Source: Pseudophaeomoniella oleicola
Taxonomy: Eukaryota > Ascomycota > Eurotiomycetes > Phaeomoniellales > Phaeomoniellaceae
Assembly (NCBI GenBank): GCA_003868215.1
Contig: QWDQ01000001.1
Coordinates: 1,116,001-1,180,000 of the forward strand
Direction: 5' to 3'
DNA: 64,000 bases
Both the position numbers and the translations under genes were made by a program. Shown one piece after another: positions 1-64,000 of the stretch; within the stretch, counting starts at the first letter, position 1, and the number at the start of each line of letters is the position of its first letter. Under the pieces are notes generated by a model, which searched no databases, had not been told where the DNA came from, and saw only the letters and a list, made by a program, of their open reading frames with translations.

Positions 1-1194
1 GCCGGTAGATGGGACGTCGGTTACCGATATTAGAGGTTGGCTTAGATGCTGCAGTTGTGTCTCTGCGGTGTACTCGCCTCATGTCTGACAGTGATTACCG
101 ACTCAGTGTTGACTGTCGGTGCTCTGTACCATGTATTTTCCTGCAATGCTTCAGGCTTATCTCATTTTTATCTCATTTGAGGTTCTGTTTTAGTTGTTTT
201 ACCGAAGGTCATCTGCCGGTATGACTTGATATCAGATTTCTTCGAGGAGGATCCTGGGGCTACTGGCAGTCACTTAGTATCGGAGTGTGGAGGAAGAGCA
301 GGAACAGAAACACCGAGAATGAACACTTGGCTACTGCATCTTAAGCTTCGAACCATGTACCTTATCCACAGGCCGACGACAGCAGACACTGTATACTACA
401 TATTTACTCCATAACTTACTCCATTTCGCCATGAACTCGGTCTTTCCTTTCCTGTCTATATGCATCGTCGACATCTCACATCGCTTTCCACGTCTAGGTC
501 TAGCCAGAAGTAGGCAGATATGACCAATGATCTTCTCACGTAATAAAAGAGTCAAATGTCATAGCTGACCATCATACAATGAGCTTATCATAGAGAGTTA
601 CGCAAGAGACACTGGATATACCCCAGTGGGCATTGCACTTCACGGTAGTATTTATAGGTAAACTAGCTGGCAATCTTCCAATATATTAGAAGCATCGCTA
701 CTGTTCAGGAATGAGTCCGTTGCATCTGAAACCTGAAAACCTATTGCAAAAGTCCCCTTACTCGCAATTTGGAGCATTTGTAACGTTGTAAATAACTCGG
801 ATTCTTTTACAATGATGCTGATATCTATGGTTCCTGGTAGCGAAAATAAATATCTCTCAAGATTTGGCGGCATGTTTTCGCTGTCTCCGCAGTCTGCCTT
901 TCCTCTGCCTCTGGTGAATCCAAACAAAACTGCCTGACTATTAATTAGTAGGTGATACTCAGCCTAAGTCTCAGGTACTGTTTTGAGCGGGTGATTTTCA
1001 CAAAAGCCAACATTACGCTGGATTGTAAATCGAACAGGTGGGAAACTTTATCATCGTTGCAAGCAATTGTCAACTCCAGAGGATACTTGACATTGGGTGC
1101 ACATCCCGTCGATTTGCATCCTTGACGACTGGCCATCTTACCCATGGAGAACAAGCTCAAATGATTCCAGAATATAAATCTGTGATATGACACA
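1..1194. other. Left-edge stretch without a supported gene
   Basis: Only short open frames with no recognisable protein character occur on either strand. The last 100 or so bases are the promoter/leader of the gene starting at 1195. A gene whose body lies left of the window could end here, but I see no support for one. Confidence 0.5.
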
Positions 1195-2817
1195 ATGTCT
1201 GCGGATCTATTTGAGGCCTTTGGAAGCAATCCAAGCCCTCCTGCCACGGAGCCACGACGAGAGTATTCAACCCAAATTTTAAATAGCAGCGAACATGGCC
1301 ATGCTCCGAAGGATGGCAGCATATTGGGACTGGATGATACATACAAGACACACGACCACCAGAGAAATCAGCCCCGACAGGAGCAACAACAATCCGCTTC
1401 ATTATTCCGGCATGACCAATCCAGTGGGACGGATGTACTCTTCGACGCGGCCGATCTAGCTGACGATTTCCAAGACGATGATGACGGCAACGATCAAGAC
1501 GTGTTTGATGATGACTTTGGAGATTTTGAAACAGTCAATCCTTCACTTCCGAGCGTCGTGCCCAGTGCGTTGCCATTACCGTCTACTGATAAAGCGGGAT
1601 CCGGTGAACAGACTCCGTCCGCAGCAAGATCAGCGACTACCACGACCCCTACATTTGACCTGCTCGGTCTCGACGATTTTGATGGATCCGGCACCGCGTC
1701 CCGGTTGGCTGCATCACAAGTGGAGCAACTCTCAGAGGCCTCGAAAGTAGCAGCTTCGCAGAGGCAGAGAAGTGACATCCTGGATGATTGGGGAGACTTC
1801 GCCGACGCTGTAACATCTTCAGCGGAAGCCAAAGCTACGTCATCTAGCCTGGCTCCAACTGCAAAACCTCTTGATCAAAGGCGACAAAATGAAGGTGCTT
1901 TCCCACAGTCACTGGGTGCAAAACCATCCACCGGATTAAATGTCAGAGGCGTACAGAAGCTCTCAACTGAAAACTCGGTTCCAGGAGCAAGTAAACTAGG
2001 ATCTGTCCACAGGAAATCCGGCCAACAAACACAAAGTACCAAACAAATTTCTGCTCTCAAAGATGAAGATGAAGCGTGGGAGGATTTCGTGGACGGTCCA
2101 CCACCAGTGATGACTGCAGCGCCAGCGCAATCACCGTCACAACCACAACCTTCTGGCTCAGCGACTGCACCCCAAGACGTTCCGTCTGTTCCCATGTCCG
2201 CGGAAAGACCGACGAACATCCCCCCTCCGTCTATCTTGCTCCAAATATTCCCTCAAATAATAACACAAAAGCGAAGAGAACTCCCCTCTCCAGCTTCTGC
2301 TGTTCCTGCATCCACTACACTTGCCGAATCCATCCGGAGCCTCCATTCAACAGCTGCAAAATTAATCGCCGGCCGAAGCCATCGCTGGAAACGAGATACT
2401 CTTCTCTCTCAGGCAATGACTATTTCTGCAGCAGGACCAGGATCCAGTCGTGGTATGAAGATCGCCACCCTAGATAGGATGGAGACTCGGAGAGAAGAGG
2501 CAGAAGTCGCTGAACTAATCAGCGTGTGGGAAAGGAATGCACACGCATTCAATACCGCCATCACCAAGGCCGGCGTCAAGGGTAAAGCCATGGTCAGCTT
2601 GACAAAGGGAGGCTTGAACGTCAGGCAGATGACGGGAGCAGGGATCTTGACGGCCAAGGAGCCTTGTGCATTGTGCGGCCTGAAAAGAAATGAGAGAATC
2701 ATTGGTGTGGATGTTGACGTGGAAGATTCGTTTGGAGAGTGGTGGGTTGAGTTTTGGGGCCATCGAAGTTGTTGGGAGTGGTGGGAGAGATACAAGGATC
2801 TACTCAAACAACGGTAG
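1195..2817 (+). CDS. laa2: Laa2-like clathrin adaptor (AP-1) accessory protein
   Basis: Single-exon gene of 540 residues. It is largely disordered and acidic, with short acidic-aromatic motifs at about 103-112 (DDFGDFETV), 198-204 (DDWGDFAD) and 296-301 (AWEDF). Such DFGxF/WxxF motifs bind the AP-1 gamma-ear and related adaptor ears. The C-terminal ~60 residues are compact and tryptophan-rich, with CALC followed by HRSC about 35 residues on, a likely zinc-binding CCHC arrangement. This layout matches the fungal family containing yeast Laa2 (YBL010C), which recruits Laa1 to AP-1 vesicles at the trans-Golgi and endosomes. The ATG at 1195 opens the first long frame; no intron is needed. Role is inferred from the family; the motifs are seen directly. 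Only the ends are expected to be conserved, so the middle gives little support. Confidence 0.7.
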   Translation: MSADLFEAFGSNPSPPATEPRREYSTQILNSSEHGHAPKDGSILGLDDTYKTHDHQRNQPRQEQQQSASLFRHDQSSGTDVLFDAADLADDFQDDDDGNDQDVFDDDFGDFETVNPSLPSVVPSALPLPSTDKAGSGEQTPSAARSATTTTPTFDLLGLDDFDGSGTASRLAASQVEQLSEASKVAASQRQRSDILDDWGDFADAVTSSAEAKATSSSLAPTAKPLDQRRQNEGAFPQSLGAKPSTGLNVRGVQKLSTENSVPGASKLGSVHRKSGQQTQSTKQISALKDEDEAWEDFVDGPPPVMTAAPAQSPSQPQPSGSATAPQDVPSVPMSAERPTNIPPPSILLQIFPQIITQKRRELPSPASAVPASTTLAESIRSLHSTAAKLIAGRSHRWKRDTLLSQAMTISAAGPGSSRGMKIATLDRMETRREEAEVAELISVWERNAHAFNTAITKAGVKGKAMVSLTKGGLNVRQMTGAGILTAKEPCALCGLKRNERIIGVDVDVEDSFGEWWVEFWGHRSCWEWWERYKDLLKQR

Positions 2818-3663
2818 CAGAGCACGATATGCAAATCTACAGATTTGTTTTGAATGTATATATCCATATCTCTCTTCATATAATATATATAACCTTACTA
2901 TACATGAAAGGAGGTGGCCAGTCTCAGGTATATCAGGTTGTCCAACACCTAAAGGAGAGGGGAAAAGAGGGATAGAGAGAGAAGCGCGGTGCCACATCAT
3001 CGAGAAACATCTGGACCTTGCATTTGACTTGAGTCCAGTTGACGAACATGATCCTCTTGTCTAATATGTACTCTTCTGGCTTTATCGAGGAGAATGGTTG
3101 ATGGTCGTGCACTTTCATTCCAAGGAAAGAGACGTGATAGCTCAAAATGGTATAGCGCGTACCCGGCACTTTGTTCACTTTGGCTTGAAAGAACTTGCCT
3201 TTTTGCTCTTTGCTACTTTCGACCGACCTTTTTGACTTAACTTGCCTTTTACCTTGAATTACCCACATCGACAAGATCCATCCTAAACTTCTCCTCCAAT
3301 TCATGTGCTCGTCTTCTGATTGACCTCATCCTCCTCATCGACTCCCACCTCCTCACCACCCTCTTCTACTCTCTAGTCCGACCGTTCTCCCTCCTCTTTC
3401 CCTCTGTCGCCAAGTTCGACCATTCGATTCGAGAGTCTAGACGACTCTGTGCCTCTCACCGTCCCTCTCCAAACAACCAACCTCCTCCCCACCCACACAC
3501 GTAAGTTATCAACAGATTGCGCGCATCGATGCGCTTTCATCCATGACGCAGTCATGTATATAGAAGGTTTTGATCTACGGTGAGGCTAACATTGTCCTAT
3601 CGCAGCTCGTTCTTCGCCGCCTTTTATCACTTTCACACCTCGCTCGATAACCATCTTGTCACT
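2818..3663. other. Intergenic region with 5' leader of the KH-domain gene
   Basis: Holds the 3' end of the upstream gene and a pyrimidine-rich promoter/leader (about 3290-3490, CT-rich on the + strand). A good 5'UTR intron can be read at 3501-3605, with donor gtaagt and an acceptor in tatcgcag, placing the start codon in the next exon. Confidence 0.55.
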
Positions 3664-4819
3664 ATGTCTAGCGCAGATATTCTACCCGCTGTAAACAATG
3701 CGGACGATGCGGGCTTGGGCGATGCTACCAACCGTCTGAATCTCGACAATGACAATGCTACTCCTAAAACCGAAGAGGAGTATGCGCAATCTCAACTCAC
3801 CTTGCGGGCTATCGTTTCATCCAAAGAAGCCGGCGTCATCATTGGAAAAGCAGGTAAAAATGTTGCAGATCTCCGCGAGGAGACTGGAGTCAAAGCTGGA
3901 GTTAGCAAAGTGGTCCAAGGCGTCCACGATAGAGTTCTTACTGTCACTGGTCCGCTGTCTGGCATCTCGAAGGCATACTCGATCGTGGCCAAGGGCTTAC
4001 TCGAAGGAGCTCCGCAGGTTGGTATGGGTGGTGTTATCTCAAACAATGGGACACATCGTGCGTCTTCATGCTCATTTCGGTGCTTATGTCTCATTGACTA
4101 ATCTTCTACTAGCTATTCGCCTGTTGATATCTCACAATCAGATGGGCACGATTATCGGTCGCCAGGGCCTGAAGATCAAGGAGATCCAGGACAACTCAGG
4201 CGTTCGAATGGTCGCACAGAAAGAGATGTTGCCACAATCTACCGAAAGAATCGTCGAAGTCCAAGGAACTCCTGAAGGAATCGAAAAGGCCGTTTGGGAG
4301 ATTGGCAAGTGCCTTATCGATGACTGGCAACGCGGCACCGGAACTGTCCTATACAACCCGGCTGTCCGTGCATCGCTTGGTGCCAGTCCGTTGACCAATG
4401 CTGTCGGTGGTGGTCTCAGTGGCACCGGATATACTGGCCCTCGCTCGTACAACCGTACCGGCAATGGCGCAGACTTCAGCGACTCCACTGGCGGCTTCCG
4501 TCGTCAGAACGCTGATGGCGCGATTCGTGGTAGTGGTATTCCCATGGTAACTGAAGATGGGGAAGAAGTTCAGACCCAGAACATCAGCATTCCTTCTGAC
4601 ATGGTCGGTTGTATCATTGGCCGTGGTGGAAGCAAAATCAGCGAGATCCGGAAGAGCTCCGGTGCGCGCATTTCCATTGCTAAGGCTCCCCATGACGATA
4701 CGGGAGAACGGATGTTCACTATCATGGGCAGTGCCGCAGCAAATGAAAAAGCACTGTACCTTCTATACGAAAACTTGGAAGCAGAGAAAATGCGCAGAAG
4801 CCAACAGCCGTCCGAATGA
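3664..4819 (+). CDS. rnc1: Triple KH-domain poly(C)-binding RNA-binding protein (Rnc1/Pbp2 type)
   Basis: Two exons, 3664-4057 and 4113-4819, give 366 residues; the 55-nt intron (gtgcgt...ctactag) keeps the frame into HPIRLLISHNQMG. Three KH domains carry the GxxG loop: GKAG near residue 60, GRQG near 145 and GRGG near 300. This is the layout of PCBP/hnRNP K-like proteins, fission yeast Rnc1 and budding yeast Pbp2/Hek2, which bind C-rich mRNA 3'UTRs and control stability or localisation. Between KH2 and KH3 lies a Gly/Ser/Asn-rich linker, typical of the family. The ATG follows the 3' end of a likely leader intron (3501-3605) and opens an acidic N-terminal tail of about 40 residues before KH1. 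Exact target specificity cannot be read from sequence. Confidence 0.9.
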
Positions 4820-7669
4820 GCTGTTCGAGTCCTGCCACTGCTCTGTTACAACCAGAATAGCAGAGATCTGCTCTCGCTTGTGTCATTCGAGGTTTCCGAA
4901 CCCGATTCAAAAAGCGCTGTTTTTCATCTTCTCCATTTTGCTGCTGTGGCGTCGACCATAGACCACGTGTTCGCCCGCCGCGATTGATGACGATATGATA
5001 CCAGAGGTCGTGACGGCTTGCAGCACTTTTGAGCTTATGATTGATGATATGGGATCTCGAGACCCCGCCCCTCGATCTATCTTTAATACCACCTTCGCGC
5101 GACAAGGGGCTCTCTCCTTCTATCCGACTCGAATGCCTCTGTCATCTCAACACACTGTCCCTTCCTCTTCTCCACTGACCCGTCGACCTTCCCTTTCAAC
5201 CACCGTACTTCGACAATGGCACTAAAGGTCTCTAGGAACCGGAAATGTTGGGGTCTGGGATCTACCTTACAAGGTCCAAGTCTATCCCCCTACTCCGAGT
5301 GCCGAAATCAAGAAAATCTCTTAGCTATTACCTTCCTCCTTAAATCCATATATACTCATTGATCCTGCGTCTGATTCCACTTCTTTCTTTCTTTGAGATC
5401 GTATTTGAAAGTGCCGTGTATCGTGAACCAGGTCGAATGCTGTGCCTCAAGTATGATGGTCTGCCCCCAGATCTCTTCCAAGCACTGTGAGAATGACATG
5501 TGCTGTCTACCCAATGTGCGTTATGTTGGCGGTCCTGACGTTATTAAACAAAAAAAAACCAGACATCTTGCGCTGACAACGAATTTAGACGCAATACAAC
5601 GACAGATTCTGAACCAAGGGCGTGACTGAGCATCAGCTATGCAAAGTCTCATTCGTCTGATGACATTAATCTTGGTCTCCAATCAGGAACAGTGGTTGCG
5701 CCGGGAGCATTGCCAGCGTTTAACCGGATACCGAGTGGAGAACAGCGTTTCGCGGGGGAAGGAAGTGGGCGAATTGGGAGGTCTGACGTCTCACGGGTAA
5801 TAGATACTCTTGGGTTCTTTCATAGGACTGATGAGCTCGTGAGGCATATTCTATGGTACCACGTACCACGTACTACGTACTACCATGTACAGACTAGATG
5901 GGTGATCTTTTGGCGCCCGAACGACTTGTCTCGAAGACAACGGTCTTCACTGATTTGTTCGAGCTCAAGGGATTTTCTATGATGTTGGGGCTAGGTTACG
6001 TATACTCCCGGGATTGTTTGGGGGGGGGGGAGGAAATAGACTGGGCGGGCGGCTGCCGAAACAACGTTAAGCCATGCAAATCAACAAATCATGTAGATCC
6101 ACGAAAATGATAGTCAAGGGTCATCATGCGAACGATTGGACTGGGCACATTTGCCAACGCAAAGAGAGAGATTGCAAGGGTTCATGATCTATGGGGACTT
6201 TTGTTGGTATTTTACCAGCGGAAATTGGGAGTAGATCGTTTTCTTCTCTGGGCAGGACAATCCAAGGACTTTTTGATGCGTCAAGCGATCTCGAAATACT
6301 TAGGAGGAGGAGGAGGGGAAACATCACGGAGACACGCGGTCATGGAACCACGACAAATGGTATACCTCGCTTGCGGAACAATGATGATGTGTCTTTGGCA
6401 GCTGATTGTATATGGGGGTTCCAATCCTGTGTTCCTAGACCGCGTCGTTTGGCGGGAGCAGAGGAAGAATGGTGGGTGAGGTGACGGTGAAGGTCTGGTG
6501 CATCGCTCCCATCTTCTTTTCAGCTTCAGATTCGCTACTGAAACCAAGCATGCATAAGTCGTGGTACCGTCTATCAGTATCGATATGTACGGCCAACCAG
6601 CGGCGCATATTTGTAGCAGGAGGGTCAGACGGATGTGATTGATTTCGCATGGTCCCTCGTATCAGCGATAAGATGCTTGCTTTGGGGTGTGTCTGATCAT
6701 CTATTTGCTGGACCTCTGATGTGCAGCTTTTGGCCAGTTGTATTTACCTGCCCCTGTAGGGCACAGTCCTCACACACGATCAAACATTCTGATCACTTCC
6801 AAGCGAGACCTTTTTGGTGGACTATGATACTCGGTAAGTATTCATCTCTAATTGTGTATGGTAGGAGAGGCTCCAGGTAGAAAGACCTTTGAAAACACAA
6901 GGTGACACGCTTATCTTACCTGACAAGAGACTGAGGTAAAGGTCTCTCCGATTGTACTTAAATACCTTACTTATCGAGGTGGATTGCCTGCCAATGTTAG
7001 GGTTAAGGACACCCTAACCAAATATTACCTTAGGTACCTAACTCATTCATACGGTAAACTGCTCCCGACAATGGCCTTACTGATAGGTAAGGTACCGATA
7101 GATGACAGGTCCCTGTTTCCTTACCCGTGTCCCCGTTAATTACCTTAACCTTACTGTATCGTACCCTTGAACTCCCATCTCATCTCGTCTCCTCAGGTCT
7201 CCATGAAGTCTTGCCCCATAATAATCACTCTAGGCGTTGTCAGAAGGTACCTTAATATTGCTCTGGCGGCATAACCTATTGCTTGACCATTTCATGCTCA
7301 TGCAATCATCAACACTTCACCACGTAATCCTAATCTTACCGTTGTTGTGCTTTTCTTTTTCTACTACTCTTCCTTCATACTCTTGATTCAAATATCACCA
7401 TCTCTGCAATATTCCCACCGCCATAGACTTGAAAAGCCCATCGCTTTCTTTCAATCCAACCCCGGTCATCATATCTTGTTCCCCGCCGGAAAGCCGCGTC
7501 TCTATCACAGTGTGCTGCCGCCAACCGGAGAGATCACACTCGACCATCACATCCCTCACAACGCCCAACACCTCTGAAAACTGTTTTCTCTTCCACTCAC
7601 CAGACATTTGGAGAACCACGGCCGCTTGACGGACAGCTCGTCGTCAATCCAAGCCAAGGTCTCTCCAAA
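4820..7669. other. 2.85 kb gene-poor region, promoter of the MAPKK gene
   Basis: No frame longer than about 120 codons and none that looks like protein. It contains the 3'UTR of the KH gene, a run of ten G at about 6020, a stretch rich in TACCTTA/GGTACC words at 6890-7160, an inverted pair of TTAGGG-like arms at 6996-7018, and a CT/CA-rich leader from about 7330 to the MAPKK start. A non-coding RNA is possible but not shown. Confidence 0.5.
6996..7018. repeat. Inverted repeat of telobox-like arms
   Basis: The arm gttagggt (6996-7003) is followed after 7 nt by its exact reverse complement accctaac (7011-7018). The arms contain TTAGGG and CCCTAA, the telomere unit of most filamentous fungi. 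Internal telobox elements are known binding sites for Tbf1/Teb1-type Myb proteins; binding here is inference. Confidence 0.4.
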
Positions 7670-9330
7670 ATGTCGTCACCTGCGCCCACCTTGAAGATTC
7701 CCACTCCTGGCCAACGGAGCCAGAGCGGGAGTCGGACCCCCAAACTCAAGCTGGGCATTCCTCTCTCCCCGAACATCAAGCCTGTCACTGGAGAAGGCCA
7801 ACCCCTCATACCCGAGATCTCTCAGCTGCGACCATCGAGCCGACCCTCGGCGCCCAAACTCTCACTTGCGACACCGATGGGCAGCAATGCTGCCATTCAA
7901 GAATCCACTTCCTCATTGCGTCAGATCCAACCTCTGAATATATCCGCGGCCACCGGTTCAAGCGAGGCAAGCGGCCACTCACGGTCGGGCAGCTTCGGTC
8001 CCTTTGATGGCAAAGCTAGCGGGCCCGTATCCGCGTCGTCATCGCAGTACTCCGCCTTATCGTTTGCCCTGGGCCAGAAGGGTGCACCCATGGGCACTCC
8101 AGATCCTTCCTCTGCGATCAGCTCGGTGTACTCAGAGGCTGGATATGGCGGCGTGGGCATGGAGCGCGAAGGAAGCATGGGCGGGCTACTCCCGGACCTC
8201 GAGAAACTGAGCCTCGAGAAAGGCCGACCCTTGGACGTGGAAGACTTGGACGATGAAGGTTGGCTCGCTGCTAGCGAACAGAAAAAGATCATGGAATTGG
8301 GTAGTCTCGGGGAAGGTGCTGGTGGAGCCGTCACGAGATGTATACTGGAAGGTGGTAAAACAGTCTTTGCTTTGAAGGTAACGAGAATACATCTTATGCA
8401 GGATTGTGACATTGGCTAAGCATTGTTAGATCATTACAACGGATCCGAACCCAGACGTAAAGAAGCAAATTCTTCGAGAACTCAACTTCAACAAGAATTG
8501 TGCCTCGGACCATATCTGCAAGTACTACGGCGCCTTTATGGACAAATCATCGAGTACTATATCAATCGCCATGGAATATTGTGAAGGAGGTAGTTTAGAC
8601 GCCGTTTACCGGGAAGTGAAAAAGCTCGGTGGCAGGACGGGAGAAAAGGTCCTGGGTAAAGTTGCTGAAGGCGTTCTTCGAGGTCTCACATATCTCAACA
8701 GTCGGAAGATCATCCATAGAGGTATTCTATCTTCACCTAGGTCTTTTACATCCTGCTAATATCTCTCAGATATCAAGCCTTCCAATATCCTTCTCTGTCG
8801 AGATGGACAAGTGAAACTCTGCGATTTTGGCGTCAGTGGCGAGTTCGGTACGAAAGGCGATGCCAACACATTCATTGGTACATCATATTACATGGCTCCA
8901 GAACGGATACAAGGCCAATCCTATACCATAACCTCCGATGTCTGGTCACTCGGCGTCACCTTGCTGGAAGTGGCCCAGCATAGATTCCCCTTTCCCGCGG
9001 ATGGCACCGAAATGCAGCCACGAGCTGGTCTCATTGATCTCCTCACCTACATTGTGCGACAACCAATACCAAAGCTTAAAGATGAACCAGAAAATGGAAT
9101 CAAGTGGAGCGACAATTTTAAGTACTTCATCGAATGCTGGTGAGTCCCTAATAAACAACCCCTGCGGCCTCATTATCACCCCTGCTAACAGTATGACTAG
9201 CCTTGAAAAAGAGCCGCCCCGACGGGCAACGCCATGGCGGATGCTGGAACACCCGTGGATGGTTGAAATGATGAGTAAGAAGGTTAAGATAAACAGCTTC
9301 TTGAAGAAAGTCTGGGGTTGGACTGAATGA
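7670..9330 (+). CDS. mkk2: MAP kinase kinase of the cell-wall-integrity pathway (Mkk1/2 type)
   Basis: Four exons (7670-8377, 8430-8721, 8770-9139, 9201-9330) encode 499 residues. The first ~205 are Pro/Ser-rich and hold the usual docking/regulatory region. The kinase domain follows: Gly-rich loop GEGAGG (about 213), ATP lysine in FALK (236), HRDIKPSN split by intron 2, DFG, and an activation loop with the threonines in GTK and NTF where MAPKKs are phosphorylated, then [10 protein letters not shown]. The tail [21 protein letters not shown] is characteristic of Mkk1/Mkk2/MkkA, the kinase between Bck1 and Slt2/MpkA. Intron 3 has a perfect tgctaac branch site 10-18 nt from its acceptor; reading this intron correctly turns ECW into ECCLEKE. 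Two N-terminal peptides ([16 protein letters not shown]) are typical of filamentous-fungal Mkk2 and may be MAPK docking motifs. Confidence 0.93.
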
Positions 9331-9950
9331 CGAAATGTATGTCGCAACGAAGGTGGTTGGACTTGGATGATAGGATGCTGGTAACATCCTTGGAACATCA
9401 TATCTCGGATTATTCTTTAACAATAGCTACTGCATCACCCCTCTGAAGGGAGGACTGGGACGGGCGTTTTCTCATTGTGCTAGTTTGGATCGCAATGTGT
9501 GTGAGCGGGTGCTTTGCTGTTGACAGCCACGACTAAATCAAAATTGTTTGGCATCTGATTACTTTCATCCAGCAATCGCATACTCTCGTAGAAATTCATA
9601 GCTGCTCATATTTACGGTTCACAGCCAGTTTATATCTTACGTACTTCGAGAGCTGACAATATCTGTTGTTCATAGATAGTGTACTTGCCCCTGAGTCGGC
9701 TATCAAGTTCAATAAGAGGTGGTATTCGCAGAAACATCAAGTATGGGCCGTCTGGGAAAAGGAAGCTTTAGTCACGATGAAATGAATTCCAAGTATACCG
9801 GGAGGACGAGAGATAATTTCCTGAGGGTGATATCGAATAAGAAGAGCAGCAATCGCGGCCGGAGAAGTCCATACTTTATCGGTGAGACTGACAGTATAAA
9901 GATCGATTAATAGTGTCAAAATGTTTTCATCCTATACAATTAACGTCATC
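9331..9950. other. Intergenic region
   Basis: 3' end of the MAPKK gene and promoter of the dioxygenase gene. No frame above about 60 codons and no structured repeat seen. Confidence 0.5.
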
Positions 9951-10928
9951 ATGGGATCTGTTCAGGAGCGGTTGTATGACCAGGAGATTCATAAAGTGGT
10001 CATCCCTGAAGATGTGCGGAAGACTGAAGAGGTCACCAAGGAGATGATAGCTGAAGCGGCTGCATTTCTACACAAGGATGGCATCGTGGTTCTCGAGAAT
10101 GCCATCGATACTGCTCACATCGATAAACTCAACGAGATCTTGTCCAAAGATGCGATGCAGATGGTTTCGGACCCGGAGCTCCATTTCAACTTCAACGAAG
10201 ATGCCAGAAATATCGATACCGCACCGCCGCCGCGTCGAGACTTGATGTTTAAGGATGTCTGGTGTAACCCCTTCGCAGCCGCCGTATGCGCAGCCATGCT
10301 CGGGCCTCAACCGGTGATTCACTACGCGAACGGTAACACAGCATTGAAAGCAACAGGCCGCCAGCCTGTCCATTCCGACAGTGAATTTACCCATCCGCAG
10401 TTCCCGTTTGCCCTGGTTCTTAATATCTACCTCGTCGACGCGAGCCCTGAAAACGGGTCTACGGAGTTATGGCCAGGGAGTCATCATTGCAGCACGGTGG
10501 ATGATCATGTTTCTAACGGCAGCGGCGAGTATCTTCTCGATATCAAACAGGACCTGGTAGAGGCGAGAAGGAAGCATTCACCACCTGTGCAACCTACGGT
10601 CAAGAAAGGTAGCTTGGTCATCCGCGACCTACGCCTGTGGCACGCTGGAATGCCGAACAAGACGGATGAGCCCCGGATCATGTTGGCATTCGTGGCCCAA
10701 CCTGCTTGGTTTGAAGGCAGATCCAAGGTCATTCTCCCAACTTCCGTTAAGGATCTAATCGCCTCATGGAACAGCGAGTTCCAATTTGATGCCGATTGGG
10801 TGGACGGAGAAGTTGACCATACGAAACTATCATCTGCCGATGTCGACTTCGACTCGAAAAGTCGAGTCTTGGAGAAATATAGGCATGAACTGGCACATCG
10901 GCCAGCGTATTCTCCTGCCATGTATTGA
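9921..10928 (+). CDS. Phytanoyl-CoA dioxygenase (PhyH) family protein
   Basis: Intronless, 335 residues from the first ATG, or 325 if the second ATG at 9951 (MGSVQERLYDQ) is used; the second looks more like the family start. PhyH enzymes are Fe(II)/2-oxoglutarate-dependent oxygenases of the double-stranded beta-helix fold. The iron-binding HxD is seen in PVHSDSEF, the distal histidine in LWHAGMPN, and the 2-oxoglutarate arginine in the following PRIMLAF. The N-terminal FLHKDGIVVLENAI is typical for the family. The substrate cannot be read from the sequence: fungal members act on fatty acyl chains, small metabolites and alkaloids. The next gene on the same strand is a sugar-type permease about 1 kb downstream; a joint role is possible but the gap argues against co-transcription. 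Confidence 0.85.
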   Translation: MFSSYTINVIMGSVQERLYDQEIHKVVIPEDVRKTEEVTKEMIAEAAAFLHKDGIVVLENAIDTAHIDKLNEILSKDAMQMVSDPELHFNFNEDARNIDTAPPPRRDLMFKDVWCNPFAAAVCAAMLGPQPVIHYANGNTALKATGRQPVHSDSEFTHPQFPFALVLNIYLVDASPENGSTELWPGSHHCSTVDDHVSNGSGEYLLDIKQDLVEARRKHSPPVQPTVKKGSLVIRDLRLWHAGMPNKTDEPRIMLAFVAQPAWFEGRSKVILPTSVKDLIASWNSEFQFDADWVDGEVDHTKLSSADVDFDSKSRVLEKYRHELAHRPAYSPAMY

Positions 10929-11974
10929 AGCTGCGATCAAATCCGTCATTGGATACCTACCTTGCGGTTTCATTGCAATGAATGTATCTGATAACGATGA
11001 AACTAGATTCCCCTCTTAGACTACTACTACGTAGTATCATAGCTTCATTGTCCTCGATACCCCACTCCGGAGGAAACGGGGCCACCACGCCAATGTCGCC
11101 AAGATATCTCGAATGCAACCATATATTAACGATATAACCAGATGTGGTTCGTTCATGCTGCAGATAAGGCTTTCTAAAGCCACCACTTGACCACATCTGA
11201 AATATCCCGGTATCGTACTGCCTTGAAGCGAAAGATAAGGCCAACGGTCTCCTCCGGCCTGCAAGTGATCGCAATTTCTCGTCTGTTTCTGAATCGGCAG
11301 TACAGTAACATTACGCAAGGGACGGCCAGCTTCCAGATGTTGCGCAACAAAGCCATTGGACCTGGTGACTAGGACGATACACTACGGCCTTCAACGGTTC
11401 AATGTACACATCAATCTAAGTCGACGCGTTTCTCCTTTACCCGCCACCATCTTACCATGCTCCTGCGATGTCTATCATCAGCTCCACATCCGATGGTACC
11501 AGTCCACTGCTCTCGGGGTCTCCAGACCCCGCAGAACAGCAGTCGACGTCGAGACCAAAGACGAATTATGGAACTCAAGGTGAGAATCTCTGGCGTTTAC
11601 AATGCCTCTCATTTGCCAACCTCTTGGTCGTGTTATCATGAAAGGGCCGTGCCATATCTCCATGAGTAGGCTTGCCCGATGCCTAATCATTGCCCGGGTT
11701 CAGCCAGTAAGCTAGGTAGCTTGATATCTATGTCTCCTCCGGCGATCGTCTACAGGGGTCCTTGCCTTGGTGAGCACTGGAGGGGCGAAGAGGAGGGTAC
11801 AGATTGAAGTATGACTGGTGGCAGCGGCCAAGGATTCCTGATAACGAAAGCCAAGGATGGTGATCAACACCGGTGGTTAAAGATATACTCCGTGGCCTCC
11901 TGTATTTTCGAGTTGACTTTGTTCTATGCAAGCATTGTTTCAAGGCATCGTATTCTTTGCAGTGGTTGATCAAA
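10929..11974. other. Intergenic region, permease promoter
   Basis: Short scattered frames only. A 12-bp perfect palindrome tactacgtagta lies at 11025-11036. Otherwise nothing identifiable. Confidence 0.45.
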
Positions 11975-13877
11975 ATGGGAACAGGCACAAACGACTCCGA
12001 TCCTAAGAAGGGTGTGAATGTACAAGAAGTTGGAAATGAGGCTCGACAGCAAACCGAGGTTGAACATGAGATGAGCTTCTTCGAAGGTCTCAAGAGATAC
12101 CCTACTGCTGTCGGATGGTCAGCCTTCTTCTCCATTGGGATTATCATGTGTAAGTAACTTATCCTTTGTCCTCTCGAATCAATCAAGGTGCTGTTTCTCT
12201 TCCCAAAAATGGTTAGCTGACATCTATCTTGGCAATATCAGGCGCTTTTGATCCGCAACTCCTGGGGACTTTGTACGCCACCCCGGCCTTCCAGAGAGAC
12301 TTTGGCTACCTCTACAACGGATCGTACATCATTAGCGCACCATGGCAAACTGCAATAAGTATGGGCAACCCTCTGGGCCAAGTTTTGGGGTCCCTCGCGT
12401 CCGGTTATCCCATGGAATGGTGGGGGCGTAAATATGTAATGTTATCCTACTAACGTAAACTCCATATGCTGATCCTGGCAGACATTTGGGGCCTGTGTAA
12501 TAGGTACCGCTGGGTGCGTTTTTATCCAATTCTTTGCTCGCTCTCTACCTGTTCTCTTGGTGGGAGAGCTCCTCGGCGGCCTCATCCTGGGAACATACAT
12601 AATCATTGCTCCCGCCTATGCTTCCGAAGTCTGTCCTATCCCACTTCGGGGCGTCCTAACGGCCTATTGCAATCTCTGCTTTGTATGTGGACAGTTGATA
12701 GCAAATGGTGTCCTCGCAGGCACCAGTAAGCTTTCATCACATTGGGCGTACAGTGCTCCATTTGCAGTCCAGTGGCTATGGCCACTTGTTATTCTTATTG
12801 GACTCCCTTTCGCCCCTGAGTCTCCATGGTGGCTAGTCCGCAAAGGACGAATAGAAGACGCTGAACGCTCCTTACGCCGCCTGGCCTCCGCAGATATTGA
12901 CATCAAGCCGACTTTGGCTATGATCATGGAGACAGATGCTTTGGAGGAGGAAATGGAGACTGGATCGACATATATGGACTGTTTCAAGAAGGTTAATCTG
13001 AGAAGAACGGAGATCTCGATCGGTGTCTACACAGTTCAAGTCCTTTCTGGCATCTACCTTGTGGGATACGCCACATATTTCTTTCAACGTAAGGCCCCCT
13101 TTCCTGTTCCTTCCCTCTTAGAAAGGCCCTTCTGATACCTTTCTAGTTGCTGGTCTCCCGGGTAGCAAAGCATTCGACATGAGTGTCGGTTTTCTGGCAG
13201 TAGGCTTCCTCGGAACATGCCTTTCATGGATACTAGTCCTTAGGTTCGGACGGCGCCGTATCTATAATGTCGGTCTCGCTACCCTTGCTATCCTTCAAAT
13301 TGTCATCGGAATTCTTGACTGTGTTCCTAACTATGAGAATCGACCGGGTGTAATCTGGGCACAGTCGACATTGATGGTACGCATTTCGACACCGTCGAGA
13401 GCATCCCGGCACTCGTGCTCTCCTCTCCATAAGCCATGTGTCACGACGCTAACAAGTGCCATCCTTAGGTGATCTGGAACGGGATCTATGATCTGAGCAT
13501 CGGCCCTGTGTGTTTCGTGATCATTTGTGAATGCTCTGCAACTCGCGTACGTGGCAAGACCATCGCCATTGCGACCGCAGTGCAAGCGCTGGTTGGTATT
13601 GTAATGACGGTTGCAATCCCTTACATGATCAACCCAGACCAGGTGAGAGCTCAAAACCAGGATTATATTTCAAAAGCGTTAGAGCTAATCATACATTGTC
13701 GAATAGGCCAATATGCGTGGTAAACTGGGTTTCTTCTTCGGTGGTCTTGCAATGCTGTCCTTCGTCTGGGCATGGTTTAGGGTTCCCGAGACCAAAGGGA
13801 GGACTTTTGAGGAACTTGATATCATGTTTGAACGTGGTCTCAAGACGAGGGAATTTAAGAACTACAAGGTTGTGTAG
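11975..13877 (+). CDS. MFS sugar transporter, alpha-glucoside/maltose permease type
   Basis: Six exons: 11975-12149, 12242-12435, 12482-13088, 13147-13376, 13469-13642 and 13707-13877, giving 516 residues. All introns are short with consensus ends and the phases agree. The protein shows the sugar-porter signatures: PESPWWLVRKGR in the central loop, GRRRIYNVG after TM8 and VPETKGRTFEEL after TM12. SEVCPIPLRGVLTAYCNL and the VCGQLIANGV segment are typical of fungal maltose/general alpha-glucoside permeases (Mal family). The N-terminus (about 50 residues) is hydrophilic and cytosolic. Expected to sit in the plasma membrane as a proton symporter. Substrate choice among maltose, trehalose, turanose and similar sugars is inference. 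The PhyH gene lies upstream on the same strand. Confidence 0.9.
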
Positions 13878-14249
13878 ATGTAGATGAACCATCCATGAGA
13901 GCCATCACTTATATACCTCAAGGGACATATCTAACCTTTCCATGTATCCTGCTTACGGAGGCTTTGGAGACCGCTGAAGCAGATTTGATACTGTTCAATT
14001 ACGTGGCCATTGGGGACTGATGATATATTGAGACGTCTTAACTACAAGGACCCCCTGAAAGGTACGGAGACTACGGGGCCACTATGATGCTGTACTGTGG
14101 GACGTCCCGCGGTGGAGAGATTGCGGAGACAAGCAAACATTATCCGCTGATACAGAGCAGTCTCTCAGAGCATGGGCTATGTTGAACAACAATTGCACAC
14201 TTTAGAAGGTATGCGCCTTTAGCCCAGCCGGTGGACAATTGAGAGGGCG
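13878..14249. other. Intergenic region
   Basis: Short spacer between the permease and rhomboid genes on the same strand. No features identified. Confidence 0.45.
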
Positions 14250-16104
14250 ATGAGAGCTTCATGGGGCTCTCCATGGCGGTCGGTGGGCAACCTTTATTCT
14301 GAAATACTCCCTCATGCCAGCTCCACTGTCACCCGTGCATTGCACTGTGCAAGACCAACGTGCAAGGCGCCCATAAGCGGGCAAGCAAGTTCAGCGCTAC
14401 AGACAAGTCTGATATCCGTGCTTGCTCATCAAACCCGAGGTTTCCGATCTACTCTCCGTCTGCCAGCAAAACAGGTACCGCTTAGGAAGCTCCAGAACCT
14501 CCCCGTGATTCCTAGGGCGTACGCATTAGCATTCGACGACGGGGTCCCACTACGCAAGCACCGCTCTCTGTCTGCGCGGGACTTGGTGTTGATATTTCCA
14601 ACCTCGCATACGAACATCGACGAGAAAGCAGGCCTGCGGCTCCTTCGGGTTTTACAAGGTCGACGAATCAACGGTACCCTTGACCGCCCTCTTCCGATCG
14701 ATATTTCGCGCCTAGTCGCTGCAAATACCCGGCTTGTCACAGAAGGCCTCGCTTTTCTGCGTCATGAGTACCCGGTGGATGAAGATGCGGCCATCATGCG
14801 GAGAGTAGAGGCGGAGGAGGATGCTCGAAGGAAAGAAGAAGGGCGCAGAGCCTCGGAAGAATTACGGCCGCAAAGCGGTAAATTCGGCGAACAGCGAGGT
14901 GCGAATAATTCGCCATGGGGAAAGGGCGTTCTAGAGCAGTGGAGGGCTGAGAATGAGAAGAAATCACAATCGGCCATGGAGGAAGAGAATCGTATGATTG
15001 ATGAGTTAGACCAGACTCTCAAGAGACAGGGTAACCCAGGAGGACTCATAAAGCTAGAAGATCAGGACCGTTCCGTTGGGCGTCCAATCACAGTTGAAGG
15101 TTGGGGATCTTCATCTATCATAATTGGTTTCGCTCACATCTCGGTCAGATATCAAAAACAACGTTTATCTCAGATGGAAATTCAAGCACAGCTTAGAGGC
15201 AATGTCACACATTACCGCGAAAGATGCTGCTTCGTTAACAACCGTTAGTTCTGGAAGTTCCATCCAGTATCCTGGCTGCTGACACATGCATAGTTCCGCC
15301 GAGTGGTTCCCGCTGCAATTTTCACGATTTCGGCCGTTGTAGGCATGTACTGGTACTCTCAGACTTGGTATGAACCCTCCCAGATGGACCGTCTGTGGCC
15401 AAATATGCCTCTGTCTGCAGCCACGGTGTCTGGATTAGTGCTTGCCAACATTTTCATTTGGGCGTTATGGAATGCTTGGCCACCCGCCTGGAAATATCTG
15501 AATCGCTATTTCATATCCGTTCATGCGTATCCTTATGCTTTGAGCATGCTGGGCGCCGTTTTTAGCCATCAAACACTTCGCCATTTGACTTGGAATATGG
15601 TTATACTATGGATGGTTGGAAATCGACTTCATGAAGATATCGGCAGAGGCAATTTTCTGGCTGTCTTTCTTTCTGCTGGGGTCCTTTCAACCTTCGCTTC
15701 CATGTCCTTCTCCCTTCTCAGAGGAGCTTGGGCTACAAGCAGTCTTGGGGCAAGTGGTGGGATTGCAGGAATCTTGGGCGCATATTACACCATTCATGGA
15801 GAGTAAGTCCCCCAACAAGCCACAAAACTTGTTGACATCCCTTGCTGGATTCCATCTAATTTCTTATAGCGAACGAATGTCCATCGCATTCATACCACAA
15901 GAGTATCAACGGCAAACGTCTCTCACAGGCTCTAGCCTCCTCGCAATTTTTATGGCTGCGGATCTTATTGGTCTATGGGCGCTAAAGCGTTATGGACACA
16001 GTATTGATAGCGTAGCCCATCTTTGTGGTTATGTCGTAGGTATTGTCAGTGGCTGGTGGATCAAAGAGAACGAAGCCGCCAACGTCGAGCGAAAGAGGCG
16101 TTGA
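14250..16104 (+). CDS. pcp1: Mitochondrial rhomboid protease (Pcp1/PARL type)
   Basis: Four exons, 14250-15099, 15149-15243, 15294-15802 and 15870-16104, give 562 residues. The N-terminus is Arg/Ser-rich and almost free of acidic residues for 70 residues, as in a mitochondrial presequence. A charged, partly coiled-coil stretch (about 170-275) precedes the first membrane segment (VVPAAIFTISAVVGMYWY). The rhomboid core follows, with the catalytic serine in SLGASGGIAGILG and catalytic histidine in SVAHLCGY. Family role: intramembrane cleavage of inner-membrane proteins such as the dynamin Mgm1 and Ccp1. The first intron donor (15100, gttggg) is weak; I chose it because it joins VE to DIKNNVYLRWKFK in frame. 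An upstream donor at 15082 is the alternative and would drop six residues. Confidence 0.88.
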
Positions 16105-16985
16105 TCGTAGGGAGCAACTGGTCTGGAGATGTCAGTGAGGTAAAAGCTGGTACCATATAACATATGATTCTCTGTCTAGAGTTGACGATTGCGTGTACGA
16201 ACATTACAAAGAAGAGACTGGTCTGTACAACAAAAATACTTGATGTCCAAACAATTCTTCAATCCTCAATTCTTCAATCCTCAATCCTTCTCGTCTACAA
16301 CATGGCTTTATAATATTAACGACCATAGCAATTGGGAGATCGAGACAGCCAACTTGGAGAGTCGAAGAGCTTGTCAAGGGCCTGTTTTCGTATTCTGCAA
16401 ACAAACGCAACGCCACATTATTGTGCCTGATTCTGCATATCATTCATGTCAGGAGTCACGATTCTCCATCCTGTAAGATGTACAGGTTATGCATAAGACC
16501 ACCAAGGGGGTCTCCACCTTCAGGTAGTCTGCAGGAGGACCGTACCGAAAAGGATCTGCCCGGTAAACTCTACTGTACGATTCCCCAATTTGGTCTTCTG
16601 TTGATCAGCCCTGGAATGATGGCCCGATTCCAGTTCACCCTACCTCCGGTGTTTACAGAGGGCTGCCTGAGTTTTGGCCTCTGTCTGGGTTCAGCCTCTT
16701 GGTAAACCGTTCGGCTCTATCCGTCCCGCCGTGAGCACCACTATGCGCGACATGGACATTCCAGTGCTTTTTCCCAGTGGCGACCTATAATGCTGATAGG
16801 GTCATTGGCATAGCGCTGTCCATGCTCTGTGCCATTGTCTTGGGAATGTGAAATCCGATTGGTACAGTGGTTTGTGTTGAACTTCTTGCTCTCCCTTTGC
16901 CTTTATTACCTACTTGTCGCCTATCATCTCCTTGTTTTCTACAGTTTTGACTCGAGCGTTGATTCCCGATATACAATCTCGAACA
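16105..16985. other. Intergenic region, promoter of the collagen-like gene
   Basis: No convincing frame. A repeated word attcttcaatcctca occurs twice or more around 16250-16290. The last part is the leader of the downstream secreted-protein gene; an upstream in-frame ATG at 16914 is an alternative start. Confidence 0.45.
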
Positions 16986-19583
16986 ATGTTGTGCCCAAAG
17001 AACCTGTGGTGTTGGTGTCTTACAGCAGGGGCGTTTAGACTGTCAAATGCTAGTCCGGCACCTCTACCGCAGCCTGCCATAGTAGCGGAGGAACAGTGTC
17101 CCATAGTGGCAGGCGTAACGCAGGTCGTCCAAACTGTTGTTCATCTCGAGCCAGTATACATAAATACCTACGTCGAGAGAAACATTACCTTCGCAGTCAA
17201 CAATTACATCAACATAACAGTTAACAACGCCCCGACCTCATTCGATCTCGTTACTACTGGCACTTTGACAAGCTACGCTACGAGTAGTCATACTTTGACG
17301 AGCTATGACACGAGCAGCAATCCTTCGGCGACCGATGCCATAGGCAGCTCTACTTCGAGGTGAGTTCCCCAGGTCGACATCCTGTCATAATCAAAGCCAA
17401 CTCGGTCAGCTTCAGTCTAGCAGTTACAGCGCCTGAATTGGTCCCTATCGAAGTCGAACCGTTTGTGCTCAGTTTCACCATTCCAGAAAGCCAACTTGGG
17501 AAACGTCAAGCCGGTTCAGGCTTCGTCAGTAACCAAGGATCGATGACCGGTTCATGCACAGACGCTGTTGTTTACTCCCTGATTAATGGTCAACTGTTTG
17601 CCAACGCTAGCGATGGGACCAGCGCTGAGTTCGGAGTCGACCCAGGGGTGCCTTTCATGGAGTTCATGCCGAGCACATCTCCAGGCAGCATCCGAACGAC
17701 TTTTACCATCAATCCTCAGAGCTATCTGACCTGGTCAAATGAAAGCTTCTTCAACTACAACGCTCAATGGTGCCTTTTACCAAATCAAACTATACTGGCT
17801 GTACTACAGCAAAACGCCGGACCTGAAGAGTGTCTATACGTAGATTTGAGCACAAATAGACGTGAGTATATATTTATGTCCAAGTGAGCGTCAGCTAACC
17901 ACAATCAGTGAGCACATGTACTGCTGGTGGTGCAGCCCCCGGTGGTGGTGTCATCGCAGGAGCCCCAGATATGTCATGCCCTTTGATTGTGAAGATATTT
18001 GATACTGACTGGATATCCACGAGCTAGTGGAGAACAAGGTATTTCTTACGCCTAAATTGCAGACAAGATGCTGATCGAAACAGGACCCATGGTGAGATCG
18101 TGTTAATAAATCCAGCCTTGAATATCCGACTGACGCTAGATGCTCGTCAAAGGGACCTACAGGTAGAGTGTGCACTTGACCAGTGGATGTAACGTTTACT
18201 GATCATTTCCAGGGCCTTCAGGACCAAGCGTAATTCCCCCGGTCCTATCAATAACGGGAATGCTAACCAGCATCACAGGGTCCGAGTGGGCCGACGGTAC
18301 GTTCTTGAATGAGGGTCCGTAATCAAATGGCAACTGACAATATCAGGGACCACAAGGCTTGACTGGACCAACAGATAAGTTCCTCAAACCTAGACCTACG
18401 AGTATCTAACTTGAAACACGACCCCAAGGATCAGTAGGCTCAACAGGTGCGTCCCAATGCCCTTCTAGGGTTATCCTGTTGCTAACCTAGGCATGTTTGG
18501 CAGGTCCACAAGGTGAAAAAAGTCATCTGTCCCATTGGCTGCAACATGACGCTGAAACCCACTGCAGGTATAACAGGGGCGCCAGGTCCCTCCGGTCCGT
18601 CCGGCCCATCTGGTGAGTACTTGGTCCGTCATAGTACATTCCAAGAGGTTGATATGCTAACATGAGTTGTGACTAGGGCCGCAAGGTGAGGGCATTCATC
18701 ATGCTTCCAGCGGAACACCCTCTAACGCTGCCTAAAGGTACAATTGGACCGACTGGAGTTCCCGGGTCGACAGGGCCAAGTGGTGAGTATAAAGCCTCCT
18801 TTTCATCCGAGAATTATCTAAGGCTGATTCCATCAAAGGCCCTTCAGGTATAAGCTTCTTGAATGCCTGCCTTGATGCGAACATTTCTAAACTTTACGGC
18901 AGGGCCTACTGGTGCGATAGGTCCGACAGGTGTGACGGGCGCAACAGGTATGTCAACGCACAGTAACGATAGCTGCGAATCATAAGATGTCGCGGGCTCT
19001 TGCTCGCATTTGCTGACTTGTCTCACACAGGACCATCTGGTGAGATGTCAACAGCCCTTCCCTTCGAAAGCGACTAACCATGATCGCTCAACTTCCAGGC
19101 CCACGTGGTAAGCACTTTTATTAGAGGATCAAGGGACATAATCTCACGCATACAGGACCATCTGGACCCTCCGGAGCAACCGGTATCGCCTTCGCATACA
19201 TCGGCTGTTTCCAGCAGTCTTGCACGACACCTCTCCTAGGCATTATAGGCTTCACTACTTGCTCCAGCGGTCTCGATAGCAGCTCAACCGGCAACACCGG
19301 CGGGTTTCTTAGGACATATAATACCAACACCACCCCGAACCCAGACCAACAATGCTCCAGCGATTGCCTCAATTTCAACTATGCCTCAGTCGCCGGTGGT
19401 AGGATACCGAACTATTTCGGGACTGTGGCGCGCAGTGATGGTGTTACCGTGGACTGTTATTGCAGTAATGCCTCTGCAGGGTCTACAGCCACATCGCTGT
19501 CGAGCTGTAGGGCATGCCCGAACTCCTCTGGGCAGTGTGGCGTCGGCGGTACATCAATTGCGTTATATGCTCGTTCGTTCTGA
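16986..19583 (+). CDS. Secreted collagen-like protein with C-terminal WSC-type domain, 19 exons
   Basis: Exons: 16986-17359, 17410-17861, 17909-17972, 18028-18038, 18084-18091, 18153-18162, 18213-18229, 18279-18296, 18347-18374, 18429-18446, 18504-18512, 18568-18612, 18677-18685, 18738-18782, 18839-18847, 18903-18947, 19031-19039, 19099-19107, 19156-19583. They sum to 1608 nt, one frame, 535 residues. Parts: signal peptide (about 1-22), Ser/Thr-rich stretch, Lys-Arg site (LGKRQAG), a four-cysteine N-domain with N-glycosylation sites (about 160-285), 36 unbroken Gly-X-Y triplets (298-405), then a WSC-like domain (YIGCF, DCYCSNA, CRACPNSSGQCGVGG). Pro is common at X and Ser/Thr at Y. Most triplet introns are phase 1, splitting the Gly codon. 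The exon 2 start could be 17416 instead. The intron at 18375-18428 begins AT. Collagenous fungal surface proteins are known (Metarhizium MCL1); this architecture I do not recognise. Likely a cell-surface or matrix protein. Confidence 0.82.
18029..19190 (+). repeat. Collagen-like Gly-X-Y tract encoded by micro-exons
   Basis: Thirty-six consecutive triplets read across fifteen small exons and the start of the last exon. Exon lengths are 11, 8, 10, 17, 18, 28, 18, 9, 45, 9, 45, 9, 45, 9 and 9 nt. From 18429 on, all lengths are multiples of 9 and all introns are phase 1. Each 9-nt exon gives one triplet: GPQ, GPQ, GPS, GPS, GPR. Bacillus-style GPT/GAT triplets also occur, but the introns show a eukaryotic gene. 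Confidence 0.85.
18375..18428 (+). other. Non-canonical AT...AG intron inside the collagen-like gene
   Basis: The exon 18347-18374 ends in cca aca g, and the next bases are ataagt where gtaagt is expected. The branch-like ctaac (about 18407) and the acceptor cccaag at 18428 are normal, and removing 18375-18428 restores Gly-X-Y register exactly. Either an AT-AG intron is tolerated, or this is a G-to-A change at the donor. If retained, translation stops 13 codons later, before the WSC domain. Confidence 0.6.
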
Positions 19584-20220
19584 GGTGTGTATACTGCATT
19601 TTTAGAAGAAAAAATCGCTAATAGAAGCATAGATCATCATGCTTTTCTTTCCAACAACCGCCATGATTTACCTGCATGTGTATCATTGTTTGTTGAAAGC
19701 GTTATCACATTTCAACATCAAGTGCAGAATGAAAGATGTGTCATACAGGACTCACCTACACGGGGATGAAACGAGGCGTCGGAAAACATTCAAAAAAGGA
19801 GGAAGTCATCTCGCTGATTCCCAAGAAGCTGGAGTGATTATATGGTATAGGGAACTGTCAAGTCGAATGAAGGAAGATAATTGGGTAGAAATGGAGTATA
19901 CGCAAGTAGTTAGGAGGATGATAATAATAACTAATAAATGCTGCGAAGTTGTACGAGTCAAGATGTTGTCTATAATATATACCTAATCATGTTGTATGCA
20001 GTGAGGTATCACAATCGGAATGCGATGTCATTTCAATACATCCACGCACGAAAGCTCCCGTTACCCACGCACAGCTTCCCGCATTATCGCACCATCTCTC
20101 TTTGACCGATCCGATCAGTATGCACTGACCAGGTCCTACGTAGTAGGTACACGGTTACCTCTACCATAGGGTCTTCATGCCAGTCACAAAGTAGTCGTCG
20201 TCGTCATCTACCTCTTCATA
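19584..20220. other. Intergenic region
   Basis: 3'UTR of the collagen-like gene and promoter of COQ4. A cctacgtagtagg near-palindrome is at about 20136-20148. No gene supported. Confidence 0.45.
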
Positions 20221-21333
20221 ATGCCTCCAAGACTGCACCATCTACATCCCAAAGCGCTCCTCGCGGTATCAGGTCGACCTGCGACTGCAGGTGCATCTCT
20301 TCCAGCAATCACCTCCTCCCCCGTCTCGAGTCTTTCTACTCAGAACGCTTCCCATGAATCTCCCAGCACTCCAGTACGCAACAACTCTCACATTCAAAAG
20401 ACACTTCCCAGGCATGATGGTGGTCACCGCTCCTTTTCGTCCCTCGATCGTCCTCCGCCTCTCTATCCAGGCCATATCCCAATTACCGGTCCCGAACGCC
20501 TCGTCCTCGCGCTCGGCAGCACGCTCTACTCCTTCTTCACCCCTCGACGACCCGATCTGATCGCGCTATGTTCCGAAACGACGACACCAACGTCACTGCT
20601 CCGCTCCCTCCGGGACACAATGCTGCTCTCCCCCTCCGGCCGCGCCATCCTCCGCGAACGCCCCCGCATCTCCTCCAAGACCGTCGACATCCCCCACCTA
20701 CGCACCCTGCCGCCGACAACCCTCGGGAAAATCTACGCCGACTGGCTGGACCGCGAGAAAGTCACGCCCGACACCCGCGACCCCGTGCGTCACGTGTCCG
20801 ACCCGGAACTCGCCTACGTCCTGCAGCGCTACCGCGAATCCCACGATCTATACCACGTGCTGCTCGCCGAGAAGGGCATGCCGGCCTTCCTCGAGGGCGA
20901 AGTCGTCGTCAAGGCCTTCGAGTTTGCCGCTCTGGGTCTCCCGATGACCGGCTTGGCGACGCTGTCCGCCGTGAAACTGCCGAAGGAGCAACGGCGCCGC
21001 GTCCTCTGGGGCGGCCGTGGCGGTGCCGGAGACGTCGAAACCAGACTCCAAGAATCAGATCCCGACTCCCCCTCCACTCCCTCCCAATCCCAAGGCCAAC
21101 CCTGGCTCCTCTACGCCCTCTCCCAGGGCCTCAACACCCACACCTCCCCCGCGTCCAGCCTGCTCAACATCTACTGGGAACACGAATGGACCACACCCGT
21201 TTCGGAGCTTCGTGCGAGGCTCGGAATCAATTTACCCGTCGGCGTCGGCGATTTGAGAGAGGTTCGACGCAGGGAACGGGAGAGGAAGAAGAGGATGGAG
21301 AAGGAGAGGGTGGAGAGGATGGAGGGGTTGTAG
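20221..21333 (+). CDS. coq4: Ubiquinone biosynthesis protein COQ4
   Basis: Intronless, 370 residues. The N-terminal ~60 residues (MPPRLHHLHPKALLAVSG...) are basic and hydroxylated, as expected for mitochondrial import. The COQ4 core starts near GPERLVLALGSTLYSFFTPRRPDLIAL and contains the metal-binding HDxxH (RESHDLYHVLL) followed by EGEVVVKAFEFAALG. It ends with NIYWEHEWTTPVSELRARLGI, a family hallmark. COQ4 organises the inner-membrane CoQ synthome; recent work in the field assigns it C1 decarboxylation/hydroxylation. A Gly/Ser/Pro-rich insert (about 265-290) and a strongly basic RERERKKRMEKERVER tail are extra. The coding sequence is visibly more GC-rich, with C/G third positions, than its neighbours. 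Confidence 0.95.
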   Translation: MPPRLHHLHPKALLAVSGRPATAGASLPAITSSPVSSLSTQNASHESPSTPVRNNSHIQKTLPRHDGGHRSFSSLDRPPPLYPGHIPITGPERLVLALGSTLYSFFTPRRPDLIALCSETTTPTSLLRSLRDTMLLSPSGRAILRERPRISSKTVDIPHLRTLPPTTLGKIYADWLDREKVTPDTRDPVRHVSDPELAYVLQRYRESHDLYHVLLAEKGMPAFLEGEVVVKAFEFAALGLPMTGLATLSAVKLPKEQRRRVLWGGRGGAGDVETRLQESDPDSPSTPSQSQGQPWLLYALSQGLNTHTSPASSLLNIYWEHEWTTPVSELRARLGINLPVGVGDLREVRRRERERKKRMEKERVERMEGL

Positions 21334-22055
21334 AGTAGATGAGCGTTGGGATTCTATTGTATATATATATATATCTATTTGTTTGGTTTATGGAGGGGGG
21401 ATAGTGGTCTATTTTTTCTCTCCCCTCCCCTCCTGCTTCTTTTCTGTATATACTTCACCTCTTCTCCCTCGATATGTATATATAGATATACCCCTCTCAC
21501 CGATATCCTCAAAGAATATAATAATAATAATAATAATAATAACAGTAAGTAGTAATAATAATATACATATCCTATACAAGTAAAAACAACACAACAAGAA
21601 AGAAAGCCCGTCTCATCCATTCGACTGACCGAAAAAAAAGGAATGAATAGAAATCAACCGACTTCCATACAAAAACACCCCAATTTTCATGCTCCTTTTT
21701 TTACCCCTTCGCTTTCAGCTTTGCATCCCTGTGTTATCCTCCTTTCCCATTGCTTCGCTTGATACCTTTTTGAAAAAAAAAAAAAAAGAAAACCCTAGAA
21801 CCTCGTCCCGTTTCGTGTGTTGTTACAAGTAAGAGAAAAAGAGAAGAAACGTCAAGTCACGACTTCCGACCCTTGTCACGTTCATCATGACCGCGGCACA
21901 AGGACTGTAGAATAAATGGGTATGGTATTAGAAACAAACCCTCCAAGATCGTCAAAAATGCTTTCAGACGGCTTATCGTTCCCATGCCGCACCCAAAATA
22001 TGGAGAAGTTGAATAGATGTCGTTCTGTGGCCAATACTTCGTCACCACCGTCAGG
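21334..22055. other. Convergent 3' region with simple repeats
   Basis: Space between the ends of COQ4 (+) and SEC2 (-). It holds a (TA)n tract at about 21358-21373, a (TAA)n run at about 21518-21545 with a second short run at 21555, and a poly-A stretch at about 21774-21787. No gene supported. Confidence 0.6.
21518..21545. repeat. (TAA)n microsatellite
   Basis: About eight to nine head-to-tail TAA units in the 3' region between COQ4 and SEC2. Simple replication-slippage repeat. Confidence 0.85.
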
Positions 22056-24119
22056 TCAGTCGAAACCTCCTGGAATGGTCACTTTAAGGCCTTCCTTATT
22101 ACTGGTTGCTGTCCGCTCTGAACTTCTGTCCGGAAGAGGAGGCGGCTGTTCATTCTCCTTTAGACCTGTTGAAGAATTCTCCTCAACCGCTTGTTCAAGT
22201 CCAGATTGCAGTTGCTCATTTGCTGTGACAGATGTATCGGTAGATTCTTGAGACGCTGCAGCAGGCTCATCCCGATCAGATTTCCCAGTTTCGGTGCTTC
22301 CGCTAGAGGCGTGGCTCGCATCTGCAGAGGCGAGAACTTCGTCTATATGTTTGGCCGATGTTGGAGGTGTATCTGTGGCCGAAACTCGCGAGTCTTGGCT
22401 CCGACGACCGACTATAGGAGAGGTCTTATCTCCTTTTCGTTCCATATAGGCTGGTATGACTCCAGCTGCCACACGTGCCCAGAACATCCTCTCTCGATGA
22501 CGTACCAATTCCTCCCAAACTTCTTTCTCCGCTTCCGGATCGCCTTCGCGAATACGTACGACCCCGTCTTTGATCATACGAACGAACCCCACAAGGTCGC
22601 AGGTGGCTCGGACCTTCTCAAGGCATAGCTGACATAATTGCCATCGATTAGCTCCTTCGGCATCACTGGTCCTCATTCGATGGGTTCTCTGGTTTTCATC
22701 ACCCTTCCGACTCTCTCCGCAGACTGAGCACGTTGTATATCGACCATATAGTTTCCTTGAGGCCTCTGGTATCGGTTCAACTATCAGAGATCCTTCACAT
22801 ACCGCAGTAAGTAGGCTCCGCCGGTTGAGCCATGAGACTCCCGGAGCCAGGTCCAGACGTAAGGTAGGTTCGATATCTTCCGTCAGTATGCGTTTATAGA
22901 ATTTTGTTTCCTTCAATGGTGTTGGAGGCTCTCTTGAGGCCGGTGGATTGTAATTGAATGCACCAGGTGTGATTGGCGATGAGGCGTTGTTCGTGTGGCC
23001 ATTGCCATTCGGTGTTGAAGTACCGCTGCTTTGGTTGATTCCCAATCCTGCTAGAGACATAACATTCAATCCCGAGTAGGTACCACTAGTAACTCGAGAA
23101 GGGGGTTGAGATTGTGCGATCGCAATTAATGCGCGATAGTCTTCATAGGAAGGCACATCGGTCCGGCAGACAGGTCTCACGAGATGTGAGTACGAAAGCG
23201 GGGGTGCCGGAGTCACCTCAATATCAGCTGGAGTTGCAGGTGATAAATGCATAGTTTCCATCAACCTGGCCATAGAATCATCTTTATGTACGCGGGGGGA
23301 GGACGGCGCAGTCGATGCTCGTACTGATTCTTGCTCCTCCCGGTCGGTACTCATCTGCTGCATAACAAGTTTAAGCTCCGTCAGCTGCTCCTGCTGCGAT
23401 GCTAGCAGCATCTCTGTATCTTTGATCTGGTCGCGAAGCTGTTGGTTCTTCTTTTGTATCACATCCTTCTCCTTGTTGGCCGCCGCGACCATTTTATTTG
23501 CCTCCTCGAACAATTGTGCCGTCAAGGTTTCCAGCTCTTGTTCGATCCCTCGTTTCTCCTGTTGCAAGACGCTCTTCTGTTTCCGTTCTTCAGCCAAATC
23601 TGCCGTCAGTTTTCCCTTTGCATCTTCAACGACATCTCTCGTCACTAAGGCACCGCTGGCCACCCTCTCTTCATGTTCCTGCGCTTCTGCTTCCAGCTGC
23701 CGTATCCTCGATTTCGATGCCTCAAGCTCGTGCCGAGTTTGCGCTAGTGTGTCATCCAAAGTAGTCTGGTGGTTGATCGCGTTGATAAGTTTGTCGCTCA
23801 GTGCGGCAACTTCAGCACTAAGGTCTGGATGTCGAGGAGATTGCGATCCTGTTCTGGACAGGTCTGAAGAACTTGCTGTCCTAGGATCGGGAATTGTGCT
23901 CAAGGAGGTCTCGGATACATCGTCATGGTGAGCGCCTAATATTCCGGGAGCTTGTTCGACTTCCGCCATGGTCGATAAGGCGTTTGCCGACTTCGTCTTC
24001 TGAAGCTTCCTCTGTAGAGGTTGTCTAAGTGATTCGGTTGTCAAGGCTCGGTTATGATTGAGAGAAGGTCTCAGCGTTGTCAGCTGAGGTCCATGACGAC
24101 TTAGATTGTAAGCCGACAA
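22056..24119 (-). CDS. sec2: Sec2/Rabin-type guanine nucleotide exchange factor
   Basis: One exon on the minus strand, 687 residues. Residues about 95-265 form a long coiled coil whose second half (IEQELETLTAQLFEEANKMV...) is the Sec2p GEF domain that opens Sec4/Rab8-type GTPases on secretory vesicles. The motif ELETLTAQLFEEAN is diagnostic. The middle is Ser/Pro-rich. A C-terminal half with a CSVCGE...CQLCLEK cysteine pair (about 470-500) resembles the conserved filamentous-fungal Sec2 module that follows the GEF region. Function: polarised exocytosis at the hyphal tip. The ATG at 24119 gives a 45-residue basic leader; a second Met (MAEVEQAPG, about residue 51) is a possible start. The long promoter (24120 onward) includes TACC/CCTAGG-rich sequence. 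Confidence 0.88.
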   Translation of the reverse strand: MSAYNLSRHGPQLTTLRPSLNHNRALTTESLRQPLQRKLQKTKSANALSTMAEVEQAPGILGAHHDDVSETSLSTIPDPRTASSSDLSRTGSQSPRHPDLSAEVAALSDKLINAINHQTTLDDTLAQTRHELEASKSRIRQLEAEAQEHEERVASGALVTRDVVEDAKGKLTADLAEERKQKSVLQQEKRGIEQELETLTAQLFEEANKMVAAANKEKDVIQKKNQQLRDQIKDTEMLLASQQEQLTELKLVMQQMSTDREEQESVRASTAPSSPRVHKDDSMARLMETMHLSPATPADIEVTPAPPLSYSHLVRPVCRTDVPSYEDYRALIAIAQSQPPSRVTSGTYSGLNVMSLAGLGINQSSGTSTPNGNGHTNNASSPITPGAFNYNPPASREPPTPLKETKFYKRILTEDIEPTLRLDLAPGVSWLNRRSLLTAVCEGSLIVEPIPEASRKLYGRYTTCSVCGESRKGDENQRTHRMRTSDAEGANRWQLCQLCLEKVRATCDLVGFVRMIKDGVVRIREGDPEAEKEVWEELVRHRERMFWARVAAGVIPAYMERKGDKTSPIVGRRSQDSRVSATDTPPTSAKHIDEVLASADASHASSGSTETGKSDRDEPAAASQESTDTSVTANEQLQSGLEQAVEENSSTGLKENEQPPPLPDRSSERTATSNKEGLKVTIPGGFD

Positions 24120-25778
24120 CCAAGTTCTATTCTCGACCCGTCAGTCAGAGTCGCTGTACCATAGTAAAGAATATTGTCATCACATGTATGAACTTACTCA
24201 GCCAGGTTGCTTGATTGTAGCAAGTCACGGGTACTTATGCGGAGGGATCCAGTGGCGCCACAAACGAGTCAGGTACAGGTGACTTCGCTTGTACGAGGGG
24301 ATGACCGTATGCACTGAATCGGTGAAGTTAGGAAGTTAATGATGATTTGACGATCAGAGAAAAGAAAGCAAGATCCCCGACAGCAAGAAAGTAGTGTTGA
24401 TGTGCTGTGGCAGGGTAGAGACGATGGTACCAAGAACCAACAGCAGCAATTCAGCTCGACTGGATCGAATTGGGATGGACTGGGCTGGGCTGGACTGGAC
24501 TGGACAAGCTGCAGGGGGAATTAAATACTGACGTCGGTCTGTTCTGTCCCGTTCTGTTTTACTCCGTAATTACTTCCCGTTCGGTAAATTGGGTTGACTT
24601 CTAACTTACCTACCGCCTAACCTAGCGAGCCTAGGTAATAGTAGCTGCCCAATACGGCTTTCCCGTGTATTCGATCAGTTGTGTACTGTAAGATATCGTA
24701 ATCTAATCCAACGTCTTTAATCCATCATGCTTTCCTGCTGCCTGAAGAATGCGGCTCTCAACTCTTAAACAATGCAATTGGAATTCTGCTGGAAATAGAA
24801 ACCAGAAGAATGACTTTGTTGTGAGGTTTCATTTCTATATGGTTTGATTCGTACTATACAAATATCAAATATATCACATCAGCGTTATTGCCTAAGGTGT
24901 GTGCGTACCCTAGGCAGTATGTACCGTGCCTGCGCCTACGGCACACGAAGATCCATCTCACTTTCCGAGCCAATTTGTGATCTGTGCATCCCGATGATGG
25001 CGCAGCAATTAATGACCAACGCGTCTGATTCCTGGATCAACAGTTGCGTGGGCAGACATTGAGAGGGATGCATGCATCAAACTTGACCTCAGTTACTTCT
25101 ATACCCGAAATACTAAACACATGAACCTACATGCTCCTTTCATGTCTAAAGAAGATGGGATACACCTTAACGACACCTTGATACTCCCCATCCTCGTTCC
25201 TTTTGAATACGATCGAATCAAGCCCAGAATCTCTCGTCTGGAGCCATCGTCGATCTACCCACTAAGGACTAAGTAGTAGACAAATAGACACGACGGTCGC
25301 AAAGTTCATAATCAGCTGTGAGATGTTCTCATACGATCATGTCCATTCCAGTCATCTTGAATGCTTCAGACAAAACCTGTACAAATTATCGCAGTGGAGA
25401 ACAGTATACTCAAAACATGTTTATTCGCAGAAGGGGAATCCTCTTTTGGACTTTTGGGGACGGACAAGGGTGAATGAAAGTCATCTATCTATACGGCCCA
25501 TGATCTTGTGCGCTGCAGATCCTCTCCTGTAGCGAAGATGCCAGCCCTGTGTCGTCAGTAAACAGTAGTCATTGCCTTTGCGAATATTCCTTTGCTGTCG
25601 ACAAACACCGGTCTGGAATGGCATAAATCCCTCCCTCACAGCGCACTGGAGGGGTAACATATCCGCCGTAATCCTGTAACAAGACAACGCTCCTGGTGGG
25701 TATGTTTCAAACACCCAATCCCCGATCTTGGCCTTGTTCGAAATCGTACAGTCTGGTAGTTGCAGGTTGCATTTGCTT
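24120..25778. other. 1.66 kb intergenic region
   Basis: Promoter/leader of SEC2 on the left and the 3' side of EB1 on the right. It includes a tggactgggctgggctgga tandem-like stretch at about 24475-24505 and a TACC/CCTAGG-rich stretch at 24600-24640. No gene supported. Confidence 0.5.
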
Positions 25779-26875
25779 CTAGAAGGTCTCAGCCTCCTCC
25801 CCTTGTAGCTCGCCCTCCTGACCCTCTGGGATCTCGAATCCTTCCTCTGTGCTGTAGAGGATGGCCTGGATATGCTTGAGAATGTGATCGTCGTCCTTCT
25901 CGATCTCGGGTTCCGCTTCAACAGCTTGTTGAATCAGGAGCTCAATATCACGGAGCTTGCTGAAGTAGAAGTCTCGTTCTTTCTCCAAACCAACGATCGC
26001 TTCTTGCAAAGTTGCATTCTCCTCCTTCAACCGTGCAACGGCCGCTCCGCTTGCTGCACCAACGGCACCACCAGCCGCGCTTCCAACCCGAGGCTTGACT
26101 GCTGCCGTGGTAGCTGGCTTACGAGCAGCACCTCCTGAAGCTACCCGCGGAGCTGCTGCACTGGGAGTTGAAGTCGGTGCATTTTTCCTGCGTGCTACTG
26201 CGTCGTACTCATGACCCGGGTAGCTTTGATCCCAGAACCGCTTGGTGAACTGCAGGAAGTCCAGGTTGTCTTGCATCTTGCATTTGATCAACGCCTCGAC
26301 CGGGACGGAACGATCAATGCCATGTCGCGAAAAGACGCCTGGTGTTCGTCAGTTTCGAACTTCCTTCGCGAGCTCGGGAAGTAGAGTCACGAACTTTGGA
26401 GTATTTTAAAGTTTTGAATGTAAGCGTACTCGGTGTTGACGTTGAATTTCACCCGTGACATTGGTACATCAACTGCTCATGGTCAGCACTCAATGCCCAT
26501 AAGGTTATCGGCGGCGGTGTTAGGTGAGGGTGTCTACTAACGGAATATCGAGTCGAATACTTGACAGTACGCAGCGCTAGTGTTCGATATCAGCATTTGG
26601 TGATAGATAACAAGCAATAACACCGGCAATGGAGGCCTTTTGGGCTGCTGTGGGTATGTGTTGCCGCATGGCGCACGATAGGTGGTCGAAGGTGCAGACT
26701 TACCCAGTACCACATTGCTCGACTTTGGTGATATTGAGCTGCAGCAGACTATTCAGCCATGCCAGCAATTCTTGCCTACCACACTTTGCGTTAGCAGCGC
26801 TACGTGAAAAAGATCTGCGCGAATCCCTTCAGCAATCCAGATGATCATAGGAGAAGCGCACCTTGATTCACCCAT
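25779..26875 (-). CDS. mal3: EB1/Bim1/Mal3 microtubule plus-end binding protein
   Basis: Five exons on the minus strand: 26862-26875, 26704-26775, 26542-26576, 26395-26472 and 25779-26338, giving 252 residues. The first exon is only 14 nt (MGES plus part of Arg). The calponin-homology domain (about 1-120) begins MGESRQELLAWLNSLLQL and runs through VEQCGTGAAYCQVFDSIF and KFNVNTEYAYIQNFKILQ to KRFWDQSYPG. A basic Ala/Thr-rich linker follows, then the EB1 coiled coil with KERDFYFSKLRDIELLIQQ (about 195-215), the signature that binds cargo proteins. The acidic tail ends EAETF, a variant of the EEY/F motif read by CAP-Gly proteins. Splice phases (2, 2, 1, 1) all agree. Function: tracks growing microtubule ends. 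The exon structure was assembled from the family sequence, so boundaries are good but unverified. Confidence 0.93.
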
Positions 26876-27378
26876 GGCGGGGTTGTGAGTTGCGCTGAAG
26901 CTACAGGAGAGGAATAACAATAGTAGTCGAGATGGGAAACCTCTAGCTCGTGAGATCCAAATCGCAAGAATATAGTCGTAAACACAAATGGTCGGGGTGA
27001 TCTCGCTCTCAAATGCCTAGTGTTCGAAGTAGAATTGCGAGGAACTTGATTGCAATGTTTACCTTTTTACCTTTTTACGAAGCGATCCGCAAATCATAGC
27101 GGGCAAATCGACCGAAGGGCAATTCAGGGTCCAGCACCAGCGCGACAGTGCAATCTAATATAATAATAATTACAACTGCTCTCCTTGAGGTACGCAGTAG
27201 ACACGAACCAGGGTAATATGAAAACAGCTCCCTATCTCTATGGACCTTATACGTATTTTTGCGGCGAAAAGGACAACGGACTCATTTTTATTTTACACGA
27301 GAACTAGATAGACTTCAGGAGATGTCACTGTCAAATCCCTCAAGCCTGCATGATACGGCCTACAGGGCCATCCCAACC
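26876..27378. other. Intergenic region (EB1 promoter, PMT2 3' side)
   Basis: EB1 promoter read on the minus strand, and the 3' end of the next minus-strand gene. A short AT-rich taataataat run is at about 27158-27170. Nothing else seen. Confidence 0.45.
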
Positions 27379-30278
27379 TTAGCGGGTTGCCTCATTCGCA
27401 TCGCTTGCCGGTCTGGGCCTACCATCATCAACACCCACTGGCCCTCCTGCCATAGAGACTTCTGCGTCTGCAGGTGAATTGCTCGCTTTCTCCTCTGGAA
27501 TCCCCTTCGTGTCCGGGTTCTGTCCCTCGACATCGGGGTGTTGAGGAGCGACACCTTCGGCGACTTCGTGTCCTGCGCCATCCACCAGCCTTGTCCTGGT
27601 CTCATACATTGTCTTGAACGAAACACTGCCTTCCGCGGCCAAAGATTTGACCAGCTCGTCATCAATGAGATTCCCATCCTGATCACGATATTCAACCCGC
27701 TCTTCCCGTCCAATGACCTTCTGCTCCGCGGCAGGTTGGGGGGTCACGTTACCATGAGCCTCTTTCAGTACTTGTTGTTCCGCATCTTGAGCCGGTTGAG
27801 AGTTTACACCGACGGGCTGAACCTTCTTAAGTTCCTCTGAATACGAGGAATACTGGGAGTACTAGACGATATTAGTGACGCTGCAAGGAAGTTTGTATGG
27901 ACAACTTACATTGTCGTAGAAAGTATTGCAGTCAAAGTCCCAGGTCTCAAACAACTTGACAGCCTTGCATTTGTCCTGGGTCCATGCATCTCCGTAGGCC
28001 AGAGGAGCAAACAATGTGAAAACAGCAATACTGAAAGCCAGATAGAGAACGATACCAGCACGTCCAATCTCTGGATGGTCGCGAAGGCCTAGGGAGCGGA
28101 TCCTGCTGAAGACAAAGTCATATATCTGGCAAAAAGCCATGATAGCAAAATACAAAGCCGGGAGATAGTGATGCAAGAACAGTTGACGAGCCATGAGATA
28201 GAATGGAAAGTAGTGGAACGCCCAGCCGAGGACTGTCATCCCTATTTCGTAATCGAAGCGCTTGAAGTTGGTGTTGTCGTAATCGCGGTATCCCCGTTGC
28301 CATCTCAGGACCGACAGACCTTTGAAAACAACATATACAGCAATGGCAGCGGTCGAGGCCCACCAAATTGCTGGGTTACCTAGCAGGTAGATCTGGCGAT
28401 GATCCTTGCCCCAGAAATTGATGCCACGGCGAAGAATAGGCCATGACGGGGGACGAGAATCCCAGGTATGGGACTCGACTAGGCCCGCATTCGTCGTCCA
28501 CATCACGCGTTGCAATTCCCAGAATTTGCCTAGGAATCCAGGGTTGCGGTAGTTGACCTTTTCGGCATCTTCACCAAGCATTGGATGGGTGTTTGATTCG
28601 ATGTACCAAATGCTATTCGGCAAAGTGCCACCTCTGGCACAAGTCACTTCTTGCTGTTCAAATCCCCAATCGGGTAGCTTGACCTTATGTGAGAATAGCA
28701 CACATCCTGTCATGATGTGAACCAATTTAAACTTGGTCTGAATGGTTCTAAGGCGTTCCTTTGCCACAGCTCCATCAGACATTGACTTGATTATCTCAAC
28801 GCGAAACAGGTCATTCGCATCACCCTCGAAGCCTTCGTAACCGTACGCGGAGACCTCGTTCTGCCAGTCCGCCTCCGAGACAGGAGCGCGAACGTCGTGT
28901 GAGTGTAGCCGTCGATGCGTAGGCATGTGATAAAGCTTAATGATGTCTCCATCCTTGATGTTTTCCGTTGGCAAAGTTGCCCAGGCTTGAGGGCCAGGAA
29001 TGGTAATGTTAACTGCGTCAACAGGTTGTGTTTGATTCTCGAGCAACCACAGGTTATTCTCGTCTTTGTGAGGGTAAAGAGTAATTTGTTGCTGTTGGCT
29101 CCCTCCTGGGTACATGCTAGCATGAGAATGTAGATAACCGCCCTGGGTGTTATGGTGTCGAATACTGACTGAGCTCCCAAATGCCACATCTGCAGAAACA
29201 TCTTGCATTGCCTTCGAATTCAGAGTTGCTTGGAATTCTGAGGACATGAACCCATCGCCATCTCCTGGATTGACGAGACATAGGAAGTGAATGGCGAACA
29301 TCCCAACGTAGAACGCGACAGGAATGATGATCAGGCAGAACACACGAGCAAAGAAATGCTTGAACCACAACCTCGGGGTGACGTTCTTATTATCTCCAAG
29401 AAGAACCCAAAGTTGGATGATGGTTAAGCTGCCTACCCAGGCGATCGTAAACAGGCCAACCCACTTGATGCTGACAGTAGCTCCCAGTCCCAGCCCTGTC
29501 GCCACAAGCCAGAACCACCAGGTGGGATCAAAGGCTCGGGATGGACCTTGCTCATGAACATTGGTAAAACAAGTGAAAGCCAACGCTGTGAAGGCAGTGC
29601 AGATGATAAGGGGAGAGTCTAGAAGAATGAATCGAGACTGTGTCACGAGTGAGTTTTCGAATATCACTAGCGCAGCCCCCATAGCTGCAGTCATTGTTCT
29701 GCAACCGTATGCTTTCAAGCTTAAGAACATGGTCGGAATCGTAAGAACGCCGAGTATTGCAGGTAGCAGTCGCATTGCAACATAAGGCACCTTCGGCTCA
29801 ATGTAATCTTTTCCGATTTCTTTGAAATCAAATTCTCCATCGAACCCAGCCAGCCATGCAACAAGGGCAATGAGCATCTTGGCCAAAGGGGGGTGTACGT
29901 CCATGAAGAATTTTCCCTTAATGTATTTCGAAGCAAATCCACCAAAGCTAGAGAGAGGTTCTGTCAGTATAGCACTATGATAGCAGGTTGCTGGACGTAC
30001 TGGACTTCGTCGAATACAACACTGGTCGGTTGATAGATCCGGAAGATACGGACAGCGGTCCCGAGAACCGTCAAGGCCAACAAAATTTGGTAGTCGGATC
30101 CAGGCAAGAGGAGAATGTCGTTGTCCTTGACGCCTTCTGATCCATAGTCGGTTCTCTTGGTGGGCTTTGAAGGTGTGCGCCGGACGTTAGCGGGGGGAGC
30201 ATCAGGAGACACTGGCCGAGGGGACCTGGACGAGCGCTTGGGACGCTTGCCATCCACATCGTGTATCGTTGACACCAT
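27379..30278 (-). CDS. pmt2: Dolichyl-phosphate-mannose protein O-mannosyltransferase, PMT2 subfamily
   Basis: Three exons on the minus strand, 30001-30278, 27910-29947 and 27379-27861, give 932 residues. The first luminal loop has the conserved Asp-Glu pair in VVFDEVHFGGFASKY, formed across intron 1, followed by FMDVHPPLAKML. The PMT fold continues with multiple membrane helices, a luminal MIR block (about 330-520, SMYPGGSQQQQITLYPHKD, NNLWLLEN) and C-terminal helices. The PMT2 subfamily forms a heterodimer with Pmt1-type enzymes in the ER and starts O-mannosylation of secreted Ser/Thr-rich proteins. The last exon adds a hydrophilic ~160-residue tail (REERVEYRDQDGNLIDDELV, FKTMYETRTRLVD) of the type seen on mould PmtA proteins. 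Start chosen at MVSTIHD; an upstream in-frame ATG at 30335 lies in leader sequence. Confidence 0.92.
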
Positions 30279-31049
30279 CTTGATTGGTTGTACCGGTAGC
30301 AAGCAACAGGCTCGAGGGACCCGAGGGGGTCGCAAGTCTCACAAGGTGGTCGAGCTCAAGTTGGTGTACACCACATGCGACAAAACCTCTGAAAGGTACT
30401 GGATTGAACGAATGTAAGAAGAGAAGTTAAGAAGCTTGGAAAGAGTTTTCGTGACAGATAGAAGTCATTTGAAAGGAAGAACTGCCAGCATGGCTGTATC
30501 CTGAAGGTTGGTTCTTGTGTTAAGGAAGGAGGAGCAATAGGAAAGAAGCCAGATCGTCAGGGCAATTCAGGGTCGGAGCTGACAAGCAAGGGCGCAGTTT
30601 ACATTGCCCAACTACGAACATTTACTCCTTATTTCGAGATAGTCACTTGAGTCTATTGGCTTCCCTTGATACACGTCTTGCAAGTGGTACTATTTTATCA
30701 TACAGTAGACTCTATACCTTACCCATGTCGCTGAGTGAGATAGGCCGTTTATCACCGATTTAATGTATTCTTCGCAAGCTTTTGGTGTTCCTTAAAAAAG
30801 ATTATGGACGCGTCCCCCCGGTTGTATGATCCTCGTCTTCCGCTTCTCAAGCGTCGTAGCTTTTCTCCACAAACTCTTTCCACCTTCTAAACCATCACCA
30901 AAGAGGGAAAGCCTCAAGATTTCTATCAAGACGAGACTGAGCTCATCCAAATTTGACTGACGTTATCTCCAGCATAGCACCATCCAAAGCGGTTTATATC
31001 GCACGAGATATCCATCTCTGTCGACGGCCGATCCATAAACCATCACGCG
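30279..31049. other. Divergent promoter region between PMT2 and SF3a subunit 1
   Basis: Shared upstream region of two divergently transcribed core genes. No gene supported; no strong motif seen. Confidence 0.5.
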
Positions 31050-32633
31050 ATGGCACAGAATGGTGTGTCAGGGACACCAGACCTTCCGGATGCTGTGAAC
31101 AAACCTCCCGAAGGCGTTGTTCTACCCCCAAAAGATATCAGAGCGATCGTTGAAAAGACTGCTGGCTACGTCGCGAGAAACGGTCCTGTCTTCGAAGATC
31201 GTATTCGCGAAAAGGAAAGGCACAATCCGAAGTTCTCCTTCCTCAATCCGAATGATGCATATGCCGCATTCTACCAATGGCGATTACACGAAGTGAAAGA
31301 GGGACGAGGAACCGCTGTATCAGCTGGTCGAGTGGGTGAGACCCCGGTCGACACCAAACCCAAAGGTCCTGAGCCGCCCTCGGATTTCATATTCTCGGCG
31401 CGAATGCCAAATATCAGCGCGCAAGATCTGGAGGTTGTCAAACTCACTGCTTTACACGTTGCGAGGAAAGGCAAATCATGGATGACGACACTGGCGCAAC
31501 GCGAAGCGAGAAATTACCAATTCGACTTTCTGCGACCGCAACATAGTCTATACCAGTATTTCACCAAACTCGTGGACCAATACACATTGCTCCTCCAGGC
31601 GGGACCAGAAGGCCAAAAGGCAGAGCAGAAGCGAATTTACGAACTCACACGAAACATTCAGGACAAATTCCATATTCTTGATAGGGCGAAGAAGCGATCG
31701 GAATGGGCCAAGTTTCAAGAAGCTCAGAAACAGCAGAAAGAGGAAGAGGAGGAAGCGGAAAGAATAGCTTACGCCCAGATTGATTGGCATGATTTCGTGG
31801 TTGTCGAGACGGTCGTGTTCACCGAAGCGGATGACCATGCTGATCTTCCCCCACCAACATCCCTAAATGACCTTCAATCAGCGTCTCTGGAACAAAAAGC
31901 CATGATGTCTCTCTCACGACCTGAAATGCGCATCGAAGAAGCAATGCCTACAAGTGACGAACCGTCTTACTATAATCCTTACACCCAACAGGCTCAGACA
32001 GAGCCTTACATTCCTCAACCTACTTACACACCGCAGCCAGCGCCGCAGGCAGACTATTCGCCGGCACCGGCGATAGTAAGTCCCGCTCCGCCACCGTCCG
32101 TATCACCACAACCACCACAGTCGTCAGCGAATGCAACGGCTTTGCCCCCTAGACCGTCATCGATTCCGCCTCCTGCCCAGCAACCTTCAGCTAACGCACC
32201 GATGCGAATACGTAATGACTATGTTCCACGCGCTGCTGCGCGCGCCGCCGGACCAAAGACCGCGCTCTGTCCAAATTGCAAACAGCAAATTCCACTCAAC
32301 GAACTTGAACAGCATATGCGCATTGAGCTTCTCGATCCTAGATGGAAGGAACAACGTGCAAAAGCGGATGCCCGATACGCAACCACCAATCTGTCTACTG
32401 CAGATGTCGCCAACAATCTGAAACGCTTAGCAAGCCAGCGAACCGACGTTTTTGATCCTAGTGTCGCCGCTCAGCAAGCTGCTGCGCAGACACTATTGAG
32501 TGAAGATGAAGAAACAAGGCGTAAGAGAGTAAAGGAAGATATAGAAGGCCCAGTAGCGGGAGGAAACCCCTCTGGTAAAGATCTGAGCGTCCAAGAACAA
32601 ATTAGTCGAATACATCAGAAGTTCAGGCAGTGA
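31050..32633 (+). CDS. sap114: Splicing factor 3a subunit 1 (SF3A1/Prp21/Sap114)
   Basis: Intronless, 527 residues. Two SURP (SWAP) modules: about 28-75 (IVEKTAGYVARNGPVFEDRI, then FSFLNPNDAYAAFYQWRL) and about 128-175 (VVKLTALHVARKGKSWMTTL, FDFLRPQHSLYQYFTKLV). Between and after them lies the Prp21-like helical region that contacts SF3a60 and SF3a66. A charged helix with KKRSEWAKFQEAQKQQKEEEEEA and IDWHDFVVVETVVF follows. After a Pro/Gln-rich linker comes CPNCKQQIP...LEQHMRIELLDPRWKEQR, a segment conserved in SF3A1. The ubiquitin-like domain found at the C-terminus of animal SF3A1 is absent, as usual in fungi. Role: U2 snRNP maturation and prespliceosome assembly in the nucleus. A Met-rich leader frame upstream is not used. 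Confidence 0.93.
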   Translation: MAQNGVSGTPDLPDAVNKPPEGVVLPPKDIRAIVEKTAGYVARNGPVFEDRIREKERHNPKFSFLNPNDAYAAFYQWRLHEVKEGRGTAVSAGRVGETPVDTKPKGPEPPSDFIFSARMPNISAQDLEVVKLTALHVARKGKSWMTTLAQREARNYQFDFLRPQHSLYQYFTKLVDQYTLLLQAGPEGQKAEQKRIYELTRNIQDKFHILDRAKKRSEWAKFQEAQKQQKEEEEEAERIAYAQIDWHDFVVVETVVFTEADDHADLPPPTSLNDLQSASLEQKAMMSLSRPEMRIEEAMPTSDEPSYYNPYTQQAQTEPYIPQPTYTPQPAPQADYSPAPAIVSPAPPPSVSPQPPQSSANATALPPRPSSIPPPAQQPSANAPMRIRNDYVPRAAARAAGPKTALCPNCKQQIPLNELEQHMRIELLDPRWKEQRAKADARYATTNLSTADVANNLKRLASQRTDVFDPSVAAQQAAAQTLLSEDEETRRKRVKEDIEGPVAGGNPSGKDLSVQEQISRIHQKFRQ

Positions 32634-33045
32634 AAGGAACGTCTGGCGTTTGGGATACGGTAGCTTATCTGAGCCTGGCTCGGGAAGCGGGAAACGGAAT
32701 CACAGAGGACGGGTAATGTGTTTATAGTCTAGCATGAGGCTCATATACCCTTGTAGGATATCCAGTGTCATTTCCGCGATGTTTACTCGCAACACCAGAC
32801 TAATTCCTCCACATTAACCTTCGTGATGTCATCCTAACCCCAGTCAGATCGCCTGTATGAACTCGGAGCAATTTTCTGGGAGCAGATCAGAATTTCCCAC
32901 CGCATCCCTACATCCATTATCGCTATATTGGGGTGAGGCACGAGAGTGCATGATTGTAGATGAAAGTCATGCCTTACGGCTGACATGATAATACCAATAG
33001 CTTCATATATCGTCGTGTCTTCCGAGCGAGGAAGATCGTCCATGG
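32634..33045. other. Convergent intergenic region
   Basis: 3' ends of SF3a subunit 1 (+) and PDCD5 (-) face each other. No gene supported. Confidence 0.5.
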
Positions 33046-33545
33046 CTACCGATTCAGCAAAGCTTCAAGGTCTTCGTCGTCGTCGTCATCCCATGCGCCC
33101 TTCCTCCTGCCACGGTATTCGAAACCTGCTCCACTGCTGCCACCTGCGCCGGTTCCAGCACTTCCGCTCTCGTTTGCAGAAATGGCTGAAAGCAATTCCT
33201 TCAACTGATCCTCCGTTACCTTTCCCCTCAGTTGCCCGGTTTGCGCCAACTGTATCAACCTGTTCTCAACGTCTGTAGCACGTGAGGCTTTTACTAGGCG
33301 AATTCGGTTCAGTCTGTCGAGGGCTTCTGGCTGGAGGATTTGGAGGAGTATTGACTGTCGCTGTTCATTCACCCGGTTTTGTTGCAGTTCCTCGTCATCG
33401 CCCCCAGCAGAGGCCCCTCCGGCGCCTTGACTCTGCTGGAGCTGTGCCAAACGAGCAGCTCTGATCTTTCACACAACAATCAGCTTCACAATCTCTTCCC
33501 AGATCCAACAAATGCACTCACCTGCGCGAGCTCTGCATCAGACAT
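33046..33545 (-). CDS. pdcd5: PDCD5/TFAR19-family DNA-binding protein
   Basis: Two exons on the minus strand, 33522-33545 and 33046-33465, give 147 residues. Exon 1 is 24 nt and encodes MSDAELAQ; the intron has gtgagt and an ...aaag acceptor, giving MSDAELAQIRAARLAQLQQ. The core RQSILLQILQPEALDRLNRIRLVKASRATDVENRLIQLAQTGQL is diagnostic for the PDCD5 three-helix fold (PF01984). The C-terminus is a Gly/Ser linker followed by a very acidic WDDDDDEDLEALL stretch, longer than in animals. Animal PDCD5 interacts with the TRiC chaperonin and Tip60; the yeast homologue is little studied. A longer start upstream (MPFAGELS...) is in frame but lacks family support. Confidence 0.93.
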
Positions 33546-34102
33546 CGGAAAAGCCTGGCGAATTTGCCTTGAGAACTCGGTAATTATTATTCTCTTGACT
33601 ATGCGTGCTACAAAAAGCCTGTGAATATAACGATACCATACGATCCGCTGTGACTTTTTGTAAAGCGCGGGGGAAGTAGCCCCGCGTACATAACCTTCCT
33701 CGCCCCGATGTCCAGCGACAATAATAATATGATTAATTCCATCCCATCTCCTAAGAATTGACAATTCACCTGCAAATGGCAACAGTCTCCCAGGTAATTA
33801 TTGCAGCTGACAGCTTATCAATAATGCGATGAAGTATTGAAACCTCGTTATATCTCCTCAGTAGAAATGAGCTGGCTATCTCGGAGCAAGAGCGGCCATA
33901 GATCGGATTGACATCCGAATGCAATATAATTACAGTAATGCAATATGATCTCCGATGCAGACAATTCAGATCGTCGTATATCCTCATCGCTTCATCTTCT
34001 CCCTTCTCGATTACTTCTTCAACACATCCAGACTCCCTTTCCCCCCTCTTTTCTCAATATTTGACTTCGAAATGAAGACGAAGCGAGGCAGATGCTGCTA
34101 TC
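33546..34102. other. Divergent intergenic region
   Basis: Upstream regions of PDCD5 (-) and the 34103 gene (+). AT-rich, with no supported gene. Confidence 0.45.
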
Positions 34103-34945
34103 ATGGCATTATCCTTCTTTGATCTACCCGCAGAAATAAGGAGCTTAGTGTACAGCGAATTATGTGCCACAGCTCATATTACAATGGATGCAGGCGGGCT
34201 CTCGGAGCCGGTCATATCCCCTAGCGAGGCAGCGGCTCTACGTATGTGCCATCCAAGGATTAAAGCTGAAGCTTTTCCGGAAATGCTTGAGAAGGTGGTA
34301 CTGTCATCGAGCGATTTCTGGCCTCATCACACGGATCTCATCCAACTCGACTACCCGATCCTGCAAAACGTTACACACCTTGAGATTACCATCGGCAGAC
34401 GCCATACATACCAGTCTATAGGCACCTACCTCATTCCTCTCCAGAAATTGATAGAAGCATTTCCAAGGCTGAAAGAGGTGATATTATCATGCGGTGATAT
34501 GTGTCAAAAGCTTGCTTTTAGCGAGGGATGCTGTACCTACAATGATGTGGAACAAGAGTGTAGGATGGGTTCTACCGTTGGTGGCTATCAAGTATGGAAT
34601 CGAGCGTTGATGAATTTGGCTAAAGGAATGCTCCCTACGTCAAGTGGCCTCAATTCGGTGTTCAGAAAGCCTGCCACGGATACCGGGGAGGTTCATCTCA
34701 TAATGCAGAAACGACAAATCGGCCCAGTGAGGAAGAATGGGAATGGAATCGTTATCTTTACCGGCTGTCATGAAGCTGAGCCCACCGAGAAGACCGAGGT
34801 TGACGTCGAGCTGGAGCTTGCACAGATTGAGAGATGGGAACAGCGCGCAATATCAATGTTTCTAGATTGGGACATATGGAAGGAATCCCTAAGACCGACA
34901 TCTACCAGCCCGCCCTCTCTGAAGTATGTATACACATATCACTGA
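34103..34945 (+). CDS. F-box/2EXR-like protein of unknown function
   Basis: Intronless, 280 residues. The N-terminus FFDLPAEIRSLVYSELC is the F-box-like opening shared by many lineage-expanded fungal proteins (F-box and 2EXR families), where LPxEIRxxIY is the typical pattern. It is followed by ALRMCHPRIKAEAFPEMLEKVVL, the usual second helix region, and HLEITIG...FPRLKEVILSC, a leucine-rich-like strand. No catalytic motif is seen. If it is a true F-box it would bind Skp1 and act as a ubiquitin-ligase adaptor; 2EXR proteins have no known role. It sits at the left of a short run of poorly conserved genes (34-39 kb). Confidence 0.6.
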   Translation: MALSFFDLPAEIRSLVYSELCATAHITMDAGGLSEPVISPSEAAALRMCHPRIKAEAFPEMLEKVVLSSSDFWPHHTDLIQLDYPILQNVTHLEITIGRRHTYQSIGTYLIPLQKLIEAFPRLKEVILSCGDMCQKLAFSEGCCTYNDVEQECRMGSTVGGYQVWNRALMNLAKGMLPTSSGLNSVFRKPATDTGEVHLIMQKRQIGPVRKNGNGIVIFTGCHEAEPTEKTEVDVELELAQIERWEQRAISMFLDWDIWKESLRPTSTSPPSLKYVYTYH

Positions 34946-35501
34946 TCTGGGATCGATTGTCTTCCTAGTCGCAGAAAGTTTAAGAAAAGACGATCTCAAA
35001 AGTCTGAACATCAGCTCTTAAGTGGATATAGGACTTCACTTTCTGCACAATTCTGATAGCTGTCACTACGAACAGCATGCACGTCGATTAGTGATCTAGA
35101 GGGGAGAAAAACCTTACCTGGCATGTTTGCCTTTCTTGATGTGCAATCTATCTCTACTTTAACTTCAGTTGGAGATTCGTTAAATGAAGCTCTGGTGCCA
35201 GTTGAATCATATACTGGGAAGTCTGACTCTTAAAGAATACACTTCTACTTCTCTGAGTCATCTCTGAATGAATCATTCGCCAGACCAGTCAGAGACGGTT
35301 AGTACGCAACGATACTCGTCGTATATAAACCAGGTCTCCCCTCATCTCGATAACCCTCTTCTGTCATTGCGCCTGTTAGTAGGTACGCTGTCGATACTAT
35401 CATCCCTGCTAGCATCTCGTGTCACATACTTATACTCAGCAGCAATTCATTGCTGTACGCAGACTCGCCGTTGTCTCGGTCCTGTGCCCTCGATCTTAGG
35501 C
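34946..35501. other. Intergenic region
   Basis: Promoter of the large unknown gene. The frame starting at 35268 runs through the second half without a stop, so part of this stretch may be coding if the upstream start is used. Confidence 0.4.
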
Positions 35502-37439
35502 ATGGATTCAGCCAAAGAAATATACGACGATAGTTGGGTCATGATCGAGGAACCACATCTCACTGTAACTCGTCTAGGTGAGCAAGATATCGACGCTGTC
35601 TCCAAAGATGCCTACCAATCATGCCAATCTCCACGAGATTTGGTCCCAACTCTGAACGCTATGCGTGAACGCGCTTCCAAGTTGTTAGATACAATCCATC
35701 CCGGGATTGTGTTCCAACTAGATATCACAAGGACCGCCATTGATACCACATTTCGTCTAGCTCTTCCCACAGCAAAACTACAGCAGGAATTCAACTGCAC
35801 GTGCTGTCGTCGATTCATGAGTAAAATTGGCGGCCTCTCCCACCTTGACACGTCCACCGGTAAACCCGTGCCTCTGTTCTGGGAACCCAACGACTGGCCG
35901 CCAGACTTCAGGCCGGCTGTTGAAGCTGTCGTAGCTCTCATAACCTCGTCGAAGATACTGAAGCCTTTCACAATCTCTACCCGTCAAGAGCTGCATGTAG
36001 GCTCTTCAGAGTCCGGCGGTTATTCGCATATGGCATTTGATTTCCCTGAGTGCTTTTACCACGAGCCTTCCCCTTATGAGAGTAGCTTTCCCCCGACGGC
36101 TGTTCCAAAGCTCACCCAAATGCTCAAGCGTGTCATGTACGATTACAATGATGAGACCATAGAACAGGCTTCAGGTCTTATCATTAATTACACACTTCCA
36201 CAAGCTTGTCGATATCGGAACAGAATGCAGTGGCTTTGGACCGGAGTTGGCGATGGAGGCCTACTGAAACGTGCACAAGCTGCGAGCCCCACTGCTCAGC
36301 ACAATCTGTATACCTTCGCTGCCACTGCTTCGACCGTAGGTACCATCAACAGCCTGCGTTCGGGGGTCCTTGGAGAGCTCCTCAAAGCTTGTAAAGCCGG
36401 ACAGGACTTTGAGAGCATCAAGTCTATGTGGTCGAATATGGTAGGTCCTCTTTCATACATGAGGCCGAAAGCAGACCCCACAGTCGGAGCTGTTGATGCA
36501 GCAAATAAGCTGTTCCAGAAGATGGGCCTGACCGAAGATGATCTTCGACGCGAATGGCTCTTTGAATGTGACGTCCCGGCGAAAGCATGGATCTATCGCG
36601 ATGATCGTTTCAAGTCCAACGACGGCATTAAACCGGCTGTATTCGCCAAAGTCCCATCAAAACCCTCGAAGGAGCCCTCTGCATCAAGTACTATCTACTG
36701 CACATTCGCTGACTTCATCAATAAGCATGCTGCCAGGGCCATGCAGATCGAATATCTCCTACCAAGTTTCTCTGTGCCATTCTTCTTGATAACAGGTCTT
36801 CCAGGATCGAAGCCGCTCTTCAAATGGCACACCACCGATCTCCCGTACAGGGCCTCTCATTACGTTTACCCAAATCCCAGACCGTCGGTATTCTATAACC
36901 TCGAACAAGGTTGGATTCCTGTGCGCGGTATCATATCTTTCCCACGTCACTGGCCCAATCTTGATCTTGCCGGCACCTTGCCCCTCCCTACGAACGACGA
37001 AGGCTTGATCGTCGCCCCTTCCATTTTCAGCCCTAACGCCCAACCTTCCGAATACCATTTCAGCTTTGGCGAAGGAGTTTCCTATATGCTTACCCTAGAC
37101 GGCATCCGCGACAACTCAGCTGGCAACGACTCACTCGCCCTCTTTCCATCATGTCTCAAACACGACTTCCACGGCATGCGCAAGACCATCGAAGCATATA
37201 GCAACACCCACGACGTCGAGTTCCCCGAGGGCAGAGACGCAGACCAAGTCGTCGGCGGTATTGAGATCAGCCGTGAACTTTTCGGCAACGCAGATCGTTG
37301 GCGTCACGACAACGGCTCTCCAGACCCCAACACCGTCAACCCAGAACAGTGGGAAGAGCTTCTTTGGCGGGAAGACAGACTTCGGGTCACCGATTACAAA
37401 GGTCGCACAAAGGAGATCGTTCTCGTGGGGTTTCAGTGA
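35502..37439 (+). CDS. Large uncharacterised fungal protein with a cysteine motif
   Basis: From the ATG at 35502 (MDSAKEIYDDSWVMIEEPHL) it has 645 residues; an upstream in-frame ATG at 35268 would give 723, but those extra residues look like translated leader. Intronless. Near residue 100 there is FNCTCCRRFMSKIGGLSHLD, a CxCC cluster followed by a Gly-rich turn, and LTKMLKRV-like helices later. The C-terminal half is rich in aromatic and Pro residues (FFLITGLPGSKPLFKWHT, GWIPVRGIISFPRHWPNLDL) and ends EIVLVGFQ. I do not recognise the family. No signal peptide or membrane span is evident. It looks soluble, globular and conserved in composition, so I think it is a real gene rather than a chance frame. 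Function unknown. Confidence 0.7.
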   Translation: MDSAKEIYDDSWVMIEEPHLTVTRLGEQDIDAVSKDAYQSCQSPRDLVPTLNAMRERASKLLDTIHPGIVFQLDITRTAIDTTFRLALPTAKLQQEFNCTCCRRFMSKIGGLSHLDTSTGKPVPLFWEPNDWPPDFRPAVEAVVALITSSKILKPFTISTRQELHVGSSESGGYSHMAFDFPECFYHEPSPYESSFPPTAVPKLTQMLKRVMYDYNDETIEQASGLIINYTLPQACRYRNRMQWLWTGVGDGGLLKRAQAASPTAQHNLYTFAATASTVGTINSLRSGVLGELLKACKAGQDFESIKSMWSNMVGPLSYMRPKADPTVGAVDAANKLFQKMGLTEDDLRREWLFECDVPAKAWIYRDDRFKSNDGIKPAVFAKVPSKPSKEPSASSTIYCTFADFINKHAARAMQIEYLLPSFSVPFFLITGLPGSKPLFKWHTTDLPYRASHYVYPNPRPSVFYNLEQGWIPVRGIISFPRHWPNLDLAGTLPLPTNDEGLIVAPSIFSPNAQPSEYHFSFGEGVSYMLTLDGIRDNSAGNDSLALFPSCLKHDFHGMRKTIEAYSNTHDVEFPEGRDADQVVGGIEISRELFGNADRWRHDNGSPDPNTVNPEQWEELLWREDRLRVTDYKGRTKEIVLVGFQ

Positions 37440-37937
37440 TTCAGGCGTTATCTTTCACTTCTGGTGCCTGGCTAACCACATGCCTTAGAACGTTGGCTCT
37501 TTGTTTCTAGCCTTGTCCTTTGGGGATGACAGACAGGCCTACAAAAGCGTTTCGTGTATAGACATAGATATCCCGTCCTAAATTGTGCAAATCAATCGAT
37601 CAATTCTTTGATTGGTGTCCGACTGGCAAAAGGAATTTGTTGGAATGAAAGGAAAGGTCTTATGGTATCCCTAGACGTAGAGAAAGCCAGAATGAATAAC
37701 AAGAACATCTTACATTGTCTTACTATGTTTTTTTATTATGGGACAGTAAAACAGCCAAGGGAAAGTAAAATGTATTATTCATTAAAACAATGCTAAACAG
37801 CACAGTCACGCGTACGCTGTAGAAACACCTCCTTCTTCACAAAGTCGGTCTCGTCGTCGCCGTCATCCTCGTCATCGTGCCCCTCCGCCTTTCATCGTCC
37901 TTTCCATCTTCATCATCATCATCGCCACCACCACCAC
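37440..37937. other. Convergent intergenic region
   Basis: 3' ends of the unknown gene (+) and the F-box gene (-). Contains CAT/CAC-rich simple sequence around 37900-37945 (tcatcatcatcgccaccacc). No gene supported. Confidence 0.5.
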
Positions 37938-39233
37938 CTACGAACGCACCCTTGGAACAGACCAACACCGTCCATCTTCGTTGTACTCGAGGGCGTCGTG
38001 GTCACCAGCATTCCAGACCCAGTTTGCACCTGGGATATAGCTGGACCATAGTGCCCCGGCAACATCGCAGGTCGACAGATGCTTGAACAGCTCGGTCTGC
38101 GTGTACAGCTCGCTGACTAGTCGCTCGTACTTGTAGTAATCTCGATGGGACCTTGCAGCGCCACAGAATCTGAACTTGCAGGCGTAGCATCCATAGAGGA
38201 GTCGAAGGTTTTGCGACGATGTCGGAGAGAGAGGAGCAGCGACGGCCGTGGTGAGATGGGCTGCGTAGTGACGATTCTCCTCTTGCATTCGCGAGTAGAA
38301 TGAGTCGGCTGCTTTGGACAAGGCCAATTGCGGGCGGCCATGTAGGTCTGCTGAATAAGCTTGAGTGAGCTCCTTGAGAGCAACAAGCTCGTCGCAGTAC
38401 TTAGCGAAATTCTCAGCTGGACGTAGCAAATCTGTCAGAGATACGAGTTGAAGTGATCTCGGCTCACCGAGGCCTCGTAGGGTTGGCCAGAAATGACGGA
38501 CGTAAGCAGCAGAAAGGCGGAAAAGCTTGGTAGCAGCGTTCAGAGTTATTGCAAAGCAGTGTACATTCAGGTATCGGCACCAATTGCAACAACGGATCAT
38601 TTTTGGTAGGAAGATCAGATTTGCTGGAGAACCGCACAACTGGCAATTTGGAGCTATCAAAGCATCCCATACGCGATCGAGATAGATATGTTGAGCAAGT
38701 TCTTGTCTGAAAATGAGTTCGATAATGTCAGGCTGGCATCGCGTGATGAGTTCCAGACGGGGGTTTGATAGGACCAGCGCTCGAGACCGCTTGCATGTCT
38801 GAGAAACACTTCGTAGTGTAGATAGATCAAGGTTGTTCAAAACACTCAAAAGTATCTCATCAGGGAGTTGCAGAAGCTTGCTGTCCGATTTCTGGTATGC
38901 GGTCAACGGCCTGCTTTGGAAGACTTGTAGAGGGCGATATTTCCGAAGATTGGTAGTAGCTAACAGACTGCTTCGTGTTGGAGGGCAAGCTAGTTTCTCG
39001 ATAAGTCGTGCTTTGTCTTTCGTGAAGTCAAGCGATCCAGGCAAGTCGACAAGTGGAAGAAACTGATCGAGGGGAATTGACTGCATTACATTGTCTTCAG
39101 AGCTTTCATGGAACATAGAGTCGTTGTAACCCTGAGTAGCTGACTGAGGGCCGTTGAGATGTATATTGTAGTCAGCTGGAGTAGTAGGAGCCATGAGGGC
39201 ATACAAAGAGCTGCCTGTCGCTTTACGGACCAA
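37938..39233 (-). CDS. F-box protein with cysteine-rich C-terminal half
   Basis: Intronless on the minus strand, 431 residues from 39233, or 418 from the next Met (MAPTTPADYN). The F-box is at about 119-158: KLLQLPDEILLSVLNNLDLSTLRSVSQTCKR, with the LPDEIL pattern and conserved hydrophobic spacing. Downstream are two cysteine groups, NCQLCGS...RCCNWCRYLNVHC (about 197-230) and YGCYACKFRFCG (about 357-370), that could bind zinc. The family is common in filamentous ascomycetes, where such proteins are annotated only as F-box proteins. The likely role is as a Skp1-Cullin-F-box adaptor; the substrate is unknown. Confidence 0.75.
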   Translation of the reverse strand: MVRKATGSSLYALMAPTTPADYNIHLNGPQSATQGYNDSMFHESSEDNVMQSIPLDQFLPLVDLPGSLDFTKDKARLIEKLACPPTRSSLLATTNLRKYRPLQVFQSRPLTAYQKSDSKLLQLPDEILLSVLNNLDLSTLRSVSQTCKRSRALVLSNPRLELITRCQPDIIELIFRQELAQHIYLDRVWDALIAPNCQLCGSPANLIFLPKMIRCCNWCRYLNVHCFAITLNAATKLFRLSAAYVRHFWPTLRGLGEPRSLQLVSLTDLLRPAENFAKYCDELVALKELTQAYSADLHGRPQLALSKAADSFYSRMQEENRHYAAHLTTAVAAPLSPTSSQNLRLLYGCYACKFRFCGAARSHRDYYKYERLVSELYTQTELFKHLSTCDVAGALWSSYIPGANWVWNAGDHDALEYNEDGRCWSVPRVRS

Positions 39234-39502
39234 AGATGTATCACTGTAACGCTGGATAACTCAGGAAAGATTGGCTTCAAGGAACCCGGAATTGATGCAG
39301 GTCATACGTTAATGCGATCACAGGCAAAGAAAGCGGCTGGGGATCACGATTGTCTTGAAGACGACTTTTCAAACAGACGTGAAATCCATGCTCGGCGTTG
39401 ATTGACGATTCGTGGGTCGCATACATACAGGGCGTGATCGCGCTTTGTAATACAGGAGAGGGTGTGATCTTAATACAACAACTCTGCATCGTCTCAACAC
39501 AT

Positions 39503-41510
39503 TCAGACCTGTGACCCCGAACCCGCATCTTGACTGTCCAGTGTCTTTTCCAGACTACCAAGCAAATCGAGCTCGCCGACCACAGGTTCATTTGCAGAAG
39601 GCGCACTGGTAGATATTGTAGAGCTTGGAGCGGGATCTGCCGGTTCAAGCTTTGTTTCCTCCATTGATATATCTTGTGGATTAGGTGTGTCCGTTTTGTC
39701 AGCCAGCGTTGGGGTCGCTGATTTGTTGTCTTCAGCATCAGTACTTGTAACTTGAATTGTGGTTACACTAGGATCGATTGGTGCTTCAGGCGAAATTACC
39801 ATTTTCTGGGTACTTTCCTCTTGTACCTCGTTCACTTGAGCCCTTAGATCAGCGTCCCCGTGAGTCGGTTGTTCATCTGTTGCTGTTGGTACACTCCCAA
39901 TTTCAGCAGACGATACGACGGCAGGCTGCTTCTCGACATCCTTTTGCACAACGGAAGCGGCCACTTCCTCCCCGTCTTCTTCAATCTCGCCCTCTTCGCT
40001 ACCATCTTCCTCGCCACTTTCGTCATTACCTTCCCCTTCATCTTGTAGGTTGGAGCCCTCTCTATCATCCGCCGCGCCCTCGATATTCAATGGTGTCTTA
40101 ACATCAGAGCCAGCTGTGGGCTGTGAAGCTCCCTCGATTTCAGGCATCGGCGCCATCCCTGACGTAAGGCTACTACCTGTGACGTCTACGCCTTCTCCTC
40201 GAGCAACAACAACCTTCTTTCTGCCACGACCCGGGCCATGCTTCTTTCTTTTCGGTGGAGGGGGCCGCCGTTTTACAGGTGTAGGTTCTGCTGCTGCCGC
40301 CGCCGCCGCGACTACTGAAGGAGCAACCACCACGCCTTGTTCATTGACTATACCAACGCCTTCGACAACCGTGCCAGGTGCGAGTGCTTCGGTGACAACA
40401 GCTGGTGTAGAGTCTGCATTCGCGCCTTCCGTAGCTGATGCGGCGATGGCTGCTGCTGCCTCTTCCTCCGTGATAATTTCACCATCCACGGCGGCCTCGC
40501 CGCCTTCCAAAATCATGGTGTCAAAAATTCGCTGCTGCCCTGTCACGGGATCCGTTTTTCGGACCTTAACCAATTTCTTTCCCGGCATGTTGGTCTCGTT
40601 CTGGGCCGATATGCCGTACAAAGGTGGAAGTCCCGGTCTCCGATTGGCAAGATATTTGGCGTCCGGCTTCTCGACCTTGGCAAGGACCCATCGGCGAACA
40701 GTGTATGACCTGTCCTCCTCGACTGGTGCCGGTTTGCTCTCGCCTTCATCACCCACTGTCTCCTCATCCAATACGTTCCGAGGATCCCCCCCCAAAGATG
40801 GCTTTGCTCGGTTGCCCATGCGGGCTCTACGAAGCATTTCCTTCATCTGGTAAGCACGAAAACCGAAGACCAGATAGCACACTCACTTGACTATGCGGTA
40901 ACAATTGATGGAAATCTTTTGGAAGTGGGAGTTCTGGCCACGGGTAGTCCGGATTGGGACCTTGCACTTGCTCCGCTTCTGCTTTTTGGTTTTGCTTGAT
41001 AGTCACATATTGCTGTTCCCATTTTCGGACAGGGAGCCCTTCTGTAGGATCATGGTCAATGGCACCGCCTTGTCGACGAGTTGTGCCTGTTGCATTGTCA
41101 TAATGCTGGCCGCGATGTCGCGATGATCGTAGCTATTGACAAGATGGTCAGTATAGATAATTTTCCAGGTCGCCCAATGATGAGGCATGTACGGTAGGAC
41201 AGTACGAAGATCTCCAACCAATCCCGGAGTCGTGTGTACACACGAAAGGAAACCCAGCGATAGATCTAATACAAGTCTAGGATGGTCCAGCTCGTCGATG
41301 ATCCTAGAGCTCTCATTTCCGCCACCTCGCACAAAGCAATCAGACGTCCTGAAACATTTCCTCCGAGCCAAATGGGTCAGGCTTAGATAGGTAGAAGCGT
41401 GATACAAAGAAAACCAACCATCCAAACAAAACATAGGTCTCAAGGAGCAATATAGTATAGTGGACGGGGAGCAGAAGGAAGTAAATGGAATATAAACTTA
41501 CAGGAGCCAT
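39503..41510 (-). CDS. Acidic, low-complexity nuclear-type protein with a basic AT-hook-like patch
   Basis: Proposed exons on the minus strand: 41502-41510, 40887-41132 and 39503-40846, giving 532 residues. Exon 1 is 9 nt (Met-Ala-Pro) followed by a 369-nt intron; this part is inference from matching phases and splice sites. The second intron (gtgagt...ttaccag) is firm and gives LLPHSQMKEMLRRARMGNRAK. Two conserved-looking blocks are DHDPTEGLPVRKWEQQYVTI (near 30-55) and TVRRWVLAKVEKPDAKYLANRRPGLPPLYG-like sequence near 150 (pattern Y-T-V-R-R-W). Then a Pro/Lys stretch KRRPPPPKRKKHGPGRGRKK that can bind DNA, and a long Asp/Glu/Ser tail. I do not recognise the family. It resembles disordered chromatin-associated subunits, but no name can be given. 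Confidence 0.6.
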
Positions 41511-42184
41511 AACGGGAACACTCAGACGTACCCCAGACCGTTTGGCAAACCGAGGGATTTGTACCAATGGCGTCAACTTTGAGATAATAGGAATGGAAGT
41601 CTGGAGAGAAAGGTGGATTCTATCTTTTAATCATGCCATCAGAGCACAGTTCTCGATTCACTGCATATCTCTATCAATTGGGATGATCTGAGGAACCACA
41701 ACTTGGAAAAGTACGCGTTTCGCCGCCAACGGACGTTAGGCGTCTGGTCTTGGCACCACGTGACTGTGACAAACGGAGGATCGGAATCTTCTGTTAATTA
41801 ATTAGTTAACGTTACTGGCTAATAACTGAGAGCAAAATCAAGCAGATTGGATGGCAGAGAAAATAGGTCAGTCTCTGAAAGGGTTGAAGATGTGGTCTAT
41901 AGACGTATAATGAAGACTTGACACTTTTGAAAGCCCCTGTTCCAATGAGATATCAACACGCAGATATAGATACCTACCTAGGTACTCATCAGTAACTTGC
42001 CATCAAGTAGGACAAGATGATCAACAATAACGCGTCGCAGCCAAATTCACAGGAACGACGTGTGGGGACGATTCGGAGTTCAACGACCAGGGCGTCATCC
42101 TGCGCCGATAGGGACCCGATCAATGTTCAATGTTGCAACACTCATAGTTGCTGATTACCGGAACCTACGCCTTCGTGCAATGAA
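41511..42184. other. Divergent promoter region
   Basis: Upstream of the acidic protein (-) and the TBC protein (+). Contains acctacctaggtac at about 41971-41984. No gene supported. Confidence 0.45.
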
Positions 42185-44594
42185 ATGAGGTCGATTGAAG
42201 AGACAAGGTCAGTCGGGATGCATCAGAAGAGTGTCTCAAGCTCACGAGTCTCCCAGAAAGAAGTGGGTTCTATTATTCTCGGATGAAGCCATCGGCCTCG
42301 ATCTGCGACAAGCAGTAAAGGAACCAGAGGGCTCCAATCCCTGCTCTGACGGTCTGCGGTCAATATGCTGGAAGGTCTGATAACGAGTCTAGAAAGACTG
42401 ACCCTATTTCTGGTGGCTGATTACGCAACAGGCATTTCTTCTCTATGGCCCTCTCAGTCAGTCATCATGGCCTAGGAAATTAGGCGAGTCGCGCAGCGCC
42501 TATGCATCTTTGCGCGACCATTTCCTGCGCTTCATAGAGCATCCAGATGATCTTCAGTCAAGCGTCGACCCTCTAGCCGACGATAGTAGCGTGAGTTGCC
42601 TTCCCTCCTTGGGACAACCTGTCAACTCTGACTCTGACTAAGTCTTGACAAGTCTCCATGGACGTCTTTACGGCAAGACGAAATCAATCGCGCCGAGATA
42701 TTTCAGGATGTGGAACGGTGTCTTCAAGATAACTTTTATTTTCGTGAGCCTCGAACGCAGAAGATGCTCCTCGACATTCTTTTCATATACTCGAAACTAC
42801 ATCCAGACACGGGATATCGACAGGGGATGCACGAGTTGTTGGCTCCGATTTTGTGGGTGGTTGAAAAAGACGCAATAGATCAGAAGACGTTATCCAGGTC
42901 AAATGAAGAGGATGAAGGGGAGCTTTTAATGACGCAAGCTTTAGACCCCGTTTACATTGAACACGACACGTTCACTCTCTTCTGCGCTGTGATGCAGACC
43001 GCCAAATCGTTCTACGAACTCGGGGACACGAATGACTCGTCCCCAATTGTTGCCAGGAGTGCAAGGATTCACGACGAAGTCCTCGCGAGCGTAGACCCAG
43101 AGCTTGCTGACCATTTACAAACCATTGAGATACTTCCGCAGATCTTCCTGATGTAAGTATTTGCTCAATTTGGCCATTGTCTCCTCTAATCCGTCTCCTA
43201 TAGACGTTGGATTCGTCTCTTGTTTGGCCGGGAGTTTGCCTTCGACGACGTACTATCTGTCTGGGATCTATTATTTGCAGAGAACCTCAACCTCGCATTG
43301 ATTGACGCCACCTGCGTGGCAATGTTGTTGCGGATACGCTGGCAGTGTAAGCTATTCATCGTTTATACAGAATATTAATGACCAGGATTTAGTATTGAGA
43401 GCTGATTATTCGACTGCTCTCACCTTGCTCTTACGTTATCCTCCACCTTCGGCTCCCTTTGGACCGCCTTCCCTGATACAAGATGCTATCTACCTGGATC
43501 GAGAAAAGTCAACCGATGCGGGAGCGATGTTGATAGGTCGATACACGGGTAGGAGACCCGAGCCTACAGGACGACAAGTCAACCAGAATGAGCGGATTCG
43601 GCGGCCTTCGACTAAATCAAATTTGTATCGGTACAATTTGTCAAATACATCACAAGACAGCCTTATGCGCACATCCAAATCTCCAGCTCGTTTCCAGCAG
43701 TATCAGAAAGGGCTCGAAAATGCCTTCCAAGAAGTGTCAGATAATCTGCAAAAACGAGCTGAAGGTTGGAGCATTTCTAAGACTGTACGCGGTGCGGTTG
43801 GTGAAATCAGGCGCAATGTACACGGTATGCAGTCGGCCGGTACCTCACCTCGAAGGAGCGCGGACATTCTTCGAGAACCGTTGACGGGACACGATGTCAG
43901 CCAAGAAAACCTCGAGGATATGGGACGGCGCGTCAAATATCTACAGGATAGGAATAAGGCACTTGCGAAAATGTTGGCGGACGCATTAAAGGAGCTTCGG
44001 GCAACGCAAACTGGCAATGTGACTGAGCCTCCACTTCTAACAGACAATTCACTCAACATCGCTCTGGCAAAGATGCAGTTCGTGCAAGTCTATCTCGAAG
44101 ACCCAGAGATCCCGATACCTCCCCCTATGCCAGCGAAGGAGGCACGTAGACAAGAGACCCGAGGAAGTCTTAATGACAAACCAAAACCCGAGCCAACCTC
44201 GAATACGTCAGATCCGCTAGCATCTATGAAATCGGAGGAGAAGGCTGAGATTACCAACAAGACCGAAGCTCCGTCAGAAAAGGTCAGGAGCAAGCGTTCT
44301 AGCGACAATGAGGGCAGAGAAGATCCGAAGAACCCGGCAGAGAGGCTCCATCCACGCCCGTCTTTGGCGCAGTCGTCATTCTCGTGGATGCTGGGAGAGA
44401 GTGGAACGAGGTCCAATTTCATTTCATCGGTGTCTATACCACGGGAAGAACGGCGAGAAAGTGATGCGAAGAACCGGCCAAAGCATCTCTTTGCGGATGG
44501 CAGCAAGGACGAAACCACGAAAGGGACGGACGGTGAGGGGACAGATGATGGCTTCACCATGAGTAGTCTTAGGGGCAGACCAACTGGAAGTTAA
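42185..44594 (+). CDS. TBC-domain Rab GTPase-activating protein, TBC1D5-like
   Basis: Six exons: 42185-42207, 42257-42374, 42432-42590, 42653-43152, 43204-43346 and 43393-44594, giving 714 residues with phases agreeing throughout. The 23-nt first exon encodes MRSIEETR. The TBC domain spans about 25-390. Its arginine finger is in EIFQDVERC (IxxDxxR) and its glutamine finger in GYRQGMHELLAPIL (YxQ). Further TBC blocks are RWIRLLFGREFAFDDVLSVWDLLFAE and ADYSTALTLLLRYPPP, which are typical of TBC1D5-type proteins. These are Rab7 GAPs that act with retromer and in autophagy. The C-terminal ~270 residues are disordered and charged, with a predicted coiled coil near LEDMGRRVKYLQDRNKALAKML. Each of the five introns was needed to keep the domain continuous. 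Confidence 0.9.
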
Positions 44595-46879
44595 GGACAT
44601 GTCCTCTGCTAACAAAGGGGGCAGCAGCCTTTGCCATAACCAGGTTGAACTGTTAGAAGAAGTGGCAGAAAAGGCCCCAATTCAAGCTTACATATACCTT
44701 GTTTCGGTGAGCGGTGTATTGTTGGTACTCTAATCAGATCACGTCTCAACGGTCTAAGAAGTCTCTAAGAGCCTCCGATAGTTCTCACCACGGCTGTGAT
44801 ACTTCCCGACATCAAGCACGCCTTTCATTTTTGGTGCGGAGGCGGGTCGAGCGGGAAGTATGAGGTGTAGGCTTTTTCGTCTTCGGAGCGTACGATGCTG
44901 CAGTGGGCTTCTATATGCTAAGAGACTTCCGTTGGAGTCAGACATAATTCTCGACTATGCTGGGTTTATAATTCATTCTCTTCTCAGACGACCTAGTCGA
45001 TGGCGAGCCCTATCACATTGGTGATTCCATGCGGCTGAAGGCTGGCTATGTCACGTTTGGCTGCGATTGCGGGATTGTGGATCGTGGATCCAACCCGCTT
45101 CATATTCGGCAGAGGTCACAAGTTGGATCACAAATTGGGTACATGGAGGACTCAACCGATGCCATACAGGCAGAGTCTAGATGTGACCTTTTTCCTTCAG
45201 TACACTGTCCTGTCCTGCCCTGTCCTGTACCGGAGCTGTTCTGTGCTCAGTTCGTCTATCTAACCTTTAGGTAGCGAGGGAGGTACCTCCCCTAGACTCT
45301 AGTTGACTCCACCAAACCCTAAAGTCACCATACTTTCTGTTATGTTACGCCTAGATAATTACCTTATTACCTGCGCACCGCTCGCTGGGCACTGGGCAGG
45401 CAAGGTTGAGTTCACGATACAAGAGCATGCACTTAGCTACAGCACCTAAAGTACCTAAAGTACCCTAGGGAAGGGTATTGTCCCATTGTCCACACCTCCA
45501 GTAAGGAGACGTGACGAAATCCCCCTTGCCTAAGATGCCTTAGCCCAACCCAGGCCTCACTTAATTATAAGAATGACCGAGGAAGATTTATTTAGGTAGG
45601 CCTTGCCTAATCCACCCGTTGCGCAGTATTGTATATTCGGGTACATCACGGTACATTGTCAGCAATACCTAGGTACAGATACCTACATTACCGGGGGAAG
45701 TACTGTATCTTAGGTCCCTCAAAGGTGAGGTGATGCTATAGTCTACGGATCCCTATAGATACCTAGTACTCATTCATTCTTTTCAATTGACTGCCGGCAA
45801 CCTCATCTCGTTACTCTATTATAACCAAAGGAAAGGCCTCGGCGAGATTGGGACAAGTGAACGAGTCAGACATCAGCTGGTTTGATCCCCCGATCACTCA
45901 CTCACCCATCGGCAGACCCTGGATTTGCACACACCACAGGAAATCATCCGACTCCCATCAGCAGATTTCTCATTTCCTGTTCGCCAGCATTCTCGGTTTG
46001 CTTCAAGACATCTGTCAAATCTGTCGAATTCCGTTTGTTACGTATATCTGATCTGATCTGATCTGATCTGATCCGATCTGATTCCAAGTGACCTTGATCA
46101 TTTAGATCCTCGAACGTTCGTACTCCAAAGCAAAATCCCTCGACCTCCGCAATTATCATTTAGCAAAAGCCCCATTTTCCGAATTATCATACTACGAAGT
46201 ACAACCATTACGCCTACTGCCCCATCCCAATCGCCCGCAGAAAGGCTATTCAAAAGCATAGTTCATTCAGTCACCACACACCACATCATTGAATTTGTCT
46301 AGACCTCAAGACCTCTAGACCTCAAGACCAGATCCCCCGTGCATCAGTCATTGCATCTTTGCCTTGACCAGGTCAGATACCCATGCATCACCATCCCGTA
46401 TAGCATATAGACTTGGTCGTGGTTTCTCTCCACCCTTGTTCTTCTCCAGCAAGCGCCACAAGCTCTCCGACAAGGGCTTCTTCCCATCTTTCCAGTAGAG
46501 AGAAGAATGACAGGCGTTGAAAGGCCTCAAGATGGTAAGGACACTTCTGATCTCCGCCGTCGGCCCTCTGGCACCTGATGGACTGCAAGGAGCGCAGGCG
46601 GCTGAGGCCCGCATTCCACACAATGGGACGCGTGTTGGGTCTGCGGCCCGCTGGGAAATTGCTTCGGTGATGGATATGGGCATGTGGCGGCAGCTCTCTC
46701 TGGAGAGTTATTCATGAGTTATGCTAATTTGCGGCTCAATTACAGGCTACAACAGCTCTGTCTTCCTGTCGCCAAACGGTTCGACCTCCGATGTTTCAGA
46801 AATTGGGTTACAATTACCGAAAAACAGAAGTACTGGAAACCTCTTATCGACAGACAGGATGGATCGAAGCATCCCGAAG
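44595..46879. other. 2.3 kb gene-poor region, promoter of PAS kinase
   Basis: No frame with protein character longer than about 110 codons. Holds the TBC gene's 3'UTR, a dense block of TACCT/CCTAGG words at 45260-45770, a (CTGAT)7 repeat at 46048-46082, a short repeat of gacctcaagacctctagacc at about 46303-46330, and the PAS kinase leader. A minus-strand 111-codon frame at 46348-46683 was judged insufficient. Confidence 0.5.
46048..46082. repeat. (CTGAT)7 pentanucleotide tandem repeat
   Basis: Seven head-to-tail CTGAT units, the sixth carrying one change (CCGAT). Lies about 0.8 kb upstream of the PAS kinase start. Confidence 0.9.
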
Positions 46880-49800
46880 ATGAGGTTCTCCTTTGATGCT
46901 GGGACAACCTCCCAACTAGAGCCACTCCCTAGGTGGGTGTCAGACTTGGCAGTGTGATCGTGAAAGCGGAATTTACTCATATCATTCCTCCTATAGGTCT
47001 CCCATTCACGATCATGACCATGGACTCGGTCCATCTGGTCTCCGCCGTATACGACGTCAGGCGCCTCCCTCTCGCATATCGACTGTTCCCTCCTCTACCC
47101 ATTCTTCCTTCTCCGGCCCTTCAGGTCCCCTTACCGGTCCCTATCTGCTTCCAAAGTCGTCGTCTTCACGGTCTATCTCAGCCCAGCTTCCTGCTGGCCC
47201 ATCCTCGCCTGGCATGGAAGACCTGCAGAGGTTCCCAACCGAATCATTACATTCGTTCTCTTTCGCGCATTCATCAGAAGATTATCTACACAGTCGACAA
47301 GAGATTTTGAGAAAATCCATAGATTTCATGAGAGATAAGTTGGGATGGGCGGCCAGTAGTCCTGGTATTGCGACTGCGCAGGCACGTGTCAGTGGCGACG
47401 CCGAACTGCAAAGCATGATGGATCTGCTGAAAAGAGCCAACGTTCTGGGGGACGAGATCCCTCAGGGTGATAACCCTGCACGAGGCCCGTCAACGGGACC
47501 TGCCGATGTTGACGGTGGCAATATCTTTGAAAAGAGCTTCAAGCAGCCAACACCAAGGGTAGTTGATCAAGCGTCGCTGACGGAAGAGCCAGACGAGCCA
47601 GAACAAACGGATGACATGCAAAACCTCAGTCCAACTGCCACACTGTCAGATAGTGGGAGTCCGAGGAGCCCGATGTCCGCGCCAACTTCACGGAGGACGA
47701 GTTTAAAGCGAACCTATACCGATTTAAACTCCATGTCGTTACAGGTAAAGCTCATGGAAGCATTGGCTCAACCTTATTCCACGACCGATCCTGCTTCGCT
47801 TGGGCCATTGTCCCCTCCCCACTTTCCCAAAGTTCATTCGAAGCCATCACCCGTGCCACCAGGGGTTAAACCTACGGGGCACTCTCATCATTCCAAGTGG
47901 GCGCCTGCTGCCCAAGCGGTGTTCAGGACAGATTCCAAACCGCCTTGGACGATAGTAGCGGCCAATGATCTCGCGTGCCTCATCTTCGGTGTTACTCAAA
48001 GCGAAGTCCGAAAACTTGGTATCCTCGAAGTAGTGCAAGAGGAACGACGCCAATGGCTTGAAGGGAAACTCCGTGGCCCAGGAGCAGACGACCAACGGCG
48101 AGCTTCGCAAGCGAAAATTTATGCCAATGATAGTTCCCCATCTTCCAACAAATTATCCGGCATGAGAGGCGGTATTACTGCCCAATTACTAAGCAAAACG
48201 CCATCCCGAGAGAAAGGACCTCGAAGAGCGCAAACGGATGACGGAGTTGGCGGGTATTACAAACCCAAGACGCCGAAGAACCACCCGGTAACCAAGTCGA
48301 GAGGAGTGTTGCTGTGCGGCGATGTAGTTCCCATACAGAAAAGGAACGGCCATACTGGATCTGCGAGTTTCTGGGTGATGGAAAAGAAAGGCGGTTTGAT
48401 ATGGGTCTTAGAGGAGATCACAGAGAACATTGCGAACCTCAAGATTGACCAAGCCGGCAACGTATTGAGCGCATCAGGGGATATTCAACATATATGGGGC
48501 CATGAGACCATAAAACCAGGGACATCTTTTCATCGACTGGTGCCTAAAATACCAGAAGAATGTAAAGGACGCGTTAGCGACGATACATTCTCTTTGGTTT
48601 CAAGGATAAAGTACTTTACAGCATATACCTCTCGAGGCATCAATATTCCTATCACCGTCACATCTACAACCGGACCACGTGACCTCCGAGTTTCGAGCTT
48701 TCCGCATATAGCTGGCGTTATGGTGCTCTCGCCGTCGACTCTCCAAATCACAAGCTCGAACCCCGTCTTTTCGTCTGCATTGTTCGGCTACGAACAGCCT
48801 AACGGTGTAACAATTACGGATCTCATCCCCGAGTTTGACGACTTTCTACGTATACTCACAGAGGAAGACAATGTTCGCCTTGTTGATGGCATTGTCATTC
48901 CGGAGCACAGTTTCCGACGAGCGCGGGCATTGCTCGCCTTGCGGGAAGGCAAGGTCAACGCAGCTAGTATCTTTTTGCATCCCAGCGGTCTCCCAGCCAC
49001 GCATCGTGATGGCTCTGAACTCAGAGTAGACATTCAGATGCGTGTTGTACGGTCAGAGTCCGTGTTTCCAGGATCAGAAGAAGCAATTGAGGAACAGGAT
49101 GAAGAGAACCCAGACAATGTCGTCTCCGAGGTCGTCTATGCACTATGGATCACATACTCCAGACATTTACATTCGAGTGGTATGACCGCACAAAGACCAG
49201 GCCATCTGATCACCTCTGGGTCCTCAAGTCCGCATCAGCCTTCACCTGGCCAGACAAGGAATGCGCCGTCTCCGGAACCTGGAATGTCGGCATCATCCAG
49301 GTTCGACGAAGTGTCACCTGTCTCGCTGTTGACACAGCAGCTTCGTGAAGCCACAGCGGAACCTATAACCGATGAACCTTTAGAGCACCCACCTCCAAAT
49401 ATGGTTTCCAGCAGCAAGGAGCCAGGAAAGAAGAAGACAATAAACGATTTCATCATTCTTGAGGACATGGGTCAGGGTGCGTATGGTCAGGTTAAACTCG
49501 GACGATATAAAAAGAACGGATCACCCAAAATGGTATTGAAGTATGTTACAAAGCGTCGTATTTTGGTTGATACCTGGACGCGCGACCGTCGACTAGGGAC
49601 GGTACCTCTGGAAATCCATGTATTGGATTTCTTGAGACGTGATGGTATGCGCCACAAGAACATTGTTGAGATGGTTGACTTTTTCGAAGACGATACCAAC
49701 TACTATATCGAGATGATTCCTCATGGCATACCGGGCATGGACTTATTTGATTATATAGAATTGCGAACCAATATGGAGGAAGGCGAGTGCCGCAATATAT

Positions 49801-50396
49801 TTCGACAAGTCGTTGATGCGATACACCACCTACACACCAAAGCGCTGGTCGTCCACAGAGATATCAAGGATGAGAATATTGTTCTCGATGGAGAAGGAAA
49901 GATCAAACTGATCGATTTTGGAAGTGCTGCGTATATCAAGAACGGTCCTTTTGACGTTTTTGTGGGAACAATTGGTAAGCACCTGGCTCTATATGCGATC
50001 TTCACAGGTTACTAAGAATTGCCTCTCGTAGATTACGCAGCTCCGGAAGTCCTTCAGGGCAGACCATACCGTGGTAAAGAGCAAGATGTCTGGGCGCTGG
50101 GCATCCTTCTCTACACTATCGTGTACAAAGAAAATCCTTTTTATAACATCGATGAGATCCTTGACCACCCTCTCCGCATTCCATTTCTACCGTTCTCGAG
50201 GGATGCGTTCGGTGGCAGTGGAGGTACTGGCGTTAGTGGTTCTGACCCGGGGGATGATGGCTTTGATGATGGCTCTGAAGGCTGCATTGATTTGATCCGG
50301 AGAATGTTGGATCGAGATGTTGATGAGAGGATCAGCATTGCTGAAGTGAAAAATCACCCATGGATGACCGAAGATGATTCTGACGATTCTGAATGA
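46880..50396 (+). CDS. psk1: PAS-domain serine/threonine kinase (Psk1/PASK)
   Basis: Three exons, 46880-46932, 46997-49974 and 50032-50396, give 1131 residues. The 53-nt first exon (MRFSFDAGTTSQLEPLP) joins with phase 2 to RSPIHDHDHGLGPSGLRR, extending the protein 90 residues before the first Met of the long exon. A PAS-like region is visible at about 320-380 (DSKPPWTIVAANDLACLIFG) and a second at about 450-500. The kinase domain (about 832-1128) has GQGAYGQVKL, VLKY lysine, HRDIKDEN, DFG in LIDFGSAAY, and the APE variant APEVLQG, formed across the last intron. PAS kinase senses metabolic state and in yeast regulates glucose partitioning, glycogen synthase and Ugp1. The Ser/Pro-rich N-terminus is likely a phosphoregulatory region. 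The insert with GSGGTGVSGSDPGDDG in the C-lobe is unusual. Confidence 0.93.
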
Positions 50397-50453
50397 TTGG
50401 CATGGGAGCGGTTACTCTGACATGTACCATAGATCTGGCATGCAGAATGATGA

Positions 50454-51158
50454 TCAGACCGCTTGACCCAACCACCCTCGGCCGCGCTCATTGCTGATTT
50501 TCCTGGAACGGCTGTTGCTCCTTTCTCGTTGATGATGATGCCCAGCTGTATAGCTTGCTAACCACATTTCCCGCCCACGGCGACTCTTTGCCTCGCTCAC
50601 GCTCATTATGTCATCTTCTTTCCACTTGCTGAACATATCTCTCGCCGATTGCGGTCCGTGGCAGAGAAAAGTTGCCACCATACAGACGAATTTATAGATG
50701 AATACGGAAAGCCTCCAGAACTGGGAGCCGATGTACTGCCACCAGCTTCTTCTATACAGTGCGCGTTCTTTGTGGTCTTCGAACTCAATTTCCTGTCGCC
50801 TCAATTTCAGGATGAAGTGGTGATGCGGATTATCTTCGGTGAAAACAACACCTCGATTTTCAATGTCGAGAGCCTGTGTCAATATTGCCCAGCGCATGTG
50901 TCGGCGCGCCATCTGGCGATCTCTGCGGTATTTGAAACAGTCCCAGAACATGGCAATTACTGCCGTGAGGAGGAGGACGAAAGCAGAGACATAGCCATTA
51001 ACATCACCCACCCCAACATGAGAAAAGTCAAGGTTCCGGACGTTGATGGACATGGTGGCTTGCAGCGGTGCTGAACAAGCTAGTGAGTGCTTTGCGCCAA
51101 TCGTAAGATATAAGCTGGCGAGGGAATCGACCCAGGTCTTAAAGGATAGTATGTCCAA
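50454..51158 (-). CDS. Small predicted membrane protein of unknown function
   Basis: Minus strand, 234 residues from the ATG at 51158, or 199 from MSINVRNLDFSHVG at about 51053. One clear membrane helix, YVSAFVLLLTAVIAMFWDCF, is followed by basic RRDRQMARRH, and a second hydrophobic segment (FWRLSVFIYKFVCMVATFL) lies near 170. The C-terminal tail is Arg/Ser-rich (RERSNSRSRK). No family recognised. Frames to the right on the same strand (51226-51543) contain possible membrane segments and could be an upstream exon, but I found no splice pair that keeps the frame. It ends 58 bp from the PAS kinase stop, in convergent orientation. Confidence 0.55.
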   Translation of the reverse strand: MDILSFKTWVDSLASLYLTIGAKHSLACSAPLQATMSINVRNLDFSHVGVGDVNGYVSAFVLLLTAVIAMFWDCFKYRRDRQMARRHMRWAILTQALDIENRGVVFTEDNPHHHFILKLRRQEIEFEDHKERALYRRSWWQYIGSQFWRLSVFIYKFVCMVATFLCHGPQSARDMFSKWKEDDIMSVSEAKSRRGREMWLASYTAGHHHQRERSNSRSRKISNERGRGWLGQAV

Positions 51159-51633
51159 AAGATGAGAGGAAGACCAAGAGACTTTCTGTTGCAGGTGGAA
51201 TCTGGCATGTCGCTCTTTCCTACCGCTACCCCGTGCGAAATCTGGACGTGAGTCTCTTCCCAGAAGGTTGATCTGAGGACTTCATCAATCGTTCTTGAGA
51301 TCTCTCTGCCATGTCGTATTGTAGGATCATCCCGGCGAGAAGAGATGAGCCCATGACAGAGCGGCATATTGATGTGGCAGTCACATTCGAGGTAAAAACC
51401 GGTGAAATGTTGGTGTATGTTCCCTCCGATGGCAGTATAACATCAGCGACACAGATGATGACCACCACCTCGTGAACGGATATAGAGAACGCAAGGTCGG
51501 ACAAAAGCGCGGTGATCAATTTCATGTTGATCAGATATTCCAAACGGAGATGAACGACTTGCTTCTGCTCGTCAGCTTAAGGAGCTCCTCATGTTCTTCT
51601 GGTGGCTTTCATATCTTCGTCAACTGAATACTC
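51159..51633. other. Intergenic region with possible upstream exon of the minus-strand gene
   Basis: Between the small membrane protein (-) and the DUF1989 gene (+). Open minus-strand frames with hydrophobic stretches occur here, but no consistent join was found. Confidence 0.35.
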
Positions 51634-52230
51634 ATGGCTGACGGCAAAATTCTCCCAGCCTGTTCAGGCCTCGCAATCACACTGAAGAGTGGGCAGACAA
51701 TAAAGATCATCAACACTCATGGAAAACAGGTCATCGATACCTTTGCGTTCTCTTTCAATGACTCTGACGAATTTATGTCGATGTCTCATACGAGAGCCTT
51801 GTGCTCTCGTTTGATTCCTGCTATTGGACAGAGTTTTGTGAGCAACCGTCGTCAGCCAATGCTCAGATTCGCCGAGGATACTTCACCTGGCATTCATGAC
51901 AGTCTCATTGCTGCTTGTGATGTCCATCGGTATCATCAGCTCGGCGCAGAAGGCTACCATGCCAATTGCAGCGACAACCTACGCAGCGCAATAGCAGCTG
52001 CAGGATATGACTGGGCCCCCCCACACACTCCGGAACCTTTGAATCTCTTCATGAACATCCCAGTACATGGCGATGGCAAGCTCATCTTTGAAGCGCCGAA
52101 AAGTCAACCAGGCGATTATGTGAAGCTTCAGGCAGAGAAAGATGTGATCATTGTCATCAGTGCCTGTCCTATGGATTTGAATGATGTCAACGGCGGAAAG
52201 CCTATGGACGCGCACTATGTGATTGAATAG
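51634..52230 (+). CDS. DUF1989 (urea carboxylase-associated) family protein
   Basis: Intronless, 198 residues, full length for the family. The opening (GLAITLKSGQTIKIINTHGKQVIDTFAF) and the blocks MSMSHTRALCSRLIPAIGQSFVSNRRQPML, DVHRYHQLGAEGYHANC and PLNLFMNIPVHGDGKL are the DUF1989 pattern. The conserved CDVxRY-like and HxxC residues are kept. Bacterial members sit beside urea carboxylase or guanidine-degradation genes and have been linked to carboxyguanidine deimination; fungal copies are solo genes of unknown role. No urea or guanidine gene is nearby here, so a function cannot be assigned from context. Confidence 0.9.
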   Translation: MADGKILPACSGLAITLKSGQTIKIINTHGKQVIDTFAFSFNDSDEFMSMSHTRALCSRLIPAIGQSFVSNRRQPMLRFAEDTSPGIHDSLIAACDVHRYHQLGAEGYHANCSDNLRSAIAAAGYDWAPPHTPEPLNLFMNIPVHGDGKLIFEAPKSQPGDYVKLQAEKDVIIVISACPMDLNDVNGGKPMDAHYVIE

Positions 52231-53246
52231 GTGGACTCCGGGGCCATATCGCAAAACAGGACAAACAACCACGGGTACAGAAAGGGTGTCAATGGGGCTG
52301 CTGCAAGTTACGGACAGCGAGGATGGCACTGACGGAAGGCTATATTAAGGGCATCCACCAGCTCGTGTCCATTTAGAAGACGGCCATCACCAGGCTATAT
52401 TATCTGCAGATGGGTAGAAGGTTATCCATATAGTGATATCACAAGTTATCAACTGGGGAGAGTTGCTGGTCATGTTCAGGCAAGGCAGCTACTGGTCTAT
52501 ATAACCACCCTTTATGCCTACCTATCCAGATGCATACATCTGGGAATACCTAGATGAATATTCGTGTAGGTATTATCACTCTATTTACTCTACTTCAACT
52601 GCCTTGACTATTTTGACTACCTTGACTACCTTGACTACCTTGACTACCTTGACTACTTCGCAGATGACATGAAGGATTCGTGGTTAGTAAGCAGACCGTC
52701 ACGGGACCTGGGAACTGGGACCTGACACGTGAACCCAAAAGGGAAAGGTGTAATCGACAAATGATGTGCGTCCGTGTGTCTTGTGTGTCTTAGTGTCGAG
52801 GTGGTGTCGCTGCCCCTAATTTATCTTGATTTCTTGCTCGCATGTCATAACTCGTCCTGTTCATAAACAGACAAGATGCGATACTCTTCTCTTTACTTGG
52901 TCTTGCGACAAGTCTTCTGCTAATGCCTGCGTGCCTGTATATGCGACATTAACCACCGCCTCTTTTTCTACTCTTTGGGACAATTACGATCTTCGTTTAT
53001 CACCTCTTGTATTCACCTAATACCACTTCCTCTTCATTCTTACGTTCGCGCTATACAGCTGCCATAATTCACCCTCACCACGACCCCTCGAATCCTCCTT
53101 CGTCATCTTCCACGTCCATTCAGCCATCGAGGCAAAGTCATCTCTGAATATCCCTCTGGATATATATTCCGACATCAGGGAATGGCATCGCGGTGACCTC
53201 TTCGCACTTTCGTGGTTAGATTTGTCAGTTACTGCTTCTGACAGCG
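52231..53246. other. 1 kb intergenic region, Erf2 promoter
   Basis: Contains a 9-bp tandem repeat (cttgactac) at about 52603-52665, then a CT-rich leader up to the Erf2 start. No gene supported. Confidence 0.55.
52603..52665. repeat. 9-bp tandem repeat (CTTGACTAC)
   Basis: Five perfect units at 52621-52665, preceded by two diverged units. Located about 0.6 kb upstream of the Erf2 gene and 0.4 kb downstream of the DUF1989 gene. Confidence 0.85.
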
Positions 53247-55170
53247 ATGGCTGCGCCACGACCTACAACGGCGAATAGCGCACTTTCTTCAGCAATCTCA
53301 GAAGAAGGTGAGCGTTCGACACCACCATCCGGGATTGGATATTCTCACCCAGATACCGCGCCTGCTCCGGAAAGTCGTCGTGGACCTCTACCGCCCACGA
53401 GCTATCCTATGTCGACCTCCAATGCCAGCCGCCCTCAAAGCTCAGCAAGTCGGGCCAGCAGAAGCCATGTTCCTTCCCTCACATCTCACGCCTTCTTTCG
53501 CCCTATGACGTCTCAACAAGCCCAGCGGCAGAGAGGTGCGAGGCCGAGCACTGGACGAACGGCATTCTCTTCATTCACCGCAGATGAAAATCAGAGCGTT
53601 GCAACAGATAATCGTCTCAGCATGTCCACAGGGCCCCAGGGTCCCTACGTACACCAAGAGGAATCAGAAACACAGCCACCTCCATCTAGAGGGACAGAAT
53701 ACACCGACCCAGTCTTGCCAGACCGCACAACGAACGCCAGTCCAACAGTAGATACTACCATTCGCAGCCTCGGAGAGAGCGTTCGCCTTCTAAAGGATCG
53801 TGGTGGGCACAAAAGCCGGCCTCAGAACCTGCACCTAGGCAACAACCTCAACAATGGGAAGCCAAACGAGCGTCCTCAGAGGTCGCCTATTGGTTCTTTC
53901 CGGTCAAACTTCAGTCTAGGCACCAAGAGACATTCCGTGATGGAGGAGGGCCACCAGCATCTCTCCTCGACTGCTTCGTCCCTAAGGTTCGATATGAGAA
54001 AGTATCCCGCGAAGCCTATACCTCGTCCAGATCTTGGAAGGAATTACGAATATTTCGAAGGGAATACCGTATTTTTCTGGGGTGGTCGACTGCAGAATGC
54101 CCGCGATCGCCCAGTGAATATTGCAACTGGGCTCCTTGTTATCTTACCTGCAATCCTTTTCTTTGTCTTCTCGTAAGCACTCGCGTCCAGCGTTGACGAT
54201 GACTTACTGACTCTACTCAGTGCGCCCTGGTTGTGGCATAATGTTTCTCCCGCGATACCCATCATCTTCGCCTACTTATTTTACATATGTATATCGTCTT
54301 TTTTTCATGCTTCTCTTGTTGATCCGGGAGTGAGTTAAACCGTCTCCATGTACATTGTGCCAACGCTGACACGTCCAGATTTTCCCAAGAAATTTACATC
54401 CTTTCCCCCCGACAGACCCCGGCGAAGATCCACTTACCTTGGGCCCTCCGCAAAATGACTGGGTGATGGTGAAATTGGCGACCTCTGACACAGCCGCCAT
54501 GGACGTACCTGTCAAATATTGCAAGACATGCAACATCTGGAGACCACCGCGATGTTATCACTGCAGAGTCTGCGACAGCTGTGTGGAGACGCTGGATCAT
54601 CATTGTGTGTGGCTCAACAACTGCGTTGGCCGTCGCAATTATCGATACTTTTTCACCTTCGTCAGTTCTGCTACTATCCTCTCATTCTATTTGATTGGTG
54701 CGAGCATCGGCCACGTCGTCGCATACCAGTCTCAACAAGGCATTAGCTTCGCTTCAGCAGTAGATCATTGGCGCGTCCCATTTGCGATGTTCATATACGG
54801 CGTCCTTGCTTTTCCCTATCCAGGCTCTCTCTGGGTTTACCACCTTTTCCTGACCGGTAAAGGAGAGACGACAAGAGAATACCTGAATTCGCACAAGTTT
54901 GCCAAAGCTGATCGGCATTTGCCGTTTACGCAGGGCAATTTCATCAAGAACTGGTTGGCCGTCCTTGCACGCCCGAGGCCACCAACCTACCTCCATTTCA
55001 AACGGAAGTATGAGGAAGGTGACCAGCGATTCGGTCAGCGGAGGGGAAAGAGGCAAGCTCCATTGGTCGAAGAAGCTCAAGGAGGGGGGATGGAAATGAA
55101 ACCAATGGAAGGTCTACCTCGATTTGAAGGACCCAGTGGCAGGCCGCAGGTCCCAGCACAGGGCAGATGA
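53247..55170 (+). CDS. erf2: DHHC palmitoyltransferase Erf2
   Basis: Three exons, 53247-54172, 54221-54329 and 54379-55170, give 608 residues. A long disordered N-terminus (about 280 residues) is usual for mould Erf2. Four membrane helices flank the cysteine-rich domain: FWGG...VNIATGLLVILPAILFFVFS, the exon-2 helix (AIPIIFAYLFYICISSFF), then after the CRD TFVSSATILSFYLIGASIG and VPFAMFIYGVLAFP. The CRD reads CKTCNIWRPPRCYHCRVCDSC...LDHHCVWLNNCVG with the catalytic DHHC cysteine, and the TTxE motif follows in GETTREYL. Erf2 with Erf4 palmitoylates Ras proteins at the ER/Golgi. The exon-2 join SAPWLWHN and exon-3 join DPGIFPRN were fixed by phase and by the DPG motif that precedes the CRD in this family. 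Confidence 0.94.
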
Positions 55171-56070
55171 TTAATGTCCGCAACTTCTTTGTTTTTCCCT
55201 TGGCTTGTATTCATTGTACTATACTTCCTGTCCTCGTGTCTCACACGATTCCATATTGCACATGCTCAGCGTTTTGTTTTCCTTTGTATTTCGAGACGCT
55301 ACGAATCACCATAGACGACATACCCTAATTCGATACTTAATATCCTAGCCATATCTCGGGTGGTAACTGCTCGTCTTGGGTTTATTGAGTACTGCGGAGA
55401 GCATCCCCACTGCTCTGAGCAATCATTGCGAGCGAGCATTTCAAATATGCCTGTCAATATCTGATAGGACAGTACGGAATCGTTGGTGGTATCGCCTAAA
55501 CCACCATCCTCGTTGTACTCGACGTCGAGTCACTAGTGTCCCACCTTTCGCATTCACTCCATTGCCACTCTCCCACTTCCTTCGCAATTCAACACCCTAA
55601 TCCGCAACTCAGCAGTAAACCCGTGAGGATTTGGAATACAGCAAGCCTTGGAGGGGTTTAGGAGGGGTTGCATTGGACGCCTTATTACCCTTGAGACAAG
55701 CGAGATATGACTAATCACGCCCTCCGTGTGAAGTGGCTGGCCTCAGGGTGCCGACGCACGCTGTGCAATTGGATGCGCAGAACCGGCTTCCTCCATGACA
55801 AGGCTTGAGATGTCAGGTATCTAAAGGACGTACGAAGCGTCTAGATCGACCACATAACACACCATGGATGGAATGGGGAATCGTGACAAACCATGCATAC
55901 ATCAATCCCTGTCCTTGGCTTATCAGGTCGCACCAGAACATAAGCTGCCCAAGGGAAGAGATGATTTATAAAGCAGAGTGTCAGCTCTCCATGATACTCG
56001 GCATGCCGTTATTTCCTCTCTCTCTACCCTGTTTCATTAAGACATTCGGCTATCGAGAATCAATACCACG
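55171..56070. other. Intergenic region
   Basis: Erf2 3'UTR and promoter of the catalase-like gene. No supported gene. Confidence 0.45.
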
Positions 56071-57072
56071 ATGCCTCTACCAGCAGACGAGAAGGTGGTG
56101 GAGACCAGCAAAAGCCTGGTTGAGGTGCTTCACGGTATATTCGGGCCGCATGAAGGGTTCAGGCCTGGTATGTCACTCACCGAGCTTGACGAGGCTACCA
56201 TCTTTGGCTAATACCACGTAGTCCACGCTAAAGGTGTCCTTCTGAACGGGACCTTTACTCCTACCGACACGGCCAAGGAATTGTCAAAGGCGCCTCACTT
56301 CAACAATGCTTCCACTCCTGTCGTCGCACGTTTCTCGAGCTCTACCGGGATCCCCGAACTTCCCGACACCGATCCCAATGGCAATCCACGCGGGTTTGCC
56401 ATTCGGTTCAAGTTGGCCGAGACTCCCCGCCGTGTCCATACCGACATCGTAGCTCACTCTACGCCTTTCTTCCCTGCAAGCAACGGCGAGGACACCCTTC
56501 AATTTTTCCGGGCGCTCAAGGATGGAAGTGTCGCTGACTTTCTAGCTACTCATCCCGCCGCGGTGGCATTTGTCGAAGCACCAAAACCGACACCGAGCAG
56601 TTTCTCGCACGAGAAGTTCTTCGGTGTCAATGCTTTCAAATTCATCGCAGCAGACGGGAAGGAGACCTTCATTCGGTATCGCATTACCCCTGAGGCGGGG
56701 GAGGAACATCTCGACGAAGCTTCACTGAAGGACAAGAGTCCAAACTTCTTGTTCGACGAGATCCCAGAGTTGATCAAGCACGGAGGAATCGTATACAAAC
56801 TCCTTGCCCAGATCGCCAAGGAAGAGGACATCACGAATGATGCGACAGTACACTGGCCAGAAGATCGACAGGTCATCGAGCTCGGCACGATCAAGCTGGA
56901 ACGCATAGTCGAAAGCAACGCCGAGGAACAGAGGCGAATCATCTTTGATCCGATCCCGCGTGTGGATGGTGTCGCGTCCTCGGGAGACCCCTTGATTGAT
57001 GTCCGAGCTGGTGTCTACTTGATAAGCGGCCGTGAACATCGGGTGGCAGATATGGCACAGAAGTTGACTTGA
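56071..57072 (+). CDS. Minimal catalase-like haem protein
   Basis: Two exons, 56071-56167 and 56222-57072, give 315 residues, far shorter than clade catalases (about 480-750). The intron lies just before the catalytic histidine block: RPVHAKGVLLNGTF matches the VHAKG of catalases. ARFSSSTGIPELPDTDPNGNPRGFAIRF matches the RFS..G..GsaDt.RDpRGfAvkF region. The C-terminal DPLIDVRAGVY keeps the Arg...Tyr haem-ligand pattern (RxxxY), after which the protein stops. The distal asparagine of catalases (NNTPxFF) is replaced: the aligned stretch is IVAHSTPFFPASN. This is the catalase-related (SrpA-like) subfamily, whose members are mostly uncharacterised and include hydroperoxide-metabolising enzymes. 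Peroxidase or hydroperoxide isomerase chemistry is more likely than H2O2 dismutation. No signal peptide. Confidence 0.85.
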
Positions 57073-57794
57073 AGACGATGGGGTATCAGAGTTGACGACG
57101 GCAGTGGATGATGCCATGGCCCATGTACCACGATTTGATGAACCTACCTTTGATATTGATGTCGCACTGCCACGACAGAAGACTTTGGCCTTTCTTGTTC
57201 TTTGTTGGATTACTACTGCTGTGAGATCTGGTCTGGTGGTCTGTTGGTTGGTGGCCGGTGATCTGTAGGCTCCGAGATGCGTTGATGAGAGTTGAATTCA
57301 TTTCCCCAACGTCGCTAAGTGCATCTCCATACTAATTAATTGTTACTTCCCTGTACATACATTAATAGTAGTGCCTGACAGTAATAACTACTGATTGACA
57401 TTGAACCATTAAACCTCGGATGACTAGAGTCCCAGTCCCAGCACCCGATACAGAATTATATGAAGATACGCCGCGATATCCGATAGGCTGTCGACGGTTT
57501 AGGCTGTGAATATCAGGAAACTAAACCTGCATAGGATTTAACAGGCAACCGCAAGAAGTCTATGACGATATGAAAGGACTACATGTTGGTATTCTATCCA
57601 CATCCTACCTGGCATATCCTTGTTATATAACATGTAGAGGATACATGGAGGCATAATTGGCTGCCTGAATACGTGAATACGCGAGGTGATAGATACTCAC
57701 CAACATTGCGTTCAAGGATGTGCAATATGTATATAAGTTCAGCTCGATGTGCAGGTAGACTGGTCATCACCTTCTTGACAGTCAACAAAGAACA
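57073..57794. other. Intergenic region
   Basis: Spacer between the catalase-like and monooxygenase genes on the same strand. No supported gene or repeat. Confidence 0.45.
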
Positions 57795-59036
57795 ATGTCA
57801 CTATCTGCACCACCCAGGCTGAAAGTCCTCATATCCGGGGCAGGCATCGCAGGACCATGTCTTGCCTACTGGCTTGCCAGAACACGTCTTAATACATCCA
57901 TCACCATTGTCGAACGATCACCTTCTCCGAGAGTGACTGGCCAGGCCATCGACGTTCGTGGTCCGGCAGTTGAAATCATCAAACGAATGAACTTGGAAGA
58001 GGCTCTCCGCTCCCGACATACGACGGAAGAAGGTACAATCTTTCTGAATTCTTCGGGAAAGACTTTTGCTCGGTTCGGTGGTGGCGATACCTTCACTGCT
58101 GAATACGAGATCCTGAGGGCGGATTTGTCGCAACTTTTTCTGGATGCCACCGAAGGCTTGGGCAACGTCCAGTATATATACGGGGATTCTGTCCAGTCTG
58201 TCGAACAGTCCGATAATGGTGTCAATGTCACCTTCACCAAGAAACCCAAAGACACGTTTGATTTGCTTGTTGCCGCAGACGGCTCTACTTCGAAGACTCG
58301 GTCGATGATTATGGACGAGCAACTTCTCAAGAACAGCTATAATTTCCTGGGCCAGTATATCGCCTTCTTTAGCATACCGAGTCGGCCAACCGATCCAAAG
58401 CTGTGGCAGTGGTACAATGCTCCGAAAGGTCTCAGTATCATGTTACGTCCGCATCGGAACACTGCTACCATGGGAACCTACTTGTGCATTACCACGCCGG
58501 CAAGAGGACAGCGGGACCTGGCCGTCGAGGATGCTCTTGACAAAGGAACAGATGACGCAAAACGTATTTTGCATCAATTCTTCGAAGACGCAGGTTGGGA
58601 AGCAAAGCGGGTATTGGAAGGGATGGACCACGCCGAAGACTTCTACATGAGCCGTTCTGCCCAGGTGAAGGTTCCAAAATGGACGAACGGACGTACCCTT
58701 GTAGTGGGAGACGCAGCCTTCGCGACATTTGGTATCGGAACGACTCTCGCTATTGAGAGTGCCTACCTACTGGCGGGAGAGCTGTCAAAGATTCAGAGCA
58801 GCGATGATGTTCCCCAAGCCCTCGAGAAATATGAGGAGATCTTTCGCCCAATGCAGGCGAAAATGGAAGAACTTCCACCTGGGTTCCCACAACTGGCCTT
58901 TCCACAGACTGGCTGGGGTCTTCGGATACGAGACTCTGCCCTGTGGGTTGCGAGTAAGACAAAGATGTACAAAATTTTCCAGGGCGACTCCGGGATTGAC
59001 CAAACATTACCATCCTACGATTGGGTAGACGTCTGA
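57795..59036 (+). CDS. FAD-dependent monooxygenase (class A, PHBH fold)
   Basis: Intronless, 413 residues. The N-terminal Rossmann motif is VLISGAGIAGPCLAYWLAR (GxGxxG) with the acidic ribose-binding residue at the end of the second strand (TIVERSPSPRVTGQAIDVRG). The middle DLLVAADGSTSKTRSM is the DG motif that binds FAD and NADPH. The third FAD motif is TLVVGDAAFATFGIGTTLAIESAYLLAGEL, where the usual GDAAHxxxPxxGxG has Phe-Ala-Thr instead of His. This variation is seen in the TetX/aurachin-type group. Such enzymes hydroxylate aromatic or polyketide substrates; the substrate here cannot be named. Sits between a catalase-like and a Nudix gene, all on the + strand. Confidence 0.9.
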   Translation: MSLSAPPRLKVLISGAGIAGPCLAYWLARTRLNTSITIVERSPSPRVTGQAIDVRGPAVEIIKRMNLEEALRSRHTTEEGTIFLNSSGKTFARFGGGDTFTAEYEILRADLSQLFLDATEGLGNVQYIYGDSVQSVEQSDNGVNVTFTKKPKDTFDLLVAADGSTSKTRSMIMDEQLLKNSYNFLGQYIAFFSIPSRPTDPKLWQWYNAPKGLSIMLRPHRNTATMGTYLCITTPARGQRDLAVEDALDKGTDDAKRILHQFFEDAGWEAKRVLEGMDHAEDFYMSRSAQVKVPKWTNGRTLVVGDAAFATFGIGTTLAIESAYLLAGELSKIQSSDDVPQALEKYEEIFRPMQAKMEELPPGFPQLAFPQTGWGLRIRDSALWVASKTKMYKIFQGDSGIDQTLPSYDWVDV

Positions 59037-59599
59037 GAAAGCGATGTGTTTCATCGTTGTGTATCAATGTGACATGAATTCCGGGCGGGGGCGGAGCGAA
59101 GAGTTGAGATCAGCCTTTTGGTGTGACCTCGTGATACCATCTATTACCTTTCCTCTCAGATTTAGAATCCCCAAACGAGCGTCCTCTTCTGGATCGCCCA
59201 TGAGGCAGAAGAGCATTACAGGATGCTAACCATATTGTAGTGTCAGCGCCTAGCAGTTCCGGTATGACAGGAGTACATTCATAGCAAAGAGCATTCAGCC
59301 TATACAGGCTTCTTGTAACATAATATTGATATCTCATAAGATAATGTCTGGCCCCGTCGGTCTGTGAAGTGTGAAGTAACACGAACAGCGGTTGAGCTTT
59401 GCTATTGTAATATGCCAGTCGCATGTCCGTTGCTTCACATATTCACAGCTTTAAATTACTGTAATCGCCTTGGCGTTTACTCATATATTTCTGTCGACAT
59501 CAACATCAACGTCAACGTCAACGTCAACGTCAATATCCCACATCAGCGAAGAGCATTGATTGATCTGGACGAGGTTGTATTCTACCTACGGCGACTGTG
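59037..59599. other. Intergenic region, Nudix promoter
   Basis: Contains a hexamer tract of GTCAAC-type units at about 59497-59534 (four clean units plus variants) roughly 65 bp before the Nudix start. No gene supported. Confidence 0.5.
59497..59534. repeat. GTCAAC hexanucleotide repeat in the Nudix leader
   Basis: Head-to-tail catcaac/cgtcaac units end about 65 bp upstream of the start codon, so they are probably in the 5' leader or core promoter. Confidence 0.7.
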
Positions 59600-60626
59600 A
59601 TGATGTTGACCAACCTGGACCTCGTTGAAGCTTGCGATAAGTACGTCTCGTCCATCGTCAACTCTACATCTGTATCCTCCTATAATTACACCTGATACTG
59701 ACGATAGACATAATAGCTTTCCGTATGACGTGGATGTACATTCTCTGTATTACAAGTTGATTTTACCCCGTGATGATCACCGTGTCCATGGATATCTGCT
59801 CCCCGATATTGTCCGCAAAATCCCATGGACAGCAGATTTCAGAATAGACGACGGAACTCGCACGGTGCGGCTGCTTGATCCCGGCAATGGTGATATATCG
59901 TCTATTTGCAACGCCGCGTTCTCGAAAGTTGTTGCTTCCGCCATCGAACAGGATCTGTTTAGAATCATTGCCGGACGGCACAGCGAGCCATTTGCAGTCG
60001 TCGGAGCGAACTTCCCCCTGCAGATCGAACGATTTGCTGCACCGTTATTCGGGATCATCCTGAGAGGTGCACACATGACCGTGTATACCACGACTTCGAC
60101 TGGCATGAAGATTTGGGTCCCGCGTCGTTCTGCACATCTCTATACCTATCCGAATATGCTGGACACGACTGTTGCAGGCGGTGTAACTGCACACGAGTCT
60201 CCTTTCGAGAATATCATTCATGAGGCGGACGAGGAAGCCTCACTGCCCGAGAAGCTCGTACGCGAGCATGCACACCCCTGTGGGGTTCTCACCTATATGA
60301 GCACTACGAAAACTGAATCATTCGCCGAGACAGGTCTTGTCATTCCCGACTGCGTCTACGTCTTTGACCTCGAAGTGGATGAGAGCGTAGTCCCACAGCC
60401 AAGAGACGAAGAAGTCAAGGAGTTCTACTTGATGAGCGTGGAGGAGGTGAAGTCTGCAATGCAGCGCGGAGAATTTAAGCCCAACTGCGCTCTGGTCATG
60501 ATTGATTTCTTTGTTAGGCATGGTATCATAACGTCCGAAAATGAGAAGGACTATGTCGAGATGCTTACGAGGATACATCGGAGGTTGCCTTTCCCAACAG
60601 CTCCAGATGCGAGTGCAAATGCGTAA
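59600..60626 (+). CDS. Nudix hydrolase with DUF4743 N-domain (YJR142W-like)
   Basis: Two exons, 59600-59640 and 59717-60626, give 316 residues. The first exon (MMLTNLDLVEACD) joins with phase 2 to NFPYDVDVHSLYYKLILP, the conserved start of the family. The N-terminal half (about 20-140) is the DUF4743 domain, including the block GYLLPDIV...IPWTADFRID. The Nudix fold starts near residue 155. The box is at about 185-210 and is degenerate: TVAGGVTAHESPFENIIHEADEEASL, with GG...E...EA.EEA.L in place of GxxxxxExxxxxxREUxEExGU. The conserved EADEEA glutamates are kept, so metal binding is likely. Homologues include thiamine pyrophosphokinase-like Nudix proteins reported to hydrolyse damaged thiamine diphosphate. 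Cytosolic; exact substrate is inference. Confidence 0.9.
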
Positions 60627-60834
60627 GATAAGAAGACCCGATGTGCTCTCTCTGAACTCAAAGGCGTCCTATCGGTAGTCCTTTCCGGAGGCCAATCATT
60701 TTTTAAGCCATACAAATGACCACGGAGACTCGACGGAGCTATAGCTCTCGAAGTGATCGTGTTGTTCCTGGGATTGAAAGGCGATTCAAGTGTATGGAGG
60801 CATTGGCCTGAGCATACCCCGAGTCGTCGCCGTA

Positions 60835-61407
60835 TCATAATCGAACACCATCTGACCTAGTCATACGAAACACGAACAGCTTCTCTCCAGTATCCTCATC
60901 GACATCTTGTCCGACCCTCGTGAACCCGCATTTACTCAACACCCGCTGACTTGCGAGATTCCCGAGCAACGTCTGGGCTTCCACGTACTCCTCCTCACCC
61001 TCTCGCCTCGTATCGTCCACCCTCTCGAGGTGCCAGTATTCCTCCAACCAGCCCCTCAACGCCTCCGTAGCATAGCCTCGGCCGGCCACATCACTCCGTA
61101 AAAAGTAACCCATGGTCGGATAGTGATGCGAGCCCAGCACCCCGATAGCAACACCGGGCTTACTCCGCTCTTCAACCGCAAACAGGAACGTGCAACTGTT
61201 CTGCGGCGGCATAAATCTTTCCATCCAGCTCCGCGTCTCTTCCGTCGTCGCGTCGGGGGCCTTGCTCTTGAAGTTCACGAAGATGACAGGGTCATTGCGC
61301 ATCGCGTGGAAGGCATCTAGATCCGCTGCCTCGATCGGTCGGAGGCGTAGACGAGCCGTCTCGATTGCGGCTGGCTGATTGGGGAATACGGGCTTGGTCG
61401 TGACCAT
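60835..61407 (-). CDS. GNAT acetyltransferase (RimJ/RimL type)
   Basis: Intronless on the minus strand, 190 residues from the ATG at 61407 (MVTTKPVFPNQ); an upstream ATG at 61440 is in frame. ETARLRLRPIEAADLDAFHAMRNDPVIF is the N-terminal strand-helix of RimJ/RimL acetyltransferases. The acetyl-CoA binding motif A is DVAGRGYATEALRGWLEEYW (V-x-G-x-G-Y/x). A following NLASQRVLSKCGFTRVG matches motif B (N..S..v..K.GF). The group acetylates N-terminal or small-molecule amines; the substrate is unknown. Convergent with the Nudix gene, with a 208-bp gap. Confidence 0.9.
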   Translation of the reverse strand: MVTTKPVFPNQPAAIETARLRLRPIEAADLDAFHAMRNDPVIFVNFKSKAPDATTEETRSWMERFMPPQNSCTFLFAVEERSKPGVAIGVLGSHHYPTMGYFLRSDVAGRGYATEALRGWLEEYWHLERVDDTRREGEEEYVEAQTLLGNLASQRVLSKCGFTRVGQDVDEDTGEKLFVFRMTRSDGVRL

Positions 61408-62177
61408 TGTGACGATATATATTCCTGCCTGGAATCTCAAGCTGGGGGATAGTATAGTAGTATGTACCTAGATATATGGAATCATTACAGATGACAAACG
61501 GACACTATATACTACTATGTAGTCCGGTGACTCATTTGCCCGAACAAGGGCGGCGGCGCAGGAGGAATCATGAAGTCCTAGGTAGACACGCCGCTAGATC
61601 GTAAGCAAGACCAACATACGAGAAGAAACTATATATGTATTCTAGATATATACCTGGGTAAGGTAATTACCTAGGTAGGTACCTCTGTCCTGAAGATGCC
61701 TATCAAATCAAAAACCGTTGTTGAAGCTCCTACGAAGCCCAATTCTCTCTCCCGTAGTATTTTTACTCAAAGCCTTGAGTTATTTCAAGAGTAATCAACT
61801 TAGTATTTAATTCAGCATCGATATCCTCGCTGAGTGTACATAATTAGTAATTAGCAAAACATTACCTTGTCACATGCATGAACTTTGTGGTGCTTATTGT
61901 TTATTGTTCTTCCTTGTTCCGTTGTAAGGTGTTTCTTTCTTTGTCTTCAGGAACGATGAATGGGTTGGTTTTGTTATTCTTCGCCTTTTGATGGTGTTTA
62001 TTCTATTGTTCTCTTTGCTTGATGCAGATACTGCGCGCGCCTTTCGAGAGGAAAGGTATTTAGATCTGGAGAGTACGACTTCGTTGTTGTCTGTCTAGCA
62101 AGATTAAGATTGCAAGAAATATTATATTATATATATTGTTATTATACGTATATCGCCGAACAGACATTGATTTGAAT
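61408..62177. other. Intergenic region
   Basis: Divergent region between the acetyltransferase and the 62178 gene. Contains tacctgggtaaggtaatta and cctaggtaggtacct at about 61650-61685. No gene supported. Confidence 0.45.
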
Positions 62178-62735
62178 ATGGACACTATTATACCAGTACT
62201 AGGACATCCAGTGCCTCGGCCGGCGTACTGCCGTGTCGTCTATCTGTACCTCGCAGGTAAGTCACGCAGCTACATTATCAAGAAGATATGCCGAATCGCC
62301 AGCCTCAAGGTTGATTTCGCCGTCCAGGAAATAGTCAATGAAATCCTGCGCCGCGAGGGGCTCTTGGAAGAAGCTACTCAGAGAGTCCTCAGCAACCCAG
62401 ATATCCCCAGGAAGAAGCAAGTTGCACAACCCGAAATAGCTCGTCGAGATGCAATCCTGGACTGGGAGGATGCAACTTTGAAGGTGATGCAGGCAGAGAG
62501 GAACTTGGGCGTGATTCAAATGGATGTGAGCATCCTGATCAAGGCTTGGGAAACGGCTGACAGACACAGCGGACCAGTACACCGGACTCGGGTACCAATT
62601 TCGAAATTCAACAGCGGCGAGTGCGAGGTAGGTCGATTGTTGGATGCCACGTTAGAGAGGGAAGAGCAAGCTGTCGAAAGTGTTGAGCGAGCGATGATGA
62701 TGTTAGAGCTCAGAAAGCTCGCCTTGAGTGAGTAG
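62178..62735 (+). CDS. Small hypothetical protein
   Basis: Intronless, 185 residues from MDTIIPVLGHPVPRPAYCRV at 62178. Two features: a hydrophobic-basic N-terminus (CRVVYLYLAGKSRSYIIKKIC) and a charged helical C-terminal half (ILDWEDATLKVMQAERN, LLDATLEREEQAVESVERAMMMLELRKLAL) likely to form coiled coil. No domain recognised. The composition is protein-like and codon use resembles its neighbours, but it could be a chance frame. It lacks family support. Confidence 0.45.
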   Translation: MDTIIPVLGHPVPRPAYCRVVYLYLAGKSRSYIIKKICRIASLKVDFAVQEIVNEILRREGLLEEATQRVLSNPDIPRKKQVAQPEIARRDAILDWEDATLKVMQAERNLGVIQMDVSILIKAWETADRHSGPVHRTRVPISKFNSGECEVGRLLDATLEREEQAVESVERAMMMLELRKLALSE

Positions 62736-63028
62736 TGATGTATGATGGCATGGCCCGGTTTGATCTCTTTCCTTTCTCTTCCCTTTGCATTCTTATGGAG
62801 TACGTCCAGACAATCCTTTGCGTAGGCAAATATTGCCGACGGCGAGTATATGCTAGACTCGAATCAGAATATAAGAGCCCTTTATTACACTATACAGTCG
62901 ATTGCAGAGGACAGTTTCATTCGCTCGGTCGTTCCCTTTGCCTTTGCCCTTTCGGTCAATGTTTGGACCGGCTACTTGTAGATTGCGTGTCATATGGTAA
63001 GAAAATGGCATGAACATCCGATTGATGC

Positions 63029-63911
63029 TTACATAGACTTCAATACTTGGGACAATCCTCGAATAGTGTATCTTCCGCCCGCGAGTAGTTTTTCGGTTGA
63101 GATGTCTCTTGCTGCGCCTCTCCCAAACACCACAGCCTTCTCAACCAACCCTTTGTTGGACAGTCTAATTCTGCCGACCCTACCGTCCCTCCAGACTATC
63201 CGTACATATCGTGCATCCGTCGCCGCTGAAACCACGGACGTTATGGCATTGCTAGGATTCCGACGTGTATCAGAAGCAGCGGAGACACCGAGCTGTTCCT
63301 GTAAAGCTTCCACAGCATCACACCTAGCTGTCCACGATACCAATTCGTGCCGTAGTTTGCGGACAAGCATGTGGAGATTTTGTTGAGGCGGTTCATCCAT
63401 AGCCCCATCCTGGGGAAGAGGTAGGTATTGCTCCTCAAGCTCTTTCAAGGGAATGAAGACAGGGATCGTGTGACGATAGACGCGGAGATGTTTGCCATCA
63501 TCTTTCTTCAGCATCAGATAGTAGGGCTTGTCAAACTTGCCGCTGCGACGGCATATGTCGATTCGGACGCCAAGTAACCGTGCAGGTGAGGTAGGTGAAG
63601 GGTCATCGAACGGAAAAGCTGTTGTGGAAAACGTCAAGCGGTGGATATTCGACTGCGCATGTGCCTGAGAAGCCGAAACGATGGGGAGGTCATCATTTGG
63701 CAATTCATCGCTTGACGCTCGTTGTTTCAGTGCCTTCTGTACTTTTGTCGACCCTAGAAGACTTGAGCTGATCATGCGACGTCGGGTGGTTAGATCTTGG
63801 ACTAGTAGAGGTCAGCGAGATATCTTGGTACGGCCCATCGTGAAGTTGCAGCTCACTCTGCTGTCGCACAAGAGCGATTTCCTCATCCACTTGCCCCAGA
63901 CGATCTCCCAT
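63029..63911 (-). CDS. mcm21: Kinetochore protein CENP-O/Mcm21
   Basis: Two exons on the minus strand, 63857-63911 and 63029-63795, give 273 residues. Exon 1 (MGDRLGQVDEEIALVRQQ) ends in phase 1, and the join gives VRQQNLTTRRRMISSSLLGS. The CENP-O core is recognised from ARLLGVRIDICRRSGKFDKPYYLMLKK, LRVYRHTIPVFIPLKELEEQYLP and LHMLVRKLRHELVSWTARCDAVEALQEQLG, matching the RWD-type CENP-O family (PF09496). The N-terminus is likely coiled coil as in Mcm21. Role: COMA/CCAN inner kinetochore with CENP-P/Ctf19. An in-frame upstream ATG at 63941 (MTPLDYTSLI) would add ten residues, so the start is uncertain. It lies close to the window's right edge but appears complete. Confidence 0.88.
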
Positions 63912-64000
63912 GATGAGCGACGTGTAATCTAAGGGAGTCAACTAATTGAGGGGACGTGATGATGTGCTATGGTTAATCATAGAAGGATAAGATGCCTTGA

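Follow-up and report, generated by a model that had tools for sequence, protein, structure and literature searches.

A collagen-like gene built from micro-exons, with predicted AT-AC introns among GT-AG introns, in an ascomycete genome

Exon-intron structure of the gene

The window analyzed here, a stretch of 64,000 nucleotides, carries on its plus strand, at 16986-19583, what its sequence supports as a collagen-like gene built from micro-exons. In its corrected form, the gene comprises 19 exons and 18 introns of 45-83 nt, sums to 1614 nt, and encodes 537 residues, including 39 Gly-X-Y triplets without interruption, in a single reading frame that reaches the stop codon at 19581-19583. The fifteen exons from exon 4 to exon 18 measure 8-45 nt each, and seven of the gene's exons have only 8-10 nt. 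The original prediction had placed a collagen-like micro-exon gene in this segment, which is borne out by the Pfam Collagen and DUF7908 matches of the spliced model and by the uninterrupted tract of a paralogue, both described below. Its fifteen small exons, its 18 introns of 45-83 nt, and its single frame are confirmed as well. The number of 19 exons and the unbroken Gly-X-Y tract also stand, but the 1608 nt and 36 triplets given for them become 1614 nt and 39 triplets with two AT-AC introns; our closest remake of that model sums to 1581 nt. What fails is a gene model of the GT-AG type throughout, in which these two AT-AC introns had been overlooked.

Exon 1 (16986-17359; plus strand, as for all features of this gene) contains the start codon, a hydrophobic N-terminus that by eye is a putative signal peptide, and a Ser/Thr-rich region, its open frame being followed by a GT-AG intron. 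The DUF7908 domain is encoded by exon 2 (17416-17861; PF25485, E 1.4e-30 with the exon translation), and exon 3 (17909-17968, 60 nt) provides in frame a linker and the first Gly-X-Y, up to the AT-AC donor CCAG/ATATGT. The ensuing intron (17969-18020, ATATGT...CTGAC...CAC) and intron 9 (18375-18419, ATAAGT...CTAAC, 7 nt, AC), both of phase 1, are the two with AT...AC rather than GT-AG termini. Between them are located exon 4 (18021-18038, 18 nt), the micro-exons 5 (18084-18091, 8 nt) and 6 (18153-18162, 10 nt), and exons 7 (18213-18229, 17 nt), 8 (18279-18296, 18 nt), and 9 (18347-18374, 28 nt). Exon 10 (18420-18446, 27 nt) contains one Gly-Pro-Gln triplet more than the exon starting at 18429 in the original prediction; the exon lengths in multiples of 9 and the phase-1 introns that it reported from there on are retained, with the start displaced to 18420. 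Indeed, the internal exons from 18420 measure 27, 9, 45, 9, 45, 9, 45, 9, and 9 nt and are separated by phase-1 introns that cut inside the Gly codon. These are, after exon 10, exon 11 (18504-18512, the single triplet GPQ), exon 12 (18568-18612), exon 13 (18677-18685, GPQ), exon 14 (18738-18782), exon 15 (18839-18847, GPS), exon 16 (18903-18947), exon 17 (19031-19039, GPS), and exon 18 (19099-19107, GPR). Lastly, exon 19 (19156-19583) encodes the last Gly-X-Y triplets, the Cys-rich C-terminal region, and the stop codon. Overall, 14 of the 18 introns are of phase 1, including all nine located 3' of exon 10.

A model restricted to GT-AG introns cannot cover the whole gene, since the donor at 18375 reads ATAAGT. 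Intron 9 can also be read as AT-AG with the Gly-X-Y pattern preserved, which yields a model of 1581 nt and 36 triplets. The AT-AC reading is preferred because the sister gene described below exhibits AT-AC introns and because it is an AC, not an AG, that sits ~10 nt from the branch motif.

The chain was scored with a local Viterbi procedure for Gly-X-Y chains whose only inputs are a glycine at every third codon and the terminal dinucleotides of introns. With GT-AG chains on both strands, the tile at 18201 reaches 58.3 nats, and none of the 47 other tiles exceeds 11.7 (2600 nt each, 24 per strand, covering each strand except for its final 1.6 kb). The segment 17861-19300 scores 50.9 nats with GT-AG only and 67.8 nats with AT-AC, against a maximum of 14.3 among 200 dinucleotide-preserving shuffles, so the earlier view that such a chain is hard to reach by chance holds. 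A genome-wide pattern for 9-nt GT-AG micro-exons, which misses most of the known ones, returned 10 matches versus 7 for its control and hence no excess.

Domains and relatives of the predicted product

The predicted product, composed of the DUF7908 domain, the collagen tract, and a Cys-rich end, is probably a secreted or cell-surface protein. Pfam analysis of a spliced 526-residue model devoid of AT-AC introns reports DUF7908 (2.8e-29) and Collagen (PF01391, 1.9e-15; 56.8 bits for a cut-off of 27.2). The Cys-rich C-terminus comprises 133 residues. Its likeness by eye to a WSC domain (PF01822) was not matched by Pfam, which returned no family for the C-termini of the three genes considered below at E<=5. 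A PDB sequence search with this region yielded two matches, both at the level of chance (E 0.2 and 0.42), and its predicted structure has a mean pLDDT of 38.

DUF7908 occurs eight times in seven genes of the genome, six of the other domains being 27-31% identical to that of the window. Collagen tracts follow it on the 3' side in three genes, namely the window gene, a paralogue at C35:21.6-23.3 kb, and the sister gene at C1:638 kb, as established by a chain scan of both strands at 67 of 71 loci and of about 1.5 kb on each side of the remaining four DUF7908 genes. In the C35 paralogue (L053:3568-5301), 57 triplets or more follow one another uninterrupted. Its N-terminal part contains an in-frame TAG within the DUF7908 domain and what looks like a frame shift close to the start, and the paralogue is possibly a pseudogene. 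As its collagen tract follows DUF7908 uninterrupted, it provides the spliced tract of the window gene with an independent template. In a set of 5.8 billion proteins, no relative from other species was returned for the N-terminal or DUF7908 part by a search that relies on shared 5-residue words, and in which a missing match does not amount to absence. The same search with the mannosyltransferase frame of the window as a control query reported 2087 relatives among 8000 scored candidates, with many fungal proteins among the 120 listed.

A larger sister gene

The sister collagen gene follows the plan of the window gene on a larger scale. It shares its contig with the window gene and covers C1:637.4-643.9 kb on the minus strand, with the DUF7908 domain at C1:643551-643877 continuing in frame into 59 collagen and C-terminal exons at C1:637413-643496 (L054). 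The Gly-X-Y triplets that they encode number about 295, with the register briefly broken at two places, and a single uninterrupted exon of 1089 nt accounts for about 120 of them. The exons are separated by 37 GT-AG, 19 AT-AC, one AT-AA, and one GC-AG introns. The automatic chain contained 23 AT-AC and 31 GT-AG introns, five of the AT-AC ones falling within two poorly resolved segments whose exons measured 0-1 nt; these two segments and the last exons were set by hand. At C1:641508-641240 (minus strand), the Gly-X-Y register is interrupted in neighbouring exons by two near-identical segments, GAAATG and GAAITG, a pairing that suggests a duplication. Gapped alignments of three neighbouring units report that their 53-nt exons are 60-72% alike, their 10-nt exons 60-80%, and their introns 49-61%.

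Twelve exons of the sister gene measure 6-10 nt, and eight of these twelve are flanked by unlike introns. Seven of the eight, all of 10 nt, have a GT-AG intron on the 5' side and an AT-AC intron on the 3' side, while the eighth has GC-AG and AT-AA, respectively. If any of these eight 10-nt exons were skipped, the frame would be lost and a donor starting with G would have to be joined to an acceptor ending in C or A. Within the AT-bearing segment of the gene, unlike flanking introns are found for 8 of 9 exons of up to 10 nt and for 15 of 28 longer ones (Fisher 0.06); this is a weak sign of a preference of micro-exons for unlike neighbours, as the difference is not significant and the exons may be duplicates.

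These observations bear on the function of the fragmentation itself. Alternative splicing might be what maintains it, with small exons that can be left out to give triple helices of different length; where exons measure 9n nt and introns are of phase 1, skipping would indeed leave Gly-X-Y intact. In contrast, exons of 8, 10, and 17 nt cannot be skipped without frame loss, and the eight sister micro-exons with unlike flanking introns also speak against it. We regard this explanation as rather unlikely, and it is compatible with the splicing scheme favored below.

Evidence for AT-AC termini

The AT-AC introns of both collagen genes are a strong prediction from their sequence. When each of 255 alternative dinucleotide pairs was added to GT-AG, AT-AC performed best, with 224 nats summed over both genes as compared with 121 for the next pair. 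In the sister gene, the gain amounts to 207 nats for AT-AC, 108 for GA-AC, the next pair, and 93 for AT-AG; in the window it is 16.9 nats, more than for any other of the 12 pairs listed. Shuffled sequences gain at most 2.0 nats for the window (n=200) and 6.6 nats for the sister gene (n=100). If the donor is chosen from GT or AT and the acceptor independently from AG or AC, the sister gene yields 28 GT-AG, 19 AT-AC, 3 GT-AC, and 1 AT-AG introns and the window 13, 2, 1, and 0, that is 41, 21, 4, and 1 when pooled (Fisher 2e-12), counts that are partly dependent on the model, AT introns and micro-exons being found by requiring Gly-X-Y continuity. As more junk pairs were permitted, the GT-AG counts dropped and AT-AC stayed at 19 in the sister gene and 2 in the window. 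Altogether, 21 of the 22 AT introns of both genes end in AC and one in AA, and 2 of the 22 could be retained in frame and free of stops. The G found 5' and 3' of every AT intron results from its place in the Gly codon and is not separate evidence.

Outside the two collagen genes, the pattern of such introns does not exceed background. The pattern GATRAGT-N14..40-CTRAC-N5..9-ACG returned 33 matches genome-wide, of which 12 fall within the two collagen genes and 21 outside them (one place being counted twice), versus 22 outside for the reversed control pattern. With 12 of the 22 AT introns of these genes captured by the pattern, a scatter of AT-AC introns beyond a few tens would be visible; a few could hide, and introns without a flanking G could escape it.

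It could be argued that only the GT-AG introns are spliced and that the AT sites are mutated donors, for instance by G-to-A changes, in a gene that is decaying or skipping these exons. The window would fit such a case, with just two affected introns and an intron 9 that maintains Gly-X-Y when read as AT-AG. However, both ends change jointly, AT with AC, in 19 sister introns, AT-AG gains less than half as much as AT-AC in that gene, and a change from AG to AC is not a product of G-to-A mutation. Moreover, the long frame remains open, and the donor and branch signals of the AT introns are tighter than those of the GT introns, as detailed in the next section. Decay by donor mutation is accordingly improbable, and AT-AC termini remain the preferred reading.

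Splice signals and the spliceosome probably involved

The predicted AT introns have strict U2-like donors and branch sites. The features compared here, donor positions +5 and +6, the branch site, and length, were not used by the chain scoring. All 22 AT introns have G at +5 and T at +6, as compared with 23 of 53 GT introns (Fisher 9.5e-7), and all 22 conform to the donor consensus AT(A/G)NGT. A CTRAY branch motif is found in 20 of the 22 AT introns, at 10.6 nt from the end (sd 1.1), and in 31 of the 53 GT introns, at 12.9 nt (sd 4.1; permutation p 1.5e-4 for AT versus GT), leaving 2 AT and 22 GT introns without CTRAY in the counted range. AT introns measure 45-54 nt and GT introns 44-83 nt. 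In 6 of the 22 AT introns, an AG within the last 12 bases is bypassed.

These U2-like donors and branch sites indicate the major (U1/U2) spliceosome, which is most likely the one that splices the AT introns. Two diverged U1 RNA candidates, both on the minus strand (L062:1501-1667 and L063:1501-1638), were identified at 53 bits each, below the Rfam cut-off of 69.5. Their 5' end is identical and canonical, AUACUUACCU; a dedicated U1 variant matching ATAAGT was sought and not found. U12-type introns have the donor consensus RTATCCTT and the branch consensus TCCTTRAC, part of the class has AT-AC ends, and their 3' end lies a short distance from the branch site. The AT introns share with them these ends and a branch-to-end distance near 10-13 nt, but neither consensus is present: ATATC occurs in 0 of the 22 donors, and TCCTTRA or TTCCTT in the last 30 nt of 0 of the 22. 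The genome returned no U12 RNA match at E<=1 and a single U6atac match of 21 bits for a cut-off of 33, such matches being also found in 8 of 14 control genomes, all prokaryotes by the names shown; neither search had a positive control, and even U1 falls below the cut-off here. That the AT-AC introns are of the U12 type and served by a minor spliceosome is therefore most improbable, the more so since PMC10639083 reports a lack of convincing minor introns in the Ascomycota. Regarding the intron ends, PMC8283771 describes, for yeast, A.C as the exclusive substitute for G.G and A.A as weakly supporting splicing, with which the single AT-AA intron is consistent.

Proposed splicing mechanism and origin

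We consider it highly probable, on the strength of these sequence features, that this is a micro-exon collagen gene whose GT-AG and AT-AC introns are both removed by the U1/U2 spliceosome through intron definition, and in which the AT-AC introns have multiplied together with the collagen units. Each short intron would be found as a unit, so that exons of 8-10 nt would not have to be recognized themselves. The absence of G from the first position of AT introns may be compensated by a U1 site that is otherwise near-perfect (ATAAGT), and their first base, A, would pair with their last, C, with A.C replacing G.G at the second step. The 3' end would then be chosen by its distance from the branch site (~10 nt) and not as the first AG.

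As to their origin, the AT-AC introns probably descend from a single ancestor, copied along with the collagen units when these duplicated. Once established, AT-AC would be hard to revert to GT-AG, because both ends must change together. Recent copying of introns in the manner of introners is not supported: intron interiors score on average -5.0 for AT introns (shuffles -5.6) and -6.7 for GT introns (shuffles -7.1), and the best pairs are no better than shuffled ones. With introns 49-61% alike and interiors near the shuffle level, any copying must be old and not introner-like.

A further proposal, which we put forward tentatively and hold to be rather unlikely, is that the two chemically incompatible end pairs, G.G and A.C, handled by one spliceosome, constitute a pairing code, AT-AC introns being kept since they force the inclusion of micro-exons. 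If a micro-exon is preceded by a GT-AG intron and followed by an AT-AC intron, skipping it alone would need a GT donor to be joined to an AC acceptor, which the second step would reject. Unlike flanking introns may thus have made AT-AC introns useful in the sister gene.

Comparison with known systems

The AT introns resemble the U2-type AT-AC (type II) introns in their AT...AC termini, their U2-like donor and branch, and the replacement of G.G by A.C. Known introns of this type are few and scattered; in contrast, 21 are predicted here in two sister genes, and their pattern is not in excess elsewhere in the genome. In PMC7072748, covering 130 fungal genomes, AT-AC represents 0.019% of splice pairs and 46 introns make up 10.7% of the fungal AT-AC set; from its tables we derive an average of roughly three AT-AC introns per genome. 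No fungal cluster was found in the titles and abstract openings of the openly licensed literature on AT-AC introns.

In animal fibrillar collagens, most exons are 54 or 45 nt long, and the first codon of an exon is an intact Gly codon. Like the gene described here, theirs encode Gly-X-Y in numerous short exons whose lengths are multiples of 9 nt, but here the Gly codon is often split (phase 1), single-triplet exons occur, and AT-AC introns are present. Among the openly licensed papers listed, none showed a fungal collagen with micro-exons or AT-AC introns, nor any fungal gene with single-triplet exons. Trichoderma virens Xlr2 is also a case of a micro-exon in a filamentous fungus, but with one regulated micro-exon in a transcription factor; functional micro-exons were called new to filamentous fungi in 2024 in PMC11121469. 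Stwintrons and introner-like elements (PMC8469720) likewise represent unusual intron arrangements or intron proliferation in ascomycetes, whereas in the collagen genes intron interiors align at about the shuffle level and each intron is complete on its own.

Provided that the predicted junctions are real, 21 AT-AC introns reside in a single ascomycete gene family. This family would then offer, in a lineage with no known minor spliceosome, a natural test bed for the long-standing idea of pairing between the first and last intron bases, for 3' splice site choice without AG, and for the splicing of exons of 8-10 nt. Gene predictors that assume GT-AG introns and longer exons would miss such genes.

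Host and neighbourhood

The mannosyltransferase frame of the window is up to 89% identical to metagenome proteins; its named matches include proteins of Pyrenula ochraceoflavens (82%), Aureobasidium melanogenum (81%), and Exophiala and Rhinocladiella (79-80%). This one protein points to an ascomycete host, perhaps a relative of the Pyrenulales and Chaetothyriales. A scan for bacterial-type promoters upstream of the window gene found nothing, the bacterial model being uninformative for a fungus. Downstream of the collagen gene, a Coq4 frame is located at 20221-21333 (plus strand), and ~11.5 kb downstream a frame at 31050-32633 (plus strand) matches a PRP21-like splicing factor with Surp modules. 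Elsewhere in the genome, at C44:2.0-7.2 kb (L008, L009, and L019, plus strand), 18 Gly-X-Y-like triplets scoring 47-49 nats lie opposite a multi-WSC frame, and this run is perhaps the antisense echo of a repeat.
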